Assembly: GCF_028714775.1 (NCBI RefSeq)
Contig: NZ_JAQTLS010000003.1
Coordinates: 124,001 to 188,000 of the forward strand
Direction: 5' to 3'
DNA: 64,000 nt
Source of the DNA: Thiothrix sp.
GTDB lineage: Bacteria; Pseudomonadota; Gammaproteobacteria; Thiotrichales; Thiotrichaceae
In this document: piece by piece, positions 1 through 64,000 of the stretch
Position numbering within the stretch: position 1 is the first letter of the stretch
Layout of the letters: every line of letters starts with the position of its first letter
Made by a program: the position numbers and the translations under genes
The notes under the pieces: model-generated
What the model was told of the DNA's origin: nothing
Databases searched by the model: none
Seen by the model: the letters and a program-made list of their open reading frames with translations, nothing else

Positions 1-69
1 GTGTGGCTGTCGCTCGATAACAAAGGGCAGCATGTGCGCTGGGAGCGCTCAGGGAAGGTGTTGGAGTAA
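1..69 (+). CDS. C-terminal end of a gene entering from the left edge (partial)
   Basis: Reading frame 1 is open from the first base and stops at TAA (67-69), giving 22 residues (starting VWLSLDNKGQ). It has no start in the window and is too short to assign. Its last 21 bases overlap the 3' end of the convergent yhaV-like gene, so the junction may be where that toxin gene lost its tail. The coding call rests only on the open frame up to a stop. Confidence 0.4.
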   Translation: MWLSLDNKGQHVRWERSGKVLE

Positions 70-432
70 GGTACTTTTGTCATTCACCCAAGCCAGCACG
101 ATGATTTTGCGCTCGGCGTGGTAGCGGAAAAACAAGCGGTATTGCTGGAAGAATTTCACCCGGAACCAGTGTTTGTATTCCGCCCCCAAAGTGTTGCCCT
201 GCCGGTATTCCGGGCGGGTGGGGTCTTGCGGGATAACCTCGAAAATCAAACTTTTGATAACTTCCAAACGTTTTGCTGCTGACTTACGGATGTATCCCTG
301 AGGGTCTTTCCTCCTCAAGCGCAACACATGCAGTCTCAGTGCATCATACTGATCCAAAAATAATGGGTGCATATAAATAGACCAACCATTTATGCAAATG
401 GGAGAAAGCTCAGGCATCGTCGTCCTCATCAT
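49..432 (-). CDS. yhaV: YhaV-family type II toxin, C-terminally truncated
   Basis: This is a RelE-superfamily mRNA-cleaving toxin, normally neutralised by PrlF. The family core is clear: the stretch around IPQDPTRPEYRQGNTLG, then KHWFRVKFFQQYRLFFRY and IVLAWVND. The frame stops about eight residues after WVND (STLLQHLP). Family members, such as E. coli YhaV at about 154 aa, continue for roughly 30-45 more residues with a conserved DAYxVF..ML segment. I found no continuation in the other two frames, so the tail is lost rather than frameshifted. The start overlaps the stop of the upstream antitoxin gene; ATGs at 432, 429 and 417 are all possible. Toxin activity is therefore doubtful. Confidence 0.85.
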   Translation of the reverse strand: MMRTTMPELSPICINGWSIYMHPLFLDQYDALRLHVLRLRRKDPQGYIRKSAAKRLEVIKSLIFEVIPQDPTRPEYRQGNTLGAEYKHWFRVKFFQQYRLFFRYHAERKIIVLAWVNDKSTLLQHLP

Positions 433-757
433 CTTCCAGAGGGGCGTTAATATCGCCTATTTCCACACCTGCCAACAACTCATTCAACTCATCCAACATC
501 GCTTGTGTAACGGGAACCAGACCTTGTGGGCGCTGGGTAATGTCTTTTTCCAGAAATTGCAGGAATGAGCCGAGCGCAGGGTCTTCCGCCTTTTCATCCT
601 CTTTTACCCGCGTCAATACCACGCTGCCATCGGCTTGGATGGTGTAATGGATTTTGTCGCGCTTACCCAATCGCAAGGCGCGGCGTACTGGCTCCGGCAC
701 AGTCGTTTGGTAACGGTCGGTCAAGGTGGACTCGGCTTCAAACACGGATATGGGCAT
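410..757 (-). CDS. prlF: PrlF-family antitoxin (AbrB/SpoVT-type swapped-hairpin protein)
   Basis: This antitoxin and autorepressor is paired with the YhaV-like toxin that overlaps its 3' end. The N-terminus (FEAESTLTDRYQTTVPEPVRRAL) is a typical AbrB-like DNA-binding hairpin, and the C-terminus is very acidic (EDDEDDDA), as expected for a toxin-binding tail. The ORF track starts at 808. I place the start at 757 (MPISVFEAES) because a strong ribosome binding site, AAGGAGGTTGTT, directly precedes that ATG. The protein is 115 aa. A palindrome and a sigma70-like promoter lie just upstream. Confidence 0.88.
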   Translation of the reverse strand: MPISVFEAESTLTDRYQTTVPEPVRRALRLGKRDKIHYTIQADGSVVLTRVKEDEKAEDPALGSFLQFLEKDITQRPQGLVPVTQAMLDELNELLAGVEIGDINAPLEDDEDDDA

Positions 758-777
758 AACAACCTCCTTGGTAGGGT

Positions 778-791
778 AATGCAATTGCATT
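778..791. promoter_or_regulatory. 14-bp palindrome, candidate autoregulatory operator of prlF-yhaV
   Basis: AATGCAATTGCATT is a perfect palindrome about 20 bp upstream of the prlF start and just downstream of the predicted -10 element. That is a position suited to repression by the antitoxin complex. The operator role is inferred from position and symmetry only. Confidence 0.5.
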
Positions 792-803
792 GTCTTGGGC
801 GCT

Positions 804-833
804 ATCATACATCTCTAATGGGTAAAATGGCAA
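804..833 (-). promoter_or_regulatory. Candidate sigma70 promoter of prlF-yhaV
   Basis: On the minus strand TTGCCA (828-833) is followed after 18 bp by TATGAT (804-809). Transcription would start near 797, just before the palindrome at 778-791. Confidence 0.5.
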
Positions 834-999
834 AATCCATGCCGCCAAGCCCTTGTTTGTGCAGTGCAATAGCCGTCTTCATCTTTACACCAGCCGCCTA
901 CTCCCGCAAACTATCGGTACAAAAAAATCGTGGTTTTTGACCACATCATGCTCACACAGTTAACGGCAACCCGATCCACTTTCATTCAAAGGCTGTCCA

Positions 1000-3900
1000 A
1001 TGACCCGGCAAATCAAGAAGCTTCTGGTCGCCAACCGTGGCGAAATCGCAATCCGCATCCTGCGTGCTGCGGCAGAACTCAAGTTGTGTACTGTCTCCAT
1101 TTACACCTATGAAGACCGTTTCTCCCCGCACCGTTACAAGGCGGACGAAGCCTACCAGATCGGCAAGGATGACGAACCGCTCAAGCCCTATCTGGATGTC
1201 GAGGAAATCATCAAGGTCGCCAAGCGCAACCATGTCGATGCCATCCACCCCGGCTACGGTTTCCTCTCCGAAAACGTGCGGTTTGCAACCCGTTGCCGTG
1301 AGGAAGGGATCATTTTCGTCGGCCCATCCCCGGAAGCGATGCAGAAACTCGGCGACAAAGTAGCCGCCAAGGAAATCGCGCTTGCCGCTGGTTTGCCTGT
1401 CATCGAAGACAGCCGCGAACCGCTGGATACGCTGGAAATTGCCCGCCGTGAAGCTGACCGCATCGGTTTCCCACTGATGATGAAAGCCGCTTCCGGTGGT
1501 GGTGGTCGTGGGATGCGCGTGTTGCGTGATGCTTCCCAGCTTGAATCGGCGTACAACGATGCACGTAACGAAGCCTTGAAAGCGTTCGGCGATGCCACCG
1601 TGTTCCTCGAAAAATACATCGACTCGCCCAAGCACATCGAAGTGCAAATCATCGGCGACACCCACGGCAACCTCGTGCACCTGTTTGAGCGCGACTGCTC
1701 AGTACAACGCCGCTTCCAAAAAGTGGTGGAAGTTGCCCCCAGCATTACCCTGAAACAAGAAACCCGTGACAAGCTGTACGAATACGCGCTGGCAATTACC
1801 CGCCACGTCAACTACTCGTGCGCCGGTACGGTCGAATTCTTGGTCGATAAAGACGAGCGCATTTACTTCATCGAAGTGAACCCGCGTGTGCAAGTCGAAC
1901 ACACCATCACCGAAGAAGTGACTGGCATCGACATCGTGCGTACCCAAATCCACGTTGCCGACGGACGCAAACTGTCTGACCCTGAAATCGACATCCCTTC
2001 ACAGGAATCCATCACCTGCAACGGTTTTGCCGTCCAGTGCCGGATCACCACCGAAGACCCAGAAAACGGCTTCAAACCCGACTACGGCACGATCATTGCC
2101 TACCGCAGCACAGGCGGTTTCGGTATCCGTTTGGATGCGGGCGCGGCTTATCCGGGTGCGAAAATTTCCCCGTTCTTCGACTCCATGCTGGTCAAAGTCA
2201 CCTCTTGGGGACGCACGCTGGAAGGCGCGATCAGCCGCAACTTGCGTGGTTTGCAGGAATTCCGTATCCGTGGGGTGAAAACCAACGTCGGCTTCCTCGA
2301 AAACGTGCTGCAACACCCGGTCTTTTCCAGCGGTAACTGCAACGTCACCTTCATCGACAACCACCCGGAACTGTTCCACACCCCGTTGCGCTTTGACCGT
2401 GGCACGAAGACGCTGAAATTCGTCGGCAATGTCATCATCAACGGCAACCCAGACGTGAAATACGTCGACCCGAACAAGCATTTCCGCAAGCCGATCATCC
2501 CTGACTTCGACAAAGTGGGCGCGTATCCAAAAGGTACCAAAAACCTGCTGGACGAAATGGGCGCGGACAAGTTCTGCCAATGGGTGAAAGACCAAAAGCA
2601 CGTCATGTACACCGACACCACGCTGCGTGACGCGCACCAGTCCTTACTGGCGACCCGCGTGCGTACCGATGACATGATGAAAATCGCCGAAGGTTTCGCC
2701 AAAAACCACTCACAAATGTTCTCACTGGAACTGTGGGGCGGTGCAACTTTCGACGTGGCAATGCGCTTCCTGCACGAATGCCCGTGGGATCGTCTGCGCC
2801 AATTGCGTGAAGCCATCCCCAACATCCTGTTCCAGATGCTGTTCCGTGGCTCCAACGCCGTCGGTTACACCGCTTACCCTGACAACGTGGTGGAAGCCTT
2901 CATCGAAAAGTCGTGGGAAAATGGCATCGACGTGTTCCGCATCTTCGACTCCCTGAACTGGATCGAAGGGATGCGCAAGTCCATCCAAGTAGTGCGCGAA
3001 CGTACTGGCGGGATTGCCGAAGGCACGATCTGCTACACCGGCAATGTGCTGGATAAAAGTGCCAGCAACAAATACAACCTGAACTATTACCTCGATCTGG
3101 CGAAGCAACTGGAAGATGCCGGTGCGCACATGCTGGCGGTCAAGGACATGGCAGGTTTGCTGAAACCTTACGCAGCGGAAGCCCTGATTCCGGCGCTGAA
3201 AGAAGCGGTCAGCATCCCCATCCACTTGCACACCCATGACACCGCCTCCATCCAAGCCGCCACCTTGCTGAAAGCAATTGAAGCGGGCGTGGATGTGGTC
3301 GACGGCTGCATGAGTTCCATGTCTGGCCTGACTTCACAGGTCAATCTGAACTCGCTGATTGCAGCGATGGAAGGCCAACCGCGTGAACAGCCGTTCAACC
3401 TCAAATCGCTCAATGCTTACGCGAACTATTGGGAAGACGTGCGTGAAATGTACTACCCGTTCGAGTCCGGCCTCAAGGCAGGCACGGCGGAAGTGTACAA
3501 CCACGAAATTCCGGGCGGTCAGTATTCCAACCTGCGTCCACAAGCCATCGCACTGGGCTTGGAACACAAGTTCGAGGAAGTGAAGGAAAACTACGCGGTG
3601 GTCAACCGCATGTTCGGCGACATCGTGAAAGTTACCCCGTCTTCCAAAGTCGTGGGCGACATGGCGATTTACATGACCTCCAACGGCCTGACCGAAGCGG
3701 ATGTCATGGAACGCGGCGCAACGCTGGCCTTCCCGGATTCCGTGCTTGACCTGTTCAAGGGCGGTTTGGGGCAGGTACCGGGCGGTTTCCCGAAAGAGCT
3801 GAGCGAGATCATCCTCAAGGGTGAAAAGCCATACACAGGCCGTCCGAACGACCACCTCAAGCCGGTGGACATGGATGCCGAATTTGAAGCCTTCAAGCAA

Positions 3901-4443
3901 GAGTTCGACCCGGAACAAACCTTCCTCGACTTCCTGTCGTTCAAGATGTACCCGGCGGTGTTCCGCGAGTTCTACAAGCATCAGCAGGAATACGGTGAAA
4001 TCAGCCATCTGCCGACCTCGCTGTTCTTCTACGGCCTCAAGCTGAATGAAGAAGTGCTGGTCGAATTGGGGCGCGGCAAGGTGCTGATCATCCGCTTGCT
4101 GTACCGTTCGCCTGCGGACGAAAACGGCATGTGTACCGTCACCTTCGACTTCAACGGCCAAATCCGCTCGGTGCAAATCCGCGACCTGTCCGTGAAGCCA
4201 ACCCGTGCCAGCAACCGCAAGGCTGTTGACCCGAACGAAATCGGTACATCACTGCAAGGCAAGCTCTCGGTCGTCATGGTCAAGGCTGGCGATGAAGTGG
4301 ATCAAAACACACCACTGTTCGTCATCGAAGCGATGAAGATGGAAACCACCATCACCGCACCGAACGCTGGCAAGATCAAAAAGGTTCACCTGCACGCGGG
4401 TGAGCTGGTCGAGCAAGGCGATTTGGTCATCGAGTTCGAGTAA
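1000..4443 (+). CDS. pyc: Pyruvate carboxylase, single-chain, biotin-dependent
   Basis: Carboxylates pyruvate to oxaloacetate using ATP and bicarbonate, the main anaplerotic step when cells grow on C2/C3 substrates. At 1147 aa it has the full single-chain architecture. The biotin carboxylase lies at about residues 1-450 (start LLVANRGEIAIRIL; ATP-grasp loop SGGGGRGM near 166). The carboxyltransferase begins around 538 with the signature TDTTLRDAHQS. The biotin carrier domain is at the end, with EAMKM at about 1110-1114 carrying the biotinylated lysine. Length and domain order match bacterial PYC rather than the two-subunit form. With cstA, aceA and mqo nearby, the region looks devoted to pyruvate, glyoxylate and malate metabolism. 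Confidence 0.97.
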   Translation: MTRQIKKLLVANRGEIAIRILRAAAELKLCTVSIYTYEDRFSPHRYKADEAYQIGKDDEPLKPYLDVEEIIKVAKRNHVDAIHPGYGFLSENVRFATRCREEGIIFVGPSPEAMQKLGDKVAAKEIALAAGLPVIEDSREPLDTLEIARREADRIGFPLMMKAASGGGGRGMRVLRDASQLESAYNDARNEALKAFGDATVFLEKYIDSPKHIEVQIIGDTHGNLVHLFERDCSVQRRFQKVVEVAPSITLKQETRDKLYEYALAITRHVNYSCAGTVEFLVDKDERIYFIEVNPRVQVEHTITEEVTGIDIVRTQIHVADGRKLSDPEIDIPSQESITCNGFAVQCRITTEDPENGFKPDYGTIIAYRSTGGFGIRLDAGAAYPGAKISPFFDSMLVKVTSWGRTLEGAISRNLRGLQEFRIRGVKTNVGFLENVLQHPVFSSGNCNVTFIDNHPELFHTPLRFDRGTKTLKFVGNVIINGNPDVKYVDPNKHFRKPIIPDFDKVGAYPKGTKNLLDEMGADKFCQWVKDQKHVMYTDTTLRDAHQSLLATRVRTDDMMKIAEGFAKNHSQMFSLELWGGATFDVAMRFLHECPWDRLRQLREAIPNILFQMLFRGSNAVGYTAYPDNVVEAFIEKSWENGIDVFRIFDSLNWIEGMRKSIQVVRERTGGIAEGTICYTGNVLDKSASNKYNLNYYLDLAKQLEDAGAHMLAVKDMAGLLKPYAAEALIPALKEAVSIPIHLHTHDTASIQAATLLKAIEAGVDVVDGCMSSMSGLTSQVNLNSLIAAMEGQPREQPFNLKSLNAYANYWEDVREMYYPFESGLKAGTAEVYNHEIPGGQYSNLRPQAIALGLEHKFEEVKENYAVVNRMFGDIVKVTPSSKVVGDMAIYMTSNGLTEADVMERGATLAFPDSVLDLFKGGLGQVPGGFPKELSEIILKGEKPYTGRPNDHLKPVDMDAEFEAFKQEFDPEQTFLDFLSFKMYPAVFREFYKHQQEYGEISHLPTSLFFYGLKLNEEVLVELGRGKVLIIRLLYRSPADENGMCTVTFDFNGQIRSVQIRDLSVKPTRASNRKAVDPNEIGTSLQGKLSVVMVKAGDEVDQNTPLFVIEAMKMETTITAPNAGKIKKVHLHAGELVEQGDLVIEFE

Positions 4444-4451
4444 TCCTGTAA

Positions 4452-4479
4452 GGTGGGTAGAGCGCAAGCGATACCCACC
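4452..4479. terminator. Hairpin after pyc
   Basis: GGTGGGTA and TACCCACC form an 8-bp stem just after the pyc stop, with a further GCGC/AAGC pairing possible in the loop. Only a short GTTTC follows, so termination is plausible but not certain; it could also be a dispersed intergenic hairpin. Confidence 0.5.
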
Positions 4480-4498
4480 GTTTCACTGGCCTGCGTGA

Positions 4499-4975
4499 TT
4501 AACGAAAAATCTTTGACTTGATGTCCGGCGCGAACTTACTCTCCCCAACCTGCCCAACGTGGGTAAAGATTTCCATACGGCTGTTTTCGTACACCACCCA
4601 CACTTCCTGCGCACCTTTGGCGAGGTAAAGCTCAACCTTTTCGGCGATTTCCACCTTAGAATTGGAGGGGGAGACAATTTCAACGCACAATTCGGGCGCT
4701 TTGGGATAAGGAGTGGCATAGCCAAACTCGGCAATGAATGCGGCGGAAGCCCACGCCACATCTGCTACTTTCACACCTTCGGAGGTTTGGATGGAGCATT
4801 CGGTAATAACCTCGCCCTCTGGCTGACGCTGCCATAACGCCCCCGCGATACGCCCTTGAAACCTACCGTGACTGTTCGAGGCGGGACTCATCAACAGCTT
4901 GCCGAACTTGTTCAGCTCAATCTTAAACGGCAAGTTTTGCAGCAGCGGATTGTCGATAACTTCTGACCATTCCAT
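4499..4975 (-). CDS. Uma2-family (DUF820) putative restriction-endonuclease-fold protein
   Basis: A 158-aa protein with the Uma2 pattern: a conserved Asp in VADVAW (D72), the strand PELCVEIVSPSN (E99) and a Lys-rich helix EKVELYLAKGAQEVWVVY (K113/K120). These are the expected PD-(D/E)XK positions. Uma2 proteins are abundant in cyanobacteria and filamentous sulfur bacteria, and their function is not established; some are linked to transposons. It is a single gene convergent with pyc. The start at 4975 follows GAGGGATCATC. Confidence 0.85.
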   Translation of the reverse strand: MEWSEVIDNPLLQNLPFKIELNKFGKLLMSPASNSHGRFQGRIAGALWQRQPEGEVITECSIQTSEGVKVADVAWASAAFIAEFGYATPYPKAPELCVEIVSPSNSKVEIAEKVELYLAKGAQEVWVVYENSRMEIFTHVGQVGESKFAPDIKSKIFR

Positions 4976-5054
4976 GATGATCCCTCATATTTGGCAACAT
5001 TGTTATGATAAGCTAACGCGGACAGAAACCCCAACCATCGCGAGGAACCCAACA

Positions 5055-5960
5055 ATGAAAAAACCCGCCCGACTTGCGCTATTTGCCGCCATCCTGTTAC
5101 TTCCCCTGCACAGCTACGCCGCCAGCTTCAACTGTAGCAAGGCAAAAACATGGTCGGAAAAAACCATTTGTAGCACCAAACAACTTTCTAACCTTGACGA
5201 ACTGCTGGCAGCTTCCTTCAGCAAAGCTCTTGCCAGCACCCGTGACAAAGCCGGTTTGAAAGCCGAACAACTGGATTGGCTCACCGACGAACGTGATGTT
5301 TGCCATGACGTGGCGTGCCTGAAAAGTGCCTACACTGACCGCATTGCCACCTTGAACGAAGCCATTGCCGACGCCGAAGTAACCGATCCCGCCCCCATCG
5401 GTTGGCATGAAGTCACCGCCCAACCTAGCCTCGTCGTCCGCGACAAACCTTCCGTTACTGGCAATAAGATCGGCACTGTCCCTCACGGCGGCAAAATCAA
5501 TGTACTGGAAGCAACGGGCAAAACTGACAATATCGGCGGGCGCAGTGGCACGTGGGTGAAAGTCCAATGGCAAAGCAAGCAAGGTTACGCTTTCGACGCT
5601 TTTCTGGACAAACTCTCAACCGAAAAAGCTGACACCAGCGATGCGCCGCCAGTCACCCCAACGGTAAAACCCATGACCAAACCCGTCAAAACCAGCGGTG
5701 GCAAGCGCCTGCAAGGGGTCATCAGTTCCTATGACTGCGGCGACAATTGCTACCTGACCATCACCGATGCCAAAGGCGCAGACCACATTGGCCTATGCAG
5801 CGCCCCGACCTGCGACTCATGGAATGAAGTTGCCGAAATGCCCGCCTCATTCAAAAACAAACCCGTCGAAGTCGTGATTGGCAAAGGCACACAATACGAC
5901 GGCGGCGGTAACGTCATGGGCGAAATGGATGCGTTTGAGGAAGTGATTTTCCTCGAATAA
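5055..5960 (+). CDS. Secreted protein: LprI-like N-terminus, SH3b domain, unknown C-terminal domain
   Basis: A 301-aa exported protein with a signal peptide ending at SYA-ASFNC. Residues of about 22-110 resemble the lysozyme-inhibitor LprI/DUF1311 domain: paired cysteines, W..K.ICS, and LDELLAASF. Then comes a bacterial SH3 domain (VVRDKPSVTGNKIGTV, WVKVQW..KQGYAF), a Thr/Pro/Lys linker, and a Cys-containing C-terminal domain of about 90 residues (VISSYDCGDNCYL). The ORF track begins at 4899, but the signal peptide and GCGAGGAAC site set the start at 5055. A periplasmic envelope or cell-wall role is inferred; the specific function is unknown. Confidence 0.8.
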   Translation: MKKPARLALFAAILLLPLHSYAASFNCSKAKTWSEKTICSTKQLSNLDELLAASFSKALASTRDKAGLKAEQLDWLTDERDVCHDVACLKSAYTDRIATLNEAIADAEVTDPAPIGWHEVTAQPSLVVRDKPSVTGNKIGTVPHGGKINVLEATGKTDNIGGRSGTWVKVQWQSKQGYAFDAFLDKLSTEKADTSDAPPVTPTVKPMTKPVKTSGGKRLQGVISSYDCGDNCYLTITDAKGADHIGLCSAPTCDSWNEVAEMPASFKNKPVEVVIGKGTQYDGGGNVMGEMDAFEEVIFLE

Positions 5961-5973
5961 ACCCGCAACGCAC

Positions 5974-6171
5974 TCAGCAACAGCGCCGGATGCCTTCCCA
6001 TTTCCGGCGTTGTTGTTGCTTGAAATAGGCTTTCCGCGCCAAAGGCTCATCGTCGGGGTGATAGACCTCGCAATGGCGCAAGTAACGCTCATACGCATCA
6101 TCCCCCGACGCATGGCGGATATACCGCCACAGCCGTTTCAGCACAAATCCCCATTGCGCTTTGGAAAGCAT
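5974..6171 (-). CDS. YbdD/YjiX family small protein, partner of CstA
   Basis: A 65-aa protein with the family pattern YIRHASGDDAYERYLRHCEVYHP and a basic C-terminus. YbdD/YjiX proteins are encoded directly after CstA/BtsT pyruvate transporters in many proteobacteria and appear needed for transport. The same order is seen here: its ATG overlaps the cstA stop (ATGA), implying translational coupling. Confidence 0.92.
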   Translation of the reverse strand: MLSKAQWGFVLKRLWRYIRHASGDDAYERYLRHCEVYHPDDEPLARKAYFKQQQRRKWEGIRRCC

Positions 6172-8240
6172 CAGTCACGCACCCAATCTTCAACCAAACG
6201 GCTCGGCTCGTGCGGCGATTCCGACAGCGGCGGGACAGCAAGGCCATTCAGATGCCGCCATGCCACGCTCAACATATCGCCAATCACCACCCACAACACC
6301 ACGACGAAAAACACCGTCAGCACCGCATCCAATTGCTGGTTGAAAATCAGTTGCGGCGCAACCGCTGCTTTTTCCGGGGGCAATGCCCCTGCTGCCAACT
6401 TCGCCGCCATATCATTGGCAGCGGACAAGAAACCGACCCGCACATCCGCGCTGAAAATTTTCTCATACGCCGCCGTGGTCGTGACAATCGCCAGCCACGC
6501 CAGCGGCAAACCCGTCACCCAAGCGTATTTCAACTTACCCGACTTGATCAGGATGCCCGTGCCCACCGACAGCGCAATCGCCGCCAGCATCTGGTTGGAA
6601 ATGCCGAACAGAGGCCACAAGATATTCACCCCACCATTCGGGTCAATCACGCCGATGTAGAGGAAATAACCCCACGCCGCCACGATCACCCCGGAAGACA
6701 GCAATACCGACGGATACCACGAAGTTTGCCCCAGCTTAGGCGAGAAATTCCCCAGAAAATCCTGCAACATGAAACGCCCAACCCGCGTCCCCGCATCCAG
6801 CGTGGTGAGGATGAACACCGCCTCGAACATGATCGCAAAGTGATACCACATTGCCAGCAAGCCTTGCCCGAAGGCACTGCCAAAAATACTCGCCATACCC
6901 ACTGCCAATGACGGCGCACCGCCCGTGCGGGCAAACAGGGTCTTTTCCCCCATCGCCTGCGCCAACGCACTCATTTGCTCAACCGTGACAGGGAAACCCC
7001 ACGAAGAAATCTTAGCAACAGCATCCACCGCTTCCTTGCCTACCACCCCAGCAGGGCTGTTGATGGCGAAAAATACGCCCGGATCAAGCACCGTCGCCGC
7101 AATCATCGCCATGATCGCCACGAACGATTCCAGTAACATGCCACCGTAACCGATCATGCGGATGTCGCGTTCGTTCGCCAGCAATTTCGGCGTCGTCCCC
7201 GACGCAATCAGTGAGTGGAAACCCGACACCGCGCCGCAAGCAATGGTAATAAACACAAACGGGAACAATGCCCCACCGAAAATCGGCCCCGTACCATCCA
7301 CAAACTGGGTCATGGCAGGCATTTTCACCGACGGCGACAACACCACAATCGCAATCGCCAGCAAAAAGATCGTCCCCAGTTTCATGAACGTCGACAGGTA
7401 ATCACGCGGCGCGAGCAGCAACCACACAGGCAGTACAGCGGCAATGAAACCGTAGCCAATTACAAACCATGCCAGCGTCAGCCCCTCATGGTCGAACCAC
7501 TGGCTCAAGGTCGCATTATGATCAACCCAGCCACCGCCCACCACCGCAAACAGCAGTAACCCCACGCCTAGCATGGAACCTTCCAACACCCGTCCGGGGC
7601 GGATGTCACGCATGTACAAGCCCACCAGAATCGCTACCGGAATGGTCATTGCCACGGTAAACGTTGCCCACGGGCTGTGCTTCATGGCATTCACCACCAC
7701 CAGCCCCAGCACCGCAATCAGGATCACCATGATAATCAGCGTACCCACCAGCGCCGCCATGCCGCCGATTGCACCCAATTCATCCCGCGCCATTTGTCCC
7801 AAACTGCGTCCGTCGCGGCGCATGGAAAAGAACAGAGTGGTCATATCCTGTACCGCGCCACCCAGCACCGCGCCGAACAGTATCCACAAGGTTCCCGGCA
7901 AATAACCAAACTGCGCCGCCAGCGTTGGCCCAATCAGCGGCCCTGGGCCTGCAATCGCGGCAAAATGATGCCCAAACACCACCCATTTGTTGGTGGGTAT
8001 AAAATCATGCCCATTGTTGAAACGCTCTGCCGGAGTCGCACGGGTTTCATCCACCACCAGCACTTTGGCGGCAATCCACGCAGCATAAAAACGGTAGGCT
8101 AAGGCGTAGACGCACACGGCAGCGGTGACAAACCAGAGGGTATTGATATTTTCGCCCCGGTTTAGGGCAATGCCGCCAACTGCCGCCGCGCCGAGCAGCG
8201 CAACGGTCAGCCAAATAAAATTGCGGATTAGCGTATTCAA
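6171..8240 (-). CDS. cstA: Carbon starvation protein CstA / BtsT-type pyruvate transporter
   Basis: A 689-aa polytopic inner-membrane protein. The N-terminal family signature is visible (FNNGHDFIPTNKWVVFGHHFAAIAGPGPLIGP), followed by many hydrophobic helices. CstA and BtsT take up pyruvate (CstA also peptides) during carbon limitation. It is coupled to yjiX downstream and lies 3.5 kb from pyruvate carboxylase, consistent with pyruvate use. The start at 8240 is preceded by GAGGAA about 12 bases upstream. Confidence 0.96.
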   Translation of the reverse strand: MNTLIRNFIWLTVALLGAAAVGGIALNRGENINTLWFVTAAVCVYALAYRFYAAWIAAKVLVVDETRATPAERFNNGHDFIPTNKWVVFGHHFAAIAGPGPLIGPTLAAQFGYLPGTLWILFGAVLGGAVQDMTTLFFSMRRDGRSLGQMARDELGAIGGMAALVGTLIIMVILIAVLGLVVVNAMKHSPWATFTVAMTIPVAILVGLYMRDIRPGRVLEGSMLGVGLLLFAVVGGGWVDHNATLSQWFDHEGLTLAWFVIGYGFIAAVLPVWLLLAPRDYLSTFMKLGTIFLLAIAIVVLSPSVKMPAMTQFVDGTGPIFGGALFPFVFITIACGAVSGFHSLIASGTTPKLLANERDIRMIGYGGMLLESFVAIMAMIAATVLDPGVFFAINSPAGVVGKEAVDAVAKISSWGFPVTVEQMSALAQAMGEKTLFARTGGAPSLAVGMASIFGSAFGQGLLAMWYHFAIMFEAVFILTTLDAGTRVGRFMLQDFLGNFSPKLGQTSWYPSVLLSSGVIVAAWGYFLYIGVIDPNGGVNILWPLFGISNQMLAAIALSVGTGILIKSGKLKYAWVTGLPLAWLAIVTTTAAYEKIFSADVRVGFLSAANDMAAKLAAGALPPEKAAVAPQLIFNQQLDAVLTVFFVVVLWVVIGDMLSVAWRHLNGLAVPPLSESPHEPSRLVEDWVRD

Positions 8241-8308
8241 GATGCAGGTTCCTCGCTAAGGTGGTGAGAAACCTGATAATAGCGCAGAAGCCGAAAAGCA
8301 GGCGCGGT

Positions 8309-8797
8309 TTATTCGCCCAGCAAAGGCACAGGAGAAACGATCATGCCGTCTTCGTCGGAATACAGGTACTGACCCGGCGTGAAGGCTACGTCGTGGAAAC
8401 GTACCACTTCATTACGCAAACCTACGCCACGTTTGACGCTCTTCAGCGGCAATGTACCGAGGGCTTTTACACCGATGTCCATCTGACTGATGTCGACAGA
8501 ATCGCGAATCAGGCCGAAAACCACGATGCCGTTCCAGTCGTTTTTCACCGCTTTCTCAGCGAGCATATCGCCCAGCAGTGCGCAACGGGTAGAGCCGCCG
8601 CCATCAACCACCAGCACTTTGCCTTTGCCATCTTCGGCAACCAGTTCGCGTACTAGGGAGTTGTCTTCGTAAATCTTGATGGTGACGATTTCACCAGAGA
8701 ATTTGCTGCGACCACCGTAGTTATTGAAACCCGGTTGTACCACTTGCAGTGGCTTGTCTTCGTTGTTGTCGAGCAGGTCGGCTGTTTTGAATGTCAT
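8309..8797 (-). CDS. rraA: RraA family protein (RNase E inhibitor or HMG/oxaloacetate aldolase-like)
   Basis: A 162-aa protein matching the RraA fold throughout: FSGEIVTIKIYEDN, VLVVDGGGSTRCALLGDMLAEKAVKN, then VFGLIRDSVDI. Full-length family members are about 160 aa. In E. coli RraA binds RNase E and lowers its activity, but the wider family includes 4-hydroxy-4-methyl-2-oxoglutarate/oxaloacetate aldolases. The RD pair in GLIRDS is shared by both. Given neighbouring pyruvate, oxaloacetate and glyoxylate genes, an aldolase role cannot be excluded. It lies downstream of aceA in the same orientation, separated by an inverted repeat. Confidence 0.85.
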   Translation of the reverse strand: MTFKTADLLDNNEDKPLQVVQPGFNNYGGRSKFSGEIVTIKIYEDNSLVRELVAEDGKGKVLVVDGGGSTRCALLGDMLAEKAVKNDWNGIVVFGLIRDSVDISQMDIGVKALGTLPLKSVKRGVGLRNEVVRFHDVAFTPGQYLYSDEDGMIVSPVPLLGE

Positions 8798-8822
8798 TGA
8801 GGAATCTCCTGAGGGGGGAAAT

Positions 8823-8930
8823 CCCTCACCCCCCTGCCCCCTCTCCCGCCAAGCGGGCGAGGGGGAGTTAAGAGGGAGAGGCCATCTTAGCCCCTCGCCC
8901 GCTTGGCGGGAGAGGGGTTGGGGTGAGGGT
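8823..8930. repeat. Long imperfect inverted repeat (dispersed GC-rich unit, two copies head to head)
   Basis: A unit of about 40 bp containing CCCTCACCCC and CTCTCCCGCCAAGCGGG occurs at 8823-8865 and again in inverted orientation at 8890-8930, separated by about 24 bp. Each arm also holds its own small palindrome (CCCGCCAAGCGGG or its complement). A third, diverged copy lies at 30563-30604. This looks like a REP-like intergenic element. As RNA it would fold into a long hairpin between aceA and rraA and could terminate or stabilise transcripts. Confidence 0.8.
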
Positions 8931-8938
8931 CTTTCAGA

Positions 8939-10252
8939 TTAGTGGAATTGCTCTTCTTCAGTAGAGCCAGTCAACGCTGTTACAGATGAAGCACCACCTT
9001 GGATAACAGTGGTAACGTCATCGAAGTAGCCAACGCCAACTTCTTGCTGGTGAGAAACGAAGGTGTAACCTTCTTCACGCGCAGCAAATTCAGGTTCTTG
9101 AACCATGTTGACGTAGTGCTTCATGCCTTCGCCGCGAGCATAAGCGTGTGCGAACTTGAAGGTGTTGTACCAGTTGACGTGGATGCCCGCCAAGGTGATG
9201 AACTGGTACTTGTAACCCATTGCAGACAAATCTTCTTGGAAGGATGCGATTTGTGAGTCAGTCAGGTTTTTCTTCCAGTTGAAAGACGGTGAGCAGTTGT
9301 AAGACAACAGTTGGCCTGGGCAAGCTGCTTGAACTGCTTGTGCGAATTCACGTGCAAAGCCAAGGTCAGGTTTACCAGTTTCACACCACACCATGTCAGC
9401 GTAAGGTGCATAAGCAACGCCACGGCTAATGGACTGTTCCAGACCGTTCTTAACGCGGTAGAAACCTTCAGCAGTACGCTCGCCAGTCAGGAATGTCTGG
9501 TCGTTTGCGTCGTGGTTAGAGGTGATCAAGTTAGCTGCTTCTGCGTCAGTACGTGCCAAGATAACGGTAGGAACGCCCATTACGTCAGCCGCGAAACGTG
9601 CAGAAATCAGTTTTTCAACCGCTTCAGAGGTTGGAACCAATACTTTGCCGCCCATGTGACCGCATTTCTTAACCGCAGCCAATTGGTCTTCAAAGTGAAC
9701 GCCAGCCGCGCCTGCGGTGATCATGTTCTTCATCAGTTCAAATGCGTTCAGAACGCCGCCGAAACCGGCTTCTGCGTCAGCAACGATAGGCAGGAAGTAG
9801 TCGATACCACCTTCGTCAGTTGGGCTGATACCACGACCCCATTGGATTTCGTCAGCACGCTTGAAGGTGTTGTTGATACGGCGAACCATGGTTGGTACGG
9901 AATCGTATGCGTACAAAGATTGGTCAGGGTACATGGTTTCTGAGGTGTTGCCATCAGCCGCAACCTGCCAGCCGGACAGGTAAACTGCTTCCAAACCCGC
10001 TTTGGCTTGTTGCATTGCTTGACCTGCGCTGATTGCACCGAATGCATTGACGTAGCCTTTTTTCGCGCCACCGTTCACCAAATCCCACAGTTTGGCAGCA
10101 CCACGTTTCGCCAGTGTGTGGTCAACTTGCAGGGAACCGCGCAGGCGTACTACGTCAGATGCGCTGTAAGTACGCTTAACGTTTGCCCAACGTGGGTTTT
10201 CTGCCCAGTCTTTTTCCAATGCAGCAATTTGCGCTTCACGAGTCATAGTCAT
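8939..10252 (-). CDS. aceA: Isocitrate lyase
   Basis: Cleaves isocitrate to glyoxylate and succinate in the glyoxylate shunt. At 437 aa it is of the bacterial AceA type, with the catalytic KKCGH motif (Cys at about 198) and the typical stretches SGWQVAADGN and TDEGGIDYFLPIVADAEAGFGG. The ORF track starts at 10273. The ATG at 10252 has GAGGAG seven bases upstream and is preferred; an in-frame ATG at 10246 is also possible. No malate synthase is in the window. A palindromic operator candidate lies upstream and is shared with the mqo promoter region. Confidence 0.96.
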   Translation of the reverse strand: MTMTREAQIAALEKDWAENPRWANVKRTYSASDVVRLRGSLQVDHTLAKRGAAKLWDLVNGGAKKGYVNAFGAISAGQAMQQAKAGLEAVYLSGWQVAADGNTSETMYPDQSLYAYDSVPTMVRRINNTFKRADEIQWGRGISPTDEGGIDYFLPIVADAEAGFGGVLNAFELMKNMITAGAAGVHFEDQLAAVKKCGHMGGKVLVPTSEAVEKLISARFAADVMGVPTVILARTDAEAANLITSNHDANDQTFLTGERTAEGFYRVKNGLEQSISRGVAYAPYADMVWCETGKPDLGFAREFAQAVQAACPGQLLSYNCSPSFNWKKNLTDSQIASFQEDLSAMGYKYQFITLAGIHVNWYNTFKFAHAYARGEGMKHYVNMVQEPEFAAREEGYTFVSHQQEVGVGYFDDVTTVIQGGASSVTALTGSTEEEQFH

Positions 10253-10561
10253 GTAAAAGCTCCTCAGAGTCAAAAAGTGAACGAAACCGGTAAAAAAATT
10301 TTAGGCTAACTTGCCTGCGAACCTGCCCTAGCGCGGTACGCTCTACGCTTCATCGTGTTCGCTTTTGCGAATCTCTTTAGTAACAACTGTCAACAATATG
10401 TCGGCTTACCCACCATATCTTGGCTTCGAGAGCCATCAGTTGACGGTCAAGCCATAGTATTATGATAAAGTAAGTGTCGACAATAAAATTAATTCAATGT
10501 TGAGTATTGCATTGCACAATAATGTGCAATGACATAATTTTCCTATGGAAATACAGGCGGG
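10253..10561. other. Intergenic region upstream of aceA
   Basis: These 309 bp separate aceA from the 3' end of mqo, both on the minus strand. The region should hold the aceA promoter. It contains two TGTCRACA-type sites (near 10388-10397 and 10474-10484) and an AT-rich stretch with the short inverted repeat ATTGCACAATAATGTGCAAT. No coding frame or RNA gene was recognised. Confidence 0.6.
10474..10484. promoter_or_regulatory. Candidate operator (GTGTCGACAAT) upstream of aceA
   Basis: The core TGTCGACA (10475-10482) is palindromic and matches the centre of the perfect ATTGTCGACAAT palindrome upstream of mqo. A weaker copy, CTGTCAACAAT, lies at about 10387-10397. Such sites resemble those of FCD-type GntR regulators. 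No regulator gene is seen nearby. Confidence 0.45.
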
Positions 10562-12049
10562 TTATGAAATTTTATTCAGCCCCAAAGTCGACAAGGTGTA
10601 CTGGCGTACTTGCTTGAGCAACTCAGGATTGTCAGCCAATGACTCGCCGTAGGATGGGATCATGGCTTTCAGCTTAGCTTTCCAGCCTTCCGAAGCCATT
10701 TGTTTGGGGAAGCATTTGCCGAGCACTTGCAGCATCGCCGGAACCGTCACCGAAGCCCCCGGAGAAGCCCCCAGCAAAGCTGCCACGCTGCCATCCGCTG
10801 CCGCTACGACTTCCGTACCGAACTCAAGCTTGCCACCCAGCTTCGGGTCTTTTTTAATGATTTGGACGCGCTGACCTGCAACTGCCAATTCCCAATCATC
10901 CTCATTCGCATTGGGGAAATATTCACGCAACGCCCCCATACGGGAATGACGGGTTTGCAGCACTTCCGTAATCAGGTAACGGATCAGCTCCATGCTGCTC
11001 AGCCCCACTTTCAGCATCGGCCACAGATTGTTCAGGCGGACGCTGGCGAACAGGTCTAAAAACGAACCGCGCTTAAGGAACTTGGTAGTGAATCCGGCAA
11101 ATGGCCCGAACAACAGCGCGTTTTCACCGTCAATCACGCGGGTATCCAGATGCGGCACGGACATCGGCGGCGCACCGATAGAGGCTTTACCGTACACTTT
11201 CGCCAAATGGTGCTTGACCACATCCTGCCGTTTACACACCAACCATTGCCCGCTGACCGGGAAGCCACCATAGCCTTGGCTTTCGGCAATATGGCTTTTC
11301 TGGAGCAGGGTCAGCGCCGCGCCACCTGCACCGAGGAAAACGAAACCAGCATTAAAAACGGTGTTTCCCCCTTTATTATTTTTAGTGCTGACAAGCCACC
11401 GACCATCCGAAGTCTTTTTCAAACCCGTTACCGACTGGTTCAGCAATAACTCGAAATTGTCGTAGGATTGCAAATAGCCGACCATGCTGCGGCTCAACGC
11501 GGCGAAATTCACATCGGAACCGTATTTGACGCGCGTACCTGCCACTTTTTGCGCCGGATCACGCCCTTCCATCACCAACGGAATCCATTCGCTTAACACC
11601 GCAGGGTCTTCGCTGTATTCCATGTCGACAAACATGTGATGCTGGCTGATGGCTTCAAAACGCTTACGCAGGAAAGCCACATTGCTGTCGCCCCAGACGA
11701 AACTGACATGCGGGGTGGGGTTAATGAAATAGCGGGGTTCCGGCAATGCCTTTTCGTCAACGAGATGCGCCCAGAATTGCAGGGTTTGCTCGAACGCCTC
11801 GTTAATGCCGTAGGCTTTGCTGGCATTGATGCTGCCATCCGGGTTCTGCGGGGTATAGTTCAGTTCGCAATAGGCCGCGTGGCCTGTGCCTGCGTTGTTC
11901 CAACCACTGGTGCTTTCTTGCGCAACATCTTCCAGCCGTTCGACCATACTGATGGTAAGTGACGGATCAAGATGCTTGAGCAATACGCCCAAAGTGGAAC
12001 TCATTGCCCCTGCCCCGACCAGCAACACATCGACGTTCTTCGTAGCCAT
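10562..12049 (-). CDS. mqo: Malate:quinone oxidoreductase
   Basis: A membrane-associated FAD enzyme oxidising malate to oxaloacetate and passing electrons to quinone. At 495 aa it has the N-terminal FAD-binding motif VLLVGAGAMSSTLGVLL and the family stretches STSGWNNAGTGHAAYCELNYTP and VSGQWLVCKR. The ORF track begins at a TTG at 12073. The ATG at 12049, with AAGG nine bases upstream and the flavin fold starting immediately after, is the better start. It sits upstream of aceA in the same direction but with a long gap, so it is probably a separate unit under shared control. Confidence 0.96.
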   Translation of the reverse strand: MATKNVDVLLVGAGAMSSTLGVLLKHLDPSLTISMVERLEDVAQESTSGWNNAGTGHAAYCELNYTPQNPDGSINASKAYGINEAFEQTLQFWAHLVDEKALPEPRYFINPTPHVSFVWGDSNVAFLRKRFEAISQHHMFVDMEYSEDPAVLSEWIPLVMEGRDPAQKVAGTRVKYGSDVNFAALSRSMVGYLQSYDNFELLLNQSVTGLKKTSDGRWLVSTKNNKGGNTVFNAGFVFLGAGGAALTLLQKSHIAESQGYGGFPVSGQWLVCKRQDVVKHHLAKVYGKASIGAPPMSVPHLDTRVIDGENALLFGPFAGFTTKFLKRGSFLDLFASVRLNNLWPMLKVGLSSMELIRYLITEVLQTRHSRMGALREYFPNANEDDWELAVAGQRVQIIKKDPKLGGKLEFGTEVVAAADGSVAALLGASPGASVTVPAMLQVLGKCFPKQMASEGWKAKLKAMIPSYGESLADNPELLKQVRQYTLSTLGLNKIS

Positions 12050-12143
12050 AACCAACACCCTTAAAAAATTCAATGATGGAAGTTAGAATGATAGAACGGG
12101 AAGGGTGGTAATTTCTACCCACAAAGAGGATATTTTTCACACA

Positions 12144-12155
12144 ATTGTCGACAAT
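12144..12155. promoter_or_regulatory. Perfect 12-bp palindrome upstream of mqo, candidate operator
   Basis: ATTGTCGACAAT is fully symmetric and lies about 95 bp upstream of the mqo start. A second, imperfect copy (ATTGTCAACAGA) is at 12208-12219. The same core occurs upstream of aceA, suggesting one repressor or activator for both genes. The FCD-GntR assignment is inference from the half-site TTGTC. Confidence 0.55.
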
Positions 12156-12246
12156 GTTGCAGAGCAAAAACGGGAAAAACCGTACAATCAGTAGAGATTT
12201 GCGCACTATTGTCAACAGATTGCCTAACAACAGCAGTTCCGGCAGG

Positions 12247-12275
12247 CAAAAAGAAAGCGGGGACTTGCCCCGCTT
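12247..12275 (-). terminator. Rho-independent terminator of the first fadL-like gene
   Basis: On the minus strand AAGCGGGG, loop CAAGT, CCCCGCTT is followed by TCTTTTT, about 28 bp after the fadL-like stop codon. Confidence 0.85.
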
Positions 12276-12302
12276 CTTTTCGTTCCTACGAAATTCTTAT
12301 GA

Positions 12303-13541
12303 TCAGAATTCGCGGCTAAACGCAATGCCCAAGGCATCTTGACTCATTTTTAGGTCGTATTGGTGCGCACTATCGCCGTTCACTTCATTCTCAAACGCAT
12401 GAACATAAGAAGCGATAAGCTTAGACTTTGGCGACAATTTCTTCTCAACACCAAGAGAAATATGGTCTTTGGATACAGCCGGAGTCAATGCATTCAACGT
12501 AGTATCCTCCGGCCCCACAGGTGAATTGCCATGATTGTAACCAGCCATTAAAGCCAGATCAGGTTTAACTTGATGCTTAACACCTATTTTATAGGCAGTA
12601 ACATCATCCCAGCCAAAACCAGTTTTTGCACCAACTTTCAGTGTTGGGTCTGTGCTATTACCAATCGCCTCAACATCTGTATAGTAAACATGCTGAACAT
12701 CCGCAGCAATCAGTGTTTTGGGAGTGGCTTGCCAAGCCATACCAATAGTTGTTGCCGCAGGCACATCCATCTCACCAGCGTTTGCAATTAACCCTTTATA
12801 CTTATCAAGCTTGCCCATTTTTACTTTAGTGCGGTGTGCCACACCCAATGTTACATTAGGAGAAACTTTGCCCTGCCAGCCAAGCGTTGCACCAACACCC
12901 ATTGAAGAATCAGTCCCTTTGTTTGTAACAAATCCAGGGTTAGCAGATGCACTAGCCCTATCAAAGCTCTGCAATCCGTTTGCTTCAAGTTCTTGATAGA
13001 CAATATTTGCCGAAACACCTATTGCATTATTATCATTAACCTTATAACTAATAGTAGGTGCCACAAATAACTGTTTCAGGTCAATGTTTGTATTGGATGT
13101 ACCAAATCCAATCTCTCCAGCCTGCGGATGTCTATAAGGCAAAGCCGTATCATATGTGCTATTCATCCCCCCATTACCATAAACAACAACACCAGCAGCA
13201 ACCTTGTCATTGATTTGCTTCTTATACCCACCTTCTGGGACAAGAAACATATCTTCCCCATTGCCGCTATATGTTATACCTGTTGACTTATATTTTACTT
13301 TTCGATTTGGAGAAAAGACTTCTAAACCTAAATCGTAACCATCATTGATAAAAGATGCAGATGCTGGGTTGGTTGCCATACTAGTGGTATTTGCCGCATA
13401 ACCCGCAGCAGCCCCCCCCATCGCACGGTGCTCCATACCCAACCCGGTAGGCGCAAGACCGTTGGTTGCAAATGCAGCTTGAGAGCCAAGAGCCAGTACA
13501 ATGGATGTTACCAGCAGGGTTTTATTGAATGAATAGCGCAT
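12303..13541 (-). CDS. OmpP1/FadL family outer-membrane transporter (copy 1)
   Basis: A 412-aa outer-membrane beta-barrel for hydrophobic compounds such as long-chain fatty acids. The signal peptide ends near AAFA-TNG. The N-terminal plug has the FadL-type MGGAAAGYAANTTSMATNPAS stretch, and the chain ends in Phe (SREF), as expected of an outer-membrane barrel. The start at 13541 follows GGAGGAGTTAT. The next gene upstream is a paralogue with an almost identical signal peptide and 5' leader. Each gene has its own terminator. The substrate is unknown; the nearby glyoxylate genes would suit fatty-acid use. Confidence 0.9.
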   Translation of the reverse strand: MRYSFNKTLLVTSIVLALGSQAAFATNGLAPTGLGMEHRAMGGAAAGYAANTTSMATNPASASFINDGYDLGLEVFSPNRKVKYKSTGITYSGNGEDMFLVPEGGYKKQINDKVAAGVVVYGNGGMNSTYDTALPYRHPQAGEIGFGTSNTNIDLKQLFVAPTISYKVNDNNAIGVSANIVYQELEANGLQSFDRASASANPGFVTNKGTDSSMGVGATLGWQGKVSPNVTLGVAHRTKVKMGKLDKYKGLIANAGEMDVPAATTIGMAWQATPKTLIAADVQHVYYTDVEAIGNSTDPTLKVGAKTGFGWDDVTAYKIGVKHQVKPDLALMAGYNHGNSPVGPEDTTLNALTPAVSKDHISLGVEKKLSPKSKLIASYVHAFENEVNGDSAHQYDLKMSQDALGIAFSREF

Positions 13542-13576
13542 ATAACTCCTCCGAAAAATGCACGTGTTACAACTAT
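13461..13576 (-). repeat. Conserved leader plus signal-peptide repeat, copy 1
   Basis: This 116-bp segment covers the first codons and the untranslated leader of the fadL-like gene. It is nearly identical to 14950-15065 of the neighbouring paralogue, including a 30-bp exact block containing GCACGTG and the ribosome binding site. Confidence 0.8.
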
Positions 13577-13706
13577 ATTCTTTAAGAACAGTGAGAACGC
13601 ACCACGGAGAGCATTAAATGATAACCATGGCGTTATCAATGAGTTAATTGGCAAGTTTTGATGTGTTATTGTCAGTGAATTGTCTGCAAAAGTGGTTTTA
13701 GCAGAT

Positions 13707-13735
13707 AAAGAGAGCGGGGATTTCCCCGCCTCTTT
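13707..13735 (-). terminator. Rho-independent terminator of the second fadL-like gene
   Basis: GCGGGGA, TT, TCCCCGC forms a 7-bp stem just after the stop of the upstream paralogue. U-rich tracts flank it in both directions. Confidence 0.8.
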
Positions 13736-13758
13736 TTATCCCTACGAAGTTCTTTCGA

Positions 13759-15030
13759 TCAGAAGTCTACGCTGTAAGCGACACCGACTGAATTTTGCTT
13801 CATGTTCAAATTAGCTTCACCACTACCAGAAGTTCCGGCAATAGAGCCGCTGCCATTCACACCTTTACTCAAAGCATGGGTATAAACAGCAGCAAGGTTA
13901 GCTTTATTATTCAGCTTCCACTCACCACCAAGTGACACATGGTCTTCAACAGTAGCAGGAGCTAACACGTTGAATAATGTTTGACTAGATTGTAATGGAT
14001 TTTTAGCGTGGTTATAGCCCGCCAATACTGCGAAATTGGGTTTAACCTGATGTTTAACGCCGAGTTTATAAACCGTTTGGTCTTTCCAACCAAAACCAGA
14101 CCCATTGTCAGCCCCCAATAGCCCTCCGGCTGTATTTAAATTCGCCATAGCTTTGACTTTAGAATATTCGATTTGCTGAACGTCGGCAGCAATCAGTGTC
14201 TTAGGCGTCGCTTGCCATGCAATACCTGCCGTAGTTGCAGCAGGCATATCCAAATCTCCCTGCTCAGCAAATAAACCCTTATATTTGTCTAATTTACCCA
14301 TATTTGTACGGCTACGGTAAGCAACACCTGCTGTTACAGTCGGCGACAGTTTTCCCTGCCAACCTATAGTTGCCCCAATACCTGAAGAAGAGTCAACGCC
14401 ACGGTCAGTAACATTCCCTACGCTGCTCGTCTGTGTTGCTTGATTAAAATTACTTAGACCTGTCGCCTTAAACTGCTGGTAGGCCAAATTGACGGAAACC
14501 CCTACACTATTATTCTCATTAATTTTCATTGACCATGTAGGAGCAATTATGAGCTGTTCTAAGTTAATACCCGGTTTAGTTGTATTAGTTTGATCAAACA
14601 AAAGAATAGGTCTGTCATAACTGGTGTTCATCCCACCATTACCATAAACCACGACACCCACGCTGTGTTTGTCATTCAGTTGTTTCTTATAACCACCTTC
14701 AGGAATAAGAAACATCTCTTTGCCATTACCATCGTAACTGCCGTTTGCGGTATTACCCCCACCCATATCATTCCCGGTGATAGTCGCCCCACGATCTGGC
14801 ATAAATACTTCCGCACCAATCTCCCAACCCGCAGAAACATTGGACAAGCTTGCAGGGTTAGTACCAGCATTCATCACGTTTTCTGACGTTGCCGTAGCTG
14901 CGCCGCCCATCCCTTTTTGGACAACCCCCAAACCAATTGGAGCCATCCCGTTGGTTGCGAAAGCAGCTTGAGAGCCGAGAGCCAGCACAATGGATGTGAC
15001 CAGCAAGGTTTTGTTGAATGTATGGCGCAT
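13759..15030 (-). CDS. OmpP1/FadL family outer-membrane transporter (copy 2)
   Basis: A 423-aa paralogue of the adjacent FadL-like porin. It shares the signal peptide (FNKTLLVTSIVLALGSQAAFATNG), the MGGAA...TNPASL plug region, many barrel strands (GWQGKLSP, PAATTAGIAWQATPKTLIAADVQ) and a terminal Phe. The ORF track starts at 15090. The start at 15030 has the same GGAGGAGTTAT site as its paralogue. The mature proteins differ widely in their loops, so the two probably have different substrates or phage-facing surfaces. Confidence 0.9.
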   Translation of the reverse strand: MRHTFNKTLLVTSIVLALGSQAAFATNGMAPIGLGVVQKGMGGAATATSENVMNAGTNPASLSNVSAGWEIGAEVFMPDRGATITGNDMGGGNTANGSYDGNGKEMFLIPEGGYKKQLNDKHSVGVVVYGNGGMNTSYDRPILLFDQTNTTKPGINLEQLIIAPTWSMKINENNSVGVSVNLAYQQFKATGLSNFNQATQTSSVGNVTDRGVDSSSGIGATIGWQGKLSPTVTAGVAYRSRTNMGKLDKYKGLFAEQGDLDMPAATTAGIAWQATPKTLIAADVQQIEYSKVKAMANLNTAGGLLGADNGSGFGWKDQTVYKLGVKHQVKPNFAVLAGYNHAKNPLQSSQTLFNVLAPATVEDHVSLGGEWKLNNKANLAAVYTHALSKGVNGSGSIAGTSGSGEANLNMKQNSVGVAYSVDF

Positions 15031-15065
15031 ATAACTCCTCCGAAAAATGCACGTGTTGTAACTAT
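14950..15065 (-). repeat. Conserved leader plus signal-peptide repeat, copy 2
   Basis: Counterpart of 13461-13576. The near identity stops upstream of ACTAT in the leader and declines after the signal-peptide codons. Confidence 0.8.
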
Positions 15066-15165
15066 GTGTTGCAGAATAGTGACAGAGCACTATAGGGGTG
15101 TCAAATGATAATTATAAGGTTTTCAAGGAATTAATAAGTATATTCGGATATACGAATGTAATAAT

Positions 15166-15912
15166 TTACTTACATTCGTGCAATAAACCTTCAACCTTCA
15201 GCATATCCGCTTCGGTGTCCACCCCGATACCCGGAATTTCCGCTGCAATATCAACGTGAATCTTGTAACCATTGGATAATGCACGTAATTGCTCAAGTTT
15301 TTCCAAGCGTTCCAAAGGAGATAGAGGCAACCTAGTAAACGCCCTAAGAAACCCCGCCCGATAAGCGTACATACCAATGTGCCGCAATGCGTAATCTTGC
15401 AACGCAACACCTGCATCCCGCTGGCACGGAATAGGCGCACGGCTAAAATACAAGGCCAGCCCCTGATCGTCCCGTACCACTTTCACCACGTTAGGGTTGA
15501 GGAAGTCACTTTCATCCTCGATTGGTGTTGCCAGCGTAGCAATCCCCGCTTGCGGAAACTTCGCCAAGTTATTCGCCAGTTGGTACAAATTGGCGACGGG
15601 GGTCAGCGGTTCGTCGCCTTGCAGGTTGACCACAATCGTGTCATCCGCCCAGCCCTGCTGTTGTACCACTTCCGCCAACCGATCACTGCCGGTTTCGTGG
15701 GTGGAAGCAGTCATTGCCACCTGCGCCCCGAACCCGCTGCAAACGTCACGGATACGCGCATCGTCGGTTGCCACCAGCACGGTTTCAAACCCGGCTGCCA
15801 GCGCCCGTTCATGCACATGCTGGATCAGCGGCTTGCCCGCAAGGACACGTAGCGGTTTGCCCGGCAAACGGGTGGAGGCGTAACGCGCCGGAATCACCAC
15901 AACTGTTTTCAT
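15166..15912 (-). CDS. kdsB: 3-deoxy-manno-octulosonate cytidylyltransferase (CMP-KDO synthetase)
   Basis: Activates KDO with CTP for the lipopolysaccharide inner core. At 248 aa it has the same length as E. coli KdsB. Nucleotidyltransferase motifs are clear: [22 protein letters not shown] and VNLQGDEPL. It is the last gene of the minus-strand envelope operon, and its ATG overlaps the stop of the Trm112-like gene by 4 bp. Confidence 0.97.
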
Positions 15913-16100
15913 GCCGCCAATTGCTCCACTTCTTCTTGGGTCAAGGCGCGGGCTTCTTCTTCCAGCATCACCGGGATGCCATCGCGGATGGGGTAAGCCA
16001 ACCGTGCGGCTTTCGAGATCAGTTCCTGCTTGTCCTTGTCATAAATCAGCGGGCCTTTCGTGACCGGGCAGGCGAGAATTTCCAGCAATTTCTTATCCAT
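15909..16100 (-). CDS. Trm112/YcaR family small protein
   Basis: A 63-aa protein with the family core [17 protein letters not shown] and [17 protein letters not shown]. The E. coli homologue YcaR also sits between lpxK and kdsB. Trm112-like proteins usually act as small partners, and the usual zinc cysteines are reduced here to a single Cys. It lies 2 bp after lpxK and overlaps kdsB. Confidence 0.93.
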
Positions 16101-16102
16101 TT

Positions 16103-17059
16103 CTAGAGTCCTTGTAAACGGGTGAACAGGGCTTGGGCGAAACTTTCATCCAATACTGCCCGAATGGGCAAATACCAGCAGTTGGGCGCAGCGTATTGGC
16201 GGCATTTTACCGCATCTTTTTCAGTCATGATCACAGGAAAACCATCGTCGAAACGCAATTCTTCCCCACTAAAGGCGTGATGGTCAGGGTAAGTATGTGG
16301 CAACACCCGCAAACCCGCCTGTTCCAGCGTGGCAATAAAGCGTTGTGGATTACCGATGCCTGTGACCACATGCACCGTTTGCCCCGCCAGTTCGGATAGA
16401 AATTTGCTTTCATCCCCCGCAAGGCTCAGCAGCGTATCGCCTTGCATTTGCATGGTTTCGCCATTGATAACCACGAAATCGCAACTGGCGAGGCGTGAAA
16501 CGGATTCGCGTAACGACCCGGCGGGCAGGCAATAGCCATTGCCAAAACGCCGTTGACCATCCACCACGCAAATTTCGACATCACGCCCCATGCGGTAATG
16601 TTGCAAACCATCATCGGCAATAATGATGTCGCAAGGGTGTTGTTGTAACAAGGAGGCAATAGCTTGGTTGCGATGGCGGCTAACGACGAGGGGAACACCA
16701 GTGCGTTGCACGATTAGCAGCGGTTCATCACCAATTTCGGCAGGATTCGCATTAGGAAAAACCGCCCCCGTTTTCCCCGCACTACCAAATCCCCTACTCA
16801 CCACACCCGGCGTATACCCCGCCTCGCGCAACCGTTCCACCAACCAGATCACCAGCGGTGTCTTACCCGTACCACCCACCGAAATATTGCCAACCACAAT
16901 CACGGGAACCGGATGCTTAACTTGCTGGCGCTTATCCCGCCAACGTTGGAATGCAGCCAACACACAGAAAATCCCCGTCAATGGCAACAGCAGGTATTTA
17001 CCCAGCCGGTCATCACCGTACCAGACGTTCAGCAGCCAGCGTTCAAGCCGCTGTTTCAT
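16103..17059 (-). CDS. lpxK: Tetraacyldisaccharide 4'-kinase
   Basis: Phosphorylates the lipid A disaccharide precursor at the 4' position, at the inner membrane. The protein is 318 aa with an N-terminal hydrophobic segment ([16 protein letters not shown]) and the Walker A motif [13 protein letters not shown]. The ORF track begins at 17146, inside msbA. I chose the ATG at 17059 ([15 protein letters not shown]), which overlaps the msbA end by 17 bp and matches the usual family N-terminus. Confidence 0.96.
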
Positions 17060-18809
17060 CTTCGTGGAACTGCATGGCGTGCAAACGGGCATATTGCCCA
17101 CCCAAAGCCAGCAATTCTGTATGTTTGCCAGATTCGATGATTTCACCGTCTTGCATCACTAAAATGCGGTCAGCATTCTCAATGGTGGAAAGACGGTGGG
17201 CAATGATGAAGGTAGTACGGTTTTCCAGCAGCCTATCGAGCGCGGCTTGGATATGGCGCTCGGACTCGGTATCGAGCGCAGAAGTCGCTTCGTCGAGGAT
17301 CAGCACAGGCGCATGAGAAAGGATAGCCCGCGCAATCGACAAGCGTTGGCGTTGTCCACCGGAAAGCATCACGCCATTATCGCCGATCATCGTATCAAAA
17401 CCTTGCGGTAACTTGTCGATGAATTCCAGCGCGTGGGCGGCCTCAGCAGCCGTGCGAATTTGCGCATCCGACATACCACGCATATCACCATAGGCAATGT
17501 TATTACGCACAGTATCGTTGAACAGCACAATGTCTTGCCCCACATAAGCAAGCTGGCGACGCAAACTGTGTAAGCTAATGTCCCGTTGAGAAACACCATC
17601 CAACAAAATGTCACCGCTATCAATATTATGGAATCGTGGCAGCAAATTCACCAAGGTGGTTTTACCGCTACCAGACTTGCCCACCAGCGCAATCTTTTCC
17701 CCCGGACTCACCACCATATTAATGTGACGTAACACCGGACGATCTAAGCTAGGATAAGTGAAAGAAACGTCACGGAATTCTACCGCACCCCGGCAATGTT
17801 CCAACACCCGTGTACCGCCATCCTGTTCTGTTTCACTGTCCAGTAAACCGAAAATGCTTTCGCCTGCGGCAATCGCCCCCTGCAACTGCGCATTCAACTG
17901 GGTCAGATTACGGATGGGGGTCAGCAGCATCAACAGTGACACGATAAAAGACATGAATGTCCCCGGCGATAAAGTTGCCAGTGTCGCTTCACGGGTAGCA
18001 ATGTAAACCATGATCGCCAACGCCACTGCCACCAAGAATTGTACCAGCGGCGTACTGATTAACTCCGTCACCAGTTGCTTCATTTGCAACTGGATGGTGC
18101 GTTCATTAGCCTCGCTAAAACGGGCAGCCTCGTATTGTTCTCCACCGAAAATGCGCACCACTTTATAACCGTGCAACATTTCATTAGCGATTTGGGTCAC
18201 ATCCCCCACCGAATTTTGCAAGCGGTGTCCCAAACGGCGCAAACGCTTGGTGGCGTAGACAATAATCAAGGTAAGCGGCGGTGCGATCAATAGCACCCCC
18301 AAGGTCAGTTGCCAACTTTGATACAACATCAAGCCCAGCAAACCAATGATCGTTGCCGAATCCTGAATCAACGAGGTCACACCTCTAATGCTCACCGCTG
18401 CTACCTGATCTACATAATAACTTACATAAGCCAGTAATTTTCCTGATTGGGTGGTTTCAAAAAACGTGACTGGCATACGCAACATGTGAGTAAAAACTTC
18501 ATCACGCAACGTCTTGGTTACTTTTCGCCCAATCAAACCCGCATAATAACCAGACAGGAACATCGCCAAGCCGCGCAGCAAGAAAATCCCCAAAATACCC
18601 ATCGGTAGCCATTTGATAACACTGGCATCTTTTTGCAAGATCGCCTTATCCAGCAACGGCCCCATGATCCATGCAAACAAAGGCTGAGTCGCAGAACTGG
18701 TCACTAAACCAATCGCCACCAACACCAGATAAGGCCAATATTTTAACGTGTAACGGACAAGCCTCGGATAAACCTGAAAACCGCTGATCGGGGTTGTGGG
18801 CGTGGTCAT
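17043..18809 (-). CDS. msbA: Lipid A export ATP-binding/permease protein MsbA
   Basis: An ABC transporter half-unit that flips lipid A-core across the inner membrane. At 588 aa, six membrane helices occupy about residues 20-310. The ATPase domain has Walker A (GKSGSGKTTL), the signature LSGGQRQR and Walker B (VLILDEATSALD), followed by the switch His in IAHRLST. The order exbB-exbD-msbA-lpxK is common in proteobacteria lacking the E. coli arrangement. Confidence 0.97.
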   Translation of the reverse strand: MTTPTTPISGFQVYPRLVRYTLKYWPYLVLVAIGLVTSSATQPLFAWIMGPLLDKAILQKDASVIKWLPMGILGIFLLRGLAMFLSGYYAGLIGRKVTKTLRDEVFTHMLRMPVTFFETTQSGKLLAYVSYYVDQVAAVSIRGVTSLIQDSATIIGLLGLMLYQSWQLTLGVLLIAPPLTLIIVYATKRLRRLGHRLQNSVGDVTQIANEMLHGYKVVRIFGGEQYEAARFSEANERTIQLQMKQLVTELISTPLVQFLVAVALAIMVYIATREATLATLSPGTFMSFIVSLLMLLTPIRNLTQLNAQLQGAIAAGESIFGLLDSETEQDGGTRVLEHCRGAVEFRDVSFTYPSLDRPVLRHINMVVSPGEKIALVGKSGSGKTTLVNLLPRFHNIDSGDILLDGVSQRDISLHSLRRQLAYVGQDIVLFNDTVRNNIAYGDMRGMSDAQIRTAAEAAHALEFIDKLPQGFDTMIGDNGVMLSGGQRQRLSIARAILSHAPVLILDEATSALDTESERHIQAALDRLLENRTTFIIAHRLSTIENADRILVMQDGEIIESGKHTELLALGGQYARLHAMQFHEDETAA

Positions 18810-18825
18810 TGTGTTCCTGTTAATC

Positions 18826-19251
18826 CTATTGCTTACGCGCCGACTGGGTAGTCGCCATCGAAAAATTGGTCAAGCCAAGCCGCCCAGCAATGTCCATCGC
18901 CGTGACGACAGCCTGATAGTTGACACTGGCATCGGCGGAAATCACCAACGGTGGGGTAGTTTGCATTTCATCCAACGTCTGGCTCATGGCTTGAAAGAGG
19001 GTTTCCGGCTGGTTGTTCAGCACTTCGCGCCCGTTGATATAGTAACGCCCCTGACCATCAATCAGCAATTCAAGCTTTTCCGCTTGTGTGGCTGCTGCCG
19101 CATTACTGGCAGTCGGCAACTCAATCTTAAGTTCCGCATTTTTGTCAAAGGTGGTCGTTACCATGAAAAAAATCAGCAACATGAAAACGACATCAATCAG
19201 TGAAGTCAAGTCAACACTGCTTTCGCGCCGCTCACGGGTACGGAATTTCAT
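18826..19251 (-). CDS. exbD: ExbD/TolR family protein
   Basis: A 141-aa single-span inner-membrane protein. The family signature is LTSLIDVVFMLLIFFMVTTTF near the N-terminus, with the conserved membrane Asp, followed by a periplasmic domain. It pairs with the ExbB-like protein encoded just upstream (ATGA overlap) as a proton-driven motor. Its place before msbA is typical of the ExbBD pair linked to lipid A operons; the coupled process is not shown by the sequence. Confidence 0.93.
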   Translation of the reverse strand: MKFRTRERRESSVDLTSLIDVVFMLLIFFMVTTTFDKNAELKIELPTASNAAAATQAEKLELLIDGQGRYYINGREVLNNQPETLFQAMSQTLDEMQTTPPLVISADASVNYQAVVTAMDIAGRLGLTNFSMATTQSARKQ

Positions 19252-19925
19252 GCTGGTTTTCCTCCACGCGCAGGTGCAGCCGCCGCAGGCCGTGGCGCGG
19301 CAGAAGGAACAGGCATGACCTTGCGGTTGGAGTTGGCAATTTCAATCAAACGTAAGGCTTCACGCTCCATTGTTGTTACATAGCCATCCACCCGCGCTTT
19401 GAAAAAGCGTTCAAACACCAGTGTAGTAATCGCAATCAGCAAACCCGCCACAGTAGTAATCAGGGCTTCGGAAATCCCCCCCGCCATCTGCTGCGGATTA
19501 CCCACCCCGGCAGTATTAATGGCGCTGAATACACCGATCATCCCCAATACTGTCCCTAGCAACCCCATCATCGGCGCAATGGTAACAATCGTACCCAATG
19601 CTGGCAGGTAACGTTCCAATTCCTGCACCACATGACGCCCCGCCTCCTCAACGTTTTCTTTCATGATGTGGCGCGGCAATTCGCGGCTTTCCAGCCCGGT
19701 CGCCAGCACCCTCCCCATCAGGGAACTGTTGCGCAATTCATCTACTTGCGCGTCCATCGGCTTACTGCTGCTTGCCAGTTTCCGGGCGCGTTCAATATCA
19801 GCATGGGGCACAACGTTATTTACCCGCAATGACATGAAACGCTCAATGATAATAGCAACGGCAAGGACGGAACTCAGGATCAAGGGAATCATCATGATTC
19901 CGCCGGATTGGATCAATTCAAACAT
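19248..19925 (-). CDS. exbB: MotA/TolQ/ExbB proton channel family protein
   Basis: A 225-aa inner-membrane protein with three helices. The conserved C-terminal region (YLPALGTIVTIAPMMGLLGTVLGMIGVF, then ALITTVAGLLIAI) carries the channel-lining helices. It is the first gene of the exbB-exbD-msbA-lpxK-trm112-kdsB run, which has overlaps or very short gaps throughout, so the promoter should lie between 19926 and the slt gene. An Ala/Pro-rich tail closes the protein. Confidence 0.94.
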   Translation of the reverse strand: MFELIQSGGIMMIPLILSSVLAVAIIIERFMSLRVNNVVPHADIERARKLASSSKPMDAQVDELRNSSLMGRVLATGLESRELPRHIMKENVEEAGRHVVQELERYLPALGTIVTIAPMMGLLGTVLGMIGVFSAINTAGVGNPQQMAGGISEALITTVAGLLIAITTLVFERFFKARVDGYVTTMEREALRLIEIANSNRKVMPVPSAAPRPAAAAPARGGKPA

Positions 19926-20011
19926 ATCTGATCATGCCTCATTTTTATAAGATTTAGCCCACATAAACCCAGACATAATAACAACACAATGGGGTGAGGC
20001 AAAGCGGTGCT

Positions 20012-20674
20012 TCAACGTTTGTAAAGTTGGGGAGCACGCGCCCGGTTTGCCCGCAGACCTGAACGCCCCGGCTTACCCGCACCGAAAGGGGAATAGAAAA
20101 CCGACGATACCCGCCCACCTTTCCGATGCGATACCCCAACCGCATCCATAGCAGATACCGCAGGCAAAGCCACTGCCCCGCCGTTCAAACGGTTATAAAC
20201 GGTCAACACCCGGCGTACATAGTGTTGGGTTTCATTGTAAGGCGGAATACCCTGATACTTGTCAACCGCACCTTCCCCGGCATTGTAGGCAGCAATCGCC
20301 TTGTACAAATCGCCGTTGTAGCGTTTCATCAACCAGCTTAAGTAGCGTGTACCACCGCTGATATTTTGGATACTGTTAAAGGAATCTGCCACCCCGAAAC
20401 GCGCCGCCGTCGACGGAATCAATTGCATCAAACCTTGCGCCCCCTTGGGGGAAACTGCCGAAGTATTGTAGCAAGACTCAACCGCGATCACGGCTTTGAC
20501 CATATCGGCATCAACACCGTATTGGCCTGCGTATTTGCTGATGGATTCCAGATGTGGATCAGCCTTTTTCTCAAGGCCAGCGGCACTCATGCCCACGCAA
20601 ACCTGCGCTTGCGCCACTTGCATGGCACTGATACTGAACAATATAAGTAAAAAACCTATCACTGAACGCTTCAT
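20012..20674 (-). CDS. Lytic transglycosylase (SLT domain), secreted
   Basis: Cleaves peptidoglycan glycan strands. The signal peptide ends near QAQ-VCVG. The SLT domain includes the catalytic Glu in IAVESCYNTSAVSP, the motif GAQGLMQLIPSTA and YNAGEGAVDKY. The C-terminus (about 55 aa) is basic and low-complexity. The track starts at 20680; the ATG at 20674 has AAGGG at better spacing. It ends downstream towards exbB with no shared promoter evident. Confidence 0.92.
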   Translation of the reverse strand: MKRSVIGFLLILFSISAMQVAQAQVCVGMSAAGLEKKADPHLESISKYAGQYGVDADMVKAVIAVESCYNTSAVSPKGAQGLMQLIPSTAARFGVADSFNSIQNISGGTRYLSWLMKRYNGDLYKAIAAYNAGEGAVDKYQGIPPYNETQHYVRRVLTVYNRLNGGAVALPAVSAMDAVGVSHRKGGRVSSVFYSPFGAGKPGRSGLRANRARAPQLYKR

Positions 20675-20780
20675 GCGCATATCCCTTGGACTAAAACAGA
20701 CCTTAATATTAGCAAATTCTAATGTTCTTAGTCGCCATTTTTCATTGAAAGTTCCACCACAAGGATAGCAGGCATCCCAG

Positions 20781-20815
20781 AAAAAAGGGACTGACCCGCA
20801 TCAGGACAGCCCCCT
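20781..20815 (-). terminator. Probable terminator of the dapC-dapD transcript
   Basis: On the minus strand, GGGGGCTGTCC and GGGTCAGTCCC form an imperfect stem followed by TTTTTT, just after the dapD stop. Confidence 0.65.
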
Positions 20816-20830
20816 TGCCTGCGTGCAGGA

Positions 20831-21664
20831 TTAAATATCGCGCAGCAGTTCGTTGATACCAACCTTGCCACGGGTTTTCGCATCGACTTTTTTCACGATC
20901 ACCGCGCAATACAGGCTGTATTTGCCATCACTGGAAGGTAAGTTACCGGAAACCACCACAGAGCCTGCCGGAACACGCCCGTACATGACTTCACCCGTTT
21001 CGCGGTCATAAATGCGGGTGCTTTGACCGATGTAAACGCCCATGGAAATGACCGAACCTTCTTCCACGATCACGCCTTCCACCACTTCAGAGCGTGCGCC
21101 AATGAAGCAGTTGTCTTCGATGATGGTTGGGCCTGCTTGTACTGGCTCCAACACGCCGCCGATACCAACGCCGCCGGATAAGTGCACGTTCTTACCGATT
21201 TGTGCGCAAGAACCGACCGTTGCCCATGTATCGACCATCGTGCCGCTATCGACATACGCGCCGATATTGACGTAAGAAGGCATCAGCACACAGCCCGGTG
21301 CGATGTAAGAACCGCGACGTGCAATCGCGTTCGGCACAACGCGCACACCACCGGCAGCGAATTCTTCCGCGCCCATACCGGCAAATTTGGAAGGCACTTT
21401 GTCGTAATAGTTGGTGCAGCCACCCGCCATCACTTCATTTTCATTGAGACGGAACGACAACAACACCGCCTTTTTCAGCCATTGTTGGACTTCCCACTGG
21501 CCTACGCCTTGTTGGATGGCGATACGCAATTTGCCTTGGTTGAGCAATTCCAGTGCCGCATTCACCGCTTCGCGGGTTTTAGCATCGGCATTGCGCGGGT
21601 TGATGTCGGCGCGGCGCTCGAAAGCTTCTTCGATAATACTTTGTAGTTCAGTAACTTCTGACAT
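20831..21664 (-). CDS. dapD: 2,3,4,5-tetrahydropyridine-2,6-dicarboxylate N-succinyltransferase
   Basis: Succinylates tetrahydrodipicolinate in the succinylase route to meso-diaminopimelate and lysine. It is 277 aa, with an N-terminal helical part and a left-handed beta-helix of hexapeptide repeats (for example [24 protein letters not shown]). The ORF track extends to 21727. The start at 21664 (MSEVTELQ) follows TGGAGATTAAA. It lies just downstream of dapC, which supplies the next step of the same pathway. Confidence 0.97.
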
Positions 21665-21678
21665 TTTAATCTCCAGAT

Positions 21679-22872
21679 TTAAAGGGTTTCGAGGACGTGC
21701 CGGATACGTCCAGCCGCTTCGATACATTCTTGTGGTGAAGCCACCAGCGCCAAGCGCACCCGGTTACGCCCCGGATTCTGCCCCAGCACTTCACGCGACA
21801 AATAACTGCCCGGAACCACATGCACGTGCGCACGGGCAAACAATTCACGGGTAAAGGTTTCATCATCTATGGGTGTTTTTGCCCACAAGTAAAAGCCCGC
21901 TTGCGGCATTTTCACATCCATCACAGGTGCGAGTATATCCATCACTGCGGTAAATTTCTGCCGGTATAATACCCGGTTAGCCTGAACATGCGCTTCATCG
22001 TTCCACGCAGCAACGCTGGCAGCCTGAAATGGTGGCGGCATCGCACAACCGTGATAGGTGCGGTACAACAGGAATTTTTTCAGGATTTCCGCATCCCCCG
22101 CCACAAAACCAGAACGCAAGCCCGGCGCATTCGAGCGTTTCGACAGGCTGTGGAACACCACGCAGCGTTTCCACGCAGTATTCCCCATCAGGGCGGCAGC
22201 TTGCAACAAACCCGGTGGCGGCTGGCTTTCATCGAAATACAGTTCAGAATAGCACTCGTCGGAGGCAACAATGAAATCGTATTGCTCCGCCAATGCCAAC
22301 ACCTCTTGCATCATTGCCAACGTCATCACCGCGCCGGTCGGGTTGCCGGGGCTGCAAATGTAGAGCAATTGGCAACGTTGCCACGTTTCTGCCGGGACTG
22401 CCGAGAAATCAGGGATAAACCCGTTTTCCTCAACGCAAGGCAGGAATACCGGCTCTGCACCTGCCAACAACGCCGCGCCTTCGTAAATTTGGTAGAACGG
22501 GTTGGGCATCAGCATTGCCGCACCGGGTTTGCGTTCAACCACGGCTTGGGCGAAAGCAAACAGGGCTTCCCGTGTCCCATTGACCGGAATCACATGCTGT
22601 TCCGCATCTACCGTCCCTTCCGGCAATTGGAAACGCCACGTCAGCCAAGTGGTAATGGCCTCGCGCAAAGCCGTAATCCCCTTGGTTAAGGGGTAACTCG
22701 ACAAACCACCCAAATTGGCACTAATGGCCTGATGGATAAAATCCGGCGTCGGGTGCTTCGGTTCCCCAATCGCTAGCGATACCGACGGCAAAGCCGCAGG
22801 GGTAAGCCCCGCCAGCAAAGTACGGATACGTTCAAACGGGTAAGGTTGCAGGCGGGCAAGATCAGGATTCAT
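21679..22872 (-). CDS. dapC: Succinyldiaminopimelate transaminase
   Basis: A 397-aa PLP-dependent class I/II aminotransferase acting after DapD in lysine and peptidoglycan precursor synthesis. Visible features are the N-terminal [16 protein letters not shown], the motif [13 protein letters not shown], and the PLP-lysine region [17 protein letters not shown]. The gene order dapC-dapD, 14 bp apart, supports DapC rather than another aminotransferase. Confidence 0.93.
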
Positions 22873-22924
22873 GCCTTTATGTCCCTGTGGTTTAACAAAA
22901 GCGTGCAGTATAGCGGAAAAAGAA

Positions 22925-22945
22925 AAAGCCCCGAAACGGGGCTTT
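22925..22945 (-). terminator. Rho-independent terminator of the cytochrome c lipoprotein gene
   Basis: AAAGCCCCG, AAA, CGGGGCTTT is a perfect 9-bp stem. On the minus strand it is followed by TTCTTTTT. It separates the cytochrome gene from dapC. Confidence 0.85.
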
Positions 22946-22972
22946 CTCAGTAAAGGGCTGAAAGCTCAGGCT

Positions 22973-23674
22973 TTACTTGTTTTTGCTCATCATGTAGTCA
23001 ACAGCAGCTTTGACTTCATCATCAGACAGTGCAGGGTTGCCGCCTTTAGCTGGCATAACTTTGCCCGGAACGTCGTTTTTGCCTTTAACCGCAGAACCGT
23101 GCAGTGCGTCAGCACCTTTAGCGATACGTGGGCCCCAGTCAGCTTTGTCACCCATTTTAGGTGCGCCAGCGATACCCATGTCATGGCAGCTAAAGCACAG
23201 ACCTTTGTAAACTTTTTCGCCGTCTACAGCACCAGCAGGAGCTGCTGCCATACCAGACATACCGCTCATGCCTGCCATACCAGCCATGCCTTCTTGCTTA
23301 GGCGCTTCTTGAGCTGCCATGCCAGACATGCCGCTCATACCAGCCATACCTTCTTGCTTAGCGGCATCGCCTACTGCTTTCGCTGCATCACCTGCGGCTT
23401 GGGCAGTTGCGTCGACTGCTTTAGCTGCGGTATCACCCGCGGCTTTCGCTGCATCACCGGCTACCGCTGCTGCGTCGCCTGCGGCTTTAGCAGTAGCATC
23501 TGCCGCTGTTTTAGCTGCATCGCCAACAGCCGTTGCTGCCGCTGCCACTGGATTAGCAGGCGCTTCAGCTTTAGGTGCTTCGGCTTTAGGCGCTTCCTCT
23601 TTCTTCTCGCCACAACCACTCAGAACACCAGCCGCCAAGAACAACGCAGAAATACTAACAACGATATTTTTCAT
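22973..23674 (-). CDS. Lipoprotein cytochrome c with Ala-rich and Met-rich linkers
   Basis: A 233-aa protein with an unusual layout. The lipobox LSGC puts the acylated Cys at 21. Residues of about 43-105 are an Ala-rich helical repeat (AAGDAAK-type units, spaced Lys/Asp). Residues 106-143 hold two copies of a KQEGMAGM.GMSGM block with nine methionines at regular spacing. The C-terminal c5-like haem domain has C160-F-S-C163-H164 and the likely axial Met207 in KVMPAKGG. The linker would let the haem domain reach from the membrane, and the Met motifs resemble copper(I)-binding ones. The electron partner is unknown. The start at 23674 follows AGGAGAG. Confidence 0.9.
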   Translation of the reverse strand: MKNIVVSISALFLAAGVLSGCGEKKEEAPKAEAPKAEAPANPVAAAATAVGDAAKTAADATAKAAGDAAAVAGDAAKAAGDTAAKAVDATAQAAGDAAKAVGDAAKQEGMAGMSGMSGMAAQEAPKQEGMAGMAGMSGMSGMAAAPAGAVDGEKVYKGLCFSCHDMGIAGAPKMGDKADWGPRIAKGADALHGSAVKGKNDVPGKVMPAKGGNPALSDDEVKAAVDYMMSKNK

Positions 23675-23896
23675 TACCTAACTCTCCTGATTTGGGAAAT
23701 TTTGGGAAAACTATTGAGACGAATTTAGCCCATCAATTGGGCAAACATCCTAAATGAGCTATATGCCCATGTCAATTCAAACTTTTCGACGGTACTCCCT
23801 TGTTAATTGAGGGAAAAACTCAGGCTTACGCCCCTTGAGTATGAAGCGGCACGGAATTATGCTGGCGGCTTCGCAAACCAATGACCAAAGACACCC

Positions 23897-24340
23897 ATGA
23901 CAGCAGAACATCCCTACCTTCAAACTTTTCGCGGTTCATTTTCCGGCGTACTGCGCTGGCCCCAACTGGATGCACTCTGGCAACAGGTGCTGACCACCCC
24001 GCAGGAAGGTTGGTACGTCTACGCCGTGGGCGAAGAACCCCCAACGCAAACCCTGACGGGCGATGCACTCGGCAAGGTCATACGCGAATTGGATGAACTG
24101 TTACACCGCGAACACGATGAAGACTACTGTGGCATCGTCTATACTGACAGCATGACGAATCCGGCTTACATCAAAGTGTTCGACCCCAACAATTTGGGAT
24201 CAACCTGCGGCTCCAGCGGCAATCCGCCCCTGCCCGGTTGGATTCTGTCCAAAATGCAACCGATTAACCTGCCCGCAGCCATGCCCCAACCGGGCAACCG
24301 GCGTCGCTGGTGGCACAACCTGTTTAACCATGCACACTAA
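23897..24340 (+). CDS. Conserved hypothetical protein
   Basis: A 147-aa soluble protein I do not recognise. It has no signal peptide; residues such as WYVYAVGEE, DYCGIVYTD and PGWILSKMQP suggest a small alpha/beta fold, and it ends in a basic Arg/Trp/His tail (RRRWWHNLFNHAH). Its stop overlaps the start of a lipoprotein gene by 11 bp, so the two are probably co-transcribed. The ribosome binding site is weak. Confidence 0.7.
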   Translation: MTAEHPYLQTFRGSFSGVLRWPQLDALWQQVLTTPQEGWYVYAVGEEPPTQTLTGDALGKVIRELDELLHREHDEDYCGIVYTDSMTNPAYIKVFDPNNLGSTCGSSGNPPLPGWILSKMQPINLPAAMPQPGNRRRWWHNLFNHAH

Positions 24341-24665
24341 GACCTTACGACCCTTCACAAAGTTCTGCCTTGCCGTGCTATTAGCTAGCATGGCTGCGTC
24401 CTGTAATGCCAAAGACGAACCAACGGCAGCAGCACCGCCCCCTGTCCAAGCGCAACAGCCCGCAACACTGCCAACCGCTGAGCACGCAAAATACCAAGCC
24501 ATGCAACAAAACTTGCAGCAGATTTTGCAGGAAGTGCAAGCACTGGATAAGGAAAATGCCCGTTTGGAACAGGTCATCCAGCAAGCCGAAGGTGAAAACC
24601 AAAAGCTCGGCGATGAAATCGACAAAATCCGCCCGGAAGTGGACGCGCCTGCCTCCAAACCCTAG
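24330..24665 (+). CDS. Small coiled-coil lipoprotein
   Basis: A 111-aa protein with a lipoprotein signal (LASMAASC, Cys25), a short Ala/Pro-rich segment and a heptad-like coiled coil over about residues 50-100 (LQQILQEVQALDKENARLEQ). It is likely an envelope-anchored oligomer; the function is unknown. It overlaps the preceding gene by 11 bp and ends 4 bp into the convergent mnmC-like gene. Confidence 0.75.
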   Translation: MHTKTLRPFTKFCLAVLLASMAASCNAKDEPTAAAPPPVQAQQPATLPTAEHAKYQAMQQNLQQILQEVQALDKENARLEQVIQQAEGENQKLGDEIDKIRPEVDAPASKP

Positions 24666-25864
24666 CCGCGCTTAAGCTGACGGACTAAAAACCGTGCCGG
24701 ATGCAAGTTATGGTATAGCGTGTCCTGTACCGGCAACGGTTCGCCAGTCATCAGTGCTGCCAGCAATTCCGCGCACAAACCGCTGGTTGCCAAGCCGCGT
24801 GAGCCATACCCTGCCGAAATGAATAACCCCGGCTGGTATTGTGCGGGCGGGTATTTTTGCCTTGCGTTGCCATAGCGCAGGTCGGCGTAAGCCTGCTGAA
24901 AAAATGCCACATCCGGCAGCGCCCCCACCACCGGATAGCGGTCAGGGGTGGTCATACGCACCGCCGCGTGGGCGCTTTCAACACCGTCGAGGGAACCGGC
25001 AAGTTCTGGCAGGTAATGTTGCATTTGCTGGAAATTGGTGATGTTCGCACTTTCATCCAATACCGCCTCACGCACATTGCGGGCGAAGGTTGCGCCGAAA
25101 ATGTGTTGCCCCCCCACATTCGGCGTCATGTAACCTTCGTGCCCCAGCGTGGTTTTCAGTCGCGCACTGTAAGCAGAAACGGGAACGCGGCTGGTTTGCC
25201 CCGCTACCGGCATGAAAGGCAGGAACGCCGTTTGCGCCCACTGATCGGCTTCGCGCCCGCTGGCAATGACCGTCACTTCGCTGGGGATGGGCTGGAAAGC
25301 CGCTGTTTCGGTACGCACTTCGATATTGTCGTGTGCCACCAGTGCGGCACAGAAACTTGCCGGATTCAGCCAGCCTGCTTGCGGGAAATAACTTGCGCCT
25401 GTGGTCAGCGGGATTCCCGCCACGGCTGATGCCTCTTGCGCATCAAGAATTTGAATGAAATCGTTGGGCAAACCGCGCTCACGTAAGGCTTGCTGGCGGG
25501 CAGCTTCACGCGGCTCGTGCGCCAATTGCAGTGCGCCGCATTGCTGCCAGTCGATGCGATGACCAGCGGCTTCCAGTTGGGTAATTTGCTGTACGGCGTA
25601 GCTGAATGCTTGGCGGTAAAAGGTTTCGCCCCAACCGGGTTCGGCGGTCATTTTCGGGGTGAGCACTCCGGCGCGGTTGCCGGAAGCTTCGGTGGCGATA
25701 CGCGCATGGCGCTCCAACAGGGTGATTTGCCAGCCGCGTTCGGCGAGGGAACGGGCAATTTGGCAACCCGCGACACCACCGCCAACCACCGTAGCGCGGC
25801 GGCTAGTCTCAGCGGCGGGGCGGGCGAACCACGGCATCTGCGGCGCGGGGATAAGGTCGGGCAT
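24662..25864 (-). CDS. mnmC: FAD-dependent cmnm5s2U34 oxidoreductase, stand-alone MnmC C-terminal domain
   Basis: Matches the oxidase half of MnmC, which converts cmnm5(s2)U to nm5(s2)U at the tRNA wobble position. Features are PWFARPAAETSRRATVVGGG, the FAD dinucleotide fold VVGGGVAGCQIARSLAERG, EASGNRAGVLTPKM, and RMTTPDRYPVVGALPD near the end. The N-terminal methyltransferase half of fused MnmC is absent: the 400-aa ORF starts directly at the linker. The track begins at a TTG (25888); the ATG at 25864 with upstream AGGA is preferred. A separate methyltransferase would have to be encoded elsewhere. Confidence 0.87.
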   Translation of the reverse strand: MPDLIPAPQMPWFARPAAETSRRATVVGGGVAGCQIARSLAERGWQITLLERHARIATEASGNRAGVLTPKMTAEPGWGETFYRQAFSYAVQQITQLEAAGHRIDWQQCGALQLAHEPREAARQQALRERGLPNDFIQILDAQEASAVAGIPLTTGASYFPQAGWLNPASFCAALVAHDNIEVRTETAAFQPIPSEVTVIASGREADQWAQTAFLPFMPVAGQTSRVPVSAYSARLKTTLGHEGYMTPNVGGQHIFGATFARNVREAVLDESANITNFQQMQHYLPELAGSLDGVESAHAAVRMTTPDRYPVVGALPDVAFFQQAYADLRYGNARQKYPPAQYQPGLFISAGYGSRGLATSGLCAELLAALMTGEPLPVQDTLYHNLHPARFLVRQLKRG

Positions 25865-25950
25865 AAAGCGGGCATCCTGTTCAGGCAAGGGCGTTAAGAT
25901 AATAGCGGATTTACCCTATACTTTACGCACCAACACACACGGATTTACCC

Positions 25951-26643
25951 ATGCACGTACACTATTTACAGCACGTCCCGTTCGAGGGCGATTTAGGCAG
26001 CATGAAGGACTGGCTGCTGCAACGCGGCGCACGCATTTCCTGCACACAATTTTTTGCCAACGAAGCCCTACCGGAAATCGAGAGCATTGACCTGCTGATC
26101 GTCATGGGCGGGCCGATGAGCATCAACGACGAAGCCGAATTTCCGTGGCTGGTGACGGAAAAGCGTTACATCCGCACGATGATTGCCGCCGGAAAACCCG
26201 TGCTGGGCATCTGTTTAGGGGCGCAATTGATCGCTTCCAGCCAAGGCGCAGCGGTTTATCCGAATGCGGAAAAGGAAATCGGCTGGCTGCCCATCCACGC
26301 GGCGGATAACCTCCCGGACCATGCCTTCCGCTTTCCTGCCGAAGCCACAGTATTCCAGTGGCACGGCGAAACGTTTGATTTGCCAGCGGATGCAATCTTG
26401 CTTGCCAGCAGCCCGGCGTGCCGCCATCAGGCATTTCAGGTCGGCAATAAGGCGATTGGGCTGCAATTCCATCTGGAAATCATCCAAGGTTCGGCAAAAG
26501 ACTTGGTGGAAAACTGCGAACACGAGTTGGTGGAAGGCAAGCCCTACATCCAAAGCAAGGCGGAAATTTTGGGGGCAGATGCGGCACATTACCGCGCCAT
26601 CCACACGCTGGCGGAAGAAGTGCTGAGCTTCTTGCTGGCTTAG
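25951..26643 (+). CDS. Class I glutamine amidotransferase (GMP-synthase-like)
   Basis: A 230-aa protein with the GATase triad in expected places: nucleophile Cys88 in GICLGAQL, His174 and Glu176 in LQFHLEI. The start [21 protein letters not shown] matches a common stand-alone subfamily annotated as type 1 glutamine amidotransferase, often of unknown acceptor. It is not the GuaA ATPase, which needs a second domain. It is convergent with arfB, with a 4-bp overlap of ends. Confidence 0.92.
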
Positions 26644-27056
26644 TGCAAATCGACTTTGCCGCGCAGGGCTTTGGTTTGCCCTTTGAGCGCTTTGCCTTGC
26701 AGCCGCCGTTCTTGTGAGCCTTTGGTGGGCTTGGTGGCGCGGCGGGCTTTTTGCACTACTGTGGCGGTTTTGATCAGTTCGTGCAGGCGTGCGAGTGCGG
26801 CTTCGCGGTTTTTTTCTTGGGTGCGGAATTGCTGCGCTTTGATGATCACCACGCCGTCTTTGGAAATGCGCTGGTCGTTCGATGCCAACAACCTTTCCTT
26901 GTAGAAATCGGGCAAGGATGAAGCGCGGATGTCGAAACGCAAATGCACCGCCGACGAGACTTTGTTGACGTTCTGCCCGCCGGAACCTTGCGCACGGATG
27001 GCGTTCAGCTCAATTTCGGCTTCGGGGATCGTGACGGTGTGGGAAATGTAGAGCAT
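26640..27056 (-). CDS. arfB: Alternative ribosome-rescue factor ArfB (YaeJ-type peptidyl-tRNA hydrolase)
   Basis: A 138-aa release-factor-like protein with the catalytic GGQ at residues 26-28 ([19 protein letters not shown]) and a basic C-terminal tail rich in Lys/Arg ([16 protein letters not shown]) that enters the empty mRNA channel. It rescues ribosomes stalled at mRNA ends. It follows cutA by 15 bp on the same strand. Confidence 0.95.
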
Positions 27057-27071
27057 GGCAACCTCAGTTAG

Positions 27072-27395
27072 TCACGTTGGCGGGCAACAGTTCGCTTCCA
27101 CCCAATCCCCATACGGCGCGTACACATGCTCCAGAGCCACGGCGAATATCGCGGGCAACTCATAGGGATGCAGGGCGCGGATGGCGGCTTCCAGCGCGGG
27201 GTAACAGGCGTCGGTAGTTTTGAGCACAACGCGGAATTCCTTGTCGTGCTGCACCGCATCCTCCCAGTGGTAGAAACTTTCAATCGCGGAAATCTGGGCG
27301 CAAGCAACCAACTTCTGCCCAACCAGCGTGCTGGCGAGTTTCTGCGCTTCTTCAAGGCTTCCGATGGTGGTGGTGACGGCTAGGAGCTTGTTCAC
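27072..27395 (-). CDS. cutA: CutA divalent-cation tolerance protein
   Basis: A 107-aa trimeric PII-like small protein with the family motifs ACAQISAIESFYHWE, the stretch EFRVVLKTT, and HPYELPAIFAVAL. Linked to metal tolerance in E. coli, though its biochemical role is unsettled. It lies upstream of arfB in the same orientation. Confidence 0.95.
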   Translation of the reverse strand: MNKLLAVTTTIGSLEEAQKLASTLVGQKLVACAQISAIESFYHWEDAVQHDKEFRVVLKTTDACYPALEAAIRALHPYELPAIFAVALEHVYAPYGDWVEANCCPPT

Positions 27396-27421
27396 GGGAC
27401 GGCTAACGTTTGAATGATGGG

Positions 27422-27874
27422 TCAGGAGTTAGGTGTATCAATTGATAGTCTCCCCCTCTTAACACTTAAATGGCCAATGGATGGATTTCTAGTTAGAAGC
27501 GCCCAAGCTGGCTGACCTTCTGCGGTCATGAAAGAAACAACCCTCAAGCCATTTGAAAAGGAGATAGAAATCTCTGGCAAATGACCAAATACCTGAACAT
27601 CGGTTACAGATGCACCAAGAAGCTTTTTAAACATCCCTGGCCATTTTCCTTCAGAACTCCATGAACCACCCAAAATTGAGTATTTACGTTCAAATCTCCA
27701 GCTCCACTCAACCATTAAGGTGATTTCACCATTAGGATTGCCATCCTCATCACTCCTTCGTTTTCTCGGCGTGAGCTGACCAAACTCAATAAATAGAGCA
27801 GAACCATAACCGCGCCAGACGTGAGAAACCGTCTTTCCAATTAGGGCATTGATGAATGGACTCGGATCAACCAA
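27422..27874 (-). CDS. Conserved hypothetical protein
   Basis: A 150-aa protein I cannot name. It starts at a TTG (27874) preceded by GGGAG; no better start is in frame. Conserved-looking stretches are VSHVWRGYGSALFIEFGQLTP, EWSWRFE, and LSNGLRVVSFMTAEGQPAW written here with ISFSNGLR. The beta-rich, charged pattern resembles small accessory or immunity-type proteins. Codon use is somewhat more AT-rich than its neighbours, hinting at transfer. Confidence 0.65.
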   Translation of the reverse strand: MVDPSPFINALIGKTVSHVWRGYGSALFIEFGQLTPRKRRSDEDGNPNGEITLMVEWSWRFERKYSILGGSWSSEGKWPGMFKKLLGASVTDVQVFGHLPEISISFSNGLRVVSFMTAEGQPAWALLTRNPSIGHLSVKRGRLSIDTPNS

Positions 27875-27982
27875 TCAGTAACTCCCAACGTAAACTCAGC
27901 GACCTGATGTCACCATTAAAAATGACATTCTGCCGCATATCTCCGGCTGGATGCCAACAATTTCCAGAAATTTTGAGCTGCG

Positions 27983-28927
27983 TTATTTTGGTTCTCTCCA
28001 TTCCGGCAGGCAAAGCAGCCATGTGGGTCTGAGGCGCGTAAACATTTCAATTCCGGCAAGTTTGCTTTGCAAGATTTCCCAGCGAGCCAGATCAAACAAA
28101 TCCCGATACAAGTAGGCCACCCAGTCCGCCAGTAGCACGGCTGCATAGGTTTCTGCATCGTCGGTATCGCAGATAGCAAGCCCTGCACTGTGCTGGTATC
28201 CAGCCACAACAGTTGCCGCGTCATAGCCCCAGCGGTGGAGAGCAACCCCCGCCGTGCCTGCCCGAAAAGTCACGTCTTCAGGCAGACTCGCTTCGGCATC
28301 TGTGGCAATCGGATTGAGTGCGGCGGGTAATTCTGAGAAATGCAGGTTGGCAAACAAGGCTTGGACGTGCGCCGCCAGTTCGGGGGTGTTCGCCACATGC
28401 CAGAAATTGAAGACCAGTGTTTGGCGAGGCTGGGTAACTTCGGTGACACCGTGGTATGACTCTGCGTGCAACAGGAAACCAAAGGCTTTGTTGTATTCAG
28501 GGGCAACACTGCATACGGCTTTGCCTTCTAATGATGCAAATAACTCCAGCAAACCACCGTGTTCTGCTTGCCAGTGCTTATTGAGTTGCACCACCAACCG
28601 CGCAATTTCATAGCCCAATAACGGGCGGTCGCTGTGTATGCCAATGACGTGTCCGGGCAGCATCCGTTGCGCCGTGACCAGAAAACGGTTGACCAGTGGC
28701 AAGCCCGTAATCTCGCGCATTCTGGCGAGTACTTCGGCGTGAAACGTGGCAGGAATAGCTGCCGTAACGTCGCACAACGAACAGCGGTAAAACGCGCCAT
28801 CCCGATGTTGCCACTCACCGTCTTGCACAAATAGCTGCTCAAGCGCTGCGCACTGTTCCTCAGAAAAGGCGGCATCCACAGCAAAAAAGGGGAACGGGTT
28901 TTGGTGGTGGTTGGGATGCAAGAGCAA
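27983..28927 (-). CDS. 2OG-Fe(II) oxygenase family protein with an extra C-terminal region
   Basis: A 314-aa protein. The non-haem iron facial triad is visible: His98 and Asp100 in GIHSDRP, His159 in ESYHGVTEV, and Arg168 in QPRQTLVFNF for 2-oxoglutarate. The N-terminal half is therefore a prolyl-hydroxylase-type dioxygenase fold. Residues of about 220-314 form a second region (TFRAGTAGVALHRWGYDAAT) with no iron ligands that I cannot assign; it may recognise a protein or lipid substrate. The substrate is unknown. Confidence 0.8.
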   Translation of the reverse strand: MLLHPNHHQNPFPFFAVDAAFSEEQCAALEQLFVQDGEWQHRDGAFYRCSLCDVTAAIPATFHAEVLARMREITGLPLVNRFLVTAQRMLPGHVIGIHSDRPLLGYEIARLVVQLNKHWQAEHGGLLELFASLEGKAVCSVAPEYNKAFGFLLHAESYHGVTEVTQPRQTLVFNFWHVANTPELAAHVQALFANLHFSELPAALNPIATDAEASLPEDVTFRAGTAGVALHRWGYDAATVVAGYQHSAGLAICDTDDAETYAAVLLADWVAYLYRDLFDLARWEILQSKLAGIEMFTRLRPTWLLCLPEWREPK

Positions 28928-29201
28928 AGGCTAAACTCCTAATCTGAGGATATGCGGATGTTGGGCGCTTCACCATCCCACGAACCCAACGTGATTACCA
29001 GCAGAGATTGCAGCTTCCCGGCAGACGCCCACCCGCGCATTTTTCTCCGCAGCAGGGGCGCTGCCCCTGCACCCCGTAGCGCGAGCGGCTTCGCCAAAGT
29101 CTGGCGCTGCTTCCGCGCAACGCGCCTGCCTTTGGCTACACCGCCCGCGCAAGGATGCCGCCTCCGGCGGTTGCGGCTTCGCCGCCCTGCCCGGCCTTAG
29201 C
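28928..29201. other. Hairpin-rich GC region downstream of the TIR-FGE gene
   Basis: Non-coding. It contains at least three short perfect stems: GCGGC-TTC-GCCGC (29173-29185), CCGCC-TCC-GGCGG (29158-29170) and GCAGGGGC-GCT-GCCCCTGC (29052-29070). The first two start about 17-30 bp past the TIR-FGE stop codon. In the gene's direction their loops read GAA and GGA. Such small stem-loops are found after variable regions of retroelement target genes, but ordinary terminators or repeats are an alternative. Confidence 0.6.
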
Positions 29202-30416
29202 TCAATGACCTAAAAGCAAACGGAAGCCACAGTTGCTGCCACGGTAAACAGGCCCGCCCCTGAAACGGTAGGCAGAACGGCAGTACCTGCCGTTGTCGTA
29301 CCACGAGCCGCCGCGAACGACGCGCTCAACGCCCGTTTGTGAACCCTCCGGGTTCGTTACCGGCTCCGCCGGGTAAGAACCGTAACAATCTTGACACCAT
29401 TCCCACACATTGCCGTGCATTTCGTGCAAACCCCAAGCATTCGGAGGGTAGCTTCCCACTACTCTGGTTTTACCATTGGTATTCCATTCATCCCACTTTC
29501 CTGAGTAATTCACCCTGTCCAGATTCAAATCATCCTTGCCACCAAAGCTGAAGGCGCTGGTTGTCCCCGCACGGCAGGCGTATTCCCACTCTGCTTCCGT
29601 TGGCAAACGCAAGCTCACACCCGTCACCAGCGAATTCAGCTTTTGGATAAAGCCTTGCACGTCATTCCAACTGACCATTTCCACCGGATTGTTGGGACTA
29701 CCCTTGAAATGGGCGGGATTATTGCCCATCACCGTCTGCCACAAGGCTTGGGTGCAAGCTGTATCCGCCAGCCAGAAACCTTGCGTTAGGATCACTTTGT
29801 GCTGAGTTTCACTATCGAGACGCCCCGGTTCTGACGGCGGCGAACCCATCAGGAATGTGCCGGGTTTGATCTGACGGAAGCGTTGGATGATACCTTTCAC
29901 ATTCAAATCAGCGTAATGACCGTATTGGTCATCGCCTGCCGCGCTTGCCCATGCGGGTTTAGATGGTCGGGTGACAACGGGGGGCGTGCTAATGACGGGT
30001 GGAGCGGATGGCGTTGCGGTTTTCTCACCGACCAAAGTATGGATTTGGGCGGACAACTTCGTGAAATCGGCATGGTTAGTCTCACCGCCCCACGTGATGA
30101 AATTACCTGCCTGCACGATCTGAAAACCAAACGGCGGTTTGACATCATCCAAACGGATCGGTAACAAAACACCCCGATGCTTGCCTTCAATGGCTTCTTC
30201 AATGACCCACTCTGAATGCACGGAAGATGCCGACCATGCCACCACTACGCAGCGGCTTTCACTGACTGCCTTACCAATCACTTGTTGCCAGTGTTTTCCA
30301 ATCGGGACTGAACGGTGATCCCAAAACACCGACCAGCCTTGTTGCTCCAATGCCTTCACCAACGGCATCAGGCGTTCGCGGTCTTGGGTCGAATAACTGA
30401 GAAAAATGTCGTACAT
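29202..30416 (-). CDS. TIR domain fused to a formylglycine-generating-enzyme-like (FGE/SUMF1) domain
   Basis: A 404-aa protein. Residues of about 1-135 form a TIR domain ([28 protein letters not shown], and a candidate catalytic Glu at 73/74 in WVIEEAIEG). A Pro/Thr-rich linker follows. From about 175 on is a C-type-lectin-like FGE domain ([54 protein letters not shown]). In the final GGSW segment one of the two copper-binding cysteines of true FGE is replaced by Asp, so sulfatase-activating catalysis is unlikely. The 3' end resembles a retroelement variable region. The track starts at 30545; the start at 30416 begins the TIR fold. A conflict or signalling role is inferred. Confidence 0.88.
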
Positions 30417-30562
30417 GCGGTTAGGGCTGCGGCTGCAAAGATGGGGGAGATAATAAACCATATTGGCTGCCAATTCATGCGCCAATCCACCCCGCCCATT
30501 ACGGCTTCTCGACACCTGCGCCACTCTCTGGTTTGCTTCCCCCATTGTCCGAACACTTTCCT

Positions 30563-30604
30563 TCCCCCCTCGCCCCTTGAGGGAGAGGGGCTGGGGGTGA
30601 GGGG
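30563..30604. repeat. Third copy of the dispersed GC-rich intergenic unit
   Basis: CCCCTCGCCCCTTGAGGGAG followed by AGGGGCTGGGGGTGAGGGG matches, with substitutions, the right arm of the inverted repeat at 8823-8930. It lies just upstream of selO, between two divergent genes. Confidence 0.7.
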
Positions 30605-30632
30605 ACGGCGCTACACCACCACAGGATTTCCC

Positions 30633-32192
30633 ATGCGAGCCTTGAACTTCGATAACCGCTTTGTGCGCGAACTGCCCGGCGACACCGACGGCATCAATAT
30701 GTCCCGTCAGGTTTACGATGCACTTTGGTCAAGTGTGCAGCCGACCGCCGTCGCCAAGCCGCGTTTGCTAGCACATTCGCCGGAAGTCGCGGAAATGCTA
30801 GGTTGGACGGCGGCGGACATCGCCGATCCTGATTTCGCATCCGTATTTGGCGGCAATCAGTTGTTGGCAGGAATGCAGCCCTACGCGGCCTGTTACGGCG
30901 GACACCAGTTCGGCGGTTGGGCAGGGCAATTGGGTGACGGACGCGCCATCAGTTTGGGTGAAACCGTCAACAGCGCTGGGGAACGTTGGGAACTGCAACT
31001 CAAAGGTGCAGGGCCAACACCGTATTCACGCCGTGCGGATGGGCGGGCGGTATTGCGCTCTTCGGTGCGCGAATTCTTGTGCAGCGAAGCCATGTACCAC
31101 CTCGGCATCCCCACGACCCGCGCCTTGAGTCTGGTGGCAACCGGCGACAGCGTGATGCGCGACATGCTTTACGACGGCAACCCCGCGCTCGAACCCGGCG
31201 CAATCGTGTGCCGCGTCGCGCCGTCTTTCATCCGCTTCGGCAATTTTGAGCTGCCTGCCTCGCGGGGTGATAAAGCGCTGCTGGAACAACTGGTCGATTT
31301 CACCATCGCCCGCGATTACCCCGAACTGCAAGGCGACACGCAAGCCAAGCGCAGCGCATGGTTTATGGAAATCTGCCGCCGCACGGGGGTGATGATCGCG
31401 CATTGGATGCGGGTCGGTTTTGTACACGGGGTCATGAATACCGACAATATGTCGATCCTCGGCCTCACCATCGACTACGGCCCTTACGGCTGGCTGGAAG
31501 ATTACGACCCGATGTGGACGCCGAACACCACCGACGAAGCGGGCAAACGTTACTGCTACGGGCAGCAGCCTTACATCGGGCATTGGAACCTTGCCCACCT
31601 GCGCGATGCGCTGAAACCCGTGATTGCCGATGCACAAGTGTTGCAAGCGGGTTTGCAGGCTTACGCCGACACTTACAGCGAAACATTTGGGGTAATGCTT
31701 GCCGCCAAATTCGGCATCCGCGAACTGTCGGACAATGATGCGCCGTGGATCAATAGCGCGTTTGAACTGCTGCACAAGTCGGAAGTGGACATGACACTGT
31801 TTTTCCGCAACCTCGCTGACGTGGATGTGCAGCAACCGGAACTTACGCCGTTGCTGCCTGCGTTCTACCGCGATGATTTATTGCAGCAATACCGGGCAGA
31901 ATGGGAACAGTGGTTGGGGCAATACTGCGCCCGTTTGCAAACGGACAATCTGCCGCCGGAAGAGCGCCGCGCCCGCATGAATGCCGCCAACCCGCGTTTC
32001 GTGCTGCGCAATTACCTTGCACAACAGGCCATCGACCTAGCCACGGCGGGCGATAACAGTAGGATCGTGGAATTGCTCGACACTTTACGCCACCCGTATG
32101 ACGAGCAACCCCGCTACGCGCACTTTGCGGAAAAACGCCCGGAATGGGCACGGCATAAGGCGGGGTGTTCGATGTTATCATGCAGCTCGTAG
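30633..32192 (+). CDS. selO: Protein adenylyltransferase SelO (YdiU family)
   Basis: A pseudokinase-fold enzyme that AMPylates proteins on Ser/Thr/Tyr. At 519 aa it has the family stretches [44 protein letters not shown] and [20 protein letters not shown]. The C-terminus is [18 protein letters not shown]; the last Cys occupies the position that is selenocysteine in some homologues. The ORF track extends to 30315. The start at 30633 ([14 protein letters not shown]) has AGGA upstream and matches family length. Confidence 0.95.
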
Positions 32193-32205
32193 GGTAATGT
32201 GGGGT

Positions 32206-33747
32206 TTAGCGCCCCGACCTGATGGTAAACGGCGGTTTTGCCCACCAAATCAGCAACACCAGCGACAGCATCATCAACCCACTCAGCAACATCGTGTCAT
32301 TGGTTGCCAGCAAATATGCCTGCGTTTGGATTTGCCCATTGATCCATGCCAACCCCGCAGTGTGTGGCAAACCCAGCGCTGCCAGCTTATCCAGCGTCAA
32401 TTGGGTGGGCGCACTGTAATCGGTAATACCTTCCACCAATTGGGCTTGATGCACCGTGGCGCGATGGCTCCACAATGACACCATCACTGCCGTACCAAAG
32501 CTGGAGCCGAGATTACGCATAAAGCTGGAAAGCCCCGACGCCGAAGCAATTTGCCGCCCTTCCAACCCCGACAGGTTGATCGTCACCAATGGCAGGAAGA
32601 AGCAACTGATGCCAATCCCCATCAGCAAGCGGGTCAAAGCTACCGACCAAAAATCCACATCGGGGGTGAAGCGCGTGCTCCAAATCGACACCGCCGCCGA
32701 CACCACGAAGCCAAACGTAGCAATCGCCCGCGCATCAATGCGGTGGATATTCGCCCCCACAATCGGCCCCATCAGCAAGGCCAGCATTCCACCGAACGCC
32801 ACCACCTTGCCTGCCCACAGCGGCGTATACCCTTGGAAACTTTGCAACCACAATGGCAGCGTCACCACAATGCCGAAAAACGCCATTGACCCCACCATCA
32901 AGCACACCGCGCCCACCAGAAAGTTACGCCGCGCAAACAGGTGCAAATCCACAATCGGGTGTTCGTCGGTCAGTTCCCACGCCACAAACAGCGCCAGCGT
33001 CATTACCGACACCACCGTCAGCGTCACAATGAAGGGCGAACCAAACCAGTCGAGTTCATTGCCCTTATCCAGCACGATCTGCATCGCGCCCACGCCAATC
33101 GCCAGCAGGATTAGCCCAACGTAATCCACCGGCAGTTTGCGGCATGGCGTTTCGTAATCCTTCACCAGAATATTCGCCAGCATCGCTACCGTGATCCCTA
33201 CCGGCAGATTGATCAGGAAGACCCAGTGCCACGTCAGGTTTTCGGTCAACCAGCCGCCCGCCAATGGCCCCACCACGGGCGCTAACACGGTCGTCATCGA
33301 CCACAAGCCCAAGGCCAGCCCTCGCTTGTGTGGAGGGTAAATGGTGGTCAACAAGGTTTGCGATAGCGGAATCATCGACGCCCCCACCATGCCTTGCAAT
33401 ACCCGCGCCCCCACCAGCATTTCAAACGAAGGCGCTAACCCGCACAGCAGCGATGCCAAGGTAAACAGCAAGGTTGCCATTACGAACATACGCACTTGCC
33501 CGAAGCGTTGCGCCAACCAACCCGTCATCGGCAACATGATGGCTTCGGATACTGCATAGGAAGTGATGACCCACGTCCCCTGCGTGTAGCCCACCCCAAG
33601 GTCGCCGGAAATGGAAGGCACGGACACATTCGCAATCGACAGGTCGAGGATATTCATGAACGAACCCAGCCCCAGAACCAGCGTGGTCAACGCCAACGTA
33701 CCTGCACACATCGGGCGTGGCAAACTACCCGCAGCAGCTTGGCTCAC
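32206..33747 (-). CDS. DHA2-family MFS multidrug efflux transporter (EmrB-like)
   Basis: A 513-aa inner-membrane permease with about 14 helices. The DHA2 signature is visible: FMNILDLSIANVSVPSISGDLG and TWVITSYAVSEAIMLPMTGWLAQRFGQ. It would export drugs or hydrophobic compounds with the adaptor encoded just upstream (ATGA overlap); an outer-membrane TolC-type channel is not in the window. Its 3' end is convergent with selO, with a 13-bp gap. Confidence 0.93.
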   Translation of the reverse strand: MSQAAAGSLPRPMCAGTLALTTLVLGLGSFMNILDLSIANVSVPSISGDLGVGYTQGTWVITSYAVSEAIMLPMTGWLAQRFGQVRMFVMATLLFTLASLLCGLAPSFEMLVGARVLQGMVGASMIPLSQTLLTTIYPPHKRGLALGLWSMTTVLAPVVGPLAGGWLTENLTWHWVFLINLPVGITVAMLANILVKDYETPCRKLPVDYVGLILLAIGVGAMQIVLDKGNELDWFGSPFIVTLTVVSVMTLALFVAWELTDEHPIVDLHLFARRNFLVGAVCLMVGSMAFFGIVVTLPLWLQSFQGYTPLWAGKVVAFGGMLALLMGPIVGANIHRIDARAIATFGFVVSAAVSIWSTRFTPDVDFWSVALTRLLMGIGISCFFLPLVTINLSGLEGRQIASASGLSSFMRNLGSSFGTAVMVSLWSHRATVHQAQLVEGITDYSAPTQLTLDKLAALGLPHTAGLAWINGQIQTQAYLLATNDTMLLSGLMMLSLVLLIWWAKPPFTIRSGR

Positions 33748-34928
33748 GGGACAGCCTTGCTACTATTTGCCGCAATAATCCGCGCAATCTCGGCATCGGC
33801 AGCTTTCGATTGCAAGGTAAACACGTCGGTGCTGCTCAAGGTGGCTTTGTCCTTACCGCTGCCTTGCGCCACGATTGCGCCACTGCGGTCATGCGTATCC
33901 ACTTCCACCCGCACCGACAGGCCAATGCGTAAGGGGTGTTGCTGCAATTCGGCGGGGTCTAGTTCAATCCGCACTGGAATGCGTTGCACGATTTTAATCC
34001 AGTTACCGGAAGCATTTTGCGCAGGCAATAAGGCAAATGCGCTGCCCGTCCCCGCCGCAAACCCCGCAATCTTGCCGTGGTACACCACCCCGCTGCCATA
34101 CAGGTCGGCAGTCAACTTGGCTGATTGCCCGATACGCACGTCATCCAGTTGGGTTTCCTTGAAATTGGCGTCGACCCACATTTGTTCGGGCGGAATCACC
34201 ACCATCAGCGGCGTACCAGGAACAACCCTTGCGCCCACTTGCACTGCCCGTTGGGCAACGTCACCCGTCACTGGAGCAAGGATGCGGGTACGTTCCAAGG
34301 TCAAATACGCCTGCCGGACTTGCACCGCCGCACTTTGCACCCGTGGATGTTCGGCAATTGAGGTATTTTCTGTCTGCCCGACCGCACCTTCGCGTTGCGC
34401 TTGGGCTTTTTGCAGGGCAGCTTCGGCTGCTTGCAGGGTGGTTTTGGCTGCCGTCAGCGCTTCGGCGGAAACGAATTGGCGGGTACGCGGGTTGGACAAG
34501 CGTTGGTATTCGGTACGGGCGTTTTCCAATTCCGCCCGCATTTGCGCAACCCCGGCGTCGCTCTGATTGGTACTGGCGTAGAGGCCACGCACGCTGCGTA
34601 CCGCATCCGCCAACGCTGCTTCTGCCGACTGCAAGGCAACTTGCGCGTCAGTTTCGTCCAGTTGCGCCAGTAATTGCCCAGCCTTTACCCGGTCGGTATT
34701 GTTGACGTTCACCGCTTTGACCGTGCCGGAGGTTTGCGGCGTCACCTGCACGATATTTCCGGCGACATAGGCATTGTCAGTATCAGCGCGGTATTGGGCG
34801 ATGAAAAACCACCACAGGAACCACGCCAGCCCCACGCTGCCAAATACTGTCAGCAGCAATGCCAACGCTTTACGCCGCCGTCCGCCGGGAGCTGGGGATG
34901 CGGGCGGTGCGGATTCCGCTTGGTTCAT
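33744..34928 (-). CDS. HlyD/EmrA-type membrane fusion (periplasmic adaptor) protein
   Basis: A 394-aa adaptor: one N-terminal transmembrane helix (ALALLLTVFGSVGLAWFLWWF), a lipoyl-like segment (GNIVQVTPQTSGTVKAVNVNNTDRV), a long coiled-coil hairpin at about 100-200, and the returning beta-barrel region (LERTRILAPVTGDVAQRAVQVG). It links the inner-membrane permease to an outer-membrane channel. The order emrA-like then emrB-like, overlapping, is typical of a drug-efflux operon. No regulator gene is adjacent. Confidence 0.93.
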   Translation of the reverse strand: MNQAESAPPASPAPGGRRRKALALLLTVFGSVGLAWFLWWFFIAQYRADTDNAYVAGNIVQVTPQTSGTVKAVNVNNTDRVKAGQLLAQLDETDAQVALQSAEAALADAVRSVRGLYASTNQSDAGVAQMRAELENARTEYQRLSNPRTRQFVSAEALTAAKTTLQAAEAALQKAQAQREGAVGQTENTSIAEHPRVQSAAVQVRQAYLTLERTRILAPVTGDVAQRAVQVGARVVPGTPLMVVIPPEQMWVDANFKETQLDDVRIGQSAKLTADLYGSGVVYHGKIAGFAAGTGSAFALLPAQNASGNWIKIVQRIPVRIELDPAELQQHPLRIGLSVRVEVDTHDRSGAIVAQGSGKDKATLSSTDVFTLQSKAADAEIARIIAANSSKAVP

Positions 34929-34937
34929 GAGCTAGCC

Positions 34938-35804
34938 TTAATAAATCAGCGAGAACAGCTTGTTGCGGTACTTTTTCACCAGCGGGTTGCCCGCGCCAAT
35001 CAATTCAAACGCACTGAACAAGCCTTTCTTGCCTGCCCCATCCTGAAAAGCGCTATTTTTCTTATGGACGGTGAAATACAGTTCCAGCCCCGCTTCGATC
35101 TCATCCATCGCAATGCGTAGCTTCGCCAGCTCCAACATGGTGGCAAGGTCATCGGGGTTTTCTGCCAATGTTTTTTCCAAGGCGCTGGTATCAATGCCCA
35201 CCACCTGTGCTTGCAGCTGGGCCCGTTTCGCATCGGCTAACAGTTGGCGTAAGGCATCATCGCCAACAACTTCGGGGGGAACGTCTTTCAACAAGGCTTC
35301 GGCTTCCGCGCCTTTGCCTTGCTGGATCAGCATTCCGGCGAGTTCGACCACAGCTTCGTAGAAATCGGGTTCGTGTTGCACCACTTGCTGCATCAGGTCG
35401 ACCGCGCCTTGAATGTCACCACCTTCGTACATAGCGATGGCTTGCTGACGGTACGGTTCGGTCTGGTGCATCTTGTGCTTGTTGATGAACTTGCGTATTT
35501 CGCTTTCCGGGATTGCACCCATGAACTCATCCACGACTCTGCCGCCTTTGAATACCTTCACGGTCGGCAAACTGCGCACGTTAAATTGTGCTGCCAATTG
35601 TTGGTGTTGGTCAGCGTTAACTTTGGCGAGCAGGAATGCGCCTTGGTATTCATTTGCCAGCTTTGCCAGCATCGGCATCAAGGTCTTGCATGGCTGACAC
35701 CAATCAGCCCAGAAATCGACCAGCACCGGCACTTGATGGGAGGCATCGACCAGTTGCTGGAAATTTTGCGGGTTCGCTTCATAGATATAGGGGGAATCAG
35801 CCAT
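34938..35804 (-). CDS. cnoX: Thioredoxin-like chaperedoxin CnoX (YbbN)
   Basis: A 288-aa protein: a thioredoxin domain over about residues 1-110 with the active site WCQPCK, then TPR-like helices (IQGAVDLMQQVVQHEPDFYEAVVELAGML). The domain order is that of CnoX/YbbN, a holdase protecting proteins from oxidative unfolding. E. coli CnoX lacks the first active-site Cys; here both are present, so it may be redox-active. The track starts at 35822; the ATG at 35804 (MADSPYIYEA) better matches the family and has AAGGA upstream. Confidence 0.93.
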   Translation of the reverse strand: MADSPYIYEANPQNFQQLVDASHQVPVLVDFWADWCQPCKTLMPMLAKLANEYQGAFLLAKVNADQHQQLAAQFNVRSLPTVKVFKGGRVVDEFMGAIPESEIRKFINKHKMHQTEPYRQQAIAMYEGGDIQGAVDLMQQVVQHEPDFYEAVVELAGMLIQQGKGAEAEALLKDVPPEVVGDDALRQLLADAKRAQLQAQVVGIDTSALEKTLAENPDDLATMLELAKLRIAMDEIEAGLELYFTVHKKNSAFQDGAGKKGLFSAFELIGAGNPLVKKYRNKLFSLIY

Positions 35805-35869
35805 TACCTCGGAATCCTTCATGAATATGATTAGTCAACACAAGATAAGGGCGTGACGGGAAAATGCAA

Positions 35870-35889
35870 GGGCGACCGACAGGCCGCCC
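35870..35889 (-). terminator. Hairpin after the YdgA-like gene
   Basis: On the minus strand GGGCGGCC-TGTC-GGTCGCCC forms a nearly perfect 8-bp stem, followed by TTGCATTTT. A moderate terminator candidate just past the stop at 35898. Confidence 0.6.
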
Positions 35890-35897
35890 CCACAGAT

Positions 35898-37544
35898 TTA
35901 CTTCTTCTCGTCCGCTGGCGCTGCTTCTTGCATTTGCTGCAACTGCTTGAACATGTCCAACGTTTCCTTCGGCACGTCGCCGCTTTCTTCCAATGTTTTC
36001 AACAGTTCTGGCGTCAGACCTTCTTTCTGGATGCGCTCCATCAGCTCAGGGGGAATACCCAAATCAGCGGCGGAAGTATCACCTCCAGCGGTATCAGTTG
36101 CACCGCCCAAATCACCTGATTCCGGTGCTGCTGCCCCCATGTCTGGTGCTAGCAACTGCAACAGTTCCTCAAGGCTCATTTGCTTGCCGTTCAGCGTTAC
36201 GCTTTCACCAGCAAGGGTAAGTTCGCTCTTGATTTTTGCGCCATCCAATTTAAGCAGACCTTGTTCAGAAAATGGCGTCAGCATCATTTCTGAGCCTTCT
36301 GGCAGCATCGCTTTGTCAGCATCCACTAGAACCTTGCCTTGCACCATCTTTGACCAATCCGCCGGGCCATAGCTGACCAGTTCCATCATTTTCGGCGCGG
36401 TCTTCCCGGTGTAGGTCAGGTCGATGTCAGCATTCAACTTACCCTTGGTGCTTTCCGCTGCGAGCACGCTATGCAGACGGCTTTTGCCTGTTTTCAACAC
36501 TTTGCTGAAAATGGTATCGACCACTTGCTCGCTGGTCTTGCTGACTTTTTCCATCAGCTCTTGCTGTTTTTGCTGGCCTTCTGGGGTTTCCATCGCATCG
36601 GCGTTCCAGTCGGTCTGGCTCAAAGCGCTTTGCATTTCTGCTTGGAGCTTGCTGACTTCTTTCAAGCCATCCACATCCATCCCGGCAATATCCAGTTTGT
36701 AACTGAGCTTGCTCACGGTATCTTTAACACCTTTGATGTTATCCACACCCAGCGTCATTGAGCCGACCACTTCATTGTCCTTGATGTCGCTGGAAGTTTG
36801 CACCGCCAGATCAAACACCGCAGGCTCGGTGGTGCCTTCTGCCAAAATGGAAACTTGTGGCGCTTTCATCTCAAAGTTACCCAGCACCTGTTCGCCAACC
36901 ATGCCGGTCACATTACCCGTGACATCCATTGAGGGGATGCTGGCGCTACTGTTAGCGTCCTTGATTTCCAGCTTGCCAACATGCACGTTTATTTTACCCG
37001 TCATGTCAGTAGCGGAATTACCGGACAGGTTGAAGCCTTCAGCAGTAACGATTGTGCCGTCCTGATCCAGCTTCATTGGATTCATGCTGAAATCGTAAGT
37101 GGTGCTGCCACCAAAACCAATCACGGTATGCCCTTCCATAGGCGGTTTGCCTGCGAATGCCGTCGTCAAGGTTTGACGTTTGGCGGCATCCAGCTTATCC
37201 ATATCAATGCGGGTATTGATGCGTGACATGCCGAACTGTACGGCACTGCCACCGCCCAAGAATATCGGGCCATTTTCAATGTCGTTGACGAATTGGACTT
37301 CCCCAATGGCTTCGTTAAACGGTGGCATATCGAATTTCAGTTTGGTAATGGCTTTTGCCCCAAACGTGGTTTTTTCGTAACTGACCAGTTCCTGCTTAAC
37401 GCCGCGTCCCGCAGCTTGTTGGTTCTGTTGGTCAATAAACTGTTCAACCGTTGATTTGGTCTGTTGACCGACATACAAACTAGCGCCGCCCCATGCCACC
37501 AGCAATGCGACAGGAATCGACAACAGCGTTACAATTTTTTTCAT
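35898..37544 (-). CDS. YdgA/DUF945 family protein
   Basis: A 548-aa protein with an N-terminal signal anchor (KIVTLLSIPVALLVAWGGASLYVG) and a large, beta-rich periplasmic domain. The start and the pattern ..QQTKSTVEQFIDQQNQQ..., then LVSYEKTTFGAKAITKL, match DUF945 (E. coli YdgA). The last 110 residues include an acidic, Gly/Ala-rich, less ordered segment (GAAAPESGDLGGATDTAGG) and a charged tail. The function of the family is not established; it may act in envelope maintenance. It forms a single-gene unit. Confidence 0.88.
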   Translation of the reverse strand: MKKIVTLLSIPVALLVAWGGASLYVGQQTKSTVEQFIDQQNQQAAGRGVKQELVSYEKTTFGAKAITKLKFDMPPFNEAIGEVQFVNDIENGPIFLGGGSAVQFGMSRINTRIDMDKLDAAKRQTLTTAFAGKPPMEGHTVIGFGGSTTYDFSMNPMKLDQDGTIVTAEGFNLSGNSATDMTGKINVHVGKLEIKDANSSASIPSMDVTGNVTGMVGEQVLGNFEMKAPQVSILAEGTTEPAVFDLAVQTSSDIKDNEVVGSMTLGVDNIKGVKDTVSKLSYKLDIAGMDVDGLKEVSKLQAEMQSALSQTDWNADAMETPEGQQKQQELMEKVSKTSEQVVDTIFSKVLKTGKSRLHSVLAAESTKGKLNADIDLTYTGKTAPKMMELVSYGPADWSKMVQGKVLVDADKAMLPEGSEMMLTPFSEQGLLKLDGAKIKSELTLAGESVTLNGKQMSLEELLQLLAPDMGAAAPESGDLGGATDTAGGDTSAADLGIPPELMERIQKEGLTPELLKTLEESGDVPKETLDMFKQLQQMQEAAPADEKK

Positions 37545-37633
37545 GGGAGAAACTCCTGATTAGTCGGTATTAATTTAATCCGTTGTTATAAAGATTGGTT
37601 CTGACCCCGCCGAGTGTAGCAGAGAAGAACCGC

Positions 37634-39193
<1,560 letters not shown>

Positions 39194-39364
39194 CTTGTTG
39201 TATTTAATCCTATTACGTGGAGTGGGGATTCTGCATCAATCATGTGCAAAGGTCATTCAGATTATGTGAATTTTTTCCTGATACACTGTCAACATTGATG
39301 CAGTGAATGCGTTAATAAACCTGACAAATAACAACGAGTGCAACAAAACAGGGGGCACACACTC

Positions 39365-39658
39365 ATGACGATCACGGTACAATCGGCAGCCGCGTTGCCG
39401 TTGCTGGCAATTCTGCTGTTCAACACCACTGTTTCCGCCAATCCAAGCGCTAGCCAACCGGGCTTTCCCCAACTGGATACCAACCGCGACGGAAGAATTT
39501 CTTGGCAAGAATACCTCGCCCGTAACCCGGTTTCCGGCAGGCTCAATCCGCGCCGCATTTTCGACAACGTAGACCAGAACCTCGACGGCTACATCGACCG
39601 CGCCGAATTCGACTCCATGAAACGCCGTTCCGCCACGACCAGCTCACGGCTACCTTAA
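39365..39658 (+). CDS. Small secreted EF-hand calcium-binding protein
   Basis: A 97-aa protein with a signal peptide (TVQSAAALPLLAILLFNTTVSA) and two EF-hand loops: DTNRDGRISWQE and DQNLDGYIDRAE. Both loops keep the Asp/Asn ligands and the final Glu. Periplasmic Ca2+ binding is likely; the partner is unknown. The track begins at a GTG (39338); the ATG at 39365 with AGGGGG upstream leads straight into the signal peptide. Confidence 0.85.
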   Translation: MTITVQSAAALPLLAILLFNTTVSANPSASQPGFPQLDTNRDGRISWQEYLARNPVSGRLNPRRIFDNVDQNLDGYIDRAEFDSMKRRSATTSSRLP

Positions 39659-39745
39659 TGTATCCCGCATGGATTCTGCCGTTTATTTATTTGCTCAGGC
39701 AGGTAGAATGTAGCCCACGAACATCGAAACTTGAGGATTAAGCAA

Positions 39746-40087
39746 ATGAGCGCATTGGAGCGTATTGATCAGGCTGTCAAAAGCAACCCTGTCGTCATTT
39801 TCATGAAAGGCACACCGCAAATGCCGCAGTGTGGCTTTTCCAGCCGTGCCGCGCAGGCGTTGATGGCTTGTGGCGAAGAATTTTCCTACGTTAACGTACT
39901 CGTCGACCCGGAAATTTTCCAAGAGCTGCCACAGTACGCCAACTGGCCTACTTTCCCGCAGATTTACATCGCTGGCGAACTGATCGGCGGCTGCGACATC
40001 ACGCTGGAAATGTACCAGAACGGTGAATTGCAGAAGATGGTGAAGGAAGCAGTAAAAGGCGCAGCCCCTGCGGGTAACGCGGCTTAA
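39746..40087 (+). CDS. grxD: Monothiol glutaredoxin, Grx4 type
   Basis: A 113-aa protein with the CGFS active site (KGTPQMPQCGFSSRAAQAL) and the glutathione-binding WPTFPQIYIAGELIGGCDI. Monothiol glutaredoxins carry and transfer [2Fe-2S] clusters. The start at 39746 follows GAGGA. A strong inverted repeat follows the stop. Confidence 0.97.
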   Translation: MSALERIDQAVKSNPVVIFMKGTPQMPQCGFSSRAAQALMACGEEFSYVNVLVDPEIFQELPQYANWPTFPQIYIAGELIGGCDITLEMYQNGELQKMVKEAVKGAAPAGNAA

Positions 40088-40094
40088 ACAGTTC

Positions 40095-40116
40095 GGGGCG
40101 TAAATCCTTACGCCCC
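40095..40116. terminator. Hairpin between convergent grxD and pepN
   Basis: GGGGCGTAA-ATCC-TTACGCCCC is a perfect 9-bp stem between the two stop codons and could serve both transcripts. It lacks a long U-tract. Confidence 0.65.
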
Positions 40117-40124
40117 TGACAACT

Positions 40125-42734
40125 TCACACCAAACTCTTGTTCACAATCTCAAACACATCTCCCGACAGTCCCGCCTGCGCTTGAATCCGTTCCAATTGT
40201 GCTTTCATCAAAGCGCTACGGATCGGCTCGTAATGCCGCCAATTCATCAACGGGCGTACCATCCGCGCTGCAATCTGCGGGTTCATCGCATCCAATTGCA
40301 ATACATTATCGGCTAAGAAGCTGTAGCCACTGCCGTCTTGTGCGTGGAAATGCAACGGGTTGCGCATGGCAAAACTGCCGATCAGCGCCCGCACTTTGTT
40401 GGGGTTACGCAAATCAAACAGCTTGTGCTGCATCAGCGTTTGCACTTGCACCAACGTTTCTGGCAGGGTGGAAACGGCTTGCAGGGCAAACCATTTGTCC
40501 ATCACCAGCGGGTCGTGCTGCCAACGGTCATGGAAATGTTGCAAAGCCTCGTCACGCTGCGGGCACTGGATTTGGTTCAGCACCACCAATGCCGCCAGCG
40601 CATCGGTCATGTTTCCGGCTTGCAGGTATTGTTGGTGGCAAAGCGCGTGGATGCCATCGTCATTGACGCGCCCCAAGTAATCCAAACACACGTTTTTCAG
40701 GCTGCGACGCCCAATTCTGGCGGCATCGACACGGTATTCGCCCTGCTCATGCAATTCGGCATACAAGGTTTCAAGGTCAATACGCAGCGCTTTTGCCAGC
40801 GTGGTATAGATGAATTCGCGCACCGTATGGATCGCTTCGGGGTCGGACGGACGCGACACTTCAGCAATATCGGATTCGGGCGGTAACTGCATGGCTTCCG
40901 CACGCAGCGCATGATCCAAAGAGCTGTCGGTCAGCACCGCCTGATACGCGCTGATGAAAGCGTGTTCCAAACCAAAGGCTTCGCCCTGTTCGTGTGCTTT
41001 GAGCAGGTTGAGGATAGTCCGCATCGCCAAACGCTGCCCCGCATCCCAACGGTTGAAAGCATCGCTGTCGTGCTTCATGAGGAAAATCAGTTCGGTTTCG
41101 CTGTACGGGTAATTCAGACGTACTGGGGCAGAAAAACCGCGTAACAGCGATGGCACTGGCTGTTCCGCAATGCCCGTAAAGGTGAAGGATTGCGCTGCTT
41201 CGGTCAGGCGCAAGACCTGCGTCTCCAGCATATCCTGCCCTGCGCTGCCCAATAAACCCACTTCAACCGGAATCAGGAACGGCTGTTTTGCGCTCGCTTC
41301 CGGTGTTGCTGGGCAAGTCTGGGTGAAATGCAGGGTACAAGTCTGTGCTGCTGCGTCGTAATCCATACTCACGGTCACATCCGGCGTCCCGGCTTGGTCG
41401 TACCAACGTTGGAACTGGCTCAAATCCGCGCCGTTGGCATCCGCCATTGCTGCAAGGAAATTTTCCGTCGCCACCGCTTGCCCGTCATGGCGTTGGAAGT
41501 ACAAGTCCATACCCTTGCGGAAACCGTCACGCCCCAGCAAAGTCTGGTACATACGCACCACTTCCGCGCCTTTTTCATACACGGTCACGGTGTAGAAATT
41601 GTTGATTTCCATGTAAGACGCCGGGCGGATCGGGTGCGCCATCGGGCTGGCATCCTCCACGAACTGCCACGTGCGCAACTTACGCACATCTTCAATGCGC
41701 TTGACTGGGCGCGAATGCAGATCAGCGGTAAATTCTTGGTCGCGGAATACCGTCAAGCCCTCTTTCAGCGACAACTGGAACCAATCGCGGCAGGTAACAC
41801 GGTTGCCCGTCCAGTTGTGGAAATATTCATGCCCAATCACCGCTTCGATACTGACGTAATCGAAATCCGTCGCGGTTTCTTGGCTGGCGAACACGAGCTT
41901 GGAATTGAACACGTTCAAACCCTTGTTTTCCATCGCGCCCATGTTGAAATCGTCGACCGCCACCACCATGTAAATATCGAGATCGTATTCCAATCCGAAA
42001 CGCTGTTCATCCCACTGCATCGCCCGCTTGAGTGACTGCATGGCGTGGTCACACTTGTCGATATTGTGCGCTTCGGTATAGATGCGCAGGGTCACATCGC
42101 GCCCTGATGTGGTGGTGTAATGGTCTTCCACATGCTGCAAATTACCCGCCACCAACGCGAACAAATACGCCGGTTTGTGGAACGGGTCTTCCCACCGCGC
42201 CCAATGCCGCCCATCACCGAACTCACCGCTGCCAGTCAAATTGCCGTTGGAGAGCAACACCGGGTACTTGGCCTTATCCGCCAAAATCTGGGTGGTGAAC
42301 ACGCTCATCACATCCGGGCGGTCGGGGTAATAGGTAATCTTGCGGAAACCTTGCGCTTCGCACTGGGTACAGAAATTGCCGCTGGACTGATACAAGCCTT
42401 CCAGCGAGGTATTCTTTTGCGGGTAAATGCGCGTAACGATTTCCAACGTACACATTGCCGAAACGTGCGGGATGCTCATGCCTTCATCACTCAGCACGTA
42501 ATCGCCCTCAGCCAAAATCACACCGTCAAGGCGCACCATGAGCAACTCCAGCCTCTCGCCGTACAGTTCCAGCGGCGCATCTGCCGCGACACCGGGGTTA
42601 CGTCGGTAATTGGCAACGCAAGTTACTTGAGTGGCGTCCTCGCCCAAATCAAATACCAACGACACTGCATCCACGGCGTAAGCGGGTGCGGCGTAATCCT
42701 TAAGGAAAATGGTTTTCGGTTGTCCTTGTTTCAT
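40125..42734 (-). CDS. pepN: Aminopeptidase N (M1 family zinc metallopeptidase)
   Basis: An 869-aa cytosolic aminopeptidase of the PepN type. The exopeptidase motif GAMENKG and the zinc site HEYFHNWTGNR are intact, followed by the downstream Glu in TVFRDQEF. The length and the C-terminal helical domain match E. coli PepN (870 aa). The gene is 2 bp downstream of a Nudix gene, so the two probably share a transcript. Confidence 0.97.
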   Translation of the reverse strand: MKQGQPKTIFLKDYAAPAYAVDAVSLVFDLGEDATQVTCVANYRRNPGVAADAPLELYGERLELLMVRLDGVILAEGDYVLSDEGMSIPHVSAMCTLEIVTRIYPQKNTSLEGLYQSSGNFCTQCEAQGFRKITYYPDRPDVMSVFTTQILADKAKYPVLLSNGNLTGSGEFGDGRHWARWEDPFHKPAYLFALVAGNLQHVEDHYTTTSGRDVTLRIYTEAHNIDKCDHAMQSLKRAMQWDEQRFGLEYDLDIYMVVAVDDFNMGAMENKGLNVFNSKLVFASQETATDFDYVSIEAVIGHEYFHNWTGNRVTCRDWFQLSLKEGLTVFRDQEFTADLHSRPVKRIEDVRKLRTWQFVEDASPMAHPIRPASYMEINNFYTVTVYEKGAEVVRMYQTLLGRDGFRKGMDLYFQRHDGQAVATENFLAAMADANGADLSQFQRWYDQAGTPDVTVSMDYDAAAQTCTLHFTQTCPATPEASAKQPFLIPVEVGLLGSAGQDMLETQVLRLTEAAQSFTFTGIAEQPVPSLLRGFSAPVRLNYPYSETELIFLMKHDSDAFNRWDAGQRLAMRTILNLLKAHEQGEAFGLEHAFISAYQAVLTDSSLDHALRAEAMQLPPESDIAEVSRPSDPEAIHTVREFIYTTLAKALRIDLETLYAELHEQGEYRVDAARIGRRSLKNVCLDYLGRVNDDGIHALCHQQYLQAGNMTDALAALVVLNQIQCPQRDEALQHFHDRWQHDPLVMDKWFALQAVSTLPETLVQVQTLMQHKLFDLRNPNKVRALIGSFAMRNPLHFHAQDGSGYSFLADNVLQLDAMNPQIAARMVRPLMNWRHYEPIRSALMKAQLERIQAQAGLSGDVFEIVNKSLV

Positions 42735-42736
42735 GT

Positions 42737-43597
42737 TCAGTCTCTTTTACCAGCGTTGTACAGGACATCGCAAATTGCGGCGTAATCAGGGTGTTGCGCA
42801 GTCAGCAATCCCATACGCAGCAATAGGTCAATATTGACCAGCGTGCAATTGTCCTTAAATTCTTGCGTGTTTGCCGTCAAATGGGCGATTTCCGCCAGTG
42901 GCAGCAACTGGAAACCAATCACCTCGCCATCGGTGTTCTCTGGCAAAAAATCTTCCGGCAACCACAAGTCATAGATGTAGATGGTGGAATTGTCCAGCCC
43001 GCGCCAGCCTTCTTGCCGATAACTGACTGTTCCCACCGCTTTGGCCTGTTGTGCTAGCGCTTGTGGAATGTTGGCTTCTTCCTTGGACTCTTTCACCACA
43101 TTGTCCATCAAGCCCAAACCGACGGGCTGTCCACCTGCCACCATTTGGTCGAGTTTGCCGGGCCAGAAGGGTTTATCCAGCGAGCGCGTCCCCACCCATA
43201 CGTGGATGCCATCGGCCTTTTGCACCAAACCATTGACGTGGATGCCGAAACTTTGCACGCCGAAAAAGTTGGTCGCTGCCCGCTCGATTTCCATTTCCGC
43301 ATGACCGCCAAAACGGTGCGTAATCGGGTAAGCCTCACCCACCCACGTATCAATCACGCCTTGTTCATGCAAATGGCGCAATACCGGAGCCACCGCTTCA
43401 GTACGTGAGGCGTAATCCGCGAGCGTTGGGTTCAACGTGACATGCGTCGGCGTCACTGAAAAAATATCAGGCCAATTTACCAACTGATCGGCGAAGGCAG
43501 GCTGAACCTGACCGTACACTTTGTCATCAATCAGCAAGCTGCGGTAATGGGTGGCATCGAAATTGTTGCAGGTGTAAATACGCTCAAGGTAGCTCAT
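42737..43597 (-). CDS. DUF4743/Nudix hydrolase family protein
   Basis: A 286-aa protein with an N-terminal DUF4743-like domain and a Nudix domain at about 120-260. The Nudix box is GGQPVGLGLMDNVVKESKEEAN, matching GX5EX7REXXEE loosely; the first Glu is not obvious, while the catalytic KESKEEA part is kept. Relatives are linked to thiamine-diphosphate-type substrates in yeast and plants (Tpk-associated Nudix). It lies directly upstream of pepN. Confidence 0.85.
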   Translation of the reverse strand: MSYLERIYTCNNFDATHYRSLLIDDKVYGQVQPAFADQLVNWPDIFSVTPTHVTLNPTLADYASRTEAVAPVLRHLHEQGVIDTWVGEAYPITHRFGGHAEMEIERAATNFFGVQSFGIHVNGLVQKADGIHVWVGTRSLDKPFWPGKLDQMVAGGQPVGLGLMDNVVKESKEEANIPQALAQQAKAVGTVSYRQEGWRGLDNSTIYIYDLWLPEDFLPENTDGEVIGFQLLPLAEIAHLTANTQEFKDNCTLVNIDLLLRMGLLTAQHPDYAAICDVLYNAGKRD

Positions 43598-44045
43598 GTG
43601 TCCGCGTCTGTTGTGGGTGGCTTAGGCTTAATGCATTCATGCTGACAAGTAGTGTCCAACCGAGCCAGAGTACTGCCACTACCCCCACGACGGCAAGTAC
43701 ACGCCATACACGATGCCCTAAAGACGAAAGCCGTTCATAACGTTGCAGGTTGGCATACGCCTCACGGCTCATAAAGGCATTAGCTTCATTGAACGCGGTA
43801 AAATCAATGGTAAAGGTTTCACCTTTGTTACGTAGCAGCAATTCAGCCACCAGCGGTTCTTCGCGCTTGTAAATCGAACGTGCGGAATTGATCCGCCCAT
43901 CCCTATCGAGCGTCGTCACACCGCTCACTTTACGTTCACGCCCGAATTCGTCGCTGACCTGCCAGCTTATCGAACCTTTTTCCGGGGAAATGGTGGAACG
44001 GGTAACAGAGTGGATGGTAAAGGTTTTTTTCATTGTTATTGCCAT
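43584..44045 (-). CDS. Hypothetical single-span membrane protein
   Basis: About 153 aa; I do not recognise the family. The N-terminal 100 residues look like a soluble beta-rich domain (EKGSISWQVSDEFGRERKV), followed by one transmembrane helix (VLAVVGVVAVLWLGWTLLV) near residue 120-140 and a short tail. The start is uncertain: ATGs at 44045 and 44033 both lack a clear ribosome binding site, and the track's 44090 seems too early. Its 3' end overlaps the Nudix start by 14 bp, suggesting co-transcription. Confidence 0.65.
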   Translation of the reverse strand: MAITMKKTFTIHSVTRSTISPEKGSISWQVSDEFGRERKVSGVTTLDRDGRINSARSIYKREEPLVAELLLRNKGETFTIDFTAFNEANAFMSREAYANLQRYERLSSLGHRVWRVLAVVGVVAVLWLGWTLLVSMNALSLSHPQQTRTHELP

Positions 44046-44162
44046 GAATGGATGTGGGAGCGAGTTTAGCAACAATGGGGGGAGGTGCAAACAGGATTAC
44101 GCTTAAGCGGCAACTACCCAATCAAATGCTGTAAAGCCATGCGATGCACATTGAAAATCTGT

Positions 44163-44369
44163 TCATAGATCATCAAGTGCCACCTTAATATTGAGTTCAT
44201 GTTCACGTGCCTTTACCTTAGCCAGCAATTCCAAATCGTCTAGCCACTCCAATTCTATCAATGCTTCATTGACTACTTGTGCGCTGAGTACAACACCACA
44301 CCGTTCAGTTAACACATTGGCAGATGAATGCTTCGACGACGCATCATCGGTAAAAAATTCATCGCTCAT
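44163..44369 (-). CDS. Small antitoxin-like protein
   Basis: A 68-aa acidic protein. The C-terminal half (IELEWLDDLELLAKVKAREHE) resembles the helical tail of Phd/YefM- or RelB-type antitoxins; this is a weak resemblance. The start at 44369 (MSDEFF) follows GAGGA. It overlaps the preceding small ORF by 11 bp, as toxin-antitoxin genes do, but no toxin follows: the next 60 bp hold only a short open frame reading YEQIFNVHRMALQHLIG, perhaps a remnant. Confidence 0.45.
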   Translation of the reverse strand: MSDEFFTDDASSKHSSANVLTERCGVVLSAQVVNEALIELEWLDDLELLAKVKAREHELNIKVALDDL

Positions 44370-44544
44370 ACATATCCTCACGTTTTAATAGCCCAAACGG
44401 TTTAACTAAGCGGGGAACAACGGAGGATTTGCTGCATGTCACTTTGGGTGACTCGACGGCGTATTTCTGTAATAAAAACTGATAGAAATCCACCAGTTCG
44501 CGGCGGGCAAACTCTGGCAATGCGTCCAAGTCTAGCACTTGCAT
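44359..44544 (-). CDS. Small DUF2281-like protein, possible antitoxin
   Basis: A 61-aa protein. The start LDALPEFARRELVDFYQFLLQKY recalls DUF2281/VapB-like antitoxins, which begin with a helical LP..A..EL.DF..FL motif, and the end (KPFGLLKRED) fits a short toxin-binding segment. It overlaps the downstream acidic ORF. Assignment is by pattern only. Confidence 0.5.
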   Translation of the reverse strand: MQVLDLDALPEFARRELVDFYQFLLQKYAVESPKVTCSKSSVVPRLVKPFGLLKREDMYER

Positions 44545-44652
44545 AGCGGTATCTTATCGTTGTGTCAGTGAAGGCAGATTAGCTTAGGACAGCACCTAAA
44601 GCAAACACCGTCGTTATGGACGGCGCTCCTGTTTGATGACATAATTGACAAC

Positions 44653-44952
44653 ATGAGCGAAGCAACCAAAATCTTCCAGCGCCGCATTGAATTCCCCGAG
44701 GGCTGTGTACTCGAAGGTGTTGTGTGGCTCCTACCAACCCAACCCGTTTTAGGTAGCCGACATCTTTACAAGTACCGCCTGTATTACGGTTGCGAAGGAA
44801 GACGCGACATAGGTTACGACAACGAGCGCGGCAAAGGCGATCATCGACACTACGGCGAACGGCAAGAACCGTACACGTTTGTCACACCAGAGCAATTATT
44901 GGAAGATTTCTTCACAGACGTGACCGCACTCAGAATGGGAAGCAAACCATGA
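44653..44952 (+). CDS. DUF6516/TumE-like toxin
   Basis: A 99-aa protein with the DUF6516 pattern YKYRLYYGCEG..RDIGYDNERGKGDHRHYG, then YTFVTPEQLLEDF. The family includes TumE, the toxin of the TumE/TumA system. It is followed, with a 4-bp ATGA overlap, by an HTH protein that fits the antitoxin. The toxin-first order and the overlap support a toxin-antitoxin operon. The mode of action is not evident from the sequence. Confidence 0.75.
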   Translation: MSEATKIFQRRIEFPEGCVLEGVVWLLPTQPVLGSRHLYKYRLYYGCEGRRDIGYDNERGKGDHRHYGERQEPYTFVTPEQLLEDFFTDVTALRMGSKP

Positions 44953-45311
44953 ACAGAAAATTAATTATCAGCATCACTTCTGAAACGGATGCTATGCAAG
45001 ATTTCAAAGCGGGGTTCCTGCAAGCCTTCAACACGGGCAGCTATCAGGATGAACACATTTATTTCACTTCCCCTACCGCCCTGTTCCAGAAAATCACCCC
45101 CAAGCGTTGGGAGTTGATTGCCAAATTGCAGGAAGTTGGCACAGTCAGTATCCGCGAACTGGCAAGACTGTTAGGGCGTGACATCCGACGAGTGCATGAC
45201 GACACGATTGCTCTGATTGAGGAAGGCGTGATCGAGCGGAATGGTAACGGGGTTTGCGTGCCTTTTGCCGAGATTCATACTGACTTCTCCCTGAAAGCAA
45301 AAGCAGCCTAA
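44949..45311 (+). CDS. HTH regulator, TumA-like antitoxin
   Basis: A 120-aa protein with a winged helix-turn-helix over about residues 50-105 (RWELIAKLQEVGTVSIRELARLLGRDIRRVHDDTIALIEEGVIER), of a MarR-like type common among antitoxins paired with DUF6516 toxins. The track begins at 44790, within the toxin gene; the start at 44949 (MNRKLIIS) gives the ATGA overlap and a proper N-terminus. It probably autoregulates the pair. Confidence 0.78.
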   Translation: MNRKLIISITSETDAMQDFKAGFLQAFNTGSYQDEHIYFTSPTALFQKITPKRWELIAKLQEVGTVSIRELARLLGRDIRRVHDDTIALIEEGVIERNGNGVCVPFAEIHTDFSLKAKAA

Positions 45312-45390
45312 TTTTATTTTCAATAAGTTTTACAAATAGATCGTTTTTGCAGCATAATGGCGACATCTGCAATTTGCTCAAGGAATGCTC

Positions 45391-45978
45391 ATGCGCGAAT
45401 ATCTTTACCCTGCTCACCCCTGCAACGATTGGTTTCAAATCAAAGTAATTGACGCATGGCAATCTAGTGGAAAACCATTCTTTGCATTTTCATTCTGCAC
45501 ATACACACCTAATATTTTGATAAACAATGAGAATCATCATAATGACCAACAACCTTTCTGGATTTACATTTATTACTCAAAGAAAAAAATCGACGAAGGT
45601 CTCGAAGGCGGATGGTGTGATGATGACGATGCAAAAGTAGCGATGGAGGTAGAGTATCGTCTTAGGGTTCTTACGTTTAAGCCTGGAAATAATAATCCAT
45701 TTGCAAATACCGACACTCATGATTCTTCCCCGTGTGATCATGGAGAAGAAACGATCTGGTTCAAATGCGATAGAATTGAAGAAATTAGAAAATTAGACCA
45801 GAGTGGTAAACTTGTTAATTTGCATCTTCACGATTTTCAACATGCAATAGACCCCACAAAAGCCGTAGGACAAGCAATGATTACTTCAATTGTACCTGTA
45901 TGCAGAAAGTCACCCTTAATTATACGAAAGTCTTGGCAGCACAACGATGAACCTGCAAGTTGTAGCTCACAACCTTGA
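45391..45978 (+). CDS. Orphan hypothetical protein, AT-rich
   Basis: A 195-aa protein of unknown family. It is rich in Asp, His, Asn and Trp (DWFQIKVIDAWQ, EGGWCDDDDAKVAMEVEY) with no signal peptide or membrane helix. The start at 45391 follows AAGGA. The base composition is clearly more AT-rich than the flanking housekeeping genes, and it lies beside a toxin-antitoxin pair, so recent acquisition is likely. A strong terminator follows. Confidence 0.65.
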   Translation: MREYLYPAHPCNDWFQIKVIDAWQSSGKPFFAFSFCTYTPNILINNENHHNDQQPFWIYIYYSKKKIDEGLEGGWCDDDDAKVAMEVEYRLRVLTFKPGNNNPFANTDTHDSSPCDHGEETIWFKCDRIEEIRKLDQSGKLVNLHLHDFQHAIDPTKAVGQAMITSIVPVCRKSPLIIRKSWQHNDEPASCSSQP

Positions 45979-45983
45979 TAAGC

Positions 45984-46013
45984 AAAACGCCGCCCTACCA
46001 AGCGGCGTTTTTC
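45984..46013. terminator. Bidirectional rho-independent terminator between the orphan gene and clpB
   Basis: AAAACGCCGC, loop CCTACCAA, GCGGCGTTTT gives a 10-bp stem with a U-tract in both directions. It serves the plus-strand orphan gene and the minus-strand clpB. Confidence 0.88.
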
Positions 46014-46031
46014 ATTCAGCGCCAAATAGCT

Positions 46032-48641
46032 TTAAACCTCCTGCGCTTCAACCAACGCCATAAACGTCAGCCGACCCTCTTCCACCCCCACCGCAATCGT
46101 ATCCCCCGGCATAAACTTGCCACCAAGAATCTGCTGTGCCAATGGGTTTTCGACCTGTTGCTGGATAGCGCGTTTGAGCGGACGTGCGCCGTACACAGGG
46201 TCGAAGCCTGCTTCCGCCAGCAAATCGAGTGCTGCATCGGTAATCTGAATCCCCAAATCCCGCGCTGCCAAGCGTTGGCGCAAGTTGTTGAGCTGAATGT
46301 CGGCAATGCGGCGAATTTCGCCCTGACCCAGCGGATGGAATACCACCGTTTCGTCGATCCGGTTGATGAATTCAGGGCGGAAATGCGTGCCGACCACCTC
46401 CATCACCGCTGCTTTCATGCGCTCGTAGTTGGCTTCGCCCGACATCTCTTGAATGAGGTGCGAACCGAGGTTGGAAGTCATGATAATGACGGTGTTGCGG
46501 AAATCCACGGTGCGGCCTTGCCCGTCGGTCAAACGCCCGTCGTCCAGCACTTGCAGCAGCACGTTGAATACGTCGGGATGGGCTTTTTCCACCTCGTCCA
46601 GCAGGATCACGGAATACGGGCGGCGGCGCACCGCTTCGGTCAAATAGCCACCTTCTTCATAGCCGACATAGCCCGGAGGCGCACCGATCAGGCGGGCGAC
46701 GGAATGCTTTTCCATGAATTCGGACATATCAATCCGCACCATCGCGTCGTCGGTGTCGAACAGGAACGTTGCCAACGCCTTAGTGAGTTCGGTTTTACCT
46801 ACGCCCGTAGGCCCCAAGAACAGGAACGAACCGCTGGGGCGATTGGGGTCGGAAAGCCCTGCCCGCGCTCGGCGGATGGCGTTGGAAACCGCGACCACCG
46901 CTTCGGTTTGCCCAATCACGCGCTTGGCAAGCACCTCTTCCATTTTCAGTAGCTTGTCTTTTTCGCCTTCGAGCATTTTGCTGACGGGGATGCCTGTCCA
47001 ACGCGACACGATGTCGGCAATTTCGTCTTCCGTCACTCTGGTTTTCAGTAACTTGGGCGCTTTGGCTTCGTGGCTATCCACAGTGGCATCCGCTTTGGCG
47101 AGTTGCTGTTCGAGTTCGGGGATGCGCCCGTATTGCAACTCCGCCATGCGTTGCAAATTGCCCGCACGTCGGGCGGTTTCAAATTCGAGCCGCGCTTGGT
47201 CGAGGGCTTCCTTGATGTGGGATGTGCCTTGCACGTCGGCTTTTTCGCTTTTCCAGATTTCTTCCAGATCGGCGGATTCGATTTCCAGACGGTCGATTTC
47301 AGCCTGCAAGTCGGCAAGGCGCTTTTTGGACGCATCGTCGGATTCCTTTTTCAAGGCTTCGCGTTCGATCTTGAGTTGGATCAGACGGCGGTCAAGCTTG
47401 TCGATCACCTCCGGTTTGGAGTCGATTTCGACGCGGATGCGCGACGCGGCTTCGTCGATCAGGTCGATGGCTTTGTCTGGTAACTGGCGGTCGGTGATGT
47501 AACGGTGCGATAACGTAGCGGCAGCGACTAACGCAGGGTCGGTGATTTCCACGCCGTGATGCACTTCGTACTTTTCCTGCAAGCCGCGCAGGATGGCGAT
47601 GGTGTCTTCCACGGTCGGTTCGTCGACCAACACTTTCTGGAAGCGGCGTTCGAGCGCGGCATCCTTTTCGATGTACTGGCGGTATTCGTCGAGGGTGGTT
47701 GCGCCGAGGCAGTGCAATTCGCCACGAGCGAGGGCGGGTTTGAGCATATTGCCCGCGTCCATTGCGCCGTCGGCTTTGCCTGCGCCGACCATGGTGTGTA
47801 ATTCGTCGATGAACAGGATGATATTGCCTTCGGCTTTGGCGATGTCGTTGAGCACGGCTTTGAGGCGTTCTTCAAAGTCGCCACGGTATTTTGTACCCGC
47901 AAGCAATGCGCCGAGGTCGAGCGAGAGCAGGCGTTTGCCTTTCATGCCTTCGGAGACTTCGCCGTTGACGATGCGTTGCGCCAAGCCTTCAACCAACGCG
48001 GTTTTGCCCACGCCGGGTTCGCCGATCAGCACGGGGTTGTTTTTGGTGCGGCGTTGCAGGATTTGCACCATGCGGCGGATTTCTTCGTCACGCCCAATGA
48101 TCGGGTCAATTTTGCCCTGTTCGGCGCGTTCGGTAAGGTCAATGGTGTATTTGTCGAGGGCTTGGCGTTGGTCTTCGGCGTTGGGGTCGTTGACGGTTTG
48201 CCCGCCGCGCATCCCTTCGATGGCTTTTTCGACTGCGCCTTTGGTTGCGCCCGTTTCACGCAACAGATTGCCGAGCGTGCCTTTGTCTTCCAGTCCGGCG
48301 AGGATGAAGAGTTCGGAGGAAATATATTGGTCTTTGCGTTGCTGGGCAATTTTGTCGGTAACGTTCAGCAGCTTGCTGAGATCGTTGGACACATGCACGC
48401 TGCCTGCATCGCCGCCGGACACGGAAGGCATCCGGTCGAGGGCTTCGCCCAGTTTGGAGCGCAACTGGTTGACGTTGACATCGGCTTTGGTGAGCAAACC
48501 GCGAGTGGAACCGCCTTCCTGATCAAGCAGCGCGATCATTAAGTGGGCGGGTTCGATGAATTGGTGATCACGCCCTAACGCGAGCGATTGCGCGTCTTGC
48601 AGGGCGAGTTGGAACTTGCTGGTGAGTTTGTCCATTCTCAT
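46032..48641 (-). CDS. clpB: ATP-dependent disaggregase ClpB
   Basis: An 869-aa Hsp100 chaperone that, with DnaK, resolubilises aggregated proteins. It has the N-domain, AAA-1 with Walker [11 protein letters not shown], the coiled-coil M-domain (about 400-520) and AAA-2 with [10 protein letters not shown]. The M-domain and lack of a ClpP loop distinguish it from ClpA/ClpC. A heat-shock-type promoter lies 50-77 bp upstream. The ATG at 48641 has GGTAAG at suitable spacing; an in-frame ATG is two codons later. Confidence 0.97.
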
Positions 48642-48973
48642 GTGGGCTTACCTATTATTGGGTTGGACGCGAATGCGTCAGATAGGACAAATCTGGGGTG
48701 GCGGGTGGGAAATTCAAGGCGGAGGATGTGGATAAGTTTGACTTGCATCAACTCCCCCGCCATTAAATCACTTCCCTATAAAAGCCGGAAAGTCATCAGC
48801 AAGTTAAGCAGTGACAAAAAAACAAGGCATAAAATCAACTTGTACTCGATAGTCATATCGTCTTCTCTCTAATTATTTTTATTGGTTACGTTATGTGCCA
48901 CCTGATCAAGCAAACTGCCGAAACCGCTGCCTGTCACCGACAAGACAAACTATACATTTAGATTAATTAATAC
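48642..48973. other. Intergenic region between clpB and bioA
   Basis: These 332 bp hold the clpB leader and its sigma-32-like promoter in the first 80 bp. The rest is AT-rich and holds no recognisable gene, RNA or repeat. It must also contain the transcript end of bioA, though no clear terminator hairpin is seen. Confidence 0.6.
48691..48718 (-). promoter_or_regulatory. Sigma-32 (heat-shock) type promoter of clpB
   Basis: On the minus strand, CTTGAAT (48712-48718) and CCCCAGAT (48691-48698) are separated by 13 bp. These match the RpoH consensus CTTGAAA / CCCCATNT closely. Transcription would start about 45 bases before the clpB ATG. Confidence 0.8.
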
Positions 48974-50281
48974 TCAATTAACCAAAACATCCAGCGCCTC
49001 ACGGATAACCGCATAAGCATGGGCAAGCTCCTCCTGCGTCACGCAATACGGGGGCAACAAGTACACCACATTCCCCAGCGGACGCAGCAACAAACCGCGC
49101 TCGTGGAAAAACGCCTTGAGTTGCGGGCCGATTTGCGAGGTATAGCCTGCGTCTTCTGTCACCACGTCGAAGGCGGCAATCGTGCCCATTACCCGCACAT
49201 GCTGCACTTGCGGATGCGTGGCAAGTTGCGCCAAACCTTGCCGATGCCAGCTTTCGATCTGCGGTAATTTCGCCAGCGTCTGTTCATCCGCAAACACTTG
49301 CAGCGAAGCCAATGCCGCCGCACACCCCAATGGATTCGCAGTAAACGAATGCCCATGCACCAACGCCCGATCAAAGTTTTCACCCAAAAACGCCGCGTAA
49401 ATCGACTCTTTCGCCACCGTCACCGACATCGGCAGAAAACCCGCCGTCAGCCCTTTGGAGAGGCAAATAATATCCGGCGTAACCTGCGCGTTGAGGCTGG
49501 CAAACATCGCGCCCGTGCGCCCAAAGCCCGTCATCACTTCATCAAAAATCAGCAAAATACTCGCCGCTTGCAGCTTTGCCGCGAGTGCTTGCAGGAACGC
49601 AGGGCGGCACATACGCATCCCAGCAGAACCTTGAATCAACGGTTCAAGGATCACAGCCGCGATGGTATTGCCGTGGTCGACAAGGTAATCATCCAGCCGC
49701 ACCAATGCCGCTTGCTCTTTCCCCCCTACGTCGTCATCGCCGTCCCACGTTGCCGGAAATGGCAGCAAGCCAACCTCAAACAGCAAACTACCGTAAGTAT
49801 CAAAGAATCCGCAGCCCTTCCCCGCCGACATTGCCCCTACCGTATCGCCGTGGTAGCCACCTTCAAACGCCAGAAAGCGGGTGCGCTGGCCTTCGCCGTG
49901 GTTGCGCCAGTATTGCAGTGCCATTTTCAACGCCACTTCCACCGCCGTCGAACCGTCATCACTGAAAAACACGCGGGTCAACCCGTCGGGCAAACGTTGC
50001 ACCAATTCAGCGGCAAGCTGCGCGGCAGGTTGGTGAGTGAATCCGGCAAAAATCACTTGTTCCAACGTTTGCGCCTGCTTCGCAATCGCGGCGGCAATGG
50101 TGGGGTGCGCGTGCCCGTGCAGGTTCACCCACCATGAGGAAATCAGGTCGAGGAATTCCCGCCCGTCTTCGGCATACAGGCGGATACCTTTGGCGGAAGT
50201 GATGGGGATGGGGTCGGGCGCAGTCTGGGCTTGGGTGAAGGGATGCCAGACGTGGCGGCGGTCGAGGGCGGTAATAGTCAT
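48974..50281 (-). CDS. bioA: Adenosylmethionine-8-amino-7-oxononanoate transaminase
   Basis: A PLP enzyme making 7,8-diaminopelargonate in biotin synthesis. At 435 aa it has RRHVWHPFTQ at the start, SWWVNLHGHAHP, the PLP-Asp in LLIFDEVMTGFGRTG, and the PLP-Lys in CLSKGLTAGFLP. Biotin genes bioC and bioH are also in this window but 11 kb away. The start codon overlaps the stop of the upstream DUF1016 nuclease gene (ATGA). Confidence 0.96.
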   Translation of the reverse strand: MTITALDRRHVWHPFTQAQTAPDPIPITSAKGIRLYAEDGREFLDLISSWWVNLHGHAHPTIAAAIAKQAQTLEQVIFAGFTHQPAAQLAAELVQRLPDGLTRVFFSDDGSTAVEVALKMALQYWRNHGEGQRTRFLAFEGGYHGDTVGAMSAGKGCGFFDTYGSLLFEVGLLPFPATWDGDDDVGGKEQAALVRLDDYLVDHGNTIAAVILEPLIQGSAGMRMCRPAFLQALAAKLQAASILLIFDEVMTGFGRTGAMFASLNAQVTPDIICLSKGLTAGFLPMSVTVAKESIYAAFLGENFDRALVHGHSFTANPLGCAAALASLQVFADEQTLAKLPQIESWHRQGLAQLATHPQVQHVRVMGTIAAFDVVTEDAGYTSQIGPQLKAFFHERGLLLRPLGNVVYLLPPYCVTQEELAHAYAVIREALDVLVN

Positions 50282-51300
50282 TCTTCTGCTTCCTGCAAAG
50301 TTAGTTCTAACTCACGCCGCAACTCTTCTACGTTGGGCAAATAAAGCTGATATTTCTGTACGAAAAGCTGGCTATTCATTTGATACGTGGCGTATTCAAC
50401 CAACAACTCATCCTTGTGACGGCTCAAAATAATCCCAATTGGTGGGTTGTCACCCTCAACATTTTCCTCATTCGCAAAGTACCCCAGATACAGGTTCATC
50501 TGCCCAATGTCGTGATGCTGCACCTCGTTGATTTTCAGGTCAATCAGCACGAAACAGCGCAAAATACGGTGGTAAAACACCAAATCGACTTTGTAATGGG
50601 TGTTATTGATAGTGATCCGGTATTGCCTCCCTACGTAGGTGAAGCCTTTACCCAGTTCCAATAAGAACTGTTGCAAATGATCACAAAGCAGTGTTTCAAG
50701 CTGCAATTCTGACACACGATACGGTTCTGGAATTTTCAGAAATTCAAACACATAGGGTTCGCGCAACAAATCGGCAGGCTGTCCGACCAATTGCCCTTGT
50801 TGCGCAAGCCTCAGAATACCTTCTTTGTCAGTACTAGCGGCAAGGCGCAGGAACAAGGCAGTGTCTTTTTGCCGTTTCAATTCTGGCACTGACCAGCGCT
50901 CATTGATGGCTTGTTTTTCATAGAATCCACGTTCCAGCGCATTATCTATTTTGAGAAGCTCGACATAATGTGACCAACTCAATTGGTGAGAAGGTTTCTG
51001 ACTTTTTGGATAGTATTTATACAACTGACGCATATACACCAAATTGCTGCGGCTGAACCCCTTGCCAAAACGTAGCGTTAGATCAGTAGCAAGCTGCTTG
51101 ATGAGCGATTTTCCGTAGCCAGCTTTGGCGCTACCTGCTTGTTCAAACTCAACGATATGCTGACCAATTTGCCAATACGTTTCCAGCAGTTGTACGTTGA
51201 CAGCCTGCACCGCTCGTAAACGCCCTTGGTCGTAGGTACTGGTAATCGTGGCTATCAGTGTGTTGTAAGGTTGTTCGGGTAAAACACTATGCATGATCAT
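50278..51300 (-). CDS. DUF1016 / PDDEXK nuclease domain protein (YhcG-like)
   Basis: A 340-aa protein. The N-terminal half is the DUF1016 helical domain (AVNVQLLETYWQIGQHIVEFEQ, LSWSHYVELLKI). The C-terminal half is a PD-(D/E)XK fold: YKVDLVFYHRILRCFVLIDLKINEVQ carries the D...D-x-K core. Relatives (YhcG/PDDEXK) occur near restriction or mobile genes and are presumed nucleases. It runs into bioA with a 4-bp overlap, an unusual partner, and lies after the HNH gene on the same strand. Confidence 0.9.
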   Translation of the reverse strand: MIMHSVLPEQPYNTLIATITSTYDQGRLRAVQAVNVQLLETYWQIGQHIVEFEQAGSAKAGYGKSLIKQLATDLTLRFGKGFSRSNLVYMRQLYKYYPKSQKPSHQLSWSHYVELLKIDNALERGFYEKQAINERWSVPELKRQKDTALFLRLAASTDKEGILRLAQQGQLVGQPADLLREPYVFEFLKIPEPYRVSELQLETLLCDHLQQFLLELGKGFTYVGRQYRITINNTHYKVDLVFYHRILRCFVLIDLKINEVQHHDIGQMNLYLGYFANEENVEGDNPPIGIILSRHKDELLVEYATYQMNSQLFVQKYQLYLPNVEELRRELELTLQEAEE

Positions 51301-51353
51301 TGTCTTCTAGCATAAAGGGGGGAGAGGAAAAAATGCGGCGACATGGTACTCGC

Positions 51354-52268
51354 TCAACCATAATGAGCTTTTCGATGGCAATTCGGGCACAACGCAATCG
51401 CGTTTTCAACAGAATCTTCGCCATCATCCGATAGAGGAATACGATGATGTACTTCAAGATATGGAGTTCCATCTACTTTCTTGAGGAATGGTGCTGGCAC
51501 ACAACAGGACTCACACTTGCCATTTGCCCGGAACAAAACTTCTGCTACTACATCAGGATTTCGTACAAAAGCTCTGGTTTCAACTTTAATTTTTCTGGGT
51601 ATTTTAGAAGCTTGAGCAAGACGTTGGAGGTGCAGTTCTCGTCCATCGGCAAGGGCATCGTTTACCTCATCCAAAAAACCTCTTTCCAAAACAGCATAAG
51701 GATCAGTATAAATACTCCAGAAATCCGAAAGACGTGTTTTTTTACGTCTTAGTTGGACAATATCTCTATCTTTAGCTAACGGAGAATCCATAACCTTGCG
51801 TGTGGCACTAGCGAATGACTCCCACAATTTTTCATTACGAACCATGCCGACTAATACATCGTAGGAAGCAGAATATCCCCACTGTAATGGATATTTTGAT
51901 TTTTCTGTGGCTTTAACCGAACGGTATTTTAGCCCTTTGATGCGAGGGGCATTTTGATCAACCAATATCCAGAGTCCTTCATCATCATCTGCTGAACGAT
52001 GAATAGCTGCTACATACAATCCACCAACAACTAAACTGGTACGTGTAGCGTGGATACCAAACCATAGCTGTCGCGGATACTGAGTATGGGTAAATGCTCT
52101 CTCAAAAAAATGAATGCAATGAGTGATTAAGCCATCAGGAAACTTGCGATATTTGCCTAACCAGTCCTGTAAATCTAGCTGCCAAGGATTTTCCACATTG
52201 GCAACGGGGACAGCTTCAAAATACTCGATAGCATCAATCATCTGTGTTCTCAGCTTGTTCACCATCAT
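51354..52268 (-). CDS. HNH endonuclease with an N-terminal sensor-like domain
   Basis: A 304-aa protein. The last 60 residues are a zinc-binding HNH nuclease of the McrA type: CESC, EVHHRIPLSDDGEDS, and IALCPNCHRKAHYG. The first 230 residues are an unassigned domain of the kind used to recognise modified or foreign DNA, or to receive a signal. The start is ATGATG at 52265/52268; the second fits AAGGA better. A restriction-like defence role is plausible and unproven. It lies 54 bp before the DUF1016 gene, same strand. Confidence 0.85.
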   Translation of the reverse strand: MMVNKLRTQMIDAIEYFEAVPVANVENPWQLDLQDWLGKYRKFPDGLITHCIHFFERAFTHTQYPRQLWFGIHATRTSLVVGGLYVAAIHRSADDDEGLWILVDQNAPRIKGLKYRSVKATEKSKYPLQWGYSASYDVLVGMVRNEKLWESFASATRKVMDSPLAKDRDIVQLRRKKTRLSDFWSIYTDPYAVLERGFLDEVNDALADGRELHLQRLAQASKIPRKIKVETRAFVRNPDVVAEVLFRANGKCESCCVPAPFLKKVDGTPYLEVHHRIPLSDDGEDSVENAIALCPNCHRKAHYG

Positions 52269-52427
52269 CTTCCTTGTTGCACCCTTGCGACTCTATGCGG
52301 CAGTAACGCACCTTGTCGAGACCCAACAAGCATACCAAATCACACACACTAGGATATTGGAAAAGTGCTAAGATGTGCGCCCTAAGCAACCAAAAAATAG
52401 AGAAATATCAACAATGGAGGATAACCG

Positions 52428-53942
52428 ATGGACAGCAGCATTTTCCTCACCCTACTCGAATTCCTAGCCGCCCTGTTCATCGTCGTCATCGGGGCAGCGA
52501 TCCTACTCGGCATCGGCGTTTACTTGCACGACATCAACCAGACCAAGAGTGCAATCCTGCGCAACTACCCAGTGATCGGGCATTTCCGCTATTGGTTGGA
52601 ACATCTGGGCGAATTTCTGCGCCAATACTTTTTTGCGATGGATCGGGAGGAAATGCCCTTCAACCGCGCCCAACGTTCGTGGGTGTACCGCGCTGCCAAA
52701 AACCTCGACAACACCGTGGCGTTTGGCTCGACCATCAACCTCAGCACCCCCGGCACAACCCTGTTCGTTAACTGCGCCTACCCGGTGCTGGATACCGACA
52801 TTGCCGAAACCCAACCGCGCCGCATCGGCCAGTATTGCCGCGAACCTTACGATGCACCGTCATTTTTCAATATTTCCGCGATGAGTTATGGCGCACTTTC
52901 CGGCCCTGCAATCCGCGCCCTATCACGCGGGGCGGCACAAGCAGGTTGCTGGCTGAATACCGGCGAAGGCGGCTTGGCAGACGCGCATTTGGACGGCGGC
53001 TGCGATGTGGTGTTCCAGATTGGTACAGCGAAATACGGCGTGCGTGATCTGGAAGGCAAACTCAGCGACGCCAAATTGCGCGAAGTGGCAGCGATCCCGC
53101 AAATCAAAATGTTTGAGCTAAAACTCAGCCAAGGCGCGAAACCGGGTAAAGGTGGCATCCTGCCTGCGGAAAAAGTGAGTGAGGAAATCGCCCGCATTCG
53201 CGGCATCCCGGTGCATCAAGCCTCTATCAGCCCTAACCGTCACCCGGAAGTCAACGACGAACAAGACTTGCTCGACATGCTCAACCACATCCGCGAGGTG
53301 ACAGGCAAACCCGTCGGTTTCAAAGCGGTCATCGGTGGTTATCGCTGGCTGGAAAAATTGTTCCACGAAATCAACCGCCGTGGCATCGAAAGCGCCCCCG
53401 ATTTCATCACCCTCGACAGTGCCGATGGCGGTACGGGCGCTGCGCCCATGAGCTTGATGGATTACGTTGGCCTACCGATCCAAGAAACGCTGCCCAATGT
53501 GGTGGATATGCTCTACAAATTCGGCTTACGTGAGCGCATCCGCATCATTGCCGCCGGTAAATTGCTGAACCCATCGCAAGTGGCGTGGGCTTTGTGCGCT
53601 GGAGCAGATTTCATCAATAACGGACGCGGATTCATGTTTGCCTTGGGCTGCATCCAAGCCATGCAGTGCAACAAAAACACCTGCCCGACTGGCATCACCA
53701 CCCACGACCCCCGCCTGCAAAAAGGCTTGGTGGTGGAAGACAAAGCCACTCGGGTTGCCCATTACCACCACAATTTGGTGCACGAAGTCAGCACGGTAGC
53801 GCATTCCTGCGGGGTAAATGAACCGCGAGACCTACGCCGCCAGCATTGCCGCATTGTGCAACCGGATGGGCGGATTGTACCGCTGGATCACCTCTACCCT
53901 TACCCTGAACGCAACGGCAAACCGGACGCGGCAACCCGTTAA
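52428..53942 (+). CDS. FMN-binding glutamate-synthase-family protein, membrane-anchored
   Basis: A 504-aa protein. An N-terminal transmembrane helix (LLEFLAALFIVVIGAAILLGIG) precedes a glutamate-synthase central domain: FFNISAMSYGALSGPAIRALSRGA, GEGGLADAH, KMFELKLSQGAKPGKGGILP and TLDSADGGTGAAP for FMN binding. The cysteine cluster in CIQAMQCNKNTCPTGI matches the 3Fe-4S site. There is no amidotransferase domain, so it is not a complete GltB; relatives of this length have no settled role. The start follows GGAGGATAACCG. Confidence 0.9.
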   Translation: MDSSIFLTLLEFLAALFIVVIGAAILLGIGVYLHDINQTKSAILRNYPVIGHFRYWLEHLGEFLRQYFFAMDREEMPFNRAQRSWVYRAAKNLDNTVAFGSTINLSTPGTTLFVNCAYPVLDTDIAETQPRRIGQYCREPYDAPSFFNISAMSYGALSGPAIRALSRGAAQAGCWLNTGEGGLADAHLDGGCDVVFQIGTAKYGVRDLEGKLSDAKLREVAAIPQIKMFELKLSQGAKPGKGGILPAEKVSEEIARIRGIPVHQASISPNRHPEVNDEQDLLDMLNHIREVTGKPVGFKAVIGGYRWLEKLFHEINRRGIESAPDFITLDSADGGTGAAPMSLMDYVGLPIQETLPNVVDMLYKFGLRERIRIIAAGKLLNPSQVAWALCAGADFINNGRGFMFALGCIQAMQCNKNTCPTGITTHDPRLQKGLVVEDKATRVAHYHHNLVHEVSTVAHSCGVNEPRDLRRQHCRIVQPDGRIVPLDHLYPYPERNGKPDAATR

Positions 53943-54553
53943 AACGCACTGCCCCGCGCCCGCACCCAACCCGTCAGGCTGAAACGTTCACGCCGGGCGG
54001 GCATAACCTCATGCCAAAACTTCGCGCTGCGGAACAATACCAATTGCCCCGCATGGGGGTAAATATCGACGTATTCGCCGCCATCCGAGCCGTCGGTATA
54101 AAAGCGCAGTTGCCCGCAATCGCTTTCCTGCCAGTTTTCGTTGAGGTACAGCACGGCGGTCACGATCCGCGCCGAAGTCCCGCGAAAATTGTCTAGATGC
54201 CGCCGGTAAAACGCACCCGGCGGATACACCGCAAAGTGTGATTCAAACTCGAACAACCCCAGATACAGCAAACGGTTCAAATTCACACGCAAATCTTCGA
54301 TGAACGTCTGATAATCAGCCAATGCGCCCTGTTCCGCCCGCTCCAGCCATTGCACATAATCACTGCGGATCGACTCATCGACATTCAATTCTTGCCCACG
54401 CCCAATCCCAGCCGCATGAAATGCGCCCTCGTCCCACTGCGTCCGCGCTTGCTCGCGCAACTCACGCACCTGCTCCAGCGGCAAGAAATCAGGCAATACA
54501 ATCCAGCCCTTATCCGCCAAGGTATCCGCAATGGTTTCTACATCTACCGTCAT
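53939..54553 (-). CDS. 2OG-Fe(II) oxygenase, prolyl-4-hydroxylase-like
   Basis: A 204-aa protein. The iron ligands are visible: His and Asp in FYRRHLDNF, His in FWHEVMPARRERFSLTGW, with the Arg for 2-oxoglutarate. The start at 54553 (MTVDVETIADTL) follows AGGATTGAAAGT and overlaps the ubiH stop by 4 bp. Such dioxygenases hydroxylate proteins or small molecules; the coupling with ubiH is a hint of oxygen-dependent context but no more. The ends of this gene and the glutamate-synthase-like gene overlap by 4 bp. Confidence 0.88.
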   Translation of the reverse strand: MTVDVETIADTLADKGWIVLPDFLPLEQVRELREQARTQWDEGAFHAAGIGRGQELNVDESIRSDYVQWLERAEQGALADYQTFIEDLRVNLNRLLYLGLFEFESHFAVYPPGAFYRRHLDNFRGTSARIVTAVLYLNENWQESDCGQLRFYTDGSDGGEYVDIYPHAGQLVLFRSAKFWHEVMPARRERFSLTGWVRARGSAF

Positions 54554-55764
54554 ACTTTCAATCCTAAGCCCCGTGCCAGCCGCGTTTGCCGCTGGCGTAA
54601 ACCCATCCCCTGCCGCGCATTCCAATGGCGCAAGGGCGCAACGCGGTCAACCGCCATCAAACCCACTGCCCGCGCATGTCCCAGCGGGGCAAAATCGTTG
54701 GAAAACACCCGTACCAGCGTGTCGGTATAACGCACCACTCCTTGCTGATCCTGACGGCGCAGTTCCTCGTAATGTGCCAGTAAATCCGCCGCACCGGGGT
54801 CACTGCCCTGCCGTGCCGCTTCCGCCAGCATTTCTGCAAGCTGTGCCACATCGCGCAAACTAAGGTTCAAACCTTGCCCCGTCACCGGATGCAGCGCGTG
54901 GGAAGCATTGCCAACCACTACCGCACGGCCTGCCACTTCCTTAACCGCTTTCTGCAACACCAGCGGGTAAGCGGCACGTTGCCCAACCTTGGTAAATTCG
55001 CCCTGCCGAAAGCCAAACGCCTCCTGCAATTTGTGCAGGAACGCGGCATCATCCAGTTGCATGGTCGCTTCCACGTCTTCATCGCGATGTGTCCACACCA
55101 GCGAATAGCGCCCTTCCGTCAGCGGTAACAACGCCAACGGGCCACTCGACGTAAAGCGCTCGTAAGCCAGATTGCGGTGCGGCTCGGCGGTGGTAACATT
55201 GGCGATAATCGCGGTCTGGTGGTATTCGCTACGGGTAACGCCAATCCCCAGCATTTCACGTACCCCGGAATCCCTGCCATCCGACACCACCAACAAGCGG
55301 GTTTGCAAGGTATCCGCCACACCATTGCGCTCGATTTTCACCTGCACACTATCCGCATCTTGTTCCACCCCGAACACCTTCGCGGGAACAATCAGCTCAA
55401 TCTCGCCAGTATCCAGTTCTTCGTACAACAGCTTGCCCAACACCCTGCTTTCCACCACATAGCCCAACGCAGGCACGTTTTCTTCCGCCGCTTCCAGCCG
55501 CGCCGCGCCGAAATGCCCCCGGTCGGAAATGTGGATATGCTGGATACTTTCTACCCCGGAACGCAACTTGCTCCAAATGCCCATGCCCTGATAAATGCGG
55601 CTCGAACCGTAGGACAGCGCGATGGAACGGTCATCGTAGCTCGGCTGTTCCACCACACCGAAGTTATAGGCTTCAATCAAGCCAATTTTCAGACGTAAGG
55701 GTTTGAGCGCCACCGCGAGGCTCGCGCCGACCATGCCACCACCGACGATTAGGACATCAAACAT
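54550..55764 (-). CDS. ubiH: UbiH-type FAD-dependent hydroxylase (ubiquinone biosynthesis)
   Basis: A 404-aa flavin monooxygenase of the UbiH/UbiF/Coq6 family, hydroxylating the ubiquinone ring with O2. Motifs: FDVLIVGGGMVGASLAVAL for FAD, VVSDGRDSGVREMLGI, and GNASHALHPVTGQGLNLSLRD near the end. The choice of UbiH over other ring positions rests on the ancestral order ygfB-pepP-ubiH, still visible here apart from one inserted gene. The start at 55764 follows GAGGTTATC; the track's 55785 is less likely. Confidence 0.9.
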   Translation of the reverse strand: MFDVLIVGGGMVGASLAVALKPLRLKIGLIEAYNFGVVEQPSYDDRSIALSYGSSRIYQGMGIWSKLRSGVESIQHIHISDRGHFGAARLEAAEENVPALGYVVESRVLGKLLYEELDTGEIELIVPAKVFGVEQDADSVQVKIERNGVADTLQTRLLVVSDGRDSGVREMLGIGVTRSEYHQTAIIANVTTAEPHRNLAYERFTSSGPLALLPLTEGRYSLVWTHRDEDVEATMQLDDAAFLHKLQEAFGFRQGEFTKVGQRAAYPLVLQKAVKEVAGRAVVVGNASHALHPVTGQGLNLSLRDVAQLAEMLAEAARQGSDPGAADLLAHYEELRRQDQQGVVRYTDTLVRVFSNDFAPLGHARAVGLMAVDRVAPLRHWNARQGMGLRQRQTRLARGLGLKV

Positions 55765-55865
55765 GATAACCTCATACTTTCGCAAATATCATCCATTTTA
55801 ATGCAAAATTAACACCAAAATAGTACACTTTAATGCAATTCATTCCATAAGGCAGCAAACAAACC

Positions 55866-57254
55866 ATGTTCAACCGCCAAACCGTCACCGACATTATCCA
55901 TTGGTATCAGCAACCCCAACGTAAGCCGCTGGTCATCCGGGGCGCACGTCAAGTGGGCAAAACCACTGCAGTGCGCATGGCGGGCGAACAATTGGGCGTT
56001 CCTGTCATTGAAATCAACCTCGAACGCCATGCCGAACTCGACCCATTATTTCGTCGTTACCAACTGGACGAATTGCTATTCAACTTTTCGCTAATCACTG
56101 GCGAAGCCATCACGCCCGACAAACCGCTGATCCTGTTTCTGGACGAGGCTCAAGCCACACCCGCTGCCTATTCATGTCTGCGCTATTTCTGGGAAGACAT
56201 GCCCAAACTGGCGGTTATCCTCACTGGCTCATTGCTTGATCAGGTCTTGCACAATTACCAATTACCCAGCCCTGTCGGGCGCATCGAACCGTATTTCATG
56301 GGTGCATTGCGTTTTGACGAATTCCTACAAGCCATTGGTGCGGAAAAAGAATATCGCGCCCTCAATATGCTCAACAAACACAATATGCACCTGATCCCGG
56401 ACAGCCTGCATGAAAAACTGCTGGGTTTGGTACGCCGTTACACCCTGACAGGCGGGATGCCGCACTGCATCCAACTGGGATTGGACACAAACTTCAACCA
56501 TGCCGACATCCTCAAATACCAAACAGCCTTGCTGCAAACCTACCGGGATGATTTCGCCAAATATCGCGGCTCACAACCTGCCCTTACCCTCAATGCACTG
56601 TTCAACGGTATTCTAGGGCAAGTCGGGCAACAATTTTCCCACAAACAAGCGCAAGAAATTGCCAGTCACACCAGTGCAGACAACCGCCAACTCAATGCCG
56701 CGATTGAACACTTCTTGGCTGCCCGTTTATTTTACCGGGTCTTACACAGTCATGCAGATGCAGTCCCCTTGGGTGCAGAAACCAAAATCCGCATCAGCAA
56801 ATTCCTGTTCCTTGACATTGGGCTGTTGCTCGCGGCACAAAACATCCCTGCCCAAACCCTCATGCACGCGCCCTTGGAATTGGCAAACCGTGGCCTATTG
56901 GCAGAACAATTTGTCGGGCAGCAGTTGCTTTACGCCAAACCTGCTTACGTCAGCCCCGAGCTGTATTACTGGCAACCACCCAAAGCCGAAGGACAAGCCG
57001 AAGTCGATTTCTTATTCACGCAAGGCAATGCCATTATCCCCGTCGAAGTCAAATCAGGCAGCACGGGAACCATCAAATCCTTGCACACGTTTGTCATCAA
57101 GAAACAAGCTGACCGCGCTATCCGCATCAGTTCTGCCAAGCCATCCGTGGAATCGCTGGAAGCCCGCCTGATGCAACAAGTGAAACCATTCCAACTTTTC
57201 AACATCCCATTTTATCTGGTGAACCGTATTGAACAATTACTGACAGCGGATTAA
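55866..57254 (+). CDS. AAA-family ATPase with DUF4143 C-terminal domain
   Basis: A 462-aa protein. N-terminal ATPase: Walker A GARQVGKTTAVRM, Walker B LILFLDEAQATP, and ILTGSLLDQV. The C-terminal part is DUF4143 with the restriction-endonuclease-like core (AEVDFLFTQGNAIIPVEVKSGS). Such ATPases are very mobile and often linked to defence or selfish elements; the function is unknown. It is on the opposite strand to ubiH and pepP, which are normally adjacent, and its stop overlaps the pepP stop by 4 bp, so it looks inserted. Confidence 0.93.
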   Translation: MFNRQTVTDIIHWYQQPQRKPLVIRGARQVGKTTAVRMAGEQLGVPVIEINLERHAELDPLFRRYQLDELLFNFSLITGEAITPDKPLILFLDEAQATPAAYSCLRYFWEDMPKLAVILTGSLLDQVLHNYQLPSPVGRIEPYFMGALRFDEFLQAIGAEKEYRALNMLNKHNMHLIPDSLHEKLLGLVRRYTLTGGMPHCIQLGLDTNFNHADILKYQTALLQTYRDDFAKYRGSQPALTLNALFNGILGQVGQQFSHKQAQEIASHTSADNRQLNAAIEHFLAARLFYRVLHSHADAVPLGAETKIRISKFLFLDIGLLLAAQNIPAQTLMHAPLELANRGLLAEQFVGQQLLYAKPAYVSPELYYWQPPKAEGQAEVDFLFTQGNAIIPVEVKSGSTGTIKSLHTFVIKKQADRAIRISSAKPSVESLEARLMQQVKPFQLFNIPFYLVNRIEQLLTAD

Positions 57255-58585
57255 GCCGCCATCAACCCCTCAATATCCGCAACCTCTTTCACCACATCGC
57301 GGCTCAATACCTCGTTGCCCTCTTCGGTAATCAGCACATCATCTTCAATGCGGATGCCGATATTCCACCACTTGGGGTCAACATTTTCCGCCGGGGAAAT
57401 GTACAATCCCGGCTCGACCGTCAGCACCATACCGGGTTGCAAGGTGCGCCAGTCTTCGCCGATCTTGTAATCGCCCACGTCATGCACATCCATGCCCAGC
57501 CAATGTCCAGTCTTGTGCATGTAAAATTGGCGGTAAGGCTCGTCTTCGTTTTCCGGGCCTTTCTTCAGCACGCCGTCAATATCGCCTTGCAGTAAGCCGA
57601 GTTGCAGTAAACCTTCCGCCAGTACCCGTACCGCAGCTTGATGCGGATCATCCCATGTTTTGCCGGGGCGGGCTTGATCTATGGCAGCTTTTTGCGCATC
57701 CAGCACCAGTTGATAGAGGGCACGTTGTTCCACACTGAATTTGCCATTGACCGGGAAGGTGCGGGTAATGTCGCTGGCGTAACATTCGTGTTCCGCCCCC
57801 GCGTCAATCAGCAACAGGTCGCCGTCACGCAACACCGCACGGTTTTCGATGTAGTGCAGGATGCAAGCATTTTCACCGCCGCCAACGATGGTGGTGTAAG
57901 CAGGCTCCATCCCTGCCCGCCGAAATTCGTGCAGAAATTCGGCCTCAATCTCGTATTCGATTTTACCCGGCTGGCACACTTGCATGGCGCGGGTATGGGC
58001 TCGGGCGGAAACCTGTGCTGCATGGCGCATCACCGCCACTTCCGCCGGGGATTTGAACAGGCGCATTTCGTGCAGAATACGGTCAAGCATCACAATCACG
58101 TGCGGGGCACGAATACCGGCACGGGCTTTTGCCCGCAACTGATTAATCCAACCCAGCATCTGCTGGTCGAATTCGGCATTTGCCCCAAGGTCGTAATGTA
58201 CGCTGTCACGCCCAGTCAGCAATTGCGGCATCAGTTTGTCGAGGTCGCCGATAGGGTGCGCATCGTCCGCACCGTGCAAGTGCTTCACGCCTTCCAACCC
58301 GGCACGCAGACCCGACCAACGCTCGGCCTGCGGGTCTTTTTCGCGGCAAAACAGCACGTATTCACCCGCCTCACGCCCCGGCACGAACACCGCCACCGCT
58401 TCCGGCTCGTTGAAACCCGTCAGGTAGTGGAAATCACTGTCTTGGCGGAACGGGTATTCCGCATCGCGGTTGCGCACCTTCAAACCACCGGATGGCACGA
58501 CCGCAATCGCATCCTTACCCAAGCGTTCTAGCAAACGGCGGCGGCGGGCAGCGAATTCTTCTTTGGGGATAACGGGTCTATCCAT
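57251..58585 (-). CDS. pepP: Xaa-Pro aminopeptidase
   Basis: A 444-aa M24 metallopeptidase removing N-terminal residues before proline. Metal ligands are in place: DAGAEHECYASDITRTFPVNG, HKTGHWLGMDVHDVG and VLTVEPGLYI. The length matches E. coli PepP. It lies 1 bp after the ygfB-like gene; ubiH, which follows pepP in the classic order, is displaced beyond an inserted ATPase gene. Confidence 0.96.
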   Translation of the reverse strand: MDRPVIPKEEFAARRRRLLERLGKDAIAVVPSGGLKVRNRDAEYPFRQDSDFHYLTGFNEPEAVAVFVPGREAGEYVLFCREKDPQAERWSGLRAGLEGVKHLHGADDAHPIGDLDKLMPQLLTGRDSVHYDLGANAEFDQQMLGWINQLRAKARAGIRAPHVIVMLDRILHEMRLFKSPAEVAVMRHAAQVSARAHTRAMQVCQPGKIEYEIEAEFLHEFRRAGMEPAYTTIVGGGENACILHYIENRAVLRDGDLLLIDAGAEHECYASDITRTFPVNGKFSVEQRALYQLVLDAQKAAIDQARPGKTWDDPHQAAVRVLAEGLLQLGLLQGDIDGVLKKGPENEDEPYRQFYMHKTGHWLGMDVHDVGDYKIGEDWRTLQPGMVLTVEPGLYISPAENVDPKWWNIGIRIEDDVLITEEGNEVLSRDVVKEVADIEGLMAA

Positions 58586-58586
58586 C

Positions 58587-59141
58587 TCAATGCACCTGCG
58601 GCGATGTTTTCATCGGCTGCATCTCTTCATTCATCATCAACACCCCGACACGCAGATATTCCACCAACTCGACGAAAGCGCTTTCGGACTCTTCCTCATC
58701 ATCGAGATCGAATTCGCCGGATGTGCCAATGCGCATGACATCTTCCGCCCATTCGCGGGAATCGGTAGGCAATTTTTTCATGTCCTTGACCCCGGCAGCA
58801 GCAATGCCAAAAGCGAAACCTTGACACCAATCCTGCATCGCTTCGACACGGCTTCCCAGATCATCAGTATCGGGCAAGAACAGCTCAAAGCCCAAATCGC
58901 CGTCATTCATTTGCTGGCGGGTCAGGATGAACAATTCACGCAACAAGTTACGCGCATCCTGTAAGTGGAAATCCTGCGGATCACCTTCCAGCACTTGCAC
59001 CAACCACGCATTCTGGTCAGCGGCCTGATTCACCACCAACAGCCCACAACCCATCCCGTGGCTTTCCGCTGCCGAAAAACCGCAGTTGGCACGCTCCAGC
59101 GCCCGCTCTACATCGGCATAATCAGGTAATGTGTCTTGCAA
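58587..59141 (-). CDS. ygfB: YgfB/UPF0149 family protein
   Basis: A 184-aa protein with the UPF0149 pattern DYADVERALERANCGFSAAESHGMGCGLL and DWCQGFAFGIAAAG. It is the usual neighbour of pepP. The start codon is TTG (59141) with GGAGAAG upstream; no in-frame ATG is available nearby. The function is not established (a regulatory role is known in Pseudomonas). Confidence 0.93.
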   Translation of the reverse strand: MQDTLPDYADVERALERANCGFSAAESHGMGCGLLVVNQAADQNAWLVQVLEGDPQDFHLQDARNLLRELFILTRQQMNDGDLGFELFLPDTDDLGSRVEAMQDWCQGFAFGIAAAGVKDMKKLPTDSREWAEDVMRIGTSGEFDLDDEEESESAFVELVEYLRVGVLMMNEEMQPMKTSPQVH

Positions 59142-59215
59142 AACTTTCTTCTCCGTTTCAAATCCATATTATGAGATGATTGACCATCTTCCGCACTCTT
59201 TACTAACATTAATGC

Positions 59216-59452
59216 ATGAATGCACAAACCCCCAACATTTTGCTGAAAAATCAGCTCGACGCCATTGAAGAACGCTCCCAGCGTTTGCTTGCTTTGGTCG
59301 AAAAACTATTTCTAGAAAACAGTGAACTGAAAAAGCGTGAAAAAGTACTAACCCAAACGTGCATCGAGTTGCGCAGCCGTAATGACAAAGCCAGCACCCA
59401 ACTGGAAACCCTAATCAATCGCCTGAAACAGCAGCAAAACGGGGCAACGTAA
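59216..59452 (+). CDS. TIGR02449-type ZapB-like cell-division coiled-coil protein
   Basis: A 78-aa coiled-coil protein with a heptad-rich core (NQLDAIEERSQRLLALVEKLFLENSELKKREK). This family is always found upstream of zapA in gammaproteobacteria and is thought to link ZapA to the division ring. It is divergent from ygfB, as in many relatives; the zapA gene follows after 4 bp. Confidence 0.85.
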   Translation: MNAQTPNILLKNQLDAIEERSQRLLALVEKLFLENSELKKREKVLTQTCIELRSRNDKASTQLETLINRLKQQQNGAT

Positions 59453-59456
59453 GCAC

Positions 59457-59774
59457 ATGGACAAAAATATCAAGGCCGTCAGCGTGCGTATTCTGGACAA
59501 GGATTACATGGTTGCCTGCCCAGAAGGCGAACAGGACGCGCTGGTTGCTTCCTCACGCCGGGTTGACCGGGAAATGCGCAAGATACGCGATTCCGGCAAA
59601 GTACTAGGCACTGACCGCATCGCAGTGATGGTGGCGCTGAACCTTGCGCATGAACTCATGCATTCCAACCGCCTCTCACCCGCTGTTATCGCCAGCAATG
59701 AGCAAGAACTGGTCGGACGCCTACAACAATTACAACAACAGCTAGATTCCGCGCTGGATAAGCACAAAGCCTGA
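59457..59774 (+). CDS. zapA: Cell division protein ZapA
   Basis: A 105-aa FtsZ-ring-associated protein. The N-terminal beta part (VSVRILDKDYMVACPEGEQDAL) and the C-terminal coiled coil (LVGRLQQLQQQLDSALDK) match the family. It precedes the 6S RNA gene, the same order as in E. coli. Confidence 0.94.
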   Translation: MDKNIKAVSVRILDKDYMVACPEGEQDALVASSRRVDREMRKIRDSGKVLGTDRIAVMVALNLAHELMHSNRLSPAVIASNEQELVGRLQQLQQQLDSALDKHKA

Positions 59775-59826
59775 GCATTTGTCAATTCTTCCCCCCAAGC
59801 AACAAATGTAATAGTATGGATGACAA

Positions 59827-60010
59827 GGACACCTCTGGGGGGCTCGTGAGAGGATGGGTATTATCCTTGAGCCTAATTTCTTACCCCGGGAGCAGTTGTA
59901 GTGTTTTGGTGTGCATGACCGCTTGTCGGTAAGCCTGAAAAACATTCGCCGCACCCACTTGAACCACTGGTTCAAGGTCGAAGTCTTCCACGATTCTTTG
60001 GAGTGTGTCC
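59827..60010 (+). ncRNA. ssrS: 6S RNA (SsrS)
   Basis: 6S RNA binds sigma70 RNA polymerase and down-tunes transcription in stationary phase. The position just after zapA is the classic one. The internal helix CACTTGAACCACTGGTTCAAGG matches E. coli 6S in the same part of the molecule. The ends can pair (GGACACCTC with GAGTGTGTCC) to close a long rod of about 184 nt, the E. coli length. A -10 element TAGTAT at 59812-59817 fits a start near 59827. The exact ends are inferred. Confidence 0.9.
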
Positions 60011-60079
60011 CATTCCTACCTTATTCCCCCCTGCCTTTTGCCTTCTTTTGTAGTACATTGCTTCAAAGGAGGAATTTCG

Positions 60080-60526
60080 ATGCAAAACAAATCTTATTTA
60101 GTCGGCATTTTACTGCTGTTGGTGTCACTCATCACTTGGCAATGGGCGCAAGCTGCTGACCCCGAACCGGAAACCCAACACCGCCTAGTGATTCAGGTCA
60201 ACAAAAATGACCAAGACATTCAAGACCATCTATTGACCAATATTGTTAACCTGCAAAAGCACTACGGGATGGACAATATCGAAATCGAAGTGGTGGCTTA
60301 CGGCCCTGGCATTTGGCTAGTTACAGACCAAAGCAAGTTCAAAGAGCGGGTCGAAAGCCTGCTGATGCAAAATGTCGTTTTCACCGCCTGCGGCAATACG
60401 ATGGACACGATTGAAGCCAAAGAAGGCAAGCGCCCCACCCTGCTAGACGATGTGGGAACCACCCAAGCCGGGATTGCGCGGCTGATCGAGTTGCAGGAAA
60501 AAGGCTACAGCTACCTTAGCCCGTAA
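60080..60526 (+). CDS. DsrE-like family periplasmic protein
   Basis: A 148-aa protein with a signal peptide (YLVGILLLLVSLITWQWAQA) and a DsrE/F-like fold (HRLVIQVNKNDQDIQDHLLTNIVNLQKH, IEVVAYGPGIWLV). The conserved Cys in VVFTACGNTM (C104) suits a sulfur-carrier type role. DsrE-like proteins abound in sulfur oxidisers. The ORF track extends into the 6S RNA; AGGAGGAATTTCG sets the start at 60080. It takes the place of ygfA, which usually follows 6S RNA. Confidence 0.85.
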   Translation: MQNKSYLVGILLLLVSLITWQWAQAADPEPETQHRLVIQVNKNDQDIQDHLLTNIVNLQKHYGMDNIEIEVVAYGPGIWLVTDQSKFKERVESLLMQNVVFTACGNTMDTIEAKEGKRPTLLDDVGTTQAGIARLIELQEKGYSYLSP

Positions 60527-60929
60527 GGCACGCAGGGTAAGTGCAATGTCCAGCGGGGCAGTCGCAAGCTGCCGCCGCTGCCTGTGCAATCAGGCTCGGC
60601 ATCAGGCTGGAAACGCCGAGGTAGGGAGCCATGCGGATGCGGATATGCGGGTATTCGCGCTGTTTTTCACGCACCAATTCAGGCACATCCGTCACCACAT
60701 GACGCCCGGCAGAGAGGAAAAATGGCATGATCGTGACCGTTTCCGCACCCTGTTCAATGCACTGCTGGATACCGTCGGGGATGGAAGGTTCCGCTAGTTC
60801 AAGGAAGGCGCTGCCGACAAAGCCGTAAGTTTCGCCTGACTGTTGCGCTACCTTTGCTGCAAGGGCGCGGATTTCTTCATTAGATTCGGCGCGGCGGCTA
60901 CCGTGGGCAACAATCAGCAGGGCTTGCAT
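60516..60929 (-). CDS. cbiX: CbiX/SirB-type chelatase-like protein
   Basis: A 137-aa small chelatase fold with the metal-binding His in IVAHGSRRAESNEEI and FFLSAGRHVVTDVPELV. It probably inserts metal into sirohydrochlorin (sirohaem or cobalamin route). It overlaps bioC at the start (ATGA) and its 3' end overlaps the DsrE-like gene by 11 bp. The substrate metal cannot be told from the sequence. Confidence 0.9.
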   Translation of the reverse strand: MQALLIVAHGSRRAESNEEIRALAAKVAQQSGETYGFVGSAFLELAEPSIPDGIQQCIEQGAETVTIMPFFLSAGRHVVTDVPELVREKQREYPHIRIRMAPYLGVSSLMPSLIAQAAAAACDCPAGHCTYPACLTG

Positions 60930-61795
60930 CAGGGCATGTTCCTTATCGGGATAAACTTTTCAGGGGCAGTAGCGGGCAGTAATTTCGGTGCCCACGCATG
61001 ACCATACACGACTTCATAGGTCGCCGGATACAAACCATCTTCTGCGCGGAAGTATTCGTAAGCTTGCAAAAACGCCTGTAGCCGCGCTTTACCTGTCAGC
61101 CCATGATTACGCCCGTAAGTGGCATTGTTTGCGCCGATGCCCTTGAGGTCACGCAGCAAACCACGCACATCCGCATAGGTCAGGGTAATGGTTTCCATAT
61201 CCATCACCGGGTCGCGGAAACCGGCCTGCAACAGCGCGTCGCCCACATCATGCATATCGGGAAAACGGCTGGCATGGGTGAAACCATCAACCTTGCCCCA
61301 ACTTGCCCGCAGCTCTTTGAGCGTATCGGGGCCGAAGGTGGAAAACAGCAGCACCCCGCCCGGTTTCAGCACTTGCGCAAATTCGCGGAAAACCGCTGGC
61401 AAATCGTTGCACCATTGCAGCATCAGGTTCGACACCAGCATTTCGGCACACTGCGCTTGGAACGGCAAGCTGGCAACATCGGCACACACGCCTTGCGGCT
61501 TACGGAACCAGCCACCGCGTTTACGGGTTTTCTGCACCATGTTCAGTGCCAGATCGACCCCGATAATGCGGGCTTTTTTGTAACGCTTGAGCAGGTGGTC
61601 GCTGATTGCCCCGGTTCCACAACCTAAATCCAGCACAGTTTGCGGCTGCATCAACAGCAAGTCCAAACGTTCCGTTAGGCGCTCACCGATTTCGCGCTGC
61701 AATACGGCGTTGGCATCGTAAGTATCCGCCGCCCGCTCGAAACCAAGGCGGGTTTTACGCCGATCCAGCCAGTGTGGATTAGGATCAGTTGGCAT
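60929..61795 (-). CDS. bioC: Malonyl-ACP O-methyltransferase BioC
   Basis: Methylates malonyl-ACP to start pimelate synthesis for biotin. At 288 aa it has the SAM motif VLDLGCGTGAISDHL and LSNLMLQWCNDLP, characteristic of BioC. The track starts at 61861; the ATG at 61795 (MPTDPNPHWLDRR) overlaps the bioH end by 11 bp and starts at the family N-terminus. It is in an operon with bioH and cbiX. Confidence 0.93.
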   Translation of the reverse strand: MPTDPNPHWLDRRKTRLGFERAADTYDANAVLQREIGERLTERLDLLLMQPQTVLDLGCGTGAISDHLLKRYKKARIIGVDLALNMVQKTRKRGGWFRKPQGVCADVASLPFQAQCAEMLVSNLMLQWCNDLPAVFREFAQVLKPGGVLLFSTFGPDTLKELRASWGKVDGFTHASRFPDMHDVGDALLQAGFRDPVMDMETITLTYADVRGLLRDLKGIGANNATYGRNHGLTGKARLQAFLQAYEYFRAEDGLYPATYEVVYGHAWAPKLLPATAPEKFIPIRNMP

Positions 61796-62543
61796 CCAGA
61801 AAGGCCCCGATATGTTCCATGAAAAGCTCCGGGTGGGTAACGAAGGGTACGTGCGCGGCACTGTTGAGTTGCGCGATGTGCTTATACCCCATTTCCGCCA
61901 AGGCGTCAGCCAAAGAAACGGGGATCAGCTTATCCAAGCGCCCCAACACCCACAGCGCGGGCTGCTTGACTGGCGTTTGGGAAAAATCGGCAGTGCGCAG
62001 GATGTGCAAACCATCTTCCAACGCCCGCATGTCCGCTGGGTGCTGCATGATGGTATCACGCAAGGCATTCACGGCGCGGGTATCGGTCTTGCTGCCCAAA
62101 AATTGCAGGGCGAAAAAGCGTTTCACCGTACCGAGGTAATCAGTTTGCAGGTTTTGCGCGAACGTGGCGAGAATGTCGGGGGAAAGCGCGTGTTCCCAGC
62201 TTGCATCCGCGACAAATTTCGGGGTACTGGCAATCAGGATCAGTGCGGCAACCCGTTCTGGCAAGGCGTGCGCGAGTGCTTGCGCGATCAAGCCGCCGAG
62301 TGACCAGCCCACGATAATGGCATTGGGGGGGATGTGATCGGCAAGTTGTGTTACCGCAGTTTCCAATGCGCCTAATGGCAAATGGCTGTTAACGCCATGC
62401 CCCGGCAAGTCGATGGCAATGACTTGGGCGCGTTGCGCCAGCGCGGGCAAGATGGGTTGCCAGACGTGGCTATTCATCCCCCAGCCGTGGAGGAGAACGA
62501 GGGGTCTGCCCTGCCCTTCAATGTTGGTATACAATGCTTTCAC
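61785..62543 (-). CDS. bioH: Pimeloyl-ACP methyl ester carboxylesterase BioH
   Basis: A 252-aa alpha/beta hydrolase that removes the methyl group from pimeloyl-ACP methyl ester. The nucleophile Ser81 is in GWSLGG; the acid (GRLDKLIP) and His (AAHVPFVTH) follow. The oxyanion segment LLHGWGMNSHVW matches BioH. It is the first gene of bioH-bioC-cbiX, divergent from plsY. Confidence 0.94.
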   Translation of the reverse strand: MKALYTNIEGQGRPLVLLHGWGMNSHVWQPILPALAQRAQVIAIDLPGHGVNSHLPLGALETAVTQLADHIPPNAIIVGWSLGGLIAQALAHALPERVAALILIASTPKFVADASWEHALSPDILATFAQNLQTDYLGTVKRFFALQFLGSKTDTRAVNALRDTIMQHPADMRALEDGLHILRTADFSQTPVKQPALWVLGRLDKLIPVSLADALAEMGYKHIAQLNSAAHVPFVTHPELFMEHIGAFLDAN

Positions 62544-62573
62544 ATTTTAACTCGCATAAAAAATGGATACACC

Positions 62574-63185
62574 ATGGCTTATTTGCTGATCATACTCGCT
62601 TACCTGCTCGGCTCGATTTCCACCGCCATCATCACCTGCAAGCTGTTGGGCTTGCCTGACCCACGCACGGTTGGCTCGAACAACCCCGGTGCAACCAATG
62701 TGTTGCGTTACGGTGGTAAGAAAGCGGCGGCTGTCACCCTGCTGGGGGATTTGCTCAAAGGCTTGATCCCGGTGCTGATCGGGCAGGCTTGGGGGCTGGA
62801 TTATACAGGACTGATCCTGATTGGTATCGCTGCGTTTCTGGGGCATTTATACCCACTTTACTACGGCTTCAAGGGCGGCAAAGGCGTAGCGACAGCGATT
62901 GGCGTGTTTCTGGGGGTAAATTTCTGGGGCGGGCTGGCATTCGTGGCAACGTGGATGCTGATGGCTAAGGGCTTCAAGATTTCCTCATTGGCAGCACTGA
63001 TTGCTACTGCACTGTCACCGTTGTATTTCTGGTTGATTACCGGGCATGGCGGCTTAACACTGGGGGTCATATTCATGGCGGTGCTAATCTTTTGGCGGCA
63101 TCAATCCAACATCCGCAAACTGCTGTCAGGGGAAGAAGATAAAATCCAATCGAGGGAAGGTGCGGAACAGGACGGGGATGATTGA
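62574..63185 (+). CDS. plsY: Glycerol-3-phosphate acyltransferase PlsY
   Basis: A 203-aa polytopic membrane enzyme using acyl phosphate to make lysophosphatidate. Motifs: GSNNPGATNVLRYGGK and YYGFKGGKGVATAIG. The ORF track begins at 62382; the start at 62574 (MAYLLIILAYLLGS) begins the first helix. It is followed by an inverted repeat before aroB. Confidence 0.96.
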   Translation: MAYLLIILAYLLGSISTAIITCKLLGLPDPRTVGSNNPGATNVLRYGGKKAAAVTLLGDLLKGLIPVLIGQAWGLDYTGLILIGIAAFLGHLYPLYYGFKGGKGVATAIGVFLGVNFWGGLAFVATWMLMAKGFKISSLAALIATALSPLYFWLITGHGGLTLGVIFMAVLIFWRHQSNIRKLLSGEEDKIQSREGAEQDGDD

Positions 63186-63205
63186 GAGGAACGCCCAACG
63201 AAAGA

Positions 63206-63234
63206 CCAGTCAAGCTTATTGAGGGCTTGACTGG
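63206..63234. terminator. Bidirectional terminator-like hairpin between plsY and aroB
   Basis: CCAGTCAAGC and GCTTGACTGG form a perfect 10-bp stem with a 9-base loop between convergent genes. U-tracts are weak. Confidence 0.7.
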
Positions 63235-63244
63235 CAAGAGGGTA

Positions 63245-64000
63245 TTACAGGTCGCGGCTCAGCACACGTTTGAGCGCGGCGGTATCAAAATCGGCAGTGA
63301 CGATGGATGCACCCAGCGATTTCATCAGCACCAGCCGTAGTGTGCCATCCAGCACCTTTTTATCGACGGACATATAGCGCATGAAATCTTCACCCGTCAT
63401 CTGTGCAGGTGGATCAACTGGCAGCTTGGCGCGTTGCAGGATATGGCGGGTATAAGCCACATCATCGGCGCTGAGCCAACCCATTTGCTGTGACAACTCC
63501 GCCGCCATCACCATGCCCGTAGCCACGGCTTCCCCGTGCAACCAGTTGCCGTAACCCATTGCCGCTTCAATCGCGTGCCCAAAGGTATGCCCCAAATTCA
63601 GCAGCGCCCGCTGGCCTGATTCGCGCTCATCCGCCGCCACCACTTCCGCCTTGTGTTCGCACGAACGGAAAATTGCATAGGTTAAGGCTTCCGGGTCACG
63701 CGCCAGCAGCTTATCCATGTTCGCATCCAGCCATTGCAGGAATGCAGGGTCACGGATCAGGCCGTATTTCACCACTTCCGCAATCCCCGCACTGAGTTCA
63801 CGGTCTGCCAAGGTATTCAGGCTATCCGTGTCGATCAGCACACATTGTGGCTGGTGGAATGCACCGATCATGTTCTTGCCGAGCGGATGGTTAACACCCG
63901 TTTTACCACCGACGGAAGAATCCACCATTGCCAGCAAAGTAGTGGGAATCTGGATGAAATTAATGCCGCGTTGGTAACTCGCTGCTGCATAGCCAGTCAT
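63245..64000 (-). CDS. aroB: 3-dehydroquinate synthase, C-terminal part (runs off the window)
   Basis: Converts DAHP to dehydroquinate in the shikimate pathway. The 251 residues present begin inside the NAD-binding region and include [32 protein letters not shown] and the zinc ligands ([31 protein letters not shown]). Full AroB is about 360 aa, so roughly 110 N-terminal residues lie beyond position 64000; the methionine at the edge is internal. Confidence 0.96.

Follow-up and report, generated by a model that had tools for sequence, protein, structure and literature searches.

The window analysed here, a stretch of 64,000 nucleotides from Thiothrix sp., carries at the 3′ end of a TIR-FGE fusion gene a variable repeat (VR) that, close to certainly, was written by a diversity-generating retroelement (DGR). 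The best explanation, which we regard as very probable, is that this repeat is a remote target of the DGR on contig C31 of the same genome, one of a class that occurs in filamentous Thiothrix, that the element was recently inactivated, and that the receptor is now frozen in one variant. The template repeat (TR) lies on another contig, the core of the reverse transcriptase (RT) gene beside it has been deleted, and no other intact DGR RT was found; for these reasons we consider the repeat a remote target that is now probably frozen. A sequence-only reading of the window had offered "remote target" and "fossil" as alternatives, and the gene is probably both. The term "frozen" in itself is held as likely and no more firmly than that, because the assembly is a draft and each species is represented by one genome. 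The features are collected in Table 1.

Table 1. Features of the window and of the C31 locus (positions without a contig name are those of the window).
Feature	Position	Strand	Basis or remark
Target gene, TIR-FGE fusion	29202..30545	(-)	ORF; 447 aa from upstream ATG
TIR domain, residues about 45-152	30090..30413	(-)	Pfam TIR_2/TIR
FGE-sulfatase / C-type-lectin-fold domain, residues 225-444	29214..29873	(-)	Pfam
VR, 127-nt near-copy of TR	29210..29336	(-)	Adenine-specific changes; synonymous codons identical to other targets
Putative IMH (initiation of mutagenic homing) segment, GGCTTCCGTTTGCTTTTAG	29210..29228	(-)	VR/TR 3′ end comparison, four species
Putative target-recognition hairpin, GGGCGGCGAAGCCGCA	29172..29187	(-)	5-bp stem, GAA loop; folds as DNA
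Second GC-rich hairpin, CCGCCGGAGGCGG, GGA loop	29158..29170	(-)	Predicted fold; common to most other TIR-FGE targets
TR	C31:11352-11478	(-)	A-rich near-copy of window repeat
HRDC accessory gene	C31:12193-12690		Overlaps RT; Pfam HRDC 1.7e-17

The FGE terminal segment, its C-terminal motif and its NNC-rich codons are present in the reading frame where the sequence-only reading had placed them. An alternative ATG at 30416, giving a 404 aa product, is the likelier start, since the N-terminal 43 residues encoded from the upstream ATG are predicted with very low confidence and are missing from most homologues. The TIR domain (TIR_2, Pfam 6.5e-20) has weak NCBIfam matches to anti-phage TIR proteins and contains SEWVIEE, which, judged by eye, fits the usual position of the catalytic glutamate. 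For the FGE-sulfatase domain (Pfam 1.2e-44) the best solved relative is the DGR variable protein TvpA (2y3c), the top match both by sequence (7.5e-25) and by predicted fold (1.6e-16). Because the AlphaFold model of the protein reaches only moderate confidence (pLDDT 66), we drew on it for nothing beyond the fold match. In human FGE, Cys336 and Cys341 are the two copper-binding active-site cysteines. Aligning the human SYMCHRSYC with SWYDNGRYC of the window protein shows that the second cysteine alone is kept, so that the cysteine pair of a formylglycine-generating enzyme is absent from this protein. The first active-site cysteine aligns with a template-adenine (AAC) position that is variable among the targets, and for this reason the domain is not likely to be an enzyme.

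When the genome was searched with positions 29190-29400, four more strong places were found, one on C5 and three on C31. The middle of the three on C31, TGGAACAACAACGGCAGGAACTGCCGTTCTGCCTACCGTAACAGGAACGAGCCTGATGACCGTAACAACAAC, is rich in adenines and follows directly after the RT gene; it is the A-rich near-copy beside an RT gene for which the sequence-only reading had proposed to search. Its view of the 3′ end of the gene as a DGR variable region is borne out, the mismatches with the template in the core tract falling almost exclusively at adenines. Over the whole 127-nt tract, 15/29 template adenines are changed in the window VR, versus 4/98 other bases (Fisher p=1.6e-8), with two of these four lying beyond the last adenine of the variable core and one being the first base; in the 102-nt core the counts are 14/27 and 1/75 (p=4.4e-9). 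The TR has four targets: the window gene, a gene on C5, and two genes adjoining the TR on C31. Over their pooled cores, 61/108 adenines differ, versus 4/300 other bases (p=1.2e-37), and the two local C31 VRs have 0/75 non-adenine differences from the TR. The same pattern is seen in intact relatives: the VRs of G057 differ from their own template at 18/27 and 14/27 adenines, versus 0/75 others. As a control, we compared the TR with its orthologues in other species, where there is no adenine bias: 0/27 adenines and 3/75 other bases differ from G057, 3/27 and 8/75 from G051, and 3/27 and 13/75 from G047. All comparisons of repeats were made within the genome or between species, with one genome per species.

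The template also permits a check of the codons that had been read as mutated AAC. It runs TGG AAC AAC AAC GGC AGG AAC TGC CGT TCT GCC TAC CGT AAC AGG AAC GAG CCT GAT GAC CGT AAC AAC AAC, and the window reads its variable codons as TAC GAC AAC / TAC / TTC / GGC / GGC AGC AAC. The origin from AAC thus holds in general, with two minor corrections: GGC, given as the fourth codon, already stands as GGC in the template, and the TAC further on derives from a template GAC and not from AAC. The template has 18 variable codons in all, which by simple product would allow ~9e15 possible proteins.

The C31 locus consists, in order, of a MoxR-like AAA ATPase, a 1049-aa target with an FGE tail, an HRDC protein, the RT, the TR and a 274-aa FGE target. 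Of the two accessory proteins that mark a DGR, Avd or HRDC, it has the latter. A DGR RT is recognized by motif 4, [ILV]GxxxSQ, together with YxDD. The orthologues of the C31 RT in G051 (Thiothrix fructosivorans) and G057 have both LPIGSLTSQ and YMDD intact and are 335 residues long from the shared Met, versus 238 residues in our genome, which has suffered a clean in-frame loss of exactly 97 codons between LQRIL and ILQGAIRLSRR. The lost segment holds GLPIGSLTSQYFAN and YMDD, LPIGSLTSQ included, so that motifs 4 to 6 are gone. The RT adjoining the TR is therefore a DGR RT by ancestry and not in current activity, and because it has neither LPIGSLTSQ nor YMDD, our claim is that the VR was written by a DGR, not that the DGR is active. 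For what is left of the RT, a crude dN/dS estimate gives 0.09 versus G051 and 0.09 versus G057, compared with 0.12 between the two intact RTs. Taken together with the local VRs and their 0/75 non-adenine differences, this similarity to the intact pair makes the deletion appear recent.

A DGR-RT profile search of the genome found no intact DGR RT elsewhere: it returned the C31 RT, a C-terminal (3′) remnant on C5 containing a stop, and two further RTs outside the DGR type, one taken to be a CRISPR RT and the other a group II RT. The RTs on C45, C6 and C4 were rejected as DGR RTs because DGR motif 4 is absent from each of them; the C45 RT is of group II intron type and that on C4 retron-like, both by reading of the sequence, and the C6 RT adjoins a cas1-like gene. 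The C6 protein (L002, G000:C6:103713-107321), a 280-aa RT with an FADD motif, is probably a CRISPR-associated RT.

It could be that the DGR is still active, with the RT deletion being an artefact of assembly or culture, or with an intact RT on an unassembled replicon using the C31 template in trans and thereby still rewriting the window repeat; we consider this unlikely. With 70 contigs and 4.3 Mb, the assembly is a draft in which an RT may be missing or the deletion may be an assembly fault, and both the local C31 VRs (0/75 non-adenine differences) and a second TR/VR pair on C14 (11/11 mismatches of a 125-nt tract at adenines) are very fresh. Moreover, the closest RT orthologue, that of T. 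fructosivorans, is borne on plasmid pTfr446, which was also the one relative found when genome contigs were scanned with the RT. However, the completeness estimate of the genome is 100%, the deletion is clean and in frame, the DGR-RT profile shows no other candidate with DGR motif 4, and other Thiothrix species likewise show loss of the RT with targets kept. Orphan TR/VR pairs might continue to be modified by an RT supplied in trans, be it missing from the assembly, carried for a time, or of a kind not recognized as DGR; this too seems to us unlikely.

Class-I VRs are found in most of the Thiothrix species examined, and intact class-I RTs only in G051 and G057, plus G047 from another genus of the family. 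In G049, G053, G054 and G061, class-I VRs are present without any DGR RT at E<=1e-20, on which basis the loss of RT with retention of targets looks recurrent. The same kind of loss is known in Thiohalocapsa loci (PMC10907252) and in Treponema isolates (PMC4891356). The RT of G059, which has a stop inside the match, was rejected as a further broken RT, as its main frame is intact with YMDD. A plasmid collection gave only distant FGE matches (<60% identity), with no strain-level variation among them.

Differences between VR and TR beyond the adenines follow the layout expected of a DGR. The putative IMH of the window repeat is the same as the TR up to a conserved switch, TAGGTCA in the VR and TAGCTCA in the TR; across four species, the VRs have TAGGTCA or TAGGTCT versus TAGCTCA in the TRs. 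The window hairpin is placed 30 nt after the VR reading-frame motif. The 16-nt hairpin sequence GGGCGGCGRAGCCGCA has four exact occurrences in the 4.3 Mb genome, one behind each VR, and none after the TR, with zero control hits. A relaxed 15-mer has 21 matches in the genus, 19 of them behind VRs or FGE genes: 16 lie 26-36 nt after a recognized VR motif and three behind VR or FGE hits from DNA or protein search, while the other two are chance matches inside unrelated sequence. Thus, as in other DGRs, IMH and IMH* differ, and a hairpin is found behind the VR and not behind the TR. Homing of the Bordetella phage BPP-1 DGR needs a GC-rich hairpin located 3′ of the VR, and in phage DGRs such hairpins lie 4-34 bp after the VR (PMC3240598); by analogy, the Thiothrix element may be a homing hairpin. 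The CCGCCGGAGGCGG element is also present behind the C5 target and those of G051, G053 and G054. The region 29020-29200, 3′ of the TIR-FGE gene, is GC-rich with several inverted repeats, and its first part, including CCGCCGGAGGCGG and TTGCGCGG, is common to other TIR-FGE targets.

Similarity of the repeats is due to copying rather than convergence. Outside the VR the four target genes have diverged: where the window protein shares amino acids with the three others, the same codon is used in 85/137, 72/121 and 49/101 cases in the body, versus 23/27, 29/29 and 28/30 in the VR. If FGE genes had simply been duplicated, or had undergone gene conversion with no reverse transcription step, a 3′ segment and flank common to four genes would be accounted for, but conversion would not gather differences on the adenines of one member, and the body of the window gene has only about 62-66% DNA identity with the other targets, versus 85-100% matching of the VR framework codons; we therefore think this explanation very improbable. 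It is likely that duplication spread the target cassettes with their 3′ flank in addition to the DGR, not instead of it. An ordinary FGE domain with NNC codons arising by chance of GC-rich codon usage is scarcely credible, as, despite the conserved and common C-termini of FGE proteins and the many FGE paralogues in this genome, a real A-rich template adjoins an RT, the differences from it are specific to adenines (p=4e-9 for the window gene alone), and the hairpin is specific to VRs.

Copying also appears to have been from the template of this lineage. At sites diagnostic between our TR and those of three relatives, the window VR resembles its own TR at 8/8, 12/12 and 14/15. At 8/12 diagnostic sites it is the G051 template that the C5 repeat matches, on which evidence an older version of the template, or a different one, seems to have served as its source. 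The G051-type markers of this C5 TIR-FGE repeat (L042, G000:C5:60500-66000) include a GTG codon and the CTTGCCCTAG end, which suggests that either the template was swapped or the gene was acquired. The relatives are ranked differently by RT and TR, the RT being closer to G051 and the TR closer to G057.

We propose that the window gene served in trans as a remote target of the C31 DGR. By the known DGR mechanism, reverse transcription of the TR RNA would place random nucleotides opposite adenines, and once the IMH and the hairpin had been recognized, the resulting cDNA would be swapped in for the window segment. Such mutagenic retrohoming would have reshuffled the exposed loop of a lectin-fold (CLec) domain, which presumably senses a ligand or antigen and is coupled to the TIR effector, until loss of the RT core would have frozen the current receptor variant. 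The role as sensor plus effector is suggested by the domain pairing and by published conflict-system DGRs (PMC10907252, PMC7159879). Deletion of whole codons without any other lesion would also be compatible with some residual selected role of the RT, and shedding its core could conceivably have been favoured by selection as a means of fixing a receptor that works well.

The closest parallel in habit is Thiohalocapsa PB-PSB1, a prototype for DGRs of multicellular bacteria (PMC10907252) and, like Thiothrix, a sulfur gammaproteobacterium with a multicellular habit, though of a different genus. Both have several DGR classes per genome, CLec/FGE targets, MoxR-type conflict-system neighbours and degenerate loci without working machinery; TIR-bearing target domains are listed for Thiohalocapsa, and TIR/CLec targets and degenerate DGR loci have been published for multicellular bacteria besides Thiothrix. 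Thiothrix differs in having no class with an intact RT in the assembly, in the compact TIR-FGE target far from the core locus, and in its accessory gene, HRDC, a word absent from the main text of that paper. The TvpA DGR of Treponema denticola (PMC4891356; 2y3c), which supplies the best sequence and fold match, shares the FGE/CLec target, an HRDC accessory gene overlapping the RT, remote targets, and relic targets in RT-less isolates, whereas its targets include predicted lipoproteins rather than TIR proteins, and template and framework are unrelated in detail. With the BPP-1 DGR (PMC3240598), Thiothrix shares TR/VR adenine mutagenesis, the IMH switch and the GC-rich hairpin just after the VR; it differs in having HRDC instead of Avd, a chromosomal host gene instead of a tail fibre, and a hairpin with a 5-bp stem and 3-nt GRA loop, versus 7-10 bp and a 4-nt GRNA loop in phage DGRs. 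In FGE-associated ternary conflict systems, FGS domains are tied to DGRs and TIR acts as an effector (PMC7159879). The C31 locus resembles them in its MoxR-like ATPase and large FGE-tailed target, while the window gene stands alone with no MoxR/vWA neighbours seen; Pfam detected no vWA or VMAP domain in the C31 target. None of the papers searched names both Thiothrix and DGRs.

Thiothrix is a culturable filamentous bacterium, and with this locus it joins the multicellular bacteria that hypermutate TIR-linked receptor-like proteins. The same layout of template and targets, with the RT intact in T. fructosivorans and catalytically deleted in Thiothrix sp., amounts to a natural knock-out, through which the value of DGR activity to the host and the freezing of receptors by RT loss become testable. 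Because the hairpin marks the four targets and has no further occurrence in the 4.3 Mb, it offers an easy way to look for remote targets throughout the genus.

Repeats belonging to several DGR classes persist in this genome, with no intact DGR RT found in its assembly. The pair on C14 (L133, G000:C14:72000-86000) has a target at 2782-5637 (+), a 952 aa protein with a TIR-like N-terminus and the VR in its tail, with the VR at about 5506-5630 and the TR at about 5859-5983; no RT is found near it, and its template is 96-97% conserved in G052 and G058. A search for further templates in the genome by strict DNA pattern gave none, probably because the pattern was too strict, since it also missed the known template. 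The C5 remnant, an RT with a stop codon beside an FGE tail (L144, G000:C5:145749-146036), and the FGE tails at C5:146138 (L028) and C11:25823 (L026) appear to be a third, dead DGR class; compared with the template of G056 (L064), these tails differ mostly at adenines (20/29 adenines versus 13/103 others, and 14/29 versus 13/103, respectively). The FGE tail at G000:C3:32278-32946 (L020) is like a template in G058:C16, with 18/30 adenines and 17/105 others changed, and is a candidate orphan target of a fourth class. In G056 itself, a broken DGR RT (L054, G056:C1:3169746-3173231) has a truncated frame that continues into a template-like repeat, RFKGTDNRNNNTPDNRNNNIGFRL, as though the sequence from the RT through to the TR had been deleted.
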